Source of the DNA: Voacanga thouarsii
Lineage: Eukaryota > Streptophyta > Magnoliopsida > Gentianales > Apocynaceae
DNA length: 64,000 nt
Direction: 5' to 3'
Assembly (NCBI GenBank): GCA_026120185.1
Contig: JANUWF010002425.1
Location: 310,001 to 374,000, forward strand
The notes under the pieces: generated by a model
Databases searched by the model: none
The model's input: the letters and a program-made list of their open reading frames with translations, nothing else
What the model was told of the DNA's origin: nothing
Position numbers and translations under genes: made by a program
Shown: positions 1 to 64,000 of the stretch, piece by piece
Layout: the number at the start of each line of letters is the position of its first letter
Numbering within the stretch: position 1 is the stretch's first letter

Positions 1-84
1 CAAAATCGAACTCATATTTGAATTATAACATAATAAAATAAATATTTTATTATATATGTATAAAAATAGGTAAATTAGTGAATT

Positions 85-305
85 TAGTCCCTAAACTTTT
101 TTACTTTGACATGATTGGTCCTTATTCTTTTTTCTTTAACTTTATAGGCCCTCTATATTTTTTAATTTGATATATTAGGTCTTCTATCTTTTTTAATTTG
201 ATATATTAAGCCTCTATTCTTTATTTTTAATTTTATAGGTCTTCTATCTTTTTTAATTTAGTATATTAGGTCCTCTATTTTTTTTTTTAATTTGATATAT
301 TAGAT
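85..305. repeat. degenerate ~31 bp T-rich tandem repeat
   Basis: About five imperfect copies of a unit reading roughly 'GGTCTTCTATCTTTTTTAAT' followed by 'TTGATATATTA' lie between 148 and 303, preceded by a related stretch. Nothing coding is seen. It borders the AAA-ATPase fragment that follows. Confidence 0.6.
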
Positions 306-360
306 CCTCAAGTCCAAACAATACTACCACCAACTTGGTCCCATATGGAAGCGGAGTTAT

Positions 361-633
361 CTCCATTACGGATCGTCTAGTACCGAAAAATCAACTTTCA
401 TTGCTACAACAGCCAAGTCACTAGGCTATAAAATCTATGACCTCGATCAAAAGTATTAGATAATTGTGATAAAAAAAATTGCTTCTTTTGCAAACTATGA
501 GCAAATCTCTAATCGTGATCGAAGATCTAAATCGTTATATGGTTGAGAAACAAATCACTGTGAGGTCTTTCGAGATTTTGAATTTCATGGACGAGATAAT
601 CTCTTGCTGTGAGGATAAGCGTGCGATATTTTT
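361..633 (+). pseudogene. AAA-ATPase (BCS1-like plant family) fragment, broken
   Basis: This is a dead piece of a plant AAA-type ATPase of the BCS1-like family. One frame from 361 reads a degenerate P-loop (YGSSSTEKSTFIATTAKSLG, where the family has YGPxGTGKS) followed by KIYDLD. After a stop at 457-459 and a shift of frame, 497 onward reads the Walker B region SLIVIEDLNRYM and then ILNFMDEIISCC, matching the 'LNFMDG..SCC' stretch of the family. The P-loop glycines are replaced, Walker B has EDLN in place of the usual EDLD, and only about 90 of the usual 450-500 residues are present. It cannot be functional. No neighbour belongs to the same gene, so it is probably a captured or decayed fragment. 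Family assignment rests on motif recall only. Confidence 0.6.
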
Positions 634-1124
634 AAATTTTAAAAATTAAAGACTAAATTTTAAATTAATTATAATTTATTTTTGTATTATATATTTTATT
701 ATAATTTAAATTAATAATATAAATATTTAATATATTCAAATTTTAAATTTAAATAATTTTTATATTTTGCAATTGTAGTTATACACCCATAACATTTGCA
801 ATTGTAGTTATAACTGTGGCTTGATTATTCTTCCTTCAAGTCGAACGCAAATAATTCTATAAAAGTTTGACTCGAGTATATTTTCTCATTTCTAAATTAT
901 ATTCAAGCAGTTCGATAAAAATTCAACTTGAGTACACCATTCCTAATTAAATTATATTCAAACGGCCCGATAAAGACTCGACTTGACTTGAGTACACCCG
1001 TACTTCTGACATGCCCTCTCTTACGTGAACTTTATTAGCTTGATAAAAACTTGACTCGAGTATATCTTTGCTTCTGACATGCTTTAAAGGCTGGACTTAA
1101 TTTGAGTACCCCTTTATTTTTAAT
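634..1124. other. AT-rich gene-free DNA with degenerate ~60-75 bp repeats
   Basis: No gene is seen. Between about 860 and 1110 a phrase like 'CGATAAAAACTTGACTCGAG' followed by 'TATA/TACAC' recurs about four times at 55-75 bp spacing. It is consistent with an old tandem or low-complexity repeat. Confidence 0.4.
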
Positions 1125-1740
1125 TAGAGTTGTAATTGAATTGAACGTTTGTGAATAAAAATTCGTTCGTGTTCGATTAAGGTTTCGTTCGTTTAATAAA
1201 CGAATAAACTTAAACACAAACTCGAACTCGAATAATAAACAAACGAATTCGAATATATTCATAAATATATTTAAACATTCGTGAATATATTATATATTTT
1301 AAAATTAATTATATTATATTAATTATTTTATTTATATTTATAATATTAAGATTTATTTTTAATAAATATTCTATTATAATATTAATATTAATATTAATTA
1401 TATTTTTATATATTTTTATTTAATATTATAATATTCAATTATTTTAATTAAAATTTGAATTATTATTTTTATAAATTTTAAAATAAAAAATATAAAATAA
1501 ACGAATTCGAACATTAATCGAGTTTTTCGAATTCGAATTTAAACGAACTCAAACATTATCAAATAATAATCGAACAAATTTGAATATGAACTCAAATTTA
1601 ATAATCGAACAAATTTGAATATGAACTCAAATTCGAATAATAAACGAACAAACTCGAATAGTATTCGATTATATTCGAACTCGAACTCGAAAACGTAATG
1701 TTCGATTTGTTTGTATTCAAATACAACACTACTCTTAATA
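1125..1740. repeat. TTCGAA-rich repeat, possible non-autonomous DNA transposon
   Basis: The block is dense in 'CGAACTCGAA/TTCGAATTCG' words. The left end (GAATTGAACGTTTGTG) and the right end (AATGTTCGATTTGTTTG) are weakly inverted relative to each other. A 36 bp unit is tandemly duplicated at about 1563-1633. Plant genomes hold many such TTCGAA-rich MITE-like repeats, but no clean terminal inverted repeat or target duplication is visible, so the class is uncertain. Confidence 0.35.
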
Positions 1741-5981
<4,241 letters not shown>

Positions 5982-6182
5982 GGTCAGACCCCGCTACCTA
6001 CGTACCTAAAAAAGGCGGGGATGTTGTCGCATCCACAGGACAAGAGGTCTTTATAACGAGATAATAAAAGATTTAACCAAAAAAATACCTCAAATAAGAC
6101 TTAAACGTTTTACAACCCAAACAAAAACTTATACAGTCTCATAACAAAGGATAACATAGTCAATGTCTCTAAATAAAACAAA

Positions 6183-6985
6183 GGGCAAAATATGTCAGCT
6201 ACCCTTAAACTTTCACAAATTTTGATTTTCACTCTTGAATTTTAAAATGTGTAATTTTAGCTCTCGAACTTTTAAAACATTTAAAAAATAACTCTTCTAT
6301 CAATTAAAACTATTAAGTGCTCACGGAAGTTCATCACATGACTTCCATATAACCTATTTTATAGGTATTTTCATTCACTCAACTCTCACAATGTGGTGCC
6401 ATCCTTCTAATTCTTACAAAATAACTTCTATATAGAACAGGAAAAGACTACTGCGACTTGCGTGTCTCTCACTTCTCTTTTTATATTTTCTTTTTTTTTT
6501 TTGGTAATTCACTTTTACTTTCAAATTTATTCTTCCTTTCTGTAGAGATGCCGAGAAAATTACTATTCGTCAACAACTAAATCGGTTTTTTTCTTCTTCA
6601 TCTTTATGTCTTAGTTTTGTTTATTAAAGGGTAAAATATGTTATTTTTGTTATATGGTTAAATTCGAAAAAGTGTGAAAGAGTAATCTCAAGATTATTTG
6701 AGTTGCATAAAAGGTTTAAAGTTAGATCTTAAAATTATTGTTGATAAATGAAGAAATTCGAAGAGAAGAGAGCGAGGTTAAAGTTAAAGAATAATATTTT
6801 AGAAATAAAAAATGGGAGAAAGAGAGCTAAAATCTAGTGATTTTGTATTACACTTGAACTTTTATTGTTGAAAGGGTTATTTTTAGGTGTTCCAAAAGTT
6901 TGATGGCTAAAATCACATATTTTAAAGTTCGAAGGTAGAAATAAAAATTTGTGAAAATTTAAGGGTGATTAGCATATTTTATCCT
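6183..6985. mobile_element. 803 bp MULE-like non-autonomous DNA transposon
   Basis: Terminal inverted repeats of roughly 120 bp flank the unit: the left end reads GGGCAAAATATGTC then CCCTTAAACTTTCACAAATT, and the complement of the right end reads AGGATAAAATATGC then CCCTTAAATTTTCACAAATT. The unit is bracketed by the 8 bp duplication AAAACAAA (6175-6182 and 6986-6993). Long inverted repeats with an 8-9 bp duplication fit a Mutator-like (Pack-MULE/MITE) element better than hAT. It has no transposase. It sits inside solo LTR copy A, and copy B at 31023 lacks it at the matching place, giving a natural empty site. Confidence 0.7.
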
Positions 6986-9959
6986 AAAACAAACAATTGC
7001 AGAGTCTCCCATAATCTTGATTGCTAACCTAATTCGCTCAAAAGTGCTCATAACCTGAAAATATGCACAAATAGTGTGAGAAATAAATTTCCCAGTAAGT
7101 TTCGTGTGTGTGGTTAAGTTCATTTGAAACCATTTTGTAATATGCACTTTCAGAAATAGCAAAATGCAATTGTAGCCATAAGCAACAGTTTTCAAACACA
7201 AGAGTGGCGTTTTTATTTTCCAATCTCAATAAATAATTTTACATCAAGGAAATCAACCACTCATGGACTATGAAGCCGTACTTCAAAGCCCAAGCCATGA
7301 AACCCTGCATCATGACCCTTATAACTATACCGGAATACATCTGTACCACAATGCGGCGGATGATCGGCCCACCGAGTAGGGATTCTCCTCCTTCTCCCAT
7401 ACTCCTCTAACTTCGGTTGTCCATGCTAGAAAAAAAAAAAAATACAGTCCGCCTTGGAACTAGTTTGCTAGCTCAGACTGGCCTGACTCACTATTACTGA
7501 GGCCTAATAAAAAACAAGTTCATCTCCTGAAGGTGGCCACCTACCTGAAAACTAGCTCGCTCTCTTTTAGACTAGTATTAGTGGCCTACCCTTATTGAGT
7601 ACTTAACGATTTGTCACGAGGAAACACATTAGTATCAAGTAGTAACCAACAAGAAAGTATCAAGCATGACTTGGTAAACCTTTATTAAATCATTTGATAC
7701 AAAAGTCAAGTAAGGTGTTTTGAAATCCTTTTTGTTTAAAAAAAAAAAAAAAAACAGCGCGTGAGTTGAAATAGAATAAGAAAACTAGCCATGCTGAACT
7801 TTTATCACGTTAAATCATGTTACCAATGATACCATAAAACATTTGACAACTTGCAATTGCTACGTTTTGCAAGTGGTTTGAATGCAAGAACTTACCAGAG
7901 TAGAGTAATTTAATTTCTTATTCGAAATGGATGAATCTTTGCTTTTGAGAACCATCCACATCTAAAAATCACAAGAAAATCAGGTCACACTATCTACGCC
8001 TAGTATTTTAGGAAATCATACTCCTTAGTAATTAATTCCCTATACATAAAAAGCAAATAATCACCAATTTAAATCCTTGTCCAAACTTCTACTTCATTCC
8101 CATGTAACTATTGCCCATAAAATATTACATAAAGAATTGACTAGTTAATTAAAATAAAAGTTACTCATGAAAATAAATAAATTAATTAATGTATTAAAAT
8201 ATTAAGTGTCTAAAGGACTTAAATAAATACGTATTTATTTAATTATTTAGTTAGCTAATTGAAATATTGTTATTACAAATAATGAACACATATGAATTAT
8301 TAATAGGAAGTTTCCCTAAGTTTTCCTAGGTTAATCCGAATTTCCAGCAAGGTGTCTCGATTTTCCTAAGAATATATTACCTATGAATACACCTCGAGTT
8401 AACCTTAATTTTTACAGAGATACACCTTAATACATATAAAATAGAATTCAGGTGGTCTTACATGCAAATTAGGCTTTATTTACATTTAGAATTTTTATTA
8501 ACGTTACTGTAACTTTCTATCCAGATTCGCTCAGATGTAAATAAAAATTCGTAACTCTTGATCCTCTTATCAGCAAATTCCAAACTTTTACAGGTAACTT
8601 CTGCACACCTAGGGTTACATGTTCTATGCTTTGACCTTTCCCAAATTTGGCTGTTTTCTACATAGAATACCCTCTTCATACCGGCTAATCTGTAAAAACA
8701 TAGCTCTCTGTTTTCCCATGTTTTCAAAAATTACTGAGATTACTCAAAAGGTTTCCTAGCATGATAACTAGCATAAATCACACCCTGAACATGTATAGTA
8801 ACAACATCAAAATCCCTTGCAATAATAAATTGCTTGGCTATTTTATTTTGTATTTAATCCTACAACTAGCATAGTATCACCAATTTTTCAGATTTCAGCA
8901 ATAATGCACAAAAGTTTTTTTTTTTTCCATCAATTCTTTTGAAAGCTGGTTTCTTTTTAATACTTAAGTATAATTTGATGATAATAATCGGTTTTCACAC
9001 AAAGAACACATAAGATAAATTTTTTGAAACCAGAAACCCTAATTTTCTCTCTTAGTGACGGTAGTCAAGAAAAATTAAAGAAAAGAATTAATTTTCATTT
9101 CCTCTTGCTATGCTTAACTCAAACAACCTTAGAGGATGGGGTAGGTGCCTTCTAGCTTCTGTTACCACCAAGAATGCTAAAGGATTGATCCTAAAATAAT
9201 ACTTCCAAGTTGGTATTTTGTGCAGAAATTTCTCTGTAAGCAAAATAATTCAACTTTGGCTAATGAAGGGGAGGAATTTCGTATAAAGGGGAGAGGGGGG
9301 GGGGGGGAGTGAGAGATGGCTAGGGTAGGGTTATATGTAGGAGTTTTAATAGGTTTAGGAAATATAAATAGAATTAACAAAACAGCCTATTTTCTAAAGG
9401 TTTTATCTACTTAAAAGCTTCCAATTAATTAATTAAACAAAATCCTAGGGTGTTGGGGTGTATGGGTGGCAGCACACACATAGGGAGTGCAGGAGGAAAT
9501 ATTCTCTTAATTTCCTAAGCATTAAAGGATTAGAGAAATATTAAATTCTTTTAGAATAATTTCCCAAATAAACAAGACTGGGTTTTTCTTGTTTCCTCCT
9601 ACCAAAGTGGTGGCTACTAGGGCTTCTAGAAGCCTAGTAGTCCCCTCTAATTAATTCTCCTAATTTAATTAAATGTTTAAATTAAAAAAAATTCAATTTC
9701 TTCCCAAATAAAATAAAATAAACGAAAATTCTTGCTAATCTATTATTTACATACCTCCTAAATTTAATACATAAACAAATTAATCATATGATAAGAATTT
9801 AATAAATAAATTAGCAATTGTTCAAGAATTAAATAAATAATTATCCATCAACAAATAAGCAATTACCTAAGTTATTTTATTTATTCACCATTGAATATTT
9901 AGGTCCATTATCTAGGATCATCTTTATTTACTCATTTATTTGTTCTAAGATGCCTACAT

Positions 9960-10030
9960 ACATAGATATATATACATGTATATATGTATATGTATATGTA
10001 TGTATATATACATATATATATGTATGTATG

Positions 10031-10061
<31 letters not shown>

Positions 10062-10062
10062 T
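9960..10062. repeat. AT/GTAT microsatellite
   Basis: Run of TATA, TATG and TGTA units inside solo LTR copy A. Reading frames over it are tyrosine/isoleucine-rich artefacts. Confidence 0.9.
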
Positions 10063-10323
10063 CCCAATTATATTCCATCATTCCCTATTGTATTTATTAA
10101 TTTCTCAAATAATACCATAGCACAACCATTCTGCCACAATCATATTCAAGTCAAGTCATTCATACCATGTCATTTATGTTTATATGCGTGAATGCTCATG
10201 CTATATGCTCCATGCATTTCTTCTATTTTTTGTGCATTTAGGGTGGGGTGTCACATCTTTCACAACATACAGGACTATAGTGTTAATATTTTTCTCTTAA
10301 GTCTTACTTTGTGGTGGTTGCAG

Positions 10324-10407
10324 GCTCTTTTTCCTGACAATACATATGGTGTTGATAGCAGTGGTGATCTGCAAGTGATTCCCAAGCTCACATTCGAAGA
10401 ATTTCAG
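10324..10407 (+). pseudogene. isolated exon of presequence protease (PreP)
   Basis: An 84 bp open segment bordered by AG (10322-10323) and GT (10408-10409) encodes a 28-residue peptide starting ALFPDNTYGVDSSGD and ending LTFEEFQ. This matches the 'ALxPxNTYGVDSGGDPxxIPxLTFEEF' region of plant presequence proteases, the M16C zinc metallopeptidases that degrade targeting peptides in mitochondria and chloroplasts. Known members have GGDP where this has SGDL. Neither the preceding exon (with NEMKGVYSQPDN) nor the following one (EFHRxYYHPSNA) was found nearby, and the upstream flank is a solo LTR. It is therefore a stranded exon, not a working gene. No catalytic HxxEH motif lies in this exon. Confidence 0.6.
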
Positions 10408-10636
10408 GTTCTTCCTTTCTTCTCCTGTCCCTTTTTTCCCCATGGAAGTTTCTAGAATTTTTTTTTTTGGTGAATTAAACATTTTGCTTTGAAAGATTGC
10501 CTGTTTGTTTGTTTTTTTATTCACCCTAAAAAATATGCGTGCTAATCGCTTAGTTGATCTGAATACCTCTATTTCTTATAGCATATATTTTGGATGAAGA
10601 TGATTTTAAAATGCTATTTTTTATTTCCATTTGTCA

Positions 10637-10888
10637 ATGAATGCCAAAAGATGGTGGCAAGATTGGGCTGAATATATGAACCAAAGCCAAATGTACTACA
10701 AATGATAGGTCTTCTTCTAATTACCATGATTCTACCCATTCAAATGCTTTAAAGAGGTCTTCAACAATTGATAATTCTGATCTAATATATGAAGTAGTAG
10801 CTGGAATTCCTTGCTACTTGAGTTTCATGATATGTTGGTGGAAGGCACTGATTATATTTTACTTCCCGAGGAAGTTTGGAATGAATGG
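10637..10888 (+). pseudogene. ubiquitin-specific protease (UBP) DUSP-domain fragment, frameshifted
   Basis: Three short stretches in consecutive different frames resemble the N-terminal DUSP region of plant ubiquitin carboxyl-terminal hydrolases of the UBP5/8/9 type: KRWWQDWAEYMNQ, then RSSTIDNSDLIYEV, then LVEGTDYILLPEEVWNE. In the family these occur in this order (a WW-containing start, an 'IDNSDLI' linker and 'LxEGxDYxLLPxxVWNQL'). Two frame changes and a stop in the first part break it. The Cys and His boxes of the protease are absent. It follows the PreP exon by about 230 bp on the same strand although the two genes are unrelated, which points to captured fragments. Confidence 0.5.
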
Positions 10889-12120
10889 TGAGTTGTAATT
10901 GATATTATATAAGTTACTGTATTTCAATCCATTCTTTCATTTCATTCATTTTGAGTTTCAGAGATAGATTTAGTATTGGAAGTATTGTATCTCCTCTTTG
11001 GTATCTATTCACAGGAAATCCTAAGGATTCATTTGCAAAATGTATTGTGGAGGTAAAAAACACATACTTTTTGAGGCCTCAGGCAACTCTTATCTTGATC
11101 TGCAACTGTAATAAGGATGAATGTCCTTTCTTTTAAATCGTATAATTAAATTCATGGACTTTATTCTACTATACTTCATGTTGGCCTTAATATGATTTAA
11201 GAATTCCAATGGCAGCTAAGTATTTAAATTCTTTATAGAGTACAAATTTTGGCAATTGCCAAGTTTTTGGTGTTTGTGGATTTATGATTTTCAATTTTTA
11301 AGAATTCTTCCTCCTGATAGTTCTAACCTTCTAGGATCAATGATATCCAAATCTTTGCTCGCTATTTTTGCTTACTTATTTTGGATGGTAATGCATCAAA
11401 TATAGATAAACAACATATTCATTGTTACTTTTATAGGCCTAGGAAATACACCTATTTGGTCATTTAATAAATTAATGATGCATTTGAAGATAAAAAGCCT
11501 CTCTGTGTCATTAAGAGTTGTTCCACAAGTTATCAATTTGCTAAATTCAAATAGAAAATGAGCTCAGGAAGACTTTGCAGTCCTAAGTTCGTCTTCCTTA
11601 AGCCAACATGATTTTCTCAATTGACATGTACTTCATACTTTCACTTAAACTATACGTAAAAATAAATGGAAGTGATTATATATCCCCAATCTTTGAGGTT
11701 GACCATTTAAAGATTCAATCAGTAGTTTTGTTTCAGGCGGCCCCTCTACCAGAGACCGAATTAGGGGTGAGTACCCAAAAATTCAAAAATTTTGTGTTTT
11801 TTTTAAAATAAAAATTTTTAGAAAAAATCTTTTCCAATCCTATCTTTTTTCTGTTTTAAAATTTTTTCAAGGTTATAACCTTTTTTCTAACTTTTTTTTA
11901 ATAAAAGAGGAAACAAGAATGAATTTAATTCAAAATTTATCACCTAATAAATAATATTTTTTACATCTTTAGTAAGGACAATCTCTTTCGTTTTTGCAAT
12001 TTTCAGCTTCTGTAATTATACATCGTAAACAAGCTGACAATTTCAAATTTTAAATGTTGAAAAACCTATTTCTTAGTATTTTAAATTTGATTCTTTTCAA
12101 AAAAAAAATATTGAAGAAAG
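10889..12120. other. gene-free DNA, possibly intronic remains
   Basis: No family is recognised. A short frame near 10951-11060 (reading FTGNPKDSFAKCIVE just before a GT) could be another stray exon, but nothing supports it. The remainder is AT-rich. Confidence 0.35.
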
Positions 12121-12962
12121 ATTTCATCTAGAAGGAGTTGTGATGGTGCCGGCTCTATACTATCCCATGTTGATGAATTTTCCTGATCAAGTACGGATTT
12201 AGTAATTTCCCAAGAGTTTGGTATTTTTCAACTTCTACTCGGTCTAGAACTCTTTGGGAATGAATTTTGGCTTCTTGGAAGCCTATTTAAACAAGAAAAA
12301 TACAAGAAAAACATATGAATTCAAGGATCATAGCTTCCAATCAATCACAAGAAGAGGAGATTCATTAATCAAGAGGTATTATTCAAGGAGGTTTTCAAAG
12401 AGAAGAAGGAGGGCTTGTCTATGAGTTCTTTCTTTTACTTTTATTTTTTTTCCTAGAATAATGATGTAATTAATATTTTTATTATAATTTAACATTAATT
12501 TGGAATTCATAGTTTTGGGTTAATTTAGCTATTTGATCAATTTTCTATTATTCTTGGTGTTTGATTACTTGTGATTATGGAAGAATTGATGAATTTAGAT
12601 TTGCTTCTAATTGACTTGGAAAATGATGTTAGAAGTTGATTTAATTTCATTAATTTCATATTTGTTATTTCTCAATGAACTTGGGAAATGAAATTAAGAT
12701 AAAGAATCAAAGTGATTAAAGGTTGATTGATTTCACCTAGAGTATAGGATTTTGGCCAATTTCATGTTCATTATCACCTAGAGTATATGGATAATTGTTG
12801 AAGGATGAGTTTAATGCATTTTTGTGGTTATGTTGGTTTGATTGAGAAATTTACTAATTTAATTATAAGATAATGAGTTTATGACTTGGGAAACGATTGG
12901 ATTCTATTCTAATTCTTTCATGATGTCAAGATGATAATTAATTGTGATATTTACTAAGCAAG
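12121..12962 (-). repeat. old LTR-like repeat, left part (split by the Tekay element)
   Basis: This stretch and 28707-29011 appear to be one older repeat separated by the Tekay-like insertion, since both abut its GCAAG target duplication. The outer ends read TGATGGTGCC (from about 12141) and CGCATCA (to about 29011), giving an inverted TGATG/CATCA pair. A 'CTATTTAAACAAG' TATA-like phrase is at about 12283. The reverse complement of the right part contains the 'AGTATCGATCCTCAAGG' phrase common in a widespread class of plant repeats. No flanking duplication was found, so its class is open. Confidence 0.4.
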
Positions 12963-14866
12963 TGTGAGCCCTGACCCAACCTATCATCGGGCCTTTCTTT
13001 TTATGGATGTGATGGTGGACTTAGCCTATGTGTCTAGGGGTTATTTTAGTAAAGGAGATAGTTTTGGGGTTATTTTGCGATTAGAGTTATAAGAGGGTCA
13101 TCAATCTAATAAGAAAGATCAGTTACGTTCTGGGGTTAACGTATGTTGTTTACAGTAGACAAGAATGCTCTTGTGGAGACAGTTTTGGAGAAAGAAAAAA
13201 TCAACGAGAGAGAAGAACCTGATGAAATGAAGTTTTGAATTTAGGTAAGTCTTTCGATATTCGTGCTTTGGATCGGGTTAATTTTCACTTAGGGATTGAT
13301 TATTGCTGAATTGGGTGTAACAGTTTGGTTTGGGGATTAGTTAGAAGTTTGGCAATTGATTGTGTTTTTTGGTTCTTGTAGGCAGTTAAATACACTAATT
13401 GTTGATGGTGGATTGGTTTGGTCTCTGAATTTGTCTGGTAAGGGATTTATGATTTTTCTGCGTTTTCTAATTTTTTGGTTTCAAATATCAAATTATAAAT
13501 CTTTTACCAATAAATGTTATTTTTGTATTACTAAATTAGATTGAGCATGATGTATGTTTAATGCTTTAAGTATTGTGGTTGTGTGGATGAAATTGTGCAA
13601 AGTGAATTCTGTTTTGAGTCATTATTGTGTTATGAAAATTGATTGATATTTAAGTTGGTTTTGAGGGAATTCCTAATATCTGTTATAAGGCCCTTAGCTA
13701 GGGGGATACAATATCTAGTTTTCAGTTATAAGGCCCTTGCTAGGGGTATATAGTACTTAGTTTTAGCTCAGGCCCTTCTCCTAACGGGATATAATAGCTA
13801 GGAGCTGATATCAGTAAACCAAAACCTTGCACTCAAACATGTCTTAGATTTTATAATATGTTATGATTTAGTTACATTTTGGGTAGGTGAGTTCAGTTAT
13901 GTTTTGTTAAAAATTGGTGGTTGGTTGTGTCCTCCTTTTCTGTTCTCCATTTGGGGCATTGCCAGCCTTGAAAAACCTAAAAATTGGCCAACTTGTACCC
14001 TATTTTGCATTTTGGACCCGTTTCGCCCTTCTCGAGCGGAGCCAGTGCCGGCTCCAACACTCACAGCCAGCACCAGCCGTGCTCTAGAATTCGCCGAGTT
14101 CACTGACCAGTGCACTCGGTGCCAGCCGTGACTCACCCACCCGGTGCCGGCCCCCCTCTAATTTGATTCTGATGCCAGTTTTCTTCTATTGAAGCGATGG
14201 TATTTTCCTCCTGATATGTTTGTCATTATTTTTATTGAATAAACAACACCAGTTCAATATTCAGGTGTCAGATATGCCTTATTCGATTCAGTATTGGGTA
14301 ATGCTAAGAATTCATTGTTCCTCATTTTCTCCCTATTATTTCCTTGTGTGAGTTTTCAAGAACTTCATATTGTGTGATTAGCCCACCAAGAAGATATTCT
14401 AAAACCCTATGAGTTATGTTCTACCCTACTTCTAAGTTGTTTTGATCGAACATTTTATAAATGTATTGTATATGTAGCATGCTCTATCCCAAAAAAGCTA
14501 TGTTTTTCGTATTGAGCTAGTGAGTTCATCCCTTTTTATTACCTCTTTGCAGGATATTAATTAGAGGAAAAAGGGTTAGACGAGTGGTTTGAAGAGGACT
14601 TAGTGTAATAATTATTTAAAAGTTTCTGAACCTTCCTCTTTATTTTCAATTTTTAAACAGTTTGAATGATGATAGATTCTGTTAGTGTTAAAGTTAGAAC
14701 TTTTCATAGATTATATCGTGATTGAATTTGAGAAATTTGTACTTAGGAGTTCAATTATAATTTGAATTGTCTAAGGAATTTTGGAGTTATCTGTTATATG
14801 CTATTATAGGTTTGGTACTCTACTTTTAAGGTGCTGCCAAGTCATCCCCGGACTCGAGACGTGACA
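12963..14866 (+). repeat. Tekay-like 5' LTR
   Basis: 1904 bp, TGTGAGCCCTGACCC to GACTCGAGACGTGACA. It contains three short subrepeats around 13683-13795 with the near-palindrome CCCTTAGCTAGGGG and 'GGGATATAATAGCTAGG', and a GC-rich patch at 14030-14155 with CCGGTGCCGGC. Confidence 0.85.
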
Positions 14867-14869
14867 TTT

Positions 14870-14891
14870 AGTGCTATCAGAGAATTAGGTT
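14870..14891 (+). other. primer-binding site (tRNA-iMet type), mutated
   Basis: Three bases after the 5' LTR the sequence AGTGCTATCAGAGAATTAGG matches the usual TGGTATCAGAGC core for initiator-Met tRNA priming, with one or two changes. Confidence 0.6.
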
Positions 14892-15059
14892 TTTTATTTT
14901 TTAAGTTCAAATTTTCAATGAATTAATTAAGTTAGGAATTAAGAATTGTATTTAAATTTGAATCAGGAGATAGGTAGAAGTAAGAATAAAACTCCTAGTT
15001 GTTTAGACTGTTTGGTGTTATATTGATTCTTTTGTATTCTTTTCATTATTTTTATTATG

Positions 15060-16500
15060 CTAGCACGCACGTCTTGAGGAACTAGCAATGGAAAGAGGAA
15101 ACAAAAGAATGGTTCAGGAGGGTGTTAGTGACAGTGACAGGGACAGGATAGTCATGTAAGCTCAGGGCTAGACTAGTCGGGGTAGTTCGAGGTACGAGTT
15201 CCTCCCCCATGATTCCAGCACCGTGCAAGGTTTCCTATGTACCGCATATGGAGGTCAGTGTGCCTCCATCTCCACCGTTTGTACCGCCGCCAATTACTTT
15301 ATGGCCACCCCTAATTTCTATGCCAACGGAGGTGCCCACTTTTGTCCCATCAGCTATGCTAGGAATTAGCACACTGTTGGACATACCTACAACTTTGGCT
15401 ATAGTGGCTTAAGCAATGCAGAGCCAGTAGCTACTACAATAAGAATAGATGAGAGTTTAACAGGAGCAATTTAGACTTCAGAAAGAACAACAGCAGCTCC
15501 AGCGGGATCGGGAGCGCAGGCATCAGAGGAGTGATTCATGAGCAAGATCATTATACGAACGCATAAAGAAAATAGGGTTCCCAACATTCAATGGTGTATG
15601 TAGGCCAGATAGAATGGAAGAGTGGATTGAGGAACTGGAACATCATTTTGAGACCATGGAAGTCCCAGAGGAGGTCAAGCTGAAGGTGGCTGTTCCGTTT
15701 CTGGTGGGGAAGCACTGAGATGGTGGAAAAGTATGAAGTCTATTTATCATCAAGGGGAAGAGCCATTCACTTGGCAGAAGTTCATAGAGATCTTTCTGGA
15801 ATAGTACTTCCCAGACACCTTTAAGATAGAGAAAAAGAACTAATTCTTCGAATTGGTGCAGACCGAGCAAATGAGTGTGACGGACTATGCACTCCAGTTT
15901 AATGCTTTGAGGAAATATGCTCTAGCTATCATGCGAGACCCTATCTCAAGGATGAACAAGTTTGTTCGAGAACTGCAGGCAAGAATTAGAGGAAGACTAT
16001 CAGCAATCAGGTCTAGCAGCTATAAGGAGGCTTATCATAGGAGTTTGGATATAGAGGCAGAATTCAAATGGATGGACTCCGAGAGGGACAAGAAGAGATC
16101 AAGATCACAATTTGAGCAGGGGCAGGGCACCTAGTCAGTAGTAAGTCAGAAATAGGGTCCCAGACCAGTGTACAGCTTTGGTTAGAGTGTCGAGTTAAGG
16201 TTGCTTGGATTCCACTTGGGATAGGGACTTAAGGCATCACCCCCAGGTCTTATGGATGCTAAAAGGAGGGCAATGGCGAGTGTTCCGAGGCTAGTTGTTT
16301 CAGGGCCCCATACTGATGGTTCTGCAAAATCTTTAGCATCCAACGCAAACCCAATTTAGAAGGATTGCAACACATGTGGTAGGAAGCATCCAGGAGAGTG
16401 TAGATGCACTATTGAAAATTGCTTTAAGTACGGGAAGCAAGGTCACAAGATTGGTCAGTGTCCAGAGTTAGCTCAAGGACCAAGGTAAGCAGCGGTTAGT
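15060..16500 (+). pseudogene. gypsy gag, degenerate
   Basis: Gag/capsid region of the Tekay-like element. Readable pieces include GFPTFNGVCRPDRMEEWIEE near 15570-15630, a 93-codon stretch 15853-16134 (MSVTDYALQFNALRKYA and DPISRMNKFVREL), and a zinc-knuckle region at 16366-16470 (CNTCGRKHPGEC, then CFKYGKQGHKIGQC). In the second knuckle the second cysteine is tyrosine. Several stops and frame changes separate the pieces. Confidence 0.7.
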
Positions 16501-16547
16501 TCAGGCCAGCCAAGACTAGGGGACAGCAGCAGAGGTCCAATGCGCGA

Positions 16548-16952
16548 ATGTTCACCCTCACTTGTGAGGAGGCAGATGCATCAGATGATGTGGTGATAGA
16601 TACCATTCTGATTAACTCAGTACCTACTGTGGTATTGCTTGACTGTGGTGTATCTTATTCATTCATATACCGTAGATTTGTTAAGACCCACAAGGCAACC
16701 CCTACCTACTTAGCTAATCCCTATAGGGTGTTTATTCCCAATGGTAAGGTGCTAGTCTCTAACCTGGTTCATAAGAGGTGTCGGGTGAGTATTGGTGAGG
16801 AGAAGCTAGAGGCTAATCCAATGCAAATTAACATGGTGGATTTTGATGTCATCTTTAGTATGGATTGGTTAGCTAAGAATCATACTTTGGTAGATTGTCG
16901 GGAAAAGATGGTGCAATTTGCTATTTCAGGTAGAATAACTTTTCATTTTTAG
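16548..16952 (+). pseudogene. gypsy aspartic protease region
   Basis: An open stretch of 134 codons of the polyprotein protease. The active-site region reads LLDCGVSYSFI where functional copies have D(S/T)GA(S/T)HSF, so the catalytic motif is altered (D-C-G-V). The downstream DFDVIFSMDWLAKNH corresponds to the family's 'DxILGMDWL', with G to S. Confidence 0.75.
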
Positions 16953-17079
16953 AGTCAGGGAAAAGAGCAGGGTAAGAAGGCTATTCCAGTGATTTCTACG
17001 GTTAGGACTCACAAGAACTTGTAGAAGGGGTGTAAGGCATATCTGGCCTACGTGGTTGATGTGGAGAAGTAAGAACCAC

Positions 17080-18354
17080 TGATAGAGGATATACCTATTG
17101 TGAACAATTTTTTGGATGTATTTCTAGAAGATTTGCCAGCGGTGCCACCAGAAAGGGAAGTCGACTTTGAGATCAACCTTATACTAAGAGCAAAACCGAT
17201 TTCCAAGGCTCCATATAGAATAGCTCCAGTAGAATTGAGAGAATTGAAGACTTAACTTTAGGAGTTGTTGGATAAGAAATTCATCTAACCCAATGTATCA
17301 CTGTGGGGGCACACCTGTCTTGTTTATGAAGAAGAAGGACGGTAGCATGAGGATGTGCATTGACTACTGGGAATTGAACAAGATAATCGTGAAGAATAAG
17401 TACCCGTTATTAAGGATTGATGACTTGTTTGATCAGCTGAAGGACGTTAAAGTTTTTTTAAAATAGACTTGTGTTCAGGGTACCATCAGTTAGTTACGTA
17501 TTAAATCGGGGGACATACTAAAAAGTGCATTCAGGACTCGTTATGGGCACTACGAGTTCTTGGTTATGCCTTTTGGCTTAACTAATACGCCGACAGCATT
17601 CATGAAATTGATGAATAGAGTGTTTAAGGATGAGTTAGATAAATTTGTAGTGGTGTTCATAGACGACATCTTGGTATATTCACCGTCAGAGGAGGTGCAC
17701 TGAGAACATCTAAGGGTAGCTTTGCAGATACTCCGGAAACAGAAGTTATATGCTAAGTTCAGCAAGTATGAGTTTTAGTTGAGGAGTGTCACATTTCTAG
17801 GTCACATCATTTCTGAGGAAGGTGTGTCAGTAGACCCCAAGAAGGTTGAAGCGATAGTGGGCTGGTCGAGACCAACTACGGCCTCTAAGGTTAGAAGCTT
17901 TTTTGGACTGACTGGTTACTACTGGAAGTTTGTGAAGGACTTATCGAAGATTGCCACTCCATTGATCCAGCTAACACAAAAAAGAGTCCAGTTCAAGTAG
18001 AGTGAAGCCAGCGAGAAGAGCTTTCAAAAGTTGAAGGAGCTTTTGACTTCAACATCGGTGTTAGCATTACCAGCAAAGTTAGAAGGTTTCACCATTTACA
18101 GTGACACCTCGAAGAACGGATTGGGTTGTGTACTGATGCAACATGTTAAAGTGAGAGCTTATGTCTCTTGTCAATTGAAATTGTATGAACAGAACTACGC
18201 TACGCATGATTTAGAGCTAGCAGCAGTGGTCTTTACTTTAAAGATTTGGAGGCATTAATTGTACGAAGAGACATGTGAGGTTTACACAAATCATCAAAGC
18301 TTGAAGTATTTGTTTACGCAAAAGGAGCTCAACATGAGGCAACGATGATGGTTG
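17080..18354 (+). pseudogene. gypsy reverse transcriptase and RNase H, broken
   Basis: RT fingers and palm are clear in spite of at least eight stops or shifts: VPPEREVDFEINL near 17140, [20 protein letters not shown] near 17325, [17 protein letters not shown] near 17540, and the catalytic FIDDILVYS at about 17657. The connection segment VTFLGHIISEEGVSVDP starts at 17786. RNase H follows with [17 protein letters not shown] near 18094, keeping the first catalytic Asp, and ends near [17 protein letters not shown] at 18380. Confidence 0.8.
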
Positions 18355-18654
18355 GAACTACTCAAGGACTATGAATTGAGGATTCACTACCACCCAGGGA
18401 AGGCTAATTTGGTTGCTGATGCTTTGAGGAGGAAGAAGTCAGGAATTTTGGTAGCCATACTCACGGACCAGGATCAGTTGATTGAAGACTTTGAGAGAAT
18501 GGAATTGGAAGTGGTTCGACCAACTACAAGTATTATGACCGCCTTAACAGCTAGATCATCATTGGTGGAGCGCATTAAGAAAGCTCAGTTGTTGGATGTC
18601 GAATTAGAGAAGCTAAAGGCAATAGCTCTCAGAGGGGAACAACTAGATTTTTAG

Positions 18655-19594
18655 ATACATGAGGATGGTAGTCTAAGCTTTTGTGGTAGGTTATGTGTTC
18701 CTAAAGATGAGGCATTGAGGGCTGAAGTACTTAAGGAAGCACATAATACAAAACTCTTGATTCACCCAGGAGGAACCAAAATGTATAGAGATTTCAAGAG
18801 GAACATTTGGTGGAATGGCATGAAGTGGAGCATAGCTGATTATGTTTCTAGGTGTTTAGTGTGTCAATAAGTCAAGGTAGAACATCAAAGGCCAGCGGGA
18901 TTATTGAAACCTCTGGAGGTTCCTGTGTGGAAGTGGGAGCATATCACGATAGATTTCGTGGTTAGGTTACCCAAGTCCAAGACTGAGAAGACACTATCTG
19001 GGTCATAGTGGACCGATTAACAAAGTTTGCTCACTTCTTACCTATGAAAGTAACTGCTTTTATGGAGAAATTAGTCCAGATATACATAGATAGGATTGTC
19101 TGGTTGCATGGAGTGCCAGTGAGCATTGTGTCAGATAGGGACACTAGGTTTGTATCACGGTTTTGGAAAAAATTTTAACGAGGCAAAGGGAATGACTATC
19201 ACCCTCAGCACTATATTTCATCCTTAGACTGATGGGTAATTGGAGCGGACGATTCAGACTCTAGAGGATATGCTTTGAGTATGTGTTTTAAATTTTAAAG
19301 GTAATTAGGTGGACAGCTTAATATTGGAGGAATTTTCATACAATAATAGTTATCAGGCTAGCATCAAGATGGCTCCTATGAGGCACTCTATGGTCGAAAA
19401 TATAGGTCACTGGTATGTTGGGATAATGTGAGTGAAAAAGATATAAATAGTCCGAAATTGGTACAGTTAGCATATGAGAAGGTGCAAGTGATTCGGGAAA
19501 GATTAAAAGCAGATCAGGATCGTCAGAAAAGTTAGACGGATAGCAAGCGGAGACCTTTAGAGTTTCAATGTGGAGACAATGTGTACTTAAAGGT
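18655..19594 (+). pseudogene. gypsy integrase, 5' part (split by Athila-like insertion)
   Basis: The HHCC zinc module is readable from about 18740 (H-N-T-K-L-L-I-H then ADYVSRCLVC near 18840), followed by the catalytic core start [16 protein letters not shown] near 18936. Beyond that frames break repeatedly. The last readable codons, SKRRPLEFQCGDNVYLKV, run into the inner element at 19600 and resume at 26364. Confidence 0.7.
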
Positions 19595-19599
19595 CTTTC
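19595..19599. repeat. target-site duplication of inner element (CTTTC/CTCTC)
   Basis: CTTTC at 19595-19599 and CTCTC at 26359-26363 bracket the Athila-like element. One mismatch has arisen since insertion. Confidence 0.8.
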
Positions 19600-20693
19600 T
19601 AATGTAGTGATATTGCATTGAATATTTTAGGTGACTTTTGGATAGATCATGTTATAATTTAATACAATATGAGGTTTATTTGAACAATTTACTCTCTTTT
19701 ATGGTTATTTGATTTTTTTAGAGACTTGAATGAAAAAACACACAAGTTGTGGGGTTGAAAAGGCAATTTTTGAAACATCTTATGAGGAGAGTTAAATCTA
19801 GCACCGAATTCATCAATCAGTGGCCGGATTGAACTCTCTAATGGGCTCCAATGAAGATAAAAGCCGAAAAGAGCAAATTTTGGAGGAGGAGGCCATTACG
19901 AACGAATTTTGTTTCATTTTTTTTTACATTAGCTTTAGGTATTATCTTCTTAGGTTTTTTTTTTTTTTTTTTGTAATTTTGAGAGGGTTTTCCATTGTTG
20001 GACACATATTGGAGGCTACTCGTGGACAAACTTGGAGATTGTACTAGTATATTGTGATGTTTTCTCATACATTCTATTTTAATTTGTTTTTGAATTTCCC
20101 TTCAATTATGCATTAATTTCTTATTCTAAGGCCATGATGTAGTTAGTATTGATTATTATATTATTTTGTAATTCCGTTATTTGAAGGGTGTTATAAGTCT
20201 TTTCCTGATTATTATACTCAAAGTAATTGAATGCCTGATCACAATTCAGATTGATTTATCATTAACTAGTAAAATTCGAAAGATGACTTAGTTAATTAGG
20301 ACAGGTAATCAGACCACAAATTACATGTGAAATAGAAATATATTTGCATGGTTTGTGTGATCATTATAATGTCATGTTCTTGAATGTATTCATGTGAATT
20401 GAATTCAATATAGAAATATAGTTGGGTTATTTGGAGGAATATAATTAATATACCTTGAAAAAAGATATTGGTTAATTTTGACATTGATTAACTGATAAGG
20501 TACACTGAAGAATAATGGGTCATGTTGGTAATATAAGAGTTAATCTAGTGAAATCATGCGAATCTTTATTTTCTTTTAATTTAAGTTAGAATTAATTTCA
20601 TTGAAAGGAGTTTTAATTTCTAATATGTGTGGGAGGACATTGTTATTATAAACGAGATCTAGTACACTTGCTAGTGCTCCGAATTGGTTATCA
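19600..20693 (+). repeat. Athila-like 5' LTR
   Basis: Starts TAATGTAGTGATATTGC (3' copy TGATATAGTGATATTGC, so the TG is mutated) and ends GGTTATCA. Relative to the 3' LTR it lacks about 90 bp near 20560 and carries about 20 bp extra near 19810. Confidence 0.8.
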
Positions 20694-20718
20694 AGTTTTT
20701 GACGTTATTGCCGGGGAT
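20694..20718 (+). other. primer-binding site, tRNA-Asp type, decayed
   Basis: TTTTTGACGTTATTGCCGGGGA fits the Asp-tRNA primer site TGGCGCCGTTGCCGGGGA used by Athila/Tat elements, with C-to-T and G-to-A changes as expected from cytosine deamination. Confidence 0.7.
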
Positions 20719-20821
20719 TAATAAATTAAACATTTCTTCTTTTGATTTTGACTATATTTGATTTCTGTTTTTGTTGTTATTCTCTCAAGTATGCATATTG
20801 TAAATAAGTTTTAAGTGGTAC

Positions 20822-23050
20822 ATGTCTAGAAGCCATATTGCAGATTTAATACCCTTTGATCTAGAAATTGAGCGTACTTGCAGGCAAAATTGAGCTAACC
20901 AGAGGGTTGAAGCAATGGCCAATAATAAAGGAAATCAAGCACATGATGATGGGCCAAAAAATCCGTTACAACCATTGGCTCCCCTGGGAGTCAATAACCC
21001 AACCCATCCTCGATTAAGGGATTTACAGATGCCCACCATTGCTACAAATCTGTCATGTATTAGGCTAGGCAATGCTACAAGGAACGATAAGTTGAAAAAC
21101 TTCCATCTTCATCTACTTCCAACTTTTAATGGATTGGGAGCTGAGGATGCTTTGGGATTTTTGCGTGAATTCTACAGTACAGTACAAACATTCCTCTTGA
21201 ACAATCTATCTGAAGAGGAACTCAGGCTCAGATACTTTCCATATTGTTTAAAGGGGGATTCTAGACAATGGCTACTAAGTTTATCCGAAGGCTCCATGAG
21301 CACTTGGGATAAGGTCTAGAAGACATTCATGTTTAAATATTATCCGTCTCAAAAGACCATGGATTATAGAAGCAGGATTAGTTCTTTCATGCAAAGAGAA
21401 TAAGAGGCATTTAATGAAGCATGTGACAGGTTTAAATTGTTATTGACCCAGTGTCCTCATCATAGCTTCTCTCTTTTATTGATTACTCAATTTTTTTATG
21501 AAGGACTAACTCCTATGTGTCAGACTTTAGTAGATACTGTTGCAGGTGGATATCCAGGAGATAAAAATGCTCAAGAGCTGCAAAGTATCTATGAGAATTT
21601 AGCAAAAAATTCTCAACAAAAAGCAGTGAGAGGTAGAAGAGTTGCAGTTCATGAAATCCATGCTTAACCTGACATTGCTTCAAAGCTAGCAGAGCTAACT
21701 AACTAAGTTAGCCTGTTGATGACTTGAGAAGGGAGTAGCACTAGAGAGGTATGTGCACTTTGTGGAATGCATGGTCATACTACTAATTTCTGTATGAATG
21801 CAGGTAGCCACCCGTCTATGCTGGAGGAAGTAAATTATATGGTAGCTCATCAACAAGGACCATCCCAACGGAATGACCCATTTTCAAACACATATAATCT
21901 GGGATGGAGGAACCACTCAAAATTTGCCTAGGGAGATCAGAATACGTAAAGGCAAGGAGCACCTCCAAGATTCCAGCAGAATAAGGTATTGTTTCAACAT
22001 ACACAAGTGCAACCTCCATAACATTCACTTCCGACTCCAGAAAAGAAGCCACAGTTTGAGAAGGCTATCATGTAATATCTGTCCAAGCTAGATGCAAAGA
22101 TTGATCAAGTGGCTAAGACTAATCAAGCTTTTATTCATAATTTGAAATTTTAAATGGGTCAATTTGTAGATGTAATGAAGGAGAAAGCTCAAGGAAAATT
22201 GCCTAGTAACACAGAGAAAAATCCTAGAAAGCAACTTAGTGCCGTGACTCTTCGTAGTGGAAAACGACTTCAAGAAGTGGAGAAGAAGAAAGAATAGTCA
22301 AAGGAAAGTAAGGCAGATGAATCAGTAATCATGTTGAAGGAGGATGATTCTAAAGAGGGAGACTCTAAACCTTATACACCTCCTAAACCTTATGTTCCTC
22401 CAATTCCATTTCCTCAAAGACTAAAGAACCAAAATGCAGAAAAATAATTCTCTAAGTTTCTTGAAATTTTTAAGAAATTGCATATTAATATTCCTTTTGC
22501 AGAAGTACTAGAGCATATGCCAAGGTATACCAAGTTCTTAAAGGACATCTTAACTCACAAACGCAAGCTTGATAGTCATGAAACAGTGATGTAAACTAAA
22601 GAGTGCTCTACTGTTCTACAAAGGAAGATGCCTCAGAAAATAAAATATCCAAGGAGTTTTACTATTCCTTGTACTATTGGGAAATTACAATTTAATAAGG
22701 CATTGTGTGATTTAAGTGCAAGTATAAACTTAATGCCTTTATCTATCTTCAAGAAACTAGGTCTTGATGAGGTCAAACCAACTAACATGGTTTTGCAATT
22801 AGCAGATAGGACTATAATTTATCCATAGGGTATAATTGAAGATGTACTGGTGAAAGTGGATAAATTTATATTTCCTGTTGACTTTGTTCTTATGGATATA
22901 GAAGAAGACAGGGAAATACCGCTCATCTTAGGAAGACATTTCCTAGCTACAAGTCGAACATTAATTGATGTTCAACAGGGTTTCAACAGGGTAAGGTCAT
23001 CCATAGAGTTCATGAGAAAGAGGTCACTTTTAATGTTTATAAGGCTATAA
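20822..23050 (+). pseudogene. Athila-like gag-protease, broken
   Basis: The frame opens at the ATG at 20822 (SRSHIADLIPFDLEIER), has an early stop near 20891, and continues in the same frame through FLREFYSTVQTF and RLRYFPYCLKGDSRQWL to 21667 with further stops. A CX2CX4HX4C zinc knuckle (CALCGMHGHTTNFC) lies near 21750. The aspartic protease is at about 22660-23000, with active-site region CDLSASINLMPLS; functional Athila/Tat copies have DLGAS, so the glycine is replaced by serine. [10 protein letters not shown] near 22924 is the C-terminal protease motif. Gag packages element RNA and the protease matures it; this copy can no longer make an intact polyprotein. Confidence 0.75.
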
Positions 23051-23199
23051 AATATCCTACAGAAAGTGACTCTTCTTATTCCATTGATTCTATTTCTCCT
23101 ACAATTCAGGAAAGTGTAAAGGAAACCATCTCTAATGATCTTTTAAAGTCATATTTGCAAGAAAGTAGTAAGGACATAAGGCGAAGGAAGCAACGAAAC

Positions 23200-23345
23200 A
23201 ATGTGGCATGTACCTGGATGCAAGACCTCTTGATCCTTCCTGCAAAGGGCATAAATATGAAGAGCTAGAGAAATTTCACATGAAAGCCTATGAGAATGGT
23301 CGTCTCTACAAGGAAAGAACTACATGGTATCATGATAAAGAACAC
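23200..23345 (+). pseudogene. integrase C-terminal stub fused after protease
   Basis: The stretch YEELEKFHMKAYENGRLYKE then WYHDKEH matches the integrase C-terminal region of Athila/Tat elements (ELxxFRxxAYENxRLYKExTxxWHDK). It follows the protease linker by fewer than 100 bp, so RT, RNase H and the integrase core have been deleted. Confidence 0.65.
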
Positions 23346-23450
23346 TATTTTGGTGAAGATTTTGATCGTGATAAGTGTTCCCTTCATGCATATAAACCGG
23401 CGCTGGATTCCATGCGTAAGCCCAAGTCAACACAGACAGAGAGTTTCTAG

Positions 23451-25202
23451 CGCCTGATTCAAATGAAGCAGGTGCGGGATTGCCGTAGCGCATTCAAACT
23501 GGTTCAAGGTCAACTAATTCCTTCATCACAAGGGCAAACAGAAAATTTTCGACGCTAGATTGATCTCAATCCGGTGCTGTAATGAGCTCAAACTGTAAAA
23601 AAAAAAAAAAAAAAATCCCATGGGCGGACAGAAAATTTTCGGCACCAGATTGAGCTCAATCCAGTACTGGAATAAGCTCGAAGCCAAAAAAAAAAAAAAA
23701 AAAAACCCTGATTTTCAATCTCTTGTTTCTTCACCACCGGCACTGTGGCTAGCCATTCACCATCCACCAATGCCACCGTTTCTGTATTCACTGGTGGCTT
23801 TGATGATCCGGAGGCTTGTAGCCCTCTACATGTTGTGTTCTTGCTATCAGGGAAGTTGGTTTCTTTTATCCTTCTTTCCAGTTTTGTTGCTATTATTGAG
23901 GACACTTCTAGCTTTAAGTATGGGGGAGGCATTATATGTTTCATGTTTTACTTCTTTGGGGTGAAAATTTTCTTTTTCAAGCATGTCTCTCGTTTGTGTT
24001 GATAAAGCATTTGTTCTATACTTTTTAAATTTTGTATGCATGACTCTTTTTGCGCACCATGGACCCTTGTAGTGTATGCAAATACTTTACATTATTTTCA
24101 AGTCAGATTGTTTTGAAAATTCTCTTGTTGATGCTTCTAGAACTCATTTTAATACCTCTCGAGGTGAAATAAGAAGGCATTCATGATTTTGTTTAGAAAT
24201 GATGGTCACAGGCCTTCTTTGGACAGTTTGAGCCTTTCAAGTTTACCTTATGAATTATCCCCAGCACCCTTTGTGTGCCAAACGTATTTAATTCTTCCAT
24301 GAATTAGTGAATATATTGACGTATTATTTCCTTGTAATGGCTTGATTCATATTCCAATTCTTTTATTGCTCCATGGGATAAGGGTACAGGTTTGTGAAAG
24401 AACATTACAACTTTAAGTAGAAAGATGTTGAGGGAATATCAGGATTGGTTTACACTATTATTTTATGTTAGGTTGCTAGCCTTGATTTGCCTTAAGTACT
24501 ATCATCTTTGGGGCCATATTAAATGCTATGTTGGCAATTAGAATTGGAAATATACTCCCACCGTGGACCTTGTGTATCTTGGGTGACCTTGTGTATTTTG
24601 TGTAAATGTTGAAAAAAAGAAAAGAAAAGATGCTGGAAAAAACAAAACAAACAGCATTTCATTAAAAAAAAAAAAAAAGAGAGAGAAGAGAAAAGAAAAC
24701 ACAAGACGAAGAGCACAATTAATCGAATATTGGTATGTACTGGGGTAAGCAAAGGATTGGAGTTTTTGCTATGCTTTGCTATCGCCTTTTTCTTGCAAGC
24801 TCTCTTCTCTTTGTATGTCGTTATCTTATATCTTTCAATTGTTAGCCAATTCCCTAGCCTTATATTACAAGTGCTAAAGTCCTACCTGATTTAAGTGGAA
24901 TCATGATATACCTCAATTAGTCGAGAGAAAGTATGAAACATAAGCCTATGTAATGCAAATTTTATTTAAACTCGACTCTTTAAATGACTTGAGAATATTA
25001 TTGAGTAATTATTTTGCACTACTAGGTCCTACTTCACTAACACAAGTCTTGCGTTCGTTATGAGGAGTACTTGAGCATTTGTTTTTATTGGCATGAACAA
25101 GAGAAGTATTTGAGATATGCTATTGAAATCCATGCGTGTTGACATTTTAATTTAAACTTGGTTTTTCTTGGGGACAAGCAAACTCCTAAGTGTGGGGGAG
25201 TT
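23451..25202 (+). other. Athila-like 3' untranslated region with A-tracts and two PPT-like motifs
   Basis: No gene is seen. Two related ~70 bp copies (about 23536-23616 and 23629-23704) each contain 'GACAGAAAATTTTCG', 'TTGATCTCAATCC'-like and 'GAGCTC' words and end in an A-run of 19-22. A first PPT-like AAGTATGGGGGAGG lies at about 23917-23930 and the true PPT AAGTGTGGGGGAG at about 25188-25200. Such long 3' regions are usual in Athila/Tat elements, which may carry an env-like frame; none is recognisable here. Confidence 0.6.
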
Positions 25203-26358
25203 TGATATAGTGATATTGCATTGAATATTTTGGGAGACTTTTGGATAGATCATGTTATAATTTAATGCAATATGAGGTTTATTTGGACAGGTTACTCTCT
25301 TTTGTGGTTATTTAATTTTTCTAGAGACTTGAACAAAAAAACACATAAGTTGCGGGGTTGAAGAATCAATTTTTTGAAAGCTCTCATGAGGATAGTTAAA
25401 TCCGGTGCCGGATTGAACTCTCCAACAGGCTCCAGTGAAGATAAAAGCCGAAAAGAGCGAATTTTGGAGGAGGAGGCCATTAGAGACGAATTTTGTTCAA
25501 TTTCTTTTAATATTAGTTTTAGATATTATCTTCCTAGGGTTTTTTTTGTTGTAATTTTGAGAGGGTTTTCCATTGTTAGACACATATTAGAGGCTACTTG
25601 TGGACAAACTTGGAGATTGTATTAGTATACTGTGATGTTTTCTCATACATTCTCTTTTAATTTGTTCTTGAATTTCTCTTCAATTATGCATTAATTTCTT
25701 ATTCTAAGGTCATGATGTAGCTAGTATTGATTATTATATTATCTTGTGATTCTGTTATTTGAAGGGTGTTACTAAGTCTTTGCCTAATTATTATACTGAA
25801 AGCAATTGAATGCCTGATCACTATTCAAATTGATTTATCATTAACTAGGAAAATTCGAATGATGACTTAGTTAATTAGAACAGGTAATTAGACTAAAAAT
25901 TACATGTGAAATAGAAATATATTTGCATGGTTTGTGTGATCATTATAATGCCATGTTCTTGAATGCGTTCCTGTGAATTGAATTCAACATAGAAATACAG
26001 TTGGGTTATTTGGAGGAATAGAATTAATATACTTTGAAAAATGATATTGGTTAATTCTGACATTGATTAACTGATAAGGTACACTTGAGAATAATGGGTC
26101 ACGTTGGTAATATAAGAATTGATCTAGTGAAATCATGTGCCTTAGATCATCTCCTTACAATCTTTATCCGGGAAGAAGTGCTAATTTAGTTATTTCAATT
26201 TAATTCTCAAAACCATAATCATTGGAATCTTTATTTTCTTTTAATTCAAGTTAGAATTAATTTCATTGGAAGGAGTTCTAATTTCTAATCTCTGTGGGAC
26301 GACCTTGTTACTATAAACGAGATCTAATACACTTACTAGTGCTCCGAATTGGTTATCA
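25203..26358 (+). repeat. Athila-like 3' LTR
   Basis: 1156 bp, TGATATAGTGATATTGC to GAATTGGTTATCA. TG and CA ends intact. Contains TCCGGTGCCGGATTG at 25401-25415. Confidence 0.85.
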
Positions 26359-26363
26359 CTCTC

Positions 26364-26787
26364 CTACCAAAGGTGTGATGCGGTTTGGCAAAAGTGGGAA
26401 ATTAAGTCCGCGATACATGGGACCATATGAGATACTTGAGAGGGTTGGTGAATTGTCCTACCAGTTAGCGTTGCCACCGGTATTGTCGAGGATTCATAAC
26501 GTATTCCATGTATCACAATTGAGGAAGTATGTGTTAGATCCGAGTCACGTGTTAGAGATATCACCTTTGCAGGTGCGGGAAGATTTGACTTTTGATGAGG
26601 TGCCAGTTAGGATTGTGGATAGGAAGTTGCAGGTTCTAAGGCGAAGAACCATTCCGTGTGTTCCAATCACTCAGAATATGAAGCAGTTTGGGAATTAGAA
26701 GAGGAGGCACGTTAGAAGTATCCATATCTGTTCAATGACTTAGGTACATAAGTTTCGAGGACAAAACTTTTCGTAAGGGGGTTGGAA
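26364..26787 (+). pseudogene. gypsy integrase C-terminus and chromodomain-like tail, PPT
   Basis: This continues the integrase interrupted at 19599: SPTKGVMRFGKSGKLSPRYM, then IHNVFHVSQLRKYV and PVRIVDRKLQVLRRRTIPCV. A shift of frame near 26660 leads into a chromodomain-like end (YEAVWELEEEAR then KYPYLF), typical of plant chromoviruses, which use it to choose heterochromatic targets. AAGGGGGTTGGAA at 26775-26787 directly before the 3' LTR is the polypurine tract. Confidence 0.75.
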
Positions 26788-28706
26788 TGTGAGCCCCGAC
26801 CCAACCCATCGTCGTGCCTTTCTTTTTATGGATGTGATGGTGGGCTTAGCCCATGTATCTAGGGGTTAGTTTAGTAAAGGGAATAGTTTTGAGATTATTT
26901 TGCAATTAGAGTTATAAGAGGGTCATTAGTCTAATAAGAAAAATCAGTTACGTTCTGGGGTTAACATACGTTGTTTCCAGCAGACAAGAATGCTCTTGTG
27001 GAGATAGCTTTGGAGAAAGGAAAAATTAGCGAAAGAGAATAACTCGGTGAATAGATTGTGCTGGAGGTTTTGAATCTAGGTAAGTCTTTCGATATTTGTG
27101 CTTTGGATCGGGTTAATTTTCGCTTAGGGATTGATTATTGTTGAATTGGGTATAAAGGTTTGATTTGGAGATTAGTTAGAAGTTTGGCAATTGATTGTGT
27201 TTTTTTATTCTTGTTGGGAGTTAGATACACTGATTGTTGATGGTGGATTGGTTTGGTCTCTGAATTTGTTTGGTAAGGGATTTATAATTTTTCTACATTT
27301 TCTAACTTTTTGGTTTCGAATATCAAATTATAAGTCTTTTACCAATGAATGTTATTTTCGTATTACTATATCGGATTGAGCATGATGTATGTTTAATGCT
27401 TTAAGTATTGTGGTTGTGTGGATGAAATTGTGCAAAGTGAATTCTATTTTGAGTCAGTATTGTGTTATGTAAATTGATTGATATTTAAGTTGGTTTTGGG
27501 GGAATTCCTAATATATGTTATAAGGCCCTTGGTTAGGGGGATACAATACCTAATTTTCAGTTATAAGGCCTTTGTTAGGGGGATACAGTATCCAGTTTCA
27601 GCTTAAGCCCTTCGCCTAACGGGATATAATAGTTAGGAGCTGGTATCAGTAAACCGAAACCTTGCACTCAAACATATCTTAGATTCTATAATATATTATA
27701 ATTTAGTTACATTTTGGGTAGGTGAGTTCAGTAATGTTTTGTTAAAAATTGGTGGTTGGTTATGTTCTCCTTTCCTGTTCTCCGTTTGGGGCATTGTCAG
27801 CCTTGAAAAACCCAAAAATTGGCCAACTTGTACCCTATTTTGCTCTGCATTTCGTACCCGTTTCGCCCTTCTCGGGAGGAGCTAGTGCCGGCTCCAACAC
27901 TTGCACACTGGCCGTGCTCTGGAATTCGCCGGTTCACTAATCGGCTCACCCAGTGCTGGCCGTGACTCCCCCACCCGGCCGGCGCCGACCCCCCTCAGAT
28001 TTGATTTCGGCGCCGATTTTCTTCTATTGAAGCAATAGTTTTTTTCCCTCTGATATGTTTATCATTATTTTCATTGAACAAATAACACCGGTTTGATATT
28101 CAAGTGTCAGATATGCCTCATTTGATTTAGTATTGGGTAACGCTAAGAATTCGTTGTTCCTCCTTTTCTCCCTCTTGTTTCCTTGTGTGAGTTTCTGGGA
28201 ATTTCATATTGTGTGATCAGCCCACTAAGAATATATTCTAAAACGCATTAAGTTGTGTTCTACCCTACTTCTAAGCTGTTTGATTAAACGTTTTATAAAT
28301 GTATCTATATTTGTAGCATGCTCAATCTTAGAAAAGCTATATTTTTCTTACTGAGTTAGTGAGCTCACACATTTTTATTACCATCTTTGCAGGACATCAG
28401 TTAGAAGAAGAAGAGTTAGACGAGTGGTTTGAGGAGGACTTAGTGTAATAATTGTTTGAAGGTTTCTGAACCTTTCTCTTTATTTTCAGTTTTTAGACAG
28501 TTTGAATGATAGTAGATTTTGTTAGTGTTAAAGTTAGAACTTTTCATGGATTATATCGTGATTAAATTCGAGGAATTTGTACTTTGGAGTTCAATTATAA
28601 TTTGAATTGACTAAGGAATTTTGGAGTTATCTGTTATGTGCTGTTATGGGTTCAGTACTTTATTTTTAGGGTGCTCCTAGGTCATCCCCGGACTCGGGGC
28701 GTGACA
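26788..28706 (+). repeat. Tekay-like 3' LTR
   Basis: 1919 bp, TGTGAGCCCCGACCC to CTCGGGGCGTGACA, followed by GCAAG. Carries the same subrepeats (27517-27620) and GC-rich patch (27880-27995) as the 5' LTR. Confidence 0.85.
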
Positions 28707-29011
28707 GCAAGTCATTGCCATCTTTTCAAGAATAATTGTTTAATTTGTATATTTTTACATCTTTGAGTTGTATATATATTTTTTTATTTTTCTTTTTATT
28801 ATCTTATCACATTATTAGGTTGGTTAAACAACAAATGAAAGGTTACTAATGGTAGCTATTCCTTGAGGATCGATACTCATTAATTCTCTATACTATGCTT
28901 GCGATGAGTATACTTGTTCATATGTGTAATTTGGGATTAATGTTTTAATTAAAACTTTGCTAGGGATGGATTTAAAATTGAATGATTTTTTTACACCCAA
29001 ATCATACGCAT
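28707..29011 (-). repeat. old LTR-like repeat, right part
   Basis: Continuation of 12121-12962 beyond the Tekay-like insertion. Its complement reads TGATGCGTATGATTTGGGTG from about 29011 and contains AGTATCGATCCTCAAGG, a phrase seen near the ends of a common plant repeat class. Confidence 0.35.
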
Positions 29012-30258
29012 CAATGATGAAACTTATCCCAAAAAAAATTTATTTTTGAAAGTAATAAGAATATGAAAAATTAGAGACAACTCACCACATACAAATACTA
29101 ACATAAAAAATTTAAGTCACAATATACTTGATACAACATAATAAATACATAAAAAAATTCTAAAATAAGCCAACCAATAATTGATTATAAATAAAATTAC
29201 AAATGCAATAAGTACATCTCACCTAAATAACAACTTAACACAAGCTATTCTGTGTATCACATGGGCATCACACTAGTAAAATAAATAGATGATGGCTTAT
29301 TTTTATTAATTACAAAGATACTTCTTTAAAAATTCTCTTTACTTACTGTTTGAGCACAATTCCATAGAACACCTGGAAACACCACAACACAACAAGCGGC
29401 TAAAATCTCAACTTGTGGATATCTCGTTTAATTAAATATTTGGGACATGAAAAAAACAAAATAAAAAATATATATATAAAAAACCCAAGAAGGAAAACAA
29501 ATGCATAAAAACAAAAGGAAAAAGGTCCAATCAGATTAAAATCCGTTCATTCCAATCACAATATCTACTACTACTATGAACCCTATAAAATGTTAATTAC
29601 TTAAATCATTGAAAATTAGAGGTATTGTCATATTATCCAATAAATTTTTAAATTTTGATAATTACCCCGATTGATTATGGTTCTTTTAAAAAAGTTGAAT
29701 AGATTATTTGAAATGTCTATTATAAAATTAAAATTAAAAAACAAAGTAAATAAAGAAGACGACACAGAACTCGGAAGCCACAGCATTCATCCATCTTCTT
29801 CAATCTTCTTCAAATGTTATCTAAATCTTTTATACCAAATCATCTTCAAATCTTTCCTATACTAGGCTAACATGATTTTTCTTCAATTTTTCTCTAAATT
29901 GACTCTATTCAAGTAATGCCTTCCCCTCATTTGTATGAAGTTATGTGTCAGATATGAGAGCATCACTTAGTAGGGTGGAAGAAAAAGCAATGCGAGAGAA
30001 AGGAAAAGAGAAGTATAGTGGAGAATAAAGGAGGCAGTGGTCTGATGCAGATGGGGTGATGATTGGATGGAGTGACAAGGGAAAGGTGTAAGATTAGGGG
30101 GAGGGGATTGGAGATATGAGAAGGCAGTGATCTAGTGAAGCTAGGGTGGTGATTAGATGGAGATAGGGATAAGGTGACAAGGAAGGGGTGTAAGAGTGAA
30201 AATCATAAGAGGCGGCAATCTAATAAAAATAGGAAGACGAGATGGAGATAGGAATAGG
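29012..30258. other. gene-free AT-rich then GA-rich DNA
   Basis: No gene, LTR or RNA is recognised. From about 29950 to 30250 the sequence is purine-rich with loosely repeated 'GATGGAGATAGG' and 'GGTGTAAGA' words. It ends in the ATAGG target site of the next element. Confidence 0.45.
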
Positions 30259-30721
30259 TGTTAGGAAAATCTCAATTGGGATAGTTAACAAGAATAGAAA
30301 AATAAACATGAAGAATAAAACAAGGCAAAAAAATTTACGTAGTTCGAGTTATTCAATAAAGCCTACATTCACAACGAAGATCACGAAACATTTTATTAAC
30401 AGCCAATAGAAGATTTACACAAGGTATTACACAAACCCTATCTTGCACCACTCATACATTCACCCGACCTACACTCATATGCCACACAACATTGGATAAA
30501 CAAGAACAAATTAGGATACTTTAGTAAGCTTATGACTCTACTTATATATAAATACCAAATCATAATACTTCTAATTAACAAAGGATGTAGTAAGAGTAAC
30601 TTCCTAATTCTAATATACATAGGATCATACTAACTTCTTTATTCTAAATATATTAGGAATACATTTTTCAATCAAACCACTTTATCCTAGTCAAATTAGG
30701 AATGCAAGACAAAGCCTAATA
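30259..30721 (-). repeat. 3' LTR of the small copia-like element
   Basis: 463 bp, TGTTAGGAAAATCTCAATTG to AAAGCCTAATA. Matches 35671-36131 along its whole length with scattered substitutions. Confidence 0.85.
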
Positions 30722-31022
30722 ATCCCCATCTTTGCTTGTATTCCGCCTTCGCCAGCCTGCAAGATATGCAGCAATAGCAAAGTCGCAATCCTTTTGACTC
30801 CATTGACCTTCACAACCACCAAAATTTTTATTAGTGCCCAACTGCATGCCTGAATCAGCATAATCCCAGTATCCCAATTATTCCTGATTCGACTTTGTCA
30901 AGAAACATGTAGTTATTCTTGAGTCCAACACAATCCATTAACTTATGCGAGAAAGCCTTGATATTTTTTCACCTTTGCAGAATTTCTCCTTACACCATCA
31001 TCTGCCCCTTGAAAGTCATTGT

Positions 31023-34000
31023 TGTAACACCCCACTACCTAGGCTCAACAGGGCCAGGGATGTCGTCCCATCCATAGGATAAGGAGTCTTTATAACTAGG
31101 TCACATAAAATAAAATAAAATAAATACTTTAAAATTGAACTTATTACATCCCAAAATATATGAACAAATCTAAAATAAATTGTTTGCAAAAATCTTTTAA
31201 AACATCACATAAGGGAAATAATAAAGAGTCTTCAAAATCATAGGCAACAATCTAGCTAACGACCTCTACAGCAGGACCGTCTTGAAAACATGGCATAAAA
31301 GGTGGTGAGACAAAAATTTCAGTAAGCCCGTGTGTGCTTAGAGTGTTTCAGGTAAAATAGTTCATGTATGCAAGTTGTAAAAGTTTCATAAAAGAAAGTG
31401 TTGGCAAGCATTAAATAAATGTTAAAATAAAGAGTGGTGTTTTGCTTTTCAAACCATATATGTGCACAATAAATACCACCACTCGAAGAGGTAGTCATGG
31501 GTTACCACATGCTGGATCTCGTGACAATGTAATGGTCAGAATGCCACACGTTGAACATGCTGACAAAAGATAGGTGTACGGCCTACCGGGTAAGATACTC
31601 CCCAGGGTAAGATACTCCCCATCTCTACACCCAAACTTACCGATTGTCTACTCCGAAAACACACAATCTATATGACTGAAACTTGCTAGCTCGGACCAGC
31701 ATGACCTACCGGACTGGCATCCTATTCGGGAAAGACTCACCCCTCAGAGGTGGCCACCTACTGAGAGACTTATCCTAACCCTTCAAAGATTAGTCCAGTA
31801 GTCTACTCTTATTGAGTACTCAACGTTGATTGTCCCACTTGGGAGAAAATTGATTATACATTGATTTACTTGGAAATAGCAATTAAGGGTTTCTAAAATT
31901 CTTGCCGAAGTTGGGTTTTAGAAAGAGTTTAACATTTTGTGTAAAACTGCTTGTTTAATTTTTCAAATGATTTGCTTGACTAAAATAAAAAGGAAAAACA
32001 GTCCTTAATTGCCTTTACAAAATGAATGTCCATACACATCGTATTTGGCTTGCCACAGTAATTTTAGTCCTCGAATGACTCCATGCAGGAACTTACCTAA
32101 TCCTTTGCTTACCTGAATTCAAAAATCCTCCAAGGCTGATCTAACCCCACTTGGGGTAAACACAAGGCATAAGGTTATACTCGAACTATACTTGCCTTAC
32201 ATAAACAATCCTTAGTTCAACTAATTACAACCATGTCCTTAATGTCCTAAGTTTTAAGGTTAGATAATAAAGAATTTTATAAAATAAATCTAGCTTGATA
32301 AGTAAAAATAACCAGTGGTTGTAAAATAATTATTAATAAGTTATAGGTTCAAATAATAAATCTTGAGTATTATTATTAATAAATAAACTAGTGTTTGATT
32401 ATTAAATAATACTAAGTCCTAAACAATATTAATAAATGGTATTTTTAAATAGTATTATTATAAATAAATAATAAATTAATTAATATTTAATATATAATAA
32501 ATAATTAGTAATTAATAATAAATGAATCATATTAAATTTTTTATTAATAGATAACAAATAAACTTCAATATAAATAATATAAGTAAAAGTTTGAACTATG
32601 GTCTACAAGGTCATTAATATTTTATTTATTTATTATTATTTATATAAAAGCTATTATTTATTATTATTATACATATATATATATATATTATTTTTAATAA
32701 AAGATATTATTTATTTGACTAATACAATATCTAAATTTCATTTAATATTCCATTTCCAAAACTTCCTAGGAATTTCGAAGCTTTAGGAAAAATATAGTAC
32801 TAATTTTAATTAAGGTAATAAAATTTGTTACTAAAAATAACCTAGGATTAACAAGAAAATAATCATGATTTTCCTATTGCTAAACAAGATTCATGAACAC
32901 ATTCCCCAATATCAAACAATAAACTAATTCATTCATGAACATAGGCTTAAATCAATACATACTATCACATGGCCAAGTCCCTACTAGGTATAATCATCAA
33001 TCATGGCTTCAATGGAAATAAGAATATAAAAATTCTATTCACCATAGGTGTCATAACATCTAACATGATTTAAACATCCATAATTCTCCTAAGGCATGAT
33101 GAATATACATTGATTCTCAAGAAAATCCATATAGCTTAATCATGTACAACCATTCTCATGTCCTAATCCCAATCCCTTCATTCACATGCATACACTCAAT
33201 CCTCCATTCATATTATATTCTTCCTATCAACATCTAGGAGACATGAAATGCAGAATTAAAAAGGAGGATTAAGGAGAAATACTTGATTGATGATTACTTC
33301 GATGAAGACTTAAGAAGGTCCACGCGATTGAGAGTCTTGAATTGTTCAAGAGAACAAAAAAAAAAAAAAAAAAAACAGCCCTGGTTGTTGATCAACCATT
33401 TCGTCCGAGAGAGAGAGAGGGAGAGAGAGAACATTTGTATGGTGCATTGAAGGTTGAATGGAAGAAGATGAACAAAGGAGTTGTTCTTGGGACCTTCAAG
33501 AAAAAAATTGGTTTTTTATCCGAATGCAATTTCTTGTTTGCGAGATTTTGTGTTATAAATATCATAAATGAACACTAGGGAGTATGTAGGAGTAATCTGG
33601 AGTATTTGAGAGGGATTGGAGGTGATTATGGTGGGTTTTGACTGGAAGAAATACAGTGTGTGTTCTTGGTGAAAATTGAGAGAGCTTAAGAAAAAGTGTG
33701 CACGAAATCTAGGAGAGTGTTGGCCGAATGGTTTAGGGAGTTTAGGAGTTTCGGTTTTCAGCTTAAAGAGGAAGGGAATAATCTGATTTGTTTGAAATTC
33801 AAATGGAGGGAATTGAGGAGTGGTTTAAGGTATAGGATATGTTAATGGTGTTTGATTGATGGAGGTTTCTTTGTGCTTCAATGGAGTCGGCTGGATTGGT
33901 TTGTTTTGCTGAAATGGGTGAAGACTGGCTTTAAGGCTAGCTGAAATTCAGAGCTTAATGGCAAAGGAATTTCTGGTTTTGTAGCTTAATACAAGGGTGC

Positions 34001-34980
34001 TTTCATGGAGCAAAATTCTGAAAATTTTTGAAGTTCAAATGTAGTTTGAATGGAGTGATCTTAGGAGATATTTGAGGTATGGTTATGGAGTCCAAGTGTT
34101 CAAGGTAAGTGGAGAGGTTAATAGTGTTCAGTTCATGGCTGTACAAGGTTCATTTTACAGAGATTTGAAGGTGTTTTTTCGTCTAAGGCTTTAAGAAACA
34201 AAACTGGAATTTTTCTGGTTTCAAGGTGTTCTAAGGTTAGAATGGTTTGCTGAATTTTCTATGCAGTATTTCTGCAATTCATTAGCTCGGTTTGCAGAGA
34301 ACTTTGAGGGGTGTTTGAGGGTCTTTTAAGACTGGTTTCCAGCCTTCTTTCTGGAGAAAAAGCAGAGGAGTTTTGCTGGATTGAAGACAGGAAAAATAGC
34401 TCCATTTTCTGGTTGTTGTGCAACGAAATTGCCCAGAATTTTTTTCCTAGTTTTTCCTAGTTTTGTGCAGTCCGAATTTGCACTGAAATTTCAGTCTTCA
34501 AGCTATATGAATTGGTCATTTTTCTGGCAGCAAATGAGCAAAAAACTTGGCTGAGTTTTTTGGAAGCTTGACTGCTCAAAAATTTGGAAAATTTCTAGGT
34601 TTCCTTCATCAAGAACATGAACACTATAAAGATGAGTTTGAAAGTTCAACCATAGTGATTGATTTTCCTTGGGAACCCTTCCTAACTCCTCTCCTATTTT
34701 CGTAAAATTCTAACCACTTAACCACAATAACTCTTGTTTTTATTTTCTCACTCAAATATTCTTCTTATTTAATCCTCAAGGTATCTTCATATTTTGACCT
34801 CAAGCAAAATTACCATTTTACCCTTCTTACTCAATAAGCATAACTAATTAAGCCTTTTAACTTATAAATCATAATTCTAGAGCACATAAAATTATTCAAA
34901 AATATATATATTCATGCAAAATAATATGATATGCATCCCGACCCTCTTACTCTAGGGTTGGCTTTAGGTGGGGTTTCACA
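31023..34980 (-). mobile_element. ~4.0 kb solo LTR (gypsy, chromovirus-like), copy B
   Basis: Starts TGTAACACCCCACTACC, ends TAGGTGGGGTTTCACA, with the perfect 5 bp duplication ATTGT on both sides (31018-31022, 34981-34985). No coding sequence, primer site or polypurine tract is inside. The ends are inverted relatives of each other, as in the chromovirus LTRs in this window. It is the same family as 5982-10255. It inserted into the interior of the small copia-like element, so it is younger than that element. Confidence 0.75.
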
Positions 34981-35670
34981 ATTGTTCACTCCCCTTCCAA
35001 GTTATCGGGATACTTCTTTCCTTGTAGATGTAAATTGTTACACATACTTCTCTCATAACACTGGGATATTCTAGTTATGCGTGATTTTAGGATTCTACCT
35101 CAATTAAAGATCGCAACTATTGAAATCCTATTAGCTTAAGAAATTAGATTCTGCGCATCTTTAGGATATTTGTCACACCACCTAAAATGCATCTCACTCC
35201 AAGAACTTTTTAGTAACTACATCTAAAATCTAAAATCCACCCAAGAAGAAGTATCCATATGCTTGAAGATTGTAAAGATATCTTTGCATATGCTAATGTC
35301 ACCACACCGTTACCGCAAATCCTCATCTTTCATTTTTTTCAATGAATACATGGCCATTCATGATAGTTGTAACTGTTTGTTCTTTCCTCTGATTATATAA
35401 CCTAGATCTACCTGCCTCAGATCCACCATTAGATACTTTTTGGTCCAAAACTTATCCATTTTACGTAGGGTGTACAACTATATAAGTAATTTTACCAGTC
35501 TCTAATAATATCTCTTTAGACATAACCCCATCAATAAAATACATATTGACAAATATGTCCCTCAGAAGTGTGTCTCTATTTTCTACCGCCTAAACAATTC
35601 TTTTTATCGATTTTCCCCATCTCAAAATCCCAAAACCCTAGAAACTCGAAACCTAGGTTTTGATATCGCT

Positions 35671-36131
35671 TGTTGAGAAAATATCAATCGGGATAGTTAA
35701 TAAGCACAGAAAAATGAACATGGAGAATAAAACAAACAAAATCCTTACGTAATTTGACTTATCCAACCAAGCATACTTCTACGTCGAAGATCACAAAACA
35801 CTTTATTAATAGTTGTCAAGAGATTTTTACAAGGTATTACCCAAACCTTGTCTCGCACTACTTATACACTTACCTAACCTACACCCATATGTCCCATAAC
35901 ACGGGATATACCAGAATAAACAAGGATACTTTAGAAAACTTATGACTCTACATATATATAGGTATCAAATTATAAGACTCCTAATCAACATAGGACATAA
36001 TAAGAGTAGCTTTTTACTTCGAATATACATATGCCAATAGTAATTTTCTAATTCTAAATACATTAAGAATATTTTTTTCAATCAAACCATTTTAGCCTAG
36101 TTAGATTATGAATGCAAGACAAAAACTAACA
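35671..36131 (-). repeat. 5' LTR of the small copia-like element
   Basis: 461 bp, TGTTGAGAAAATATCAATCG to AAAAACTAACA, flanked outside by ATAAG. Confidence 0.85.
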
Positions 36132-36319
36132 ATAAGGTGATAGAGAGAGTTACAAGATTGAGGAGAACATGATGAGATCATATCAAAGATGGGGATGAGA
36201 TTGACAAGAAAGGATAGTAAATTGGAGGAAAGATTAGAAAGCTCTTTTTTTTTTCTCTAGCTTTGTTCGACTTTTTCTTCTTCATTTTTAATTTTTTTTT
36301 GAATCCTCTATTGACTTCT

Positions 36320-38177
36320 TGTGAACCCACGAATTCTTTAATCGTTAGGCCTTCCTATATTTGGATGTTAGTTAAGAGGAGGGCTTAAGCCTATAAGTTT
36401 TTAGGAGTTAACTATTGGCTTTAGTAAGTACCGGGGTTAATTGGAAATTCTTTGACAATTAAGGTTATTCTTCTTAATTTCATAGATGGCCAATTTTAGT
36501 TATGTGTTTTCCTCTAAGTTGCAATAATGTTATTGCAGAAACTGCTCAAGTGGAGGAGAAGAACATCGTAGGAAAGGAGTCAGACGGGAATCTGGAATCT
36601 GAAGCTCCAAACCTTGGTAAGTTCATGATTTAATCACCTTTTTGATGGTTTCCTTTGATTCTTAGGTTTCAATTTTTGTTAGGGTCAGAGGTTTGTGTAG
36701 GGTTAAATTGGGAGATTTAGGTTATGTCGGGGTTATGACTTGATTTATGGATTCTTGGATTTGTAGGTGTTTAGAGGATTTCAGAGATATTAAGAAGATT
36801 ATTTAATTTTGAGATTATCTGGTGAGGAGTGTTTGGCTTCCCTGCAATTTTAGCTTCCTATTTTTTGAGAAATTGAATACTGCTGTCTCATATTTTGGTA
36901 TAAATTGGATTGATTATAGTTATGGTTGTGTATTGATTTATTGTCAATAATTTGCAGATTCATGAAACTATAAAAGTATGAATCCTATTCAGTCTGTGGT
37001 TTTGATTCATAGAGTTGTCTGATGCTTGTAGGGGTTTTGGTGGGATTTTCCAAAGTCTATCTGAATTCTAACCTTTGACTAAGGAGATAAAATACCTGGT
37101 CATTATTCTAGCCCTTGCTGAGGGGATACAATACCTAATTTCTATTCTGACCCTTTTTCTAATAGAATATAATAGTTAAAGGACTAATATCAGTCATCTG
37201 GAGCCTTACCCCAAGCATGTTTTAGCTTTGTGAATGATTTAGATTATGAAATTTTTGTATATGTCATGTTGTGTGATAATGTATGTATTTAAAGTACTGT
37301 TTTGAGAACGTATTGGGTTGGTTTCTTATTGGACTTTTTGTAAGGATTGAACTGAGATTTTTGCAGCAAAAAATGAAGCCATTACAGAAGGTTTTTGCAA
37401 TTTTTGCAACTCCAAGTAGCGCCACTTATCTCATCTTAAACAGCATCTTAGCCTTCGTTCATCAAGAAAAGTCACTTCAAGCGGTGGTTCTCTCCTTGAT
37501 CCAAGGGCGCCGCCTACTCTCAGATGTTCGACACTGTTTTTGTATACAGTTCAAGTGGCACTGTTACTTTTGGTTCATGAGGTGTCGTCTCCATTTTGTT
37601 CTTAAATAGCGCTGCTCTTCTTAACCCAAGCACTGTTGCCTTCTTTCAAAATACTATTTGCTTGATTAGAGTAAGCATTTTTCACCTCTTATTACACTAT
37701 CCATTCTTGCTACTTGCACTTGAGGATTCTTTATTCTGGGGATGCAACAAATTCACCAATGGCAATACGTCTGCGATGTTTTTGATTTTTGAAAAGCTAA
37801 TACATATGTAATATGCTTAATCTCAAGTAAGCTATATTTTCTTTACTAAGCTGATAAGCTCACCCCTTTATATACTATTTTGTAGGCTCTCAGTTAAATG
37901 ACGAGGAATTAGATGAATGGTTTGAAGAGGACTTGAAGTGTTGTAATTTGTGTTTAGCTTATGTATTAAAGGATCTTGGAGTTATGGATTTATGTTTCAT
38001 TTTTGGACAAGCTTTCATGTTTACTAATCCTACTTTGTACTTTAGGGTTAATGTATTTTTAGTTCCTATTAATGATTGTTTTAGATGTTCTTTGTTAAAT
38101 AGAATTAGTAAATTGTTTAGGGTTTGGCATTCCATTTTGGGATGTTGCCATGTCACCCTCATATTTATGGCGTGACA
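36320..38177 (+). mobile_element. solo LTR related to the Tekay-like LTRs
   Basis: 1858 bp, TGTGAACCCACG to TTATGGCGTGACA. It shares with the 12963 and 26788 LTRs the CTTG(C/A)T-AGGGGATACAATACC subrepeats (37060-37160), the GAATGGTTTGAAGAGGACTT phrase near 37914 and the terminal GCGTGACA. No second LTR or interior is nearby. The flanks (CTTCT and CTCTT) do not make a clean target duplication, so it may have decayed or recombined. An open frame at 37283-37609 inside is not a gene. Confidence 0.65.
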
Positions 38178-39376
38178 CTCTTCCTTCTTCTTCTTTGGCT
38201 CCGTTCCACTTCTTATTTTGTATTTTTTTATTTTTTTCTACATCTTCCATTCTATTGACTTTCTCTCTTTCTTGTTCTCCAATGCTCTTTTTCTTCTTCT
38301 TCCTTCTCTTCCTCCCCCCCTTTTTTTTTTTTAATTTATTCATTCCTCATCCTTCAACTTGCTATTCTTCTCCTTCAACTGACTCTGTTCTTCTTCTTCT
38401 CCTTCTTTTTTTTTTTTCTAAATATGTTTTATAATAAAGGACATTTTTGAGACTTCACTTAATTTAGTTCACTCTATCTAAATTATTTAAATGGAATTCA
38501 AAGAGAGGGAGCCAAGTGTTAAAATTAAGAGTTCATGGGCAATGTGACAATAACCCCTTCACTTCTGTGTGGTTTAAGTAATTAACTCGGTATAAAATAC
38601 GAAAGTGGTCCAAGTACAACCACTTAATTAGATAGGCCTTGTATCTTGGAAAAGTGACTCATTCTTGTCCACAAAGCAAAACTACTACCACAATACACAT
38701 TTAAAGATTTTTTTTTTTTTTAGAGGAAGGGGTGGGTGTTGGAGTTTTTATGAATGCAGCTGTTTGTCCTCATATTCCAAAATTGAACAAAAGTCACTAT
38801 TAATAGCTAAAAAGCCCTAGATGACGTCATTGATTTTCCAATGGCACTTTGAGGAAATCATAAATTTATTTCGCCTTGTTCACTCTAAATCATCATTAAA
38901 ATTGAATGTAAAATCAACGAAATTTAGCATTAAAGTTGAAAACATAAAGAAGCTAAAGCATACCTTTGCACTTGAAGCTGGGAATTGATAACTCTTGCTT
39001 AATTAGTTAACTTATTTTTTGATTTGTCACGTATATTCAGTTATTGAATTATTTTAATATTATTGTATTCTTTTATTTAGATAAATTGAATATAATATTA
39101 CTTACAAAGAATTTTTTATAAATACACTGGAAATTGTGATGTGTTTCTCTTTCTTTTCCCATGAATTTCAAGAGTGTCCTTTTGGTTATTCCACTTTTTT
39201 TGGGGGGTCAAATGCTACATGGTTATTTCTAAATTATGGAAGTCTAGTTGTAATTAAGCTAAAACCCAAGGTCCTACTTCCAATTACTCTTTCTCTCTCG
39301 TAATACCGGCACCTTTATACGGTAAAGAATTCGTTATACATTTGGCCGCCCGCTTTGGAAAAGTTAAAAAGCCATA
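38178..39376. other. gene-free DNA upstream of the small plant gene
   Basis: Pyrimidine-rich to about 38420, then AT-rich. No coding signal is seen. A TGACGTCA palindrome, the core bound by many plant bZIPs, is at about 38822-38829 but is probably too far from the start to weigh much. Confidence 0.5.
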
Positions 39377-39384
39377 GCGGGAAA
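39377..39384 (-). promoter_or_regulatory. E2F-type site GCGGGAAA
   Basis: The complement TTTCCCGC is the consensus E2F site (TTTSSCGC). It lies about 290 bp before the TATA box of the downstream gene. An eight-base match can be chance; if real it would suggest cell-cycle control. Confidence 0.3.
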
Positions 39385-39664
39385 CACCACCTCTGGAAAG
39401 ATGCCGATGACAGCGAAATACGCGGATCTATGATTAATTTTTCCATTAAAAGAAAGCGTGCCGGTTGTGGCAGCATCCGAAAGAAAAGACAAAAAAAAAA
39501 AAAGAACAAATAAAAGGCGCTCAGCACAAGACTCTTCACACTTGTAAGCTCTCCCTCTGCTCGTCTCGTCTGGAATAAAAATCTTTTGTTATAAAAAAAA
39601 AAAATCACGGTAAATTTCTCAGAAATTGCCTGAATCACATATCAAATTGCAGCCCTGACTCAAC

Positions 39665-39672
39665 TATAAATA
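39665..39672 (+). promoter_or_regulatory. TATA box (TATAAATA)
   Basis: TATAAATA about 165 bp before the first ATG of the next gene, followed by a pyrimidine/CT-rich leader, fits a plant core promoter with the transcript starting near 39700. Confidence 0.5.
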
Positions 39673-39832
39673 AGGGTCTCCTTTTGAGTTCTTTGTAAAT
39701 CAATCTTTGCTTCTGCTGATGCAAAAGCTCACAAATCAGCTTGTTCTTCCTAGCCATCTCTAGTTCATCACCAAAGATTGGCCATCCTAGCCCTTTTTAT
39801 CCTAGATATGTTTTGTTCATTTCTGTGGAAAT

Positions 39833-42800
39833 ATGTTCTCTAAGATGGAGACAGGGCAAGATCTCTTGATTCATCTTGTAGATCTAGCTTCTGCTACGGC
39901 ACATCTCTCCAATATGGAAGGAGATATGACTTTCATGATCTCTGATCTTCAAAGAGCTATCAGCCCTGTTGCTTCGGAGGTCATACAGTTGAATCTGGCT
40001 GTCCGGAAAGTATATCCAGAACTCTTGCAAGCTTCAAAGCTGCCGGGTTCAGACACTTCCATGGCTGTTGATGATTTGGTCATCAGCTCAAGAGAATTAC
40101 TGCAGTTGAGATCATATTCAAACAGCATATGTAGTATTGTTCGGCATGACTGGACTCGGAAAGTTAACCCACCTCAAGTAAGTGAATGAGAATCTTTCAA
40201 TATTCTACTATCTAGATTAGTAATTTTTTAAAAAAAATTAACTTCTATTTTGATCCGAGCAATATATGGAACATTGAGACATGAAATGACTTACATATGC
40301 TAATAATGGAAGTAGTGTTATAAAATTAGGGTAGTGTTAGAATAAAATCTACACACTATACATTAAGAAAATTCTAACTATTCTTTGCACAAGAATTTCT
40401 CTTTAAACTTCTCTCTTTCTTTCTCTCACAATTCTTTCTTTAATCTTTCTTTCACTAATCTTTCTTTCACAAAATAATGGTGTATTACAAGCTTAGAGAA
40501 TAGCTCTATTTATAGAGCTCTAATTAGTGGAATACATCATGGCATACATCATCTTCCACTACTCTCAATTAGTGATGTCTCCACTAAATGGTGGACATCC
40601 ATAAAAATCTTCTCTAATTATTCACATAAATCCATAATTAGTGGAACCTCCACTAATTAATGGAGATTCCAATAATTCATAACACTCTCCCTTGGATGTC
40701 CATCCATTACATAAAGAATATGCCTCGTTAAAACCTTACTAGATAAAAACCCAGTGGGAAAAAAAATCTAGTGAAGGAAAAAGAGTACACTATTCTATAT
40801 GTCTGTTTATTACTCCCCCTGATGAGATGATTCCTTTAAATCTTTAAACCGACGCATACCGATTTTATATCTCAACTTCTCAAATGTTGCAATCGGTAAA
40901 GTCTTCGTGAAAATATTTGCGAGGTTATCACATGATCGAATTTGTAGCACATCAATTTCACCTTTCTTCTGGAGTTCATGAGTAAAGAAGAATTTTGGTG
41001 AAATATATTTTGTCTGATCTCCTTTAATATATCCTCCTCGTAATTGAGTTATGCAAGCTGCATTGTCTTCATAAAGAGGAGTTGGAATACCTGTGATTGA
41101 TGATAATCCACAACTTTCTCGGATATAATGAATCATGGATCTTAGCCATACACATTCTCGACTTGCTTCATGAATGGCTATAATTTCAGCATGATTTGAA
41201 GAAGTAGCTGCTATAGATTGTTTCGTAGAACACCATGATATAGCAGTATTTCCACATGTAAATAGATAGCCCGTTTGAGAACGTGCTTTATGTGGATCAG
41301 ATAAATAACCAGTATCTGCATAACCTATCAATGTTGGATTGGTTTTATTTGAATAAAATAATCCGAGATCAATTGTACCTTGGAGATATCGAAGGACTTG
41401 TTTAATTCCATTCCAATGTCGTCGTGTTGGTGAAGAACTAAATCTTGCTAATAAATTGACAGTAAAAGTAATATCAGGTCTTGTATTATTAGCAAGATAC
41501 ATCAATGCACCAATTGCACTAAGATATGGTACTTCAGGACCAAGGAGTTCTTCATCATTTTCTTGAGGTCGGAAAGGATCTTTATCCACATTTAATAATC
41601 GGACGATCATTGGAATACTCAATGGATGTGCTTTGTCCGTGTAAAATATTTTTAGCGCTTTTGCTGTATATGTTGATTGATGAATAAATGTTCCACTCTC
41701 CAAATGTTCAATTTGTAAACCAAGGCAAAATTTGGTTTTACAAAAATTCTTGATTTCGAATTCTCTTTTTAAATAATCAATTGTTTCTTGGAGCTCTTCA
41801 AGAGTTCCAATAAGATTAATATCATCAACATATATAGCTAATATCACAAATTTAGAACCAAATTTCTTAATAAAAACACATGGACATACCTGGTCATTTT
41901 TAAATCCCGCTTTCAATAAATATTCACTAAGACGTGTGAATCACATGCGCCCAGATTGCTTCAGGCCATATAATGATTTCTGCAACTTGATGGAGTAATT
42001 TTCACGAGGATAATGTTTATATGCTTCAGGCATATGAAATCCTTCGGGGATTTTCATGTAAACATCATTTTCTAAATTTTTATACAAGTAAGCAGTGACA
42101 ACATCTAATAGACGCATATCTATCTTTTCATGTACTACCAAACTGATAAGATATTGGAGTGTAATAGCATCAACAACAGGAGAATAAGTTTCATCATAAT
42201 CAATACCTGGTTTTTGTGAAAAACTTTGGACTACTAATCGCGCTTTATATCGAATGATTTCACTCTTTTCATTGCGCTTTCGCACAAATATTCATTTGTA
42301 GCCAACAGGTTTTACACCTTCTGGTGTTCGGACTGCAGGTCCGAAGACTTCACGTTGTGTCAGTGCATTTAACTCCGATTGAATCGCATCTTTCCATTGT
42401 AGCCAATCTTTTTTATGCCGACATTCATCAACTGATATTGGTTCAGGATCATCACTATCATATATAACATCAAGAGATATTATATGCAAACATATGATCA
42501 ATAATTGTTTCTATCCGATTCCAACTTTTATCGGAAGTGGTATAATGGATAGAAATTTCAGTGTTACTTTCATTTATGTCTGGTTCTTTGCCATAAGTTT
42601 TCTCTTGGTCTTTATCATTCTTTGCTTTAATATGATCATCTGGACCATTAATCCTCTCTTTTTTCGAAGATTTTTATCTTTAGAACCAAGAGGTCGGTCA
42701 TGCTTCTGGCATGCTTTTGGCTCAGCAGCTATATGTAAAATTTTTTGTTCTGTTGGAACTTCAATTAGAATAGGAGCATTTATAGTTGGCATATGCGATT

Positions 42801-43154
42801 TTGTTACTCTTCTAGAGTCAACAAAAGCGTCTGGCATTTGATTTGCAATGCTTTACAAATAAATTATCTTTTGAACTTCAAGTTCACACGCGCTTGTATG
42901 CGGATCAAGATAATTTAATGATGTTGTCCAATCACGATCTTTCTTGTACTGTTTCTATTCTCCCCCTAATTTAGGGAATAATGATTTCACAAGAGAATAA
43001 GAAAAGAAATATAAGAAAATGATGACAAGCAGGAAATGCCAAGAAAAATATCTCCTTTTTTTTTTCACTCTTTCCGGTACCGACTTTTCCTCTTCATCTC
43101 TTGTCTTTTCTTCTCCTCCGACTTTCTACCTACCATCTACCTCTTCTTCTTCCT

Positions 43155-43193
<39 letters not shown>

Positions 43194-45989
43194 ATCGATA
43201 TATATCTCAGTTATCAGTCATTAGTAAACATCAAAAACAAAAATCACAAAGCAGATATGGAGACTCGTAATTCATTTGAGACATGGTCAAATTTTGACTC
43301 GGTTTCTGCAGCAGATGTTGATGTATTTTCCTTTCCAAACCAACCGCTTCTGCCTAATTCGAACGCATAAGAGTTTGATATGTTTTCCTTTCCAAATCAA
43401 CCGCTTCCTCCTAATTTCAGGTGAGATACCTTTGAGGGCTTCCATTTGTTTTTAGTATGCTTGATAATGAAATTAAACTCTCTTTTGGTTTGTTTTTTAT
43501 GTAAATCAGTGGAAGTTTTGAACATACTGCTTTGGACCAAGTTGATCTGCCCTTACAAGAGACTGCTTTTGATACTGTTCCTCTTGATGCTATTCATTTG
43601 AATGAGGATATGCTTGTGCATGATCATTTCTACTCTCTAATGGATTTTGAACAAAGCCAGAATATGTTTCCAGGTTATTATACATTTAAACATGGATTTT
43701 GAATGGTATTACCTTTACTGATATTATTTTCTTTTTCTAGGAGAAATAATGAGTGGTCTTGGCAACGAAGTCGGAGTAAGTACTCATGAAATGCATAATA
43801 TCGAAGTTCAAGATATTATTGCAGACAAAATTCCTGGGGAGAAGAAGATGATTAAGAGGCAGAGAGAGAAGACGGGCAATAACTCCCAAACACTATCAAG
43901 AGAAACAATTTCGCAGTACTTTTACCTACCAATCAAGAGCGCAGCCAAAGAATTGAATATTGGCATAACCCGTCTCAAGAAAAGATGTAGGAAGTTAGGA
44001 ATTCGTCGATGGCCTCACAGGAAATTGGTGAGCTTGGAGACCATAATCAAGAATGTTCAGGTTCTCTCTCATACATACTTATAATTTGCAAGTATGAAAC
44101 TATGAAAGATTTATAAGTAAATAACCGATGATATCACTTCGATTTACAGGAGATGCAAAATAAAGAAGAAGGAGGACATATGGCTGAGAAGAAGTTGAAA
44201 GAAGCCATTTCGATACTGGAATGTGAAAAACAATTGGTGGAAGAAAGTCCTAATACGCAATTAGAGAACCAAACACAGAAATTGAGACAAGCATGCTTCA
44301 AGGCCAAATATAATAAGAAATTTAATTATAATAAACTTAAGGAGATCATAAATCCCAAGACTCAATTCGCAGTAATTTTACGGCTAATTCTGCTGCTAGT
44401 CTCGATGCTGATTCAAAGGGGAAAGAAAAGGAAGAGGATGTCGAAAAAGATGAGTGAAGTCCATAATTACTAATTGTTTGTCTTCCTCTAATGTAAATAT
44501 TGAAAAAGAACAATTACAAACCTTCATCTTACATTTGTTAGCTCAATTACAAAAGAGCAACTATAAGCATGTATCCTCAAGTTCATATGAACACTAGTGA
44601 TATGAATAAAAGATGTGATGCTTATTATTAATAGAAATATATTTTTCCCTTATTATCTTTTCTGTTACACTTCAGGTGGCTAGTATTTCTCTATGATAAG
44701 GGAAATATCGAGTGTGTCCATGACCATAACCACGGCCACTGCCACAACTACGACTATAACGATGGCTTCTGTTGGAGCCAACAGCATTCACTTCTGAGAC
44801 TGTTGTTGAGCCAATTTATCTGGCTTCATGATTTCTCAATAATAACTCATGTTAAAGCTGTCAATTTTGGATACCCTTTTTCTCGATATTGTTACTGTAG
44901 GACATGAAAAGTGAAGAATGTCTTCTCTAATATAACTTCATCAGTAACTTTTTCTCCGTAAAATTTTTAACTAAGATGTAGTTTTATATATCACGGAGTT
45001 CACGGTTTTACAATCTTGCAACTTCAGGTGCAACCATTTATACCGTGCAGTGGGTAGTACGACCATCTTTAGGTGGTCAAATCTTTCTTTTTATCCACAT
45101 GACATATGGATCTCCTTTTTTTTTTAGCATTTAGATGCATTTCTGTATGACATATAATTTTTTTTTCCAGAAATATCAAGGGCTACAAATTCGAATTTAG
45201 CGAGATCAATAAATGCGTACCTGTCTTCTGGCTTTAATAACGGCAGAGATTCGTGTTGATAACGTGTTATAAAATTAGGGTAGTGTTAGAATAAAATCTA
45301 CACACTACACACTAAGAAAATTCTAACTATTCTTTGCACAAGAATTTCTCTTCAAACTTCTCTCTTTCTTTCTCTCACAATTCTTTCTCTTCAAACTTCT
45401 CTCTTTCTTTCTCTCACAATTCTTTCTCTAATCTTTCTTTCACTAATTTTTCTTTCACAAAATAATGGTGTATTACAAGCTTAGAGAATAGCTCTATTTA
45501 TAGAGCTCTAATTAGTGGAATACATCATGGCATACATCATCTTCCACTAATCTCAATTAGTGGTGTCTCCACTAAATGGTGGACATCCATAAAAATTTTC
45601 TCTAATTATTCACATAAATCTATAATTAGTAGAGCCTCTATTAATTAATGGAGATTCCAATAATTCATAACAAGTAGATTTTTCTTTACAGTATTTTATA
45701 TATCAAATCTCACCATTTGAAGCCATATTTTCTTTATTTTGCAGCATTGTTGTGAGATAAAGAAATTTTTAGTTAGGAATTGCTACAGATGTGGAAAAAT
45801 GAAGGATTCATATAAAAATTATATTAAAATATAATTATGGATTACTGAAGGATTTACGTGGGGATAAAATGAGACTATCAATTACTAGAAGCCTAATAAC
45901 TGTTATTTTGAATCCAACAACAGGATCAAAGCATGTCAGACGATGATCAAGATGGGGCTAAAACATGTGGTATTTATGATATGTTTTAG
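39833..45989 (+). CDS. small two-exon plant gene, function unknown (intron hosts a retrotransposon)
   Basis: Exon 1, 39833-40177, encodes 115 residues and ends CAA|GTAAGT, a strong donor, in phase 0. The next in-phase acceptor with a sensible reading is AACAACAG at 45923; exon 2, 45924-45989, adds 21 acidic residues (DQSMSDDDQDGAKTC then YDMF) and a stop, for 136 in total. METGQ at 39845 is an alternative start. The protein is mostly helical in appearance (HLVDLASATAHL, ISDLQRAISPVASEVIQL, DDLVISSRELLQL), with no signal peptide or membrane segment, and I do not recognise the family. The intron is 5746 bp, of which 5362 bp is the copia element plus one target copy; without it the intron would be 384 bp. 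The exon 2 assignment is inferred from phase and splice consensus alone. Confidence 0.5.
40316..40684 (-). repeat. copia 3' LTR
   Basis: 369 bp, TG...CA, preceded outside by AGTAG. On the minus strand it is preceded by the polypurine tract CCAAGGGAGAG (40685-40695). Confidence 0.9.
40810..42990 (-). pseudogene. copia reverse transcriptase and RNase H, with nonsense codons
   Basis: Read on the minus strand from about 42990: a linker after integrase (LFPKLGGE, then DWTTSLNYLDPHTS and ANQMPDAFVDSR), RT start near 42480 (KDWLQWKDAIQSELNAL), RT core (RYKARLVVQSFSQKPGIDY), the catalytic YVDD near 41835, and RNase H (GYADTGYLSDPHKARSQTGY near 41310; LYEDNAACI near 41060) to the stop at 40810. The largest piece is 368 codons open (41916-40810). 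Two tryptophan codons are TGA (41941-41943 in 'GRMW' and 42292-42294 in 'GYKW'). The order RT-RNase H after integrase is the copia order. The polymerase is no longer made as one chain. Confidence 0.85.
43000..43256 (+). promoter_or_regulatory. short upstream region of the RKD gene
   Basis: Only about 250 bp separate the last recognisable copia sequence from the first RKD ATG. It contains CT-rich sequence (43070-43155) and an (AT)n run at 43160-43188 and would have to hold the promoter if the gene is expressed from its own signals. No clear TATA box can be separated from the AT repeat. Confidence 0.35.
43257..43379 (+). pseudogene. upstream RKD reading frame ending at TAA
   Basis: METRNSFETWSNFD to a stop at 43368 is in frame with the main RKD frame and is RKD-like in tone. 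The segment FSFPNQPLLPN (about 43327-43359) is repeated as FSFPNQPLPPN just after the stop (43383-43415), so an internal ~54 bp tandem duplication is present. It could act as an upstream ORF of 37 codons. Confidence 0.5.
43380..44473 (+). CDS. RKD-type RWP-RK transcription factor inside a copia element
   Basis: Four exons, 43380-43420, 43510-43673, 43741-44060 and 44150-44473, with GT-AG introns of 89, 67 and 89 bp, give an uninterrupted 282-residue frame. The RWP-RK domain spans residues ~120-173, with the signature RWPHRK at 158-163 and the preceding YLPIKSAAKELNIGITRLKK helix. A basic stretch (KKMIKRQREK) precedes it and a charged, probably coiled-coil tail follows (EKKLKEAISILECEKQLVEE). 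RKD proteins (about 250-310 residues) are nuclear regulators of egg-cell identity and early embryo patterning. A longer start at 43257 (METRNSFETW) is in frame but meets TAA at 43368-43370; the ATG at 43380 bypasses it. So the gene is either functional with a shorter N-terminus or newly nonsense-mutated. It runs antisense to the surrounding retrotransposon and in the same direction as the gene hosting that element. Confidence 0.8.
44605..44610 (+). terminator. poly(A) signal AATAAA of the RKD gene
   Basis: AATAAA 132 bp after the RKD stop codon, within an AT-rich 3' end that finishes before copia gag sequence resumes at about 44650-44690. Confidence 0.5.
44690..45240 (-). pseudogene. copia gag, decayed
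   Basis: Read on the minus strand from about 45210: LAKFEFVALDISGK, then after breaks ARYKWLHLKLQD-like and VILEKTFFTFHV, then a C-terminal SEVNAVGSNRSHRYSR followed by a Gly/Arg/His-rich end (GSGRGYGHGH). This is the usual order in plant copia gag. It stops where the CCHC knuckle should follow, at the junction with the RKD cassette. Stops and deletions make it non-functional. Confidence 0.65.
45265..45672 (-). repeat. copia 5' LTR
   Basis: 408 bp, TGTTATAAAATT to AATTCATAACA, followed by AGTAG. Carries an extra tandem copy of a 39 bp CT-rich unit (around 45350-45425) absent from the 3' LTR. Confidence 0.9.
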
Positions 45990-46520
45990 CAAAAGATATA
46001 TTTATCAGACATGGCAAGACAAGATTTTAGTGAAAAGTAATTGAGTGAGATTAAAAAAAAAGTTATGAATTACTGAAGGATTTGTAATGTTATGAGTCCT
46101 TCACTATTTATTTCTTATATTTTTATATATGATAAACTTTTGGAAGGATTTACATATGAAATTTACAAGATTATGGATTGCTAAAGGGTAGATGAGATTG
46201 TGGATTTTAAAAGAATTTAAATAGAAAACTCACTTAGTTATGGATAGCTGAAGGATCTGTCAAATTATATGTTTTGAAATAATATATAATCAAATTTTAC
46301 AGGAAAGATATAAATCTTTATGAATAGTCGAAGGATTTACAGTATGTTGCAGAGGATGATGTCAGATGATGTTGCATGTTGTAGAGGATTACTTCATGAA
46401 TTTAATAGTTGAAGCTTACTAATAGTTATAGAACTCTTGATTCTGATTATTGTTACATTGTAATTTCTATTACACATTTTCACCCTTGGATGTGCATTTG
46501 TTCTCAATAGAAGAATTTTG
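45990..46520. repeat. dispersed 'TTATGGATTACTGAAGGATTTA' repeats / possible 3' UTR
   Basis: Five imperfect copies of 'TTATGGATTACTGAAGGATT' occur near 45834, 46066, 46172, 46244 and 46317. The tail, with TGTAATTTCTATTACAC near 46455 and an AATAGAA-type stretch near 46505, could be the 3' UTR of the small plant gene. Confidence 0.4.
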
Positions 46521-48229
46521 TTTTATCATCTTCTCCTGGCTGCCTCTTTGTTCCTTATTATTCTTTGCAACCCTGTACTCCTAAGATTGTTGGATGCGCA
46601 ATGTACTAATGAGAGCAATTCTTCTTCAATGAGATAATTTTTTAGTTTAATTGGCGGAATTTTGCAACAAATTTTGACTTACAATTTGAAGCTATCACAA
46701 AGTAATGCACAGGGAATTTGAAGATTAAGGCATGTTTATGTAAGTAAGATTCATTGCAAAATTAAGATTCCTCCTCCATAAGGGGAGAAACACATTCTTT
46801 TTTTTTTTAATTAATTTTTAGTTTTTAGGAAGGAGAAACCCTCGCATCCACACTATTATATTTTTCAACGGTTATTGCATCGGGAAATACTCCGAATACT
46901 GTTTTGCTTTGTTCCTGTGACCAATCCATTTTATACTGATTTGGTTTTTAATTTGCCAAAGTCAAGAGGGCAGCAAACGGTAGCACTTTGTAGAGTTAGA
47001 GATGTCCAAATTTATAATTAAGTTTAAAGACTTAAATTAATGAATATCTATTTAAATGCAATATATTTTATTAATTTAAATAGATATCTATATAAAATTA
47101 TAGTCTCAACAAAAAATAAAAAATCAAGTAACATCCATAACTTAAAAGATGAGCTTATTAACATATGAGTTTCGTCACTAATATATTTCGTTAACAAGAA
47201 TAAGGTTATAAAAGAAAATGTTTATTTAGTTGATTTAAAATAATAAGTTTCATTAATATATAGATAGTACCACTAGTCTTTTCAGTTCATAAGAGTACCA
47301 TAATAAAAAATATATTTATTTATTTGATTAAAAATAAAATATATTTAATAATAAATAAATATTCAAAATCCATTTATACCATCTATTTAATAAATAAACT
47401 TAAATGAATCGCCTCCATTTAAGTGTATCCCAATTCAAATAAATATCCATATTGCTATTCTTCCAAGTTCAATATTGCTTGATTTGTCCTCTTGAAGTAG
47501 TGTTGAATAAAAGGTCTAGCGCTCTAAGGTAATGTTTCTAGAATTGGATTGGGCATCGACTTAAAAAATTTATTAGTTCACGATTTAATAGTCTAATCAT
47601 AATTAGATCACAATTAAATCGTAATTAAGCTGATAATATTATAATTTAAAGTTTAAAAATATAATTATTTTTAAGAATAAAATTGATGAATAATATAATA
47701 TAATTTAAATCTATATAGGTATAAATAATGAAATTAGAAAAAAAATGTGGTATTTTCTCTATTATTGTGGACTATTTAATCCCTTTGTGTAATTTATTAT
47801 TTTTTTATGAATATATTATCTTATTTAGTAAAAAAAAAAAAAATGGTTCAATTCAGTTGGACTGACCGGTTCAACGGTTGAACCGATTAGTCCAAATCAA
47901 TTTGCATTAATAAAAAGATTTTTTAGAATTATGATTTAAAAAAAAGGATCGGACCAGTTTGGAGACCAATTCACAGTCTGACCGGCTGGTCTGATCTGGT
48001 CCAAAAATCAATACTCTAGGTTAAAAGCAATGTCCGGAAAAGTCTCACAAAGGAAGTATTCTATTTCCAGCTTTAAGGAAATTAATGACAGCTTGTGAAT
48101 GACCCTTATCTAGATTGGATTTCTTTTAGAACATAGCTTCCCTAATATAAAAAATGCAAAATGAGAAAGAAACAGAACCTGAGATGGCAATTCCTGAAAC
48201 AACAGAATGGTCAATTCTGTTCTTCCATT
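46521..48229. other. gene-free AT-rich DNA
   Basis: No gene is seen. A segment at 47845-48010 (GGACTGACCGGTTCAACGG and later ACCGGCTGGTCTGATCTGGT) has weakly inverted 'ACCGGT/GGTC' ends resembling a common short plant repeat, but no duplication could be defined. Confidence 0.45.
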
Positions 48230-48448
48230 TTAGGATTTTAAGCTTATGTTGCAGTTATGAAGTTCTTGAAAACACTTCCAAACAATCAATTTGTCTTTCA
48301 CATATATCATGCTGGGTCCCAAAGGGGTCCCAATGTTATTCCAACCATCACCAAATATTCTTTCAATGCGTTTCGCGATCTGACCTTCAAGGGATAATTC
48401 CTTGAGTTCCACGGTATTTTTAGTTTCTTCTTCCTTCACAAATGCCAT
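48230..48448 (-). CDS. candidate small ORF, 72 residues, unknown
   Basis: An ATG frame with complex composition (ELKELSLEGQIAKRIERIFG, then GTPLGPSMIYVKDKLIVWK) unlike the low-complexity chance frames around it. A TTATAATA motif lies about 95 bp before the ATG on the minus strand. I do not recognise the family; it could equally be the remains of an exon from a larger gene. It sits about 660 bp beyond the bZIP stop codon on the same strand, so it might also be mistaken for bZIP 3' sequence. Confidence 0.3.
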   Translation of the reverse strand: MAFVKEEETKNTVELKELSLEGQIAKRIERIFGDGWNNIGTPLGPSMIYVKDKLIVWKCFQELHNCNISLKS

Positions 48449-49110
48449 TCAAGAAAATGGTACTATTCTGAATCTCATCCTTGCTGGTCCGGACAGTGGT
48501 AGAACCCAGAAGAGGCGAAGTGCAGAAACCCAAGGCTATTATAAAGGCTACCGAAACCAGGGGCGGGGCTTGTGGTTTTTGTTGGGTGGGGGGATGTGGT
48601 CACGCTTAACAGTTGGAGTTGGGTGTACCAATCCTCTTTTCCAGTTGTGGGAAAATGTAAAAGTTGCCAGTTCCTATACAAGGGCATCCCGTCTCATTAA
48701 AATACTAGTTAAGGTGGCATTGGCTAACCGGGCATAAAGTAAACTACCAACTACTAAGTGTTGATGCTTTAAAAAAATAAAAGAGGCCAAAAAGAGGGGG
48801 AAAAAAAAGGTCATTCAACAGCCGGTTGCAAAGATCATTCAAATAGCAGGTACACTAGAAGCACTCTGTATAAAGAATATGTTGTAATAACCATTCACCA
48901 TGATCTATGAACTGTGTACATCGCATAATTAGTAAAATGAGAAATCAACATACCTAATAGAGCTGGTACAAGGGACTAAATCCCAAGCAAACATTTTTAA
49001 ACTGGATGTGCAGTACACATATATTTGCATGTACAAAGGTCCTATCCAGCATAAATTACCTATTAATTCCCTAACATCAACTTTTCGGAAGCAGATTTTC
49101 CAGTATGTTA

Positions 49111-52100
49111 TCAAACCTTCTGATTGAAGTCCATGAAGCTGGATTTGGGCTGTGTACTAAATGGGTTATTCATGGTAGCATGAGGCATGTGAATCTGTTG
49201 TTGCTGTTGCTGTTGCTGCTGCTCTGACTGGTGATTGCTGAAGTGATGGAAGTTGGGGGGTTGTGAAGAAAACTGGGGACCCGGAGCTCTGTTGAAGTTT
49301 CCATTGGGTGCTGAAATTTGGCCAGCTGCTATTTTAAGTCGCTGCACTTCTTCTCTCAACGCGTCATTCAGAGCTGGAATTTCACATAAATATACAGAAA
49401 TGCACGCAAATATATCATTAAATCGTCATAAGTCAGATATTATGCCAGTTTAGAAAATTATTACACTTGAGGGGGAAAATAATAGGCATTTCAGGCATCT
49501 AGAAGTCCAAATCTACCGACAAACCCAACTTGTCTCCCCATATTTGATTTAAAAGATAGGTATTTTCAAAACCGTAGGCTTCTCTTACATCACAATAACT
49601 CCATTTATTTAGTCAAATAAACGCATGCCAAAGAGAAAAGGGAGCAATAGGATAATTCTTTTGGGGATTCCCAAATATCTTTAGCAACCAGTGGGAGAAA
49701 AAATGGTTCTTTTTTCCCCGCTTTTTTTTGGGTTGGGGATGGGGAAGCACACAGGTCCACATCATGCATACCATCTCTTAGATGTGCTTGCTGCTCCATT
49801 GCCTGTAACCGCAGTTTGAGTTCCTTGTTCTCAGCAGTTAACCCAGTAGTGTCTCTCTGCAAAAAAATTGATAAGATCAACTATTAAACTCGCATATCTA
49901 ATCTCTGTGATCACAGTGGCATGGACTAAAACTCATATAAATATAATCAGGAAAAAATTGGATTTGAACCTTATATGGGACTCTACATGTTATCTGATAT
50001 GCATACTAATGTAAACCTGTATTTCGAAAGTTCTGTACCCAATTCTGAAACAATGTTAATTGGAAAGATAATGCCTGCGCGGTGGCAATTATAGAATGCC
50101 AATATGTGAATGCACAAAAGATGCAAAAAAATTTATAAGAGAATTTCAATACGTCTTAATCAATTAAGTGATAGTAAAAATCCGTTATCAAATGCACTTA
50201 ATTAATTAAGCACTTAATATTATCCGTTATTAAACGCGTTTAATGAAATAAGTACTTAATTAATTAATTTTAAGTACTTAATTGAATTATTAAACAGATC
50301 CTTACATTCATGTGGCACCAAGTGGAAATTAAGCAAAAGAAAAGGGGGCTGGGGGAATTCTCATGTAAAGCATTGCAAATGAAAGATTCAGAAGGTTGAT
50401 AAGTTTCCTCTGTTGCATAACATTTTGTTTTCAGACAAAGCTCCATCCCTTCTTCAAAAACTAGAACAAACATAGATGAACAGTTGCTAAAACATTAGTT
50501 TCCAGGCATCCAATGAGAGGAAAACTAAATATAACCCACCCAATTCCAGGTAATGATAATAAGCAACTTTCAACCGATGAAACATATTACAGCAGTAACT
50601 ATTATATTCCCATATCAAATGTTTTATTATATTGAGAATCACCTAAATGTTGGTTATATGACATATGAGAGTCGCAGCTTGTACCCAAATTGTGAAGACA
50701 AAATTTCACTTTAAAAAGAAAATTCTGAAACAAATTCATATTGGCAGTTCAGAATCACTGCCTTTACACGCAAACAGGGTAATAGAACTTTGATAATGTT
50801 GAACAGAGAGACTAGACCTTTGCCTCTTGCATATTCAGATAAGATATGTTATAAGAGAGTACACTAGCATAAGAAACACACATATTGAGAAACCAAGTCA
50901 TTATCCTAAGGTCACCTTGAGTAGCAAAATCCTTGAAATCACGCAAATAGAATGTATTTATGACCAACTTTTATCCATCATCACTGGAGGCCAAAACTAT
51001 TAACTTATCACAGCATGAAACTGTTAAAACTTTACAAACTCTTGCAACCAGAGGACTTCACAAATTACTCAACGAAGAAAGCTCATTTATTATTTTCAAG
51101 TATATTTCTGGCTTCTGGTCCTCCGAACAGAAAACCATACCATCAGACTGCAAATTGTCATGAAATAGCATAATACATCACTAGATGTTTATAACCCACA
51201 CTCAAAGACTGTGATAGAACATAAAGCCTTTAGGCAAACCATTTCAAATAGTCACTATAACAGAAACTTCAACTTTCTTAAAAAGAAACAAGTTATTCCA
51301 CTCACGTTTTTCTTTCCTTTCATTTTTTTAAAAAAGTATTTTCTACGTAATATTGCTACACAATTGTCCCTTTATAGTTTACAGATATCTCAGATACCTA
51401 AATATTATAAGAGGAAAATTTCAGGTGTTTCATTATTTTGCAAGACAACAACAAATTCTAACAGTAAATCAACATAGTATTTCACATGCCATGAAATAGT
51501 TTCAATCCTAAGAACATTGCATCCACTAGCAAGCATTCCATGTATCACATGGATGCAAAGTAACTCCCTTTTGGCTGATCATACAATTAGTTAGTTGTAG
51601 ACTGTAGTGGACATGAGTAATCTTGAAGCTTCTTTAAAGCTTCCTCCACGATCCTCTTTCTTCTAGAAAGAAAGAATAGAGTGGGTAAGAAATAGGAAAA
51701 GAGCATCACAGACACCTATTATAGATGTGTGAAAACATGTTTCTTCAGTTTTGGAATGCCAAAGATTAGAGGTACAGAAGTCAACCAAAAACTTGGTTAA
51801 AAGTCACTAATTTATTCATCTGATCAAGTTTTACCTTATAAATATTTCAAGTAATGAATCACCGCAATTGCCACCCCCATCCCAGAAACAGTGAATAAGC
51901 AAATCAAAAGTAAATATCTTACATGGATTATTGGTTCAAAGATATGCCATCATACATTTATTCTAAGTACAATTGTATGACTAATATTGAAAAGCCAATA
52001 TATGCAGTTAAAGATCAACTGTCTTGAATGATTAAAAGTAAGTTTGAGGAAATGCTTCTCTTCTTTGCTCATCACCGCAACAAATAAAGCACTATCAAAA

Positions 52101-52868
52101 AACAATATCCTGTTCCATCATGTGCAACCTAGATAAAAGCAAAAAATGGAATCTTTTGGAAATTGGAAGTTAGAAAGAAAATAATTTTGTTTGAATGTAA
52201 AAAATATTGGCAGCTAACCAAACAGTAAAACAGAGTCTTATTCATGCCAAAGAACGCAGAAAGCGACAAACCTAAAGTTGAATCTTATTTATGCAACTTT
52301 GACATTTCATTTTACAGTAAAGTTTTGCACACCAGATGTATCAAACTAGTTTCAATTTGTGAGCAACATGTAACAAGGTTAAAAAAAAAAAGGAGGAAGG
52401 GGGGGGGGATTCAAATTGTTGAATTGGAACTCAGTTCTCAATGAATTATGAAAGAGAGATAAAAACCAATTAACCTGATCAAAATTCAAATATTCTACCA
52501 ACAACTTGAACAACAAAATTCACCATCAAGATGAAAATGAAAATTCATGAAGTGTTTATGTCTATTTGGCTTCAGGTATTACAGCTAGAAATTCCACAAG
52601 AGTGATAGGTCACACACACCTGTAACATAGTCACTTGGGCAGATAGGGTAGTTGCTTCCGTCTGTAGGGTCTGCACTTTTCTCTCTAGCTCATTTGTGTA
52701 GCGTATTTTCCTCTCCTTTGAACGTGCAGCAGATTGCCTATTTGCAAGAATCCTAAAATGCAACAGACAGGAAACATATCTTTCCTTTTAAACCCACTGT
52801 ATGACTCGTAAACCTCCATTATCTCTTTAAACAGAAAGTAAGCTTTAAATATAAATACATCAAACTTA

Positions 52869-52909
<41 letters not shown>

Positions 52910-54604
52910 AGGTGAAACCAATAGAATAAGCCACTGGACGGATGTAATGAAGTTCATTGGGTTTAAAGACACTGTGGTCCAAAAGGAGTTCTGGTATTTC
53001 TGTCACCTGAAATTAATTAAATAAAAGCTAAAGCACTTTCTTTTAAGAATTCATTTGGTTCAATCTTTCTTTCGCTACACTATTTGGAATAATTATGTCA
53101 TATTGAGAAGTTTTGTTCAGTTGCATTGATAGAATGACAACTCCTTTGTGGCTTTGGGGAATGAATCAGAAAAGGTTGAGGCCCAATCAGTCTTTGAAAG
53201 GTGTGTCTAACCCTAAGCCGCTACCCTATGAGGTAGAGAACCCTCACCTCAGACATGGCGGCAAAAAGGTATAGAAGACACAAGACCTGAGGAGAGCTAG
53301 AATTAGGTAAGGCACCTAACCCAAAGAGATAGACTGAAGAATGGTCCCACCCACCCTCGTGTCAGATGCCATACCAACGACATCTACCCTCGTAGCACTT
53401 CTATGTATTCCCTAACCTGTTATCACTCTTAATTTCTGTGTTATGAATTCTCAAGTCTTCTTATTTTGTTTTATTGCAATTATGATAGTTTGGAAACTTA
53501 AAACGAGAATCAGAAAATAGAGGGATTATGCTTTTATGCTCTTGATTTTCATAACAACAAATATTGAATCGACCAAGTCAAGCATTTTTCAAGACAGCTG
53601 GTGCTTGTCTTTGTCTTCTAAATTGCAAGTGAAGTAAAATTAAATTAGTGAATTACATACTTCCATAGTTCAGCTATAATCTCATTTGTCCTCATCTCCC
53701 CAACTATACACACTTAAAAAAGATCAATGCAGAGAGTAATTTAATGGATGCCGAGTCTAGAACGCAATAAAATTTGGGTGGATTACAATGAACGACACTC
53801 TACAAACTAAAGTTTTTTACCGGAATTTTTCTGAAAAATCCAAGACAATAAGCGGGTAAAAAAAAAATGTATAAACAAATTCAAATCGAGAGCAAAAATT
53901 TCAGCAAAATTCGCATACTCGGGAAAAGGTTAACCCATCTTATGCAAAAAGGAAAGTTCAGAAAGTACAAACCTTTTTGCTCTCTTGGGATCAAGCAAAG
54001 CAAGCTCTTGAAGTTTATCTGCTCCCATAGCCTTCTTCGTGGGGTCCACCATCATAGCCTCAAACGAACTCACCACGGCAGAAGTCGACCCGTCCATCGA
54101 ACTACTATGCCTATGACGGCCGACCACCCCAGCCGCAGAAAGTGCGGTACCACCAGCGCCATCCGCCGACGAGGAGGAAGAAGCACCAAAATTCAGACCC
54201 TCAAAGAAGTCAGCGTCAACAGACAAGCTCCTAAAATGGACTTTTCCCTCGGGCCTAATGGGCTGCGCCTGGACCTGTGCAGACGAGTTGCTACTCTTGG
54301 CGGCTGTGGAAGGCTGAAGCTGCTGCACGGCGTTCGGATTCTGGTTAGAATCCGACGAAAGAGAAGGAGCTGGAGGGAGGTCAAAAACGACATCGTCCAA
54401 AAGGATATCATCATCGAAGTCAGGGAAGCGGAAGAAAGTTTCCGACTGGGCCCGACGGTGGTGGGCCCCTCGGTTAGGAGTATCTGGCATCTGGTCAAGG
54501 TCAAAGTCTGCTCTTACTCCTCCTCCTCCTCCTCCACCTCCACCACCACTACCACTCATCAAGTGTTGGGCAGCTATAGGCTTTCCAGTGAAGTTAGGGT
54601 CCAT
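49111..54604 (-). CDS. group I bZIP transcription factor (VIP1/PosF21 type)
   Basis: Four exons on the minus strand, 54604-53973, 52752-52620, 49856-49772 and 49373-49111, with GT-AG introns of 1220, 2763 and 398 bp, give 370 residues. The basic region is [12 protein letters not shown] (residues 215-226): the N-x7-R of most bZIPs is N-x7-K here (Asn215, Lys223), the mark of plant group I. The zipper has Leu at 233, 240, 247, 254, 261 and 268. Before it, LLDPKRAKR is strictly family-like. Three serine sites in the family's 14-3-3 / kinase context are present: [10 protein letters not shown] (Ser near 54), [11 protein letters not shown] (near 130) and RHSSSMDGS (near 168). A Gly10 run lies near residues 20-29 and a Gln9 run in the C-terminus. 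Group I bZIPs are nuclear DNA-binding dimers, kept in the cytosol by 14-3-3 proteins until dephosphorylated (for example under osmotic or touch stress). Start: MDPNFTG; a GTG-CTG precedes it and is not a start. The gene looks intact. Confidence 0.92.
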
Positions 54605-55080
54605 CAGCACAATAACCTTATCTCTCTATCTTATCCTGTAGTGGTGGGGGGCGGAGGTGGGCGGAGGTGGGCGGAGGAGATGGTGGTGGTTGGGTGGTCA
54701 ATTGTGAATTATTAGCGGTGGTGGGCTGAGTGAGAGTGGGTGCTTAGATAGGTAACAGGAAAGGGAGATGGAAAATGAAAAAAAAGGGTTAAAATGCGAG
54801 AGGTTAAAAAAAGAACGGAGGATTTTGACCAAACCGGGCGGATACCCAAATGGCGCGGGTTCTTCTGCAACCGCAACGTGGCAGTTGGCACTTCGACAGA
54901 CTCGAGGGAAGACTTTTGTGCTAAGTGTCGGGACGGACTTCCCTTCTTGTTCTTCATTTTTTTTAAAGGTATTTTGAAAATAGAAAGGAGATGGAACAAG
55001 ATTTTTTCTCTCCGGGCGGATAGAAGTGGGATTGGGGTAGAATAGCAGTTTGCGCTTAATGGAATCTTCATTTTAGTTAG
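54605..55080 (-). promoter_or_regulatory. bZIP leader and promoter region
   Basis: On the minus strand the leader contains three CCGCCCACCT copies just before the ATG. A GCCACGTTGC ACGT-core element (bindable by bZIPs) lies at about 54876-54885. The frames covering this region look like chance; none has family features. Confidence 0.45.
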
Positions 55081-57116
55081 TTATATTTGGCTTTGATTCA
55101 ATCTAGTCTTTAATATTGATGCCGGATTGTAAACAAAAAAAAAAAGAATTCGTTAAAATAAATATTCTCTCGGATTCTATTTATCTATCATAGTTAATCA
55201 CTTTATACAATTTAAAAAATTAATTAATCTTTTAAATTTATATAATTTTATTTATATATTTTAAAAGTACTATTGAATTTAATAGTCTTCACAATTATTT
55301 TCTTACTTTGTTTGTTTAACTCTCTCTCTAAAGTTATTACACTTTCATTTTTCAAAACTATTTAATACACGGATATAGCAGTAAAATTAATATTAAAGAC
55401 ATCTAAATTTTTCAATGTGATAGATAAAAAGGGATACTAAAATTTTTTGATTGTGACAGATAAATAAAGACGGAGGGAGTATTTTATATTTGATTACTAT
55501 CACATGTTTCCATTAGATATAATTGGTTTTTTTTTTCTGTTAGATTTGCTTATATATATAGTGTAAGTAGATAGTAATTAGATTAAAATTTAATTTGTTT
55601 GAATATAATAAAAAATTATTAAATATATATAATAAATGTGGGTCTAAGTGAGGTTAAAGAGAGAATATGATATATTGTAAGTATATGGTAGTTCTTGAAA
55701 AATAAAATTATTTAAATTATTATTTTAAATTAAAGTAATTTTAGTTTGGGATGAGAATAGGTTGTCCACTTACACCTTAGTATCTTTGTATCATGTCCAG
55801 TACCTTCAAAGAGAAAATATACTTAAAATATTTAACATAACAAATTATAATATAATCCAATTGTCAATGGCTTATGTCGGTGGGTCTTAAACTAGTAAAA
55901 GATCACTAAAACATTTAAAAAAGTTATAAGAATACACTTATCTCGATCATCTAGTTATTCCTAATGATTCTAATAGAACACTCTCCTAGTACTCTTTGTG
56001 TCAGACCCAACTGTACTGATTGAACTCTTTTCAATCTTCATTGTTGTAGCACGACGGTACTTTATTGACACTAAGAAACTTTTCCACCAAAAATGTGTTT
56101 ATGAAGAAGGTTGATTCAAGTTTTTCTAGAAGATATGATACAATCATAGCAATCAACTTAAAATCATGAAGCATACTTAAACAATGAGAACCAACAAGCT
56201 TTATCAAATGTGTATGCTTCAAGAACATTTAGAATATATTCATGAATTCTCTCTGTATTGCTCTGCCTACCCTTCAAATATTTCTCGATAAAAATCCTTA
56301 CTTCTAAATCGAACTAGTTTGTGTTAAATAGATGATGTAATAGGATGCATATTTGTTTCCTGATCAAATAAGGAGACTACTAAAGATTTACTCGAAATTT
56401 TCTAAAAGATTGTAAGTTTAATTTCACTCGGATTTCATGTCTTCTCAATATAATATTTAATGTATCTTTATCAAGATCTTTCATAGATTTTCTGGAATTA
56501 TTTTCCTAACCTAACTAGAATACATTCAGCGTCAAATATTGCCAAAATTAGTTTTAAACAGTTTCCAAAAGCATGTCATTATCAAAGAAACATGTCTTTA
56601 ACATTATCAAAGAGTCTATGAAAGATTCTTTTGAATTGCCGTGTCAATTTTCTTAACAATCTCCATCTCTAGCATTATTTAATGTAAAACCATAATTTGC
56701 TAAATCTTTTTCATAGCAGAAAGTCTTCAATGCAATACGATGACTCCATACAGATTTAATTCCTCTAATAGTAGACTTAAGAACAAGTTCAGCAAGTGAT
56801 TCATAATTACTATTACAAACCACAATAAAATTGTTCAAATTGTTTAGCTATGAATGATGTAGATAACAATCACCAACTGACTAAGACCTAGTCAGTGAAA
56901 AGTACTACTAAAGAACCAATGACAACAGCAAAGTTTAGCAGAGAACCACAACCTAATCAGTAGATCAACAGACAAGTTTACTCCCCCTGAAAGTAGCAAG
57001 TAACAATGTAAACCAACAACCCATCAGGATGCTACCCCGCTTTTTGTATCAAAGAATGCTAAGATTTTATTGGGAGTGAGAGTAGAAATCATAAAGAGTC
57101 ACAAGATCATCTTAGA
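55081..57116. other. gene-free DNA with degraded retroelement remains
   Basis: AT-rich to about 55760. From about 56030 to 57000 there are short minus-strand frames and a 'TTTACTCCCCCTGA' phrase (56978) such as follows copia interiors, suggesting an old, unrecoverable element. No domain can be named. Confidence 0.35.
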
Positions 57117-59372
57117 TCTCTTGTTGATTACTTAGAACTGCATTAAACTTTTGCTGCAGAGTGTTAGTCATAGTGGCCAATGCAGCTAACTGCTGTAAGC
57201 ATTCATCCAACTTTACATGAAAAGTATCACTAACTGATGGTGTGGATGATGCAAAAGGGATTGATGTTTTGTAAGGCTTCATATATACTTGGTAGGAGTA
57301 GTCATCTTCACAAAGGAGAGAGCAATGCCTTGCCTTGTGGACACTCGTGTCTGATGTTTATCCTTGGAATTTCAGATGTAATTGTTGGTTGCTGTTAGTG
57401 TTGTGCCCTAGAGGCAATCACTTGTACATTGTATATGACACATTTTATTTTAATAAAAGGTATTATTTATCTTACAGTTTCTTTTTATTTACCTTAAGTA
57501 ATATAACTGTTCTATAAAGTCCATAGTACAACACTGTGTTAAGGGAATCATGATAGAGATCATGATATGAGATTCCTACTACACTGGATGGTGTTAGTAC
57601 TTAAATAGTCCCTAGTCATAGTATTAATGAGACAGGACATCATTAATGCATTAAGACTAGCATGTGTTAGACTTCCTGATTTGATCTGGCGGTGGTTCTC
57701 ATAACCGTGAGTATTGAGATACTCAAAGTTAACACATAGATGCTGGTTAATGAAACAAGTTCATTGGATGACCTAGCTTTCAGATAATCATATGGATAAC
57801 TATTTAGTGCCAATGATATAATCTCAATATAGCAAACGTGCAAGTATCCTTAGACTTGAGATCTCCAAGGTACTTTGTTTGCTGAGCTTTGTACTTTGAT
57901 TCCAATCTCCGGAGCTCGATCGAGGGCCGCCTATGGGATAGACATTGGGTACATTGTGAGGTAAACGAAAGTAGTTGAGAGGGTCAATAAAGGATTCACC
58001 ACTCCTAACAGTAGGGGCGAATATCTCACGGCCACTTATAGGAATTACTACTCGGAAAGTCCTTGGCCAAGGCGATTGTGTATTGGAAACAGTTCCAATT
58101 GATACACATCTAGAGTAGTGGGTTCCTAGTACAAGTACTATTGTATTCGGGCCAGAATTAATTCTGGAAGGAGTTGGCACTAATTTCGTACTCCAAACCG
58201 AATGAGATATTGTATGGTGAAATGAGTTAATTGCACTGAAGTTTGTTATTGAAGGGTTCATGACAAGCCACTTGACTTCTTGGACTCTTGGGTGGTCATG
58301 ATGTGTTGCTAGATACCGCTCATGATCTGGGAATATGGGTTTATTAATCGATGAATTAATAAACTAACCCCGATTAGATTAATAGGATTAATTTTAATTA
58401 ATTATGGTTATTAATCTCAAAGACGTATGCATTAATTCATATTCTTTACCAATTGACTGGGAAACCTAATAGGTCACACACAAGAGATGATTATATACTC
58501 AAGATGTTATTTGGTAACATTGTGGGGTTAATTGAGAGAAAGAGAAGTTGTTGTGGACAAATTACAATTAGTTATAATTTGTGGTACAAGTTGTAATTGT
58601 GAGAACTTGATATTTCCAATTACAATTAGAGAACTCTAATTGTTTTAGAATTCCAGATTTTCAGTGATTTTTTCGGTTTTATGATGATATAACCGAAAAA
58701 CCCTAAGGGTGATTCACGTGAGAAAAACAGCAGCCACCTAAACCTTCTTTTCTTCTTCTTCTTCTTCTCTCTCGATTTGATCTTGAGGAGGAACCCTAGC
58801 CGCCACTTAGAATTTCTGCTAGCACAGAAAGCTACGTGCTTGAGTATTCCTCTGTGTGGATTACTATTAGAGATAATCACATACTGTGATTATAGTGGGT
58901 AGACGTTTAACTCACGTGGAGGTTGATCATGAGGATTGCTGGATCGCGCCTCAACATGAAGAAGAAAATTTTGTTCTTTGCACGATCACCCAAAGGTAAA
59001 AGCTGTTGCCTTTATTTGTCGTCATGTCTTGTTTTCCACACATAGAAGAGTTTTGGGAGGGTATCTCGATTTATTTTTCACTGCGCCGTATGGGATACGA
59101 GCCTGAGATACCCAACAGTTACTTCTTGAGAGGTGGTCAAATAGGCTTGATGGAATAAACAACTTTGTCTACCTTCTCGCCCTTGTAATTAGGACATGTG
59201 GAGATATATTTTGTGAGGGATAGGGTAGAACAATAGTATTATGAGTAGTCAACTGGGCATGTTTCACAATATGTTGAAAAATTAGATCATCTATGTTGAA
59301 CTTAGAACTTTGCCCTATTTTGTACATGAGAATTGCCCCGTCATTCAACACAATAGAACTATTGGAAGCCAA
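57117..59372 (-). pseudogene. plant transposon-associated ORF, split by a solo LTR
   Basis: Read on the minus strand, 59372-59169 is open (MASNSSIVLNDGAILMYKIG, then HTIVLPYPS) and, after a stop, a further frame on the far side of the 57399-59117 solo LTR reads KTSIPFASSTPSVSDTFHVK then ATMTNTLQQKFNAVLSNQQE to a stop near 57117. The first part resembles the 'putative plant transposon protein' frames found in some plant retroelements ('NLPYPSLI' region). The two halves abut the LTR's GTTA(G/C) target duplication, so they were once continuous. Function is not known. Confidence 0.35.
57399..59117 (+). mobile_element. 1.7 kb copia-type solo LTR
   Basis: TGTTGTGCCCTAGAGGCAATC at the left and GAGATACCCAACA at the right, with GTTAG (57394-57398) and GTTAC (59118-59122) as a duplication differing at one base. 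The 'TGTTGTGCCCTAGAGGCAAT' start is common in plant copia LTRs. No interior or second LTR is adjacent. Confidence 0.7.
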
Positions 59373-59461
59373 TTATAACAATAAAGTTTATATAAAGTGA
59401 AGTATAACCTAGTTAAGATTGAGGGTTTTATGTAGCTTGTGTTTGGCCATGATATCACAGT

Positions 59462-61290
59462 TGGGATGTATACCCTCTTAGACTAGGTTTCTGTGTGTAA
59501 AAAATCGAATGTTTTAATAAAAGAATTTATTTTCAGAAATTATTTGTGAATTTACAATTTTATTTGTGCACAATTACATTTGGAAGAGACCCATTGTGTC
59601 TGAGTAAATGGTCGATGTGAATGGAGGTCTTTTACAGTAAGGTATGGATCACGGGTTACTTAGCACATAAACTTTTGTTCTTAACCGATTGATGAGAGTG
59701 GGAATCTCATCATATTTAGGTTATTATGTTGTGAATTCTAAATGGGGAATGACTTACCTTTAGCCAGTGAGTAGTCCACTCACTTCATGACATAAATGTA
59801 TTTCGAATACATAGAACATGACCTGTAGTAGTGGTTTCTTAAAAGTACTATATGGTAGAAACCTAGACTACTGCCGCTACAGTGTGGACTAGTATTCTAT
59901 GGCTTGAGTATGAGTTGGTGGTCTGACGAAGCTGGAAGCATATACTTTGATATGCGATAGTTGAGGTTCTATCGTAGGGCCAATATACTTGCATGTTGGG
60001 TATGTGTGACTAGTTAGTTAAGACAGACTTGTACAAGATGGTTTCTATACTATATCGTCCTTTTGTGGTTGTCTGAATAATTTGAATATCCAGGGCCCTG
60101 GGAAATATGACTTGGATGTTTGCTTTAGGGTAGTTCCCTTGGAAAGCGGAAACAATTCAGGAGGTTGTGGATCATTGGACTAGAGGCCTAAGGATGGTAG
60201 ATGTCATTTAGAGAGGTGTTAGTATACTTCTTCCTCTCTACATGTACGGTGATGTATAGAGGGGTATTTTAGTCATTACACCTGTAGATCGGAGACTTTG
60301 CTAATGCAACATTGTCCTTGGGGTCAATATTTTCTTCTGGTGATATTAGGAAATATTTAAAATGCAAAATACGGCTATGTATATGGCAAGGGTATTTTGG
60401 TTATTTTAGTAGCCAAGGCGGTGTATCTTTTGGTCCCCAGTATGGACCGTGAGTCCTAATTAAATATGGATTAAGGGATTGATCTTAAATTAAATGGAAT
60501 TATTTTATTTAAGTAGCATAATTTAATTATTGGGCTAGAATAAAATAAAGGTCCATGGAGAGAGAATTAATTAAATTGGTTTGGTTGGTTAATTCATTAT
60601 TCAGGGCTTTGGCCTAGTTTGAATAATTAGGGATTAACCTGAGACTAAACTGATTTAGGCTTATTTAATTGGACTAGTTTATTTGGGCTGAAAAATTAAT
60701 TATTTGTTGGGCCATTGAGTTGGTTCTAACTAGAATAATTAATTAAGCCCAATAGGTTAAATCAAGAGTCCAATGGCCAAATCCAGTTTAACCTAAGGTT
60801 TTTTTTTTTTTATTTATTTAGGTTAAATAGGAGGATTGGAAACAACGTTGTTGCAATTAGACACACAAGAGAGACGACTTTTTCTCTGTGGAATAGCCAG
60901 ACGTCTCTCTCTTTCTCTCTCTCTCCAAAAAATTTCCTAGTTCGTTAGTTGTTCACCAAACGGTAGTTAGGTAGGCCATATATTGGAAGACCGAGAGTTT
61001 AGCGTTTACATACATGCAAAGGCGGAGTAGAAGGCTTACAGGAATCGCACCAGAGGCTTCTACCAGCACACATACACTTGTTGCACACGTTTCGGTACAG
61101 CCAACACTTAGAACTAGGAAAAGAGGTAAAATTTTTAAAACCTCGGGATTGGGACAGGGTGCAACTGGCGCTGGCTGGGGCTGCCCAACCCGGCGCCGGC
61201 CCTGCCCTGGAATCCCTGTTCTTGTTTTCCAATTTTTTTTATGTTCGCTTCCGCTGCGTGCTTCGTGTTTTTCCGCTTTCCATGCCTTCA
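59462..61290 (+). repeat. copia 5' LTR
   Basis: 1829 bp, TGGGATGTATACCCTCTTAG to CATGCCTTCA. The 3' boundary is set by the primer site that follows; the 5' boundary by the TG of 'TTGGGATGTATACC', a start seen in related LTRs. GC-rich patch CCCGGCGCCGGCCCTG at about 61188-61203. Confidence 0.65.
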
Positions 61291-61304
61291 ATTGGCATCA
61301 AAGC

Positions 61305-62939
61305 ATGAAGGTTTTTGTGAAAATATAGGGAGCATCCATCTAGATTAATAAAACTGGACACATATGTGTGATTAAAATTGTGATCCTTTACTGTTTTTGG
61401 TATGGATAGATTCATTGTTAAACCTCACGGGTGGAGGTATAGGAATTTGTAATTTATTATTTTTCTTAGTAAATCATATAAGCCCAATATTTATGGGTAT
61501 TGGTTTTGGTTGATTTCATTGTATTCGGTTTGAAATCGGAGAGCCAATGGTACCAGAAGTCGTGTAGAAAAATAGGGGAAATTCGTAGAAAAAAAACTGC
61601 GGGAATAGGTTCCAGAACAGAACCGACGTCGGCTTGGAGTGTTGGAACCGGCGCCGGCTTGGCTTTGGAAGGCTGGTCTGCGCGTTGGTTTCTAGAGGGT
61701 CCTGGTTCTGTGCGGTAGGTGCAGTAGATCACAGTGCAGATAGGTGCATGATCCAGTGCGGCGGGTGCAGTGGACCAAGGAAATTATTTTTATTTTTCTT
61801 TGTAATTTTTCTTTGGTTTTGGGGTCCATACCAGGCGAAGTTTATATTTTTACAATAGTTAATATTCATGGAATATTTTTGCATAAAAAATATTAGTAAG
61901 GGATTTTAGGATTAAACAAGACCATTAATTAATTCATTAATGTGTTTAATTCTATTATCTGGGCACTTAGGTTTAAAAAATAGAAGAGCATAAAAACGTC
62001 TACTGTTTTGTAGCATGCTACTTATTTTTTGTACCTATGTGCACGTTTTCTCAAAGACCAAAGCCTTTGGAAATGTTTTGACAAGGAAAGCATTTTTCTA
62101 CAAATTAAGTGGTTGTTTTAACTTGAACAAAAATTAATCCTTAGACATTTTCTTAAAGGATTTAATCCTTGACATAGAAAATATATTGAATTTAGATATT
62201 TTTGTAAGTTAAAATAGAAAGCCATTTTGTTTTAATTTTGGCACAAGAAAAATGTTTTGTCAAATAAACTTGAGACTAAAGTCTCTAGAAAGTTTTAATT
62301 GGAAAATTTTTGAAATCATTAAGTTTTAACTTAAATAAAATTAGCCCATGGGAAAAGCTCTCAAAAGATATAAGCCTTGACATGGAGATTTTTACGGACT
62401 TAGACATTTTATTTTGAGTTAAGAGAAAACTTAATAGAAATTTTCAAAAGGATATTTTTCAGAAAACCATTGTTTTAAAAGACTAAGTGGGAGAGGGGTT
62501 CCAACGGCCCCACGGTTTCTATCACGATCCTCATTAGAAATCGTGGGTCCTCTTACGTCACCCTGGGAGTGAACCCGTATGGGATGGGGATACCACAAGG
62601 ATCTAGATCTAATAGAGAGATTTAATTAATAACTTGGGGCACGTACTATGATCGGCCAGCCCCTCGTTTGAGGTCAGAGTGCGAGGTATGTCCATAGAAA
62701 ATGAGAGGAAACGGCCATCTCCTCGATGGAGTTATCTTCTAGATCATTACCTAGAAGGAAAATTAATTTGTGGTGGTTAACACACTTAGCTTAGGAAACT
62801 ATTAATCTTCCCAAGAAGCTATGTTAGTTTTCCTAAGAACCAAATTGATTGTTATCATTTTTGATAATAAGGATAAAGTGCACATATTTGTTTTGTTTTC
62901 ACAAACTGAAATTTTCTTTTATTTTTTGATTTTTCAGAA
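61305..62939 (+). other. copia leader / 5' untranslated region
   Basis: No gene is seen. It contains ACCGGCGCCGGCTTGG at about 61646-61661 and, at 62490-62760, the phrase GGGGATACCACAAGGATC with short inverted words, as in the leaders of related copia elements; this may be packaging or translation-control RNA structure. Confidence 0.45.
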
Positions 62940-63725
62940 ATGGTTGGAGGTTCTTTTAGTCCATTGGCTATTATTCTCCGAGAGAATAAGCTAACAGGAC
63001 CAAAATATGTAGACTGAAAAAGGAACCTGTACATAATACTCACAACCGAGGAATATAAGTATGTCCTGTACGAAACCTGCCCTATAATCGGGGAGGGTTC
63101 CACTGTCGAGGAGCGGGAAGCTGAGAAGGTATGGAAGAAAGCCGACGAGATGGCTCGTTATTACATATTGGCCTCCATGTCTAATGTGCTCCAATCCAAA
63201 CATGAGCACATGACCACTGCGTACGACATAACCCAATCATTAGCCACGATATTCGCGGATAAGAGTCGGCCCGCAAGGCAGGAGGCTCTTCGAACCATCA
63301 TAAACACTAAGATGGCTGAGGGAGTATCAGTTAGAGAATATATGCTCAAAATGATTGCTGCTTTCGAGGAGGCAAAAATCTTAGGGACTGTCATTGACCC
63401 CAAGAGTCAAGTGGACATGGTTCTCGAATCTCTACCGGGTTCCTTCACTCAGTTCAAATTGAACTATAACATGAACAAGTTGAACATGGGTTTGACTGAG
63501 TTGATAAAGGAGCTCCAAATAGCGGAGAAGGTCATGAAGCCACAGTCAAAGGTAATGATTGCTAAGGCTTCATCTTCTAGAACTGGGCTTAAGCCCAGAA
63601 AGTACAAGAAGAAGAAGGGGAACACAGCGGGCCAGCCCAAGACCCAGCTCAAAGACAAACCCAAGGGCAAGTGCTTCAAGTGTGGACTGAAGGGACACTG
63701 GAAAAAGGAGTGTCCGGATCTTTAA
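62940..63725 (+). pseudogene. copia gag with nonsense codons
   Basis: The frame begins at ATG 62940 (MVGGSFSPLAIILRENKLTG) and has TGA at 63015-63017, where related gags have tryptophan (NYxxWKRNL), then runs open to TAA at 63723. Capsid segments seen: YETCPIIGEG, SVREYMLKMIAAFEEAKILG, and a Lys-rich stretch before the CCHC knuckle CFKCGLKGHWKKEC (63673-63714). Gag coats element RNA; the knuckle binds it. Apart from the early TGA the chain is well preserved (from residue 27 on), so it is a fairly young insertion. Confidence 0.85.
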
Positions 63726-64000
63726 GCTAAGAAAAACCACACAGGTAATGTTCTCTATCTAGAGTCTATATCAATGGTTGGATCAACTTCCACTTGGATT
63801 GTTGATTTAGGAGCCACAGATCACATCTGTAACTCCTTGCAGGGGTTTAGAAAGATAAGAAGACTCCAGAAGGGCGAACATGGACTATGTTTGGAAAATG
63901 GAGCACAAGTTTGGGCCATTGCATTGGGAGAGCTGGATCTTGTTTTTGAGTGTAATAGAATAGTGGTTTTGAAAAATATTTTATATGTACCTGGATTTAG
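63726..64000 (+). pseudogene. copia protease, start (cut by window end)
   Basis: Continues the gag frame after the TAA. The active-site region reads WIVDLGATDHICNS; functional copia proteases have DSGA(T/S), so the serine after the catalytic Asp is leucine. It ends with VVLKNILYVPGF, the usual protease C-terminal motif, at the window end. Confidence 0.75.

What the first reader, a model, noticed from the sequence alone, without database searches (positions are those of the whole stretch)
40316..45672. A copia retrotransposon carries an RKD (RWP-RK) gene between its LTRs
Seen: paired LTRs with TG/CA ends, a perfect AGTAG duplication, primer site and PPT, decayed gag on one side and RT-RNase H on the other, and in the place of protease/integrase a multi-exon gene with an intact RWP-RK domain. 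Known: RKD genes control egg-cell and embryo identity, and RWP-RK loci are linked to nucellar embryony in some fruit trees; LTR elements with transduced host genes are known but rare, mainly in grasses. Inferred: the element captured the gene (or the gene filled a gap in the element) and may have spread it. A mobile embryo-identity regulator would be new to me.
Basis: partly seen in the sequence, partly recalled or inferred. Interest (0 to 1): 0.92.

Follow-up and report, generated by a model that had tools for sequence, protein, structure and literature searches.

The report
Jumping element carrying an RKD gene
In a plant genome, probably of the coffee family, a retrotransposon carries a predicted complete gene of the RKD type (a family known from other plants to control egg-cell identity), and this unit, introns included, stands at 40 or more places in the genome; whether any copy is active is untested.

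Summary
Window 40316-45672 is a copia-type LTR element (TGTTAT...ATAACA ends, AGTAG duplication) with a predicted four-exon RKD gene, antisense to the element, where the 3' part of gag, protease and integrase would stand. It is not a one-off. The 40 places scored in the host genome (window plus 39) are the same element with both copia-RKD junctions; 24 of 40 have perfect 5-bp target duplications, 22 different ones. RKD introns are present in 40 of 40. An uninterrupted 365-aa RKD with all splice sites remains in 13 of 40; the window copy is broken. In all, 187 places carry the gene or its RWP-RK exon, a lower bound; first looks gave about 3,500 candidates. LTR divergence (median 0.020) points to a recent burst. 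RKD variants look neutral and nonsense alleles are shared by 4 and 5 copies, so RKD is most likely a passenger moved in trans; the antisense position would explain intron survival. No single-copy donor was identified. An older RKD family (L048 plus 39 places, 82-90%, homologous introns) and 60 listed intronless RKD matches show wider RKD dispersal in this genome. Expression and host effect are untested.

The parts
40311..40315 (.). left copy of target site duplication AGTAG
   Evidence: sequence
40316..40684 (-). 3' LTR of the element (element runs on the minus strand)
40685..40697 (-). purine tract beside the 3' LTR (polypurine tract by position)
   Evidence: sequence
40810..41940 (-). RT 3' part and RNase H side of pol, open over 376 codons
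   Evidence: PF07727, E=2.2e-13; RNase H by position, no Pfam hit
41941..42291 (-). RT 5' part, cut from the rest by one in-frame stop in this copy
   Evidence: PF07727, E=7.3e-26
42574..42990 (-). decayed copia sequence upstream of RT (integrase-RT linker by recall); the copia-RKD junction lies near 42990
   Evidence: sequence; match across the junction in 40 of 40 copies
42991..43256 (+). RKD 5' region with an AT microsatellite; possible promoter (predicted only)
   Evidence: sequence; in 40 of 40 copies a match covers at least about the first 95 of 231 bases from 43030
43257..43420 (+). RKD exon 1 (predicted); premature stop in this copy
43510..43673 (+). RKD exon 2 (predicted)
43741..44060 (+). 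RKD exon 3 (predicted) with the RWP-RK domain, about 43893-44036
44150..44597 (+). RKD exon 4 (predicted) to the stop used by the intact copies; two one-base gaps in this copy
44605..44610 (+). AATAAA, possible poly(A) signal of RKD
   Evidence: sequence
44672..44815 (-). gag remnant (Arg/Gly-rich stretch, named by recall)
   Evidence: no Pfam match
45124..45264 (-). 5' end of the gag remnant and leader (named by recall)
   Evidence: no Pfam match
45265..45672 (-). 5' LTR of the element
45673..45677 (.). right copy of target site duplication AGTAG
   Evidence: sequence

Best explanation
This is a copia-type LTR retrotransposon, apparently non-autonomous, that holds a predicted complete, intron-containing RKD gene on its opposite strand and stands at 40 or more places in its host genome, most likely copied there by enzymes from other copia elements with RKD as a passenger. 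Shown: the same unit of about 5.1-5.4 kb, with both copia-RKD junctions, at many sites with different target duplications; RKD introns present in all 40 copies; an uninterrupted 365-aa frame in 13 of 40. Inferred: because the gene lies antisense in the genomic RNA, its splice signals would not be read when the element is transcribed, so introns survive reverse transcription and each insertion delivers a gene with its own 5' and 3' regions. Inferred: capture replaced the 3' part of gag, protease and integrase, by template switching or by insertion plus deletion, so gag and integrase must come in trans. Inferred from variant counts: selection did not keep the protein during the recent burst.
For:: window plus 39 places (the scoring limit) match 42900-44700 over at least 1799 of 1801 bases, the 39 at 95-97%; matches span both junctions in 40 of 40; 24 of 40 perfect 5-bp duplications, 22 different; each of three introns keeps GT-AG in 37 of 40; 13 of 40 full 365-aa frames. 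RT Pfam match in the window, longest RT-side frame 658 aa (L044); no gag-side frame over 101 aa (72 without L019, whose end was miscalled); 150 of 150 scored RWP-RK hits pass the cut-off, of 3618 first-look candidates; union is 187 places on 104 contigs. LTR K2P median 0.020 (0.0055-0.039), 33 pairs; private N:S:stop 159:69:17 against 172:58:14.5 expected; shared 89:37:7; two nonsense alleles shared by 4 and by 5 copies. N:S in the RT half is also near the neutral expectation and does not fall with frequency.
Against: No transcripts were examined, so own-promoter expression is a guess. No autonomous partner was searched for or found. In the RT half nonsense alleles are rare in the highest frequency class (1 of 88 variants shared by 6-20 copies, about 5.5 expected), which hints at some selection on RT. 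In the 52 RWP-RK codons dN/dS against L048 is 0.22-0.40 in 12 of 13 intact copies and 0.51 in one, so constraint may have acted on that path, part of it perhaps inside the mobile lineage; but dN there (0.09-0.12) is close to the simple intron distance (12% differences), so this sign is weak. The 40 copies are the best matches to the window copy, so the share of intact frames is not that of the whole family.
Confidence: 0.85

Rival explanations
1. RKD is an accessory gene of the element: its protein would act in egg cells or early embryos and help the family transpose in the germ line, so it was kept by selection among elements.
For: Open 365-aa frame in 13 of 40 copies; RWP-RK dN/dS against L048 of 0.22-0.40 in 12 of 13; RKD genes act in the egg apparatus of other plants (PMC7140868, passages).
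Against: Private and shared variants have nearly the same N:S (159:69 and 89:37), and two nonsense alleles are shared by 4 and 5 inserted copies, so the full frame seems not needed in cis for recent transposition. A benefit in trans is not excluded.
Confidence: 0.1
2. The RKD gene was already mobile in another vehicle, and the copia element picked up one of those dispersed copies, by nested insertion or recombination, before its own burst. (Compatible with the best explanation; differs in origin.)
For: An older intron-containing RKD family (L048 plus 39 scored places at 82-90%); a joined probe found none of the window's copia pieces beside these 40. 60 listed matches are intronless RKD copies.
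Confidence: 0.4
3. Segmental duplication, assembly artefact or chance pairing of two solo LTRs around a resident RKD gene.
For: None found beyond one tandem array (L018).
Against: Same unit at 40 places, 24 with perfect duplications of 22 kinds, and both junctions in 40 of 40.
Confidence: 0.01

Closest known systems
Bs1 of maize (LTR element with pieces of three host genes)
   Same: LTR retrotransposon with host gene sequence inside
   Different: Bs1 segments had no full-length ORFs (PMC13317346, passages); here a predicted complete multi-exon gene with introns, antisense, in 40 or more copies
Rider/SUN of tomato
   Same: LTR retrotransposon moving a host gene
   Different: Called the only experimentally characterised transduced segment in plants (PMC13317346, passages); here a family of copies shares fixed junctions, and function is untested
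LTR-captured genes of sorghum and rice
   Same: Host sequences captured in LTR elements; 1343 in sorghum, up to 72.4% expressed (PMC13317346, passages)
   Different: The source paper's text had no match for intron, antisense or transcription factor and I saw one passage of it (PMC3726574); orientation and copy number were not compared
Antisense additional ORFs (Grande gene23, RIRE2, Retand ORF4, PvRetro13)
   Same: Antisense gene carried by most copies of an LTR family, in Grande with its own promoter
   Different: Those lie between pol and the 3' LTR and have no clear similarity to other known proteins (PMC7264820, parts 1-2 of 3 read); here the ORF is a recognisable host RKD in the place of protease/integrase
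RKD genes of eudicots (RWP-RK, no PB1)
   Same: RWP-RK domain; best hit Cornus RKD1-like, 42% over 90% of the query
   Different: Multicopy and inside an LTR element; protein branch twice that of L048 (0.44 against 0.22)

Membership tests
LTR retrotransposon | paired LTRs with TG/CA ends and target site duplication | tested here: met
LTR retrotransposon | primer binding site next to the 5' LTR | tested here: inconclusive
   sequence read; no TGG start at the border; tRNA complementarity not computed
LTR retrotransposon | same unit at many sites with different duplications | tested here: met
   24 of 40 perfect, 22 different
Ty1/copia | copia-type reverse transcriptase | tested here: met
   PF07727
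Ty1/copia | integrase upstream of RT | tested here: not met
   no integrase seen among the frames listed and scanned; RKD stands in its place. Called copia-type on its RT alone, as a deleted derivative
RKD (RWP-RK without PB1) | RWP-RK domain over the Pfam cut-off | tested here: met
RKD (RWP-RK without PB1) | no PB1 or other domain (unlike NLP) | tested here: met
   RWP-RK only in the 365 aa of L022
RKD (RWP-RK without PB1) | expression in egg cell or embryo | not testable with these tools
   no transcript data
transduced host gene | a donor gene in the host without LTR flanks | tested here: inconclusive
   the relative read is multicopy; no single-copy donor identified

The most novel reading that the evidence does not exclude
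A mobile egg-cell and embryo regulator: a retrotransposon family seeds hundreds to thousands of intron-bearing, promoter-bearing RKD genes over a genome; some are expressed in the egg or embryo, where they alter reproductive identity and open the germ line to further transposition.
Probability: 0.1. Interest if true: 0.95.

Novelty: new variant of a known kind. Interest (0 to 1): 0.82.

Why it matters
A review of extra ORFs in plant LTR elements describes transduced genes as present in one or a few copies and usually in sense, and antisense ORFs as without a known host source (PMC7264820, parts 1-2 of 3). Here a predicted complete host transcription-factor gene is a fixed antisense part of an amplified family: a direct example of how an antisense ORF can arise and how introns can pass through retrotransposition. 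Because RKD factors can specify egg-cell fate in other plants, it makes a testable case of a developmental regulator turned into a repeat, and it warns that RWP-RK gene counts in such genomes may be repeat counts.

Tried and rejected
Solo-LTR coincidence, misassembly and segmental duplication: rejected. Selection on RKD during the burst: not seen. The RT half was meant as a comparison; its N:S shows no selection either, though stops are rare at high frequency, so it does not prove the power of the method. L048 as single-copy donor: rejected, since it is multicopy. Same copia flanks around L048-type RKDs: none of 40, with the caveat on reach. A second RKD in the window: none at E 1. P0105 (Tanacetum, a gag-like start fused to RKD) was looked at as a possible parallel case and left: a fused gene model is as likely. 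Exact copy number by pattern: not completed. Autonomous partner: not searched, because only the 40 closest places are scored per DNA search and no more genome letters could be read.

Full report
What is there. Window 40316-45672 is an LTR element on the minus strand. Its LTRs are 369 and 408 bases (0.967 identical where aligned), its ends TGTTAT/ATAACA, and AGTAG stands on both sides. In element order it reads: 5' LTR, two short gag-like remnants, an RKD gene on the opposite strand, a copia-type RT and RNase H half, a purine tract, 3' LTR. RT is PF07727. The gag remnants match no Pfam model and are named from recall; RNase H is named by position. No integrase or protease was seen. The RKD gene has four predicted exons with GT-AG introns; exon 3 holds an intact RWP-RK domain (E=4.6e-23). 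In the window copy exon 1 has a premature stop and exon 4 two one-base gaps against the other 39 copies.

It is a family. A search of the window's own genome (1.35 Gb, 1848 contigs) with 42900-44700 scored 40 places: the window and 39 others, which cover at least 1799 of 1801 bases at 95-97%. 3525 candidates came up in the first look, so 40 is the scoring limit. I fetched the 39 with flanks; all align along the element, one (L039) without its left LTR in the stretch fetched and one (L015) cut by a contig end. Matches span both copia-RKD junctions in 40 of 40. Perfect 5-bp duplications flank 24 of 40, with 22 different sequences. The other 16 include L039 and L015, copies with inserted or missing LTR parts, and several whose ends my script called wrongly, so 24 is a floor. 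One copy (L018) is part of a tandem array. A search for the RWP-RK family scored 150 places, all above the cut-off, of 3618 candidates. Only 3 of these 150 are among the first 40, so the union is 187 places on 104 contigs. These 150 may include ordinary RWP-RK genes and other RKD families; the commonest open frame around the hit, 120 codons, is that of the window's element (78 of 150). The true number is probably far higher, perhaps thousands, but no exact count was obtained.

State of the gene. All three introns are present in 40 of 40 copies, and each keeps GT-AG in 37 of 40. Thirteen of 40 copies have an ATG, all splice sites and one uninterrupted 365-aa frame. These 40 are the best matches to the window, so the fraction is not that of the whole family. 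The protein has the RWP-RK domain and no other Pfam domain. The best hit in 5.8 billion proteins is Cornus RKD1-like, 42% over 90% of the query; of the 120 hits listed (293 found) none covering 70% or more exceeds 46%.

Age. K2P distance between the LTRs of a copy has median 0.020 (0.0055-0.039) in 33 of 40 copies; 7 were left out for incomplete or odd LTRs. With a rate of 1.3e-8 per site and year, recalled and not taken from a call, the median is near 0.8 million years.

Selection. Among 40 copies, substitutions seen in one copy only fall in the RKD coding sequence as 159 nonsynonymous, 69 synonymous and 17 nonsense; a neutral model with the observed mutation spectrum expects 172, 58 and 14.5. 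Substitutions shared by two or more copies are 89, 37 and 7, nearly the same ratio. Two nonsense alleles that are not C-to-T changes are shared by 4 and by 5 copies, so lineages without the full protein have transposed, unless the same change arose several times. In the RT half (39 of 40 copies) the private counts are 327, 104 and 33 against 342, 93 and 29 expected; N:S does not fall at higher frequency (93:40, 104:34, 66:21), but stops do in the top class (1 of 88, about 5.5 expected), a hint of some selection on RT. The logic follows PMC9073684 (abstract seen). On the whole the family behaves as a passenger moved in trans; this is an inference.

Origin. With Coffea RKD as query, 124 of 6498 candidates were scored. 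The listing, which stops short of the 202 matches, shows 60 matches that run across the exon 3/exon 4 border with no room for an intron, 5 of them without a stop: processed RKD copies. It also shows intron-containing pairs. I read one of these, L048 (C591:1751150-1752040). It has an open frame over exons 2-4 and introns 2 and 3 homologous to those of the element (88% over aligned bases; intron 3 is 147 against 89 bases). It is nearer to ordinary RKDs (59-61% to Nyssa, Coffea, Actinidia, Vitis). A tree joins it with four element copies at 98/90 support; the element branch is 0.44 and the L048 branch 0.22 (the bootstrap had not settled). So the captured gene kept genomic introns and belongs to an RKD lineage of this plant. 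But L048 is itself multicopy: 39 other scored places at 82-90%, of 2250 candidates. A joined probe found no window-type linker, gag or LTR beside any of these 40, with the caveat that the reach of the scored stretch is not stated. Thus RKD was dispersed in more than one way here, and the donor remains unknown. dN/dS between L048 and the 13 intact copies is 0.45-0.70 overall; in the 52 RWP-RK codons it is 0.22-0.40 in 12 and 0.51 in one. Against the introns (12% differences) rather than synonymous sites, dN of the whole stretch (0.15-0.21) shows no constraint and dN of the domain (0.09-0.12) hardly any, so evidence of past selection is weak, and it may date from the time as a host gene.

Mechanism. 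Shown: structure, spread, intron retention. Inferred: the antisense position hides the splice sites from the element's transcript, the simplest way for introns to pass through an RNA step; gag and integrase come in trans; RKD may be transcribed from its own upstream region, of which at least about the first 95 of 231 bases match in 40 of 40 copies.

Host. A VIP1-like gene in the window is nearest, among named hits, to Oldenlandia, Cinchona and Coffea (60-63%; other named hits listed 54% or lower; unnamed hits up to 79%), and the RKD trees also put the element with Gentianales. The plant is probably a Rubiaceae.

Literature. Seven searches (listings with abstract starts) showed no title or abstract start on an RKD or RWP-RK gene inside an LTR element. 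Most subscription journals and all bioRxiv preprints are outside the library, and most listed papers were not opened. PMC7264820 (parts 1 and 2 of 3 read) states that transduced genes occur in one or a few copies and usually in sense, and that most antisense ORFs are of unknown origin. PMC13317346 (passages) lists Bs1, a TRIM and Rider, says that transduced segments can be full-length genes, and cites 1343 captured sequences in sorghum, many expressed; capture as such is well known. PMC3726574 (one passage) and PMC5664825 (passages) gave nothing parallel. RKD function is from PMC7140868 (passages).

Verdict. Novel as a variant of gene capture; function in the plant is open.

Noticed in passing
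G000, 60 places listed (such as C817:3446982-3447506, C1837:965706-966206): Intronless RKD copies spanning the exon 3/4 border, 55 with stops, 5 without: processed retrocopies of RKD in unusual number.
   Followed up: partly
L048 and 39 further places: Older multicopy RKD family with introns, 82-90% identical, without detected window-type copia flanks; its vehicle is unknown.
   Followed up: partly
G000:C486:1180762-1182463: Two RKD-like genes head to head, their exon 3 matches 67 bases apart, no stops in the listed matches of either.
   Followed up: no
L018: Tandem array: the gag side of another copy abuts the left LTR of this one.
   Followed up: partly
window 16500-16949, 26282-26695: Retroviral-type protease (PF08284) and Tf2-1-type integrase end (PF24626), probably remains of a gypsy element.
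   Followed up: no
window 63018-63722: Copia-type gag with zinc knuckle (PF14223, PF00098), open over 235 codons, in another element.
   Followed up: no
window 53933-54604: Exon of a VIP1-like bZIP gene by its homologues, nearest to Rubiaceae among named hits.
   Followed up: yes
window 39806-40186: Open frame of 127 codons whose stop ends 126 bases before the element, no Pfam match; the element may lie in or beside a host gene.
   Followed up: no
P0105 (Tanacetum coccineum): Predicted protein annotated as CCHC zinc finger whose C-terminal part is an RKD after a gag-like start; a fused model or a parallel case.
   Followed up: partly
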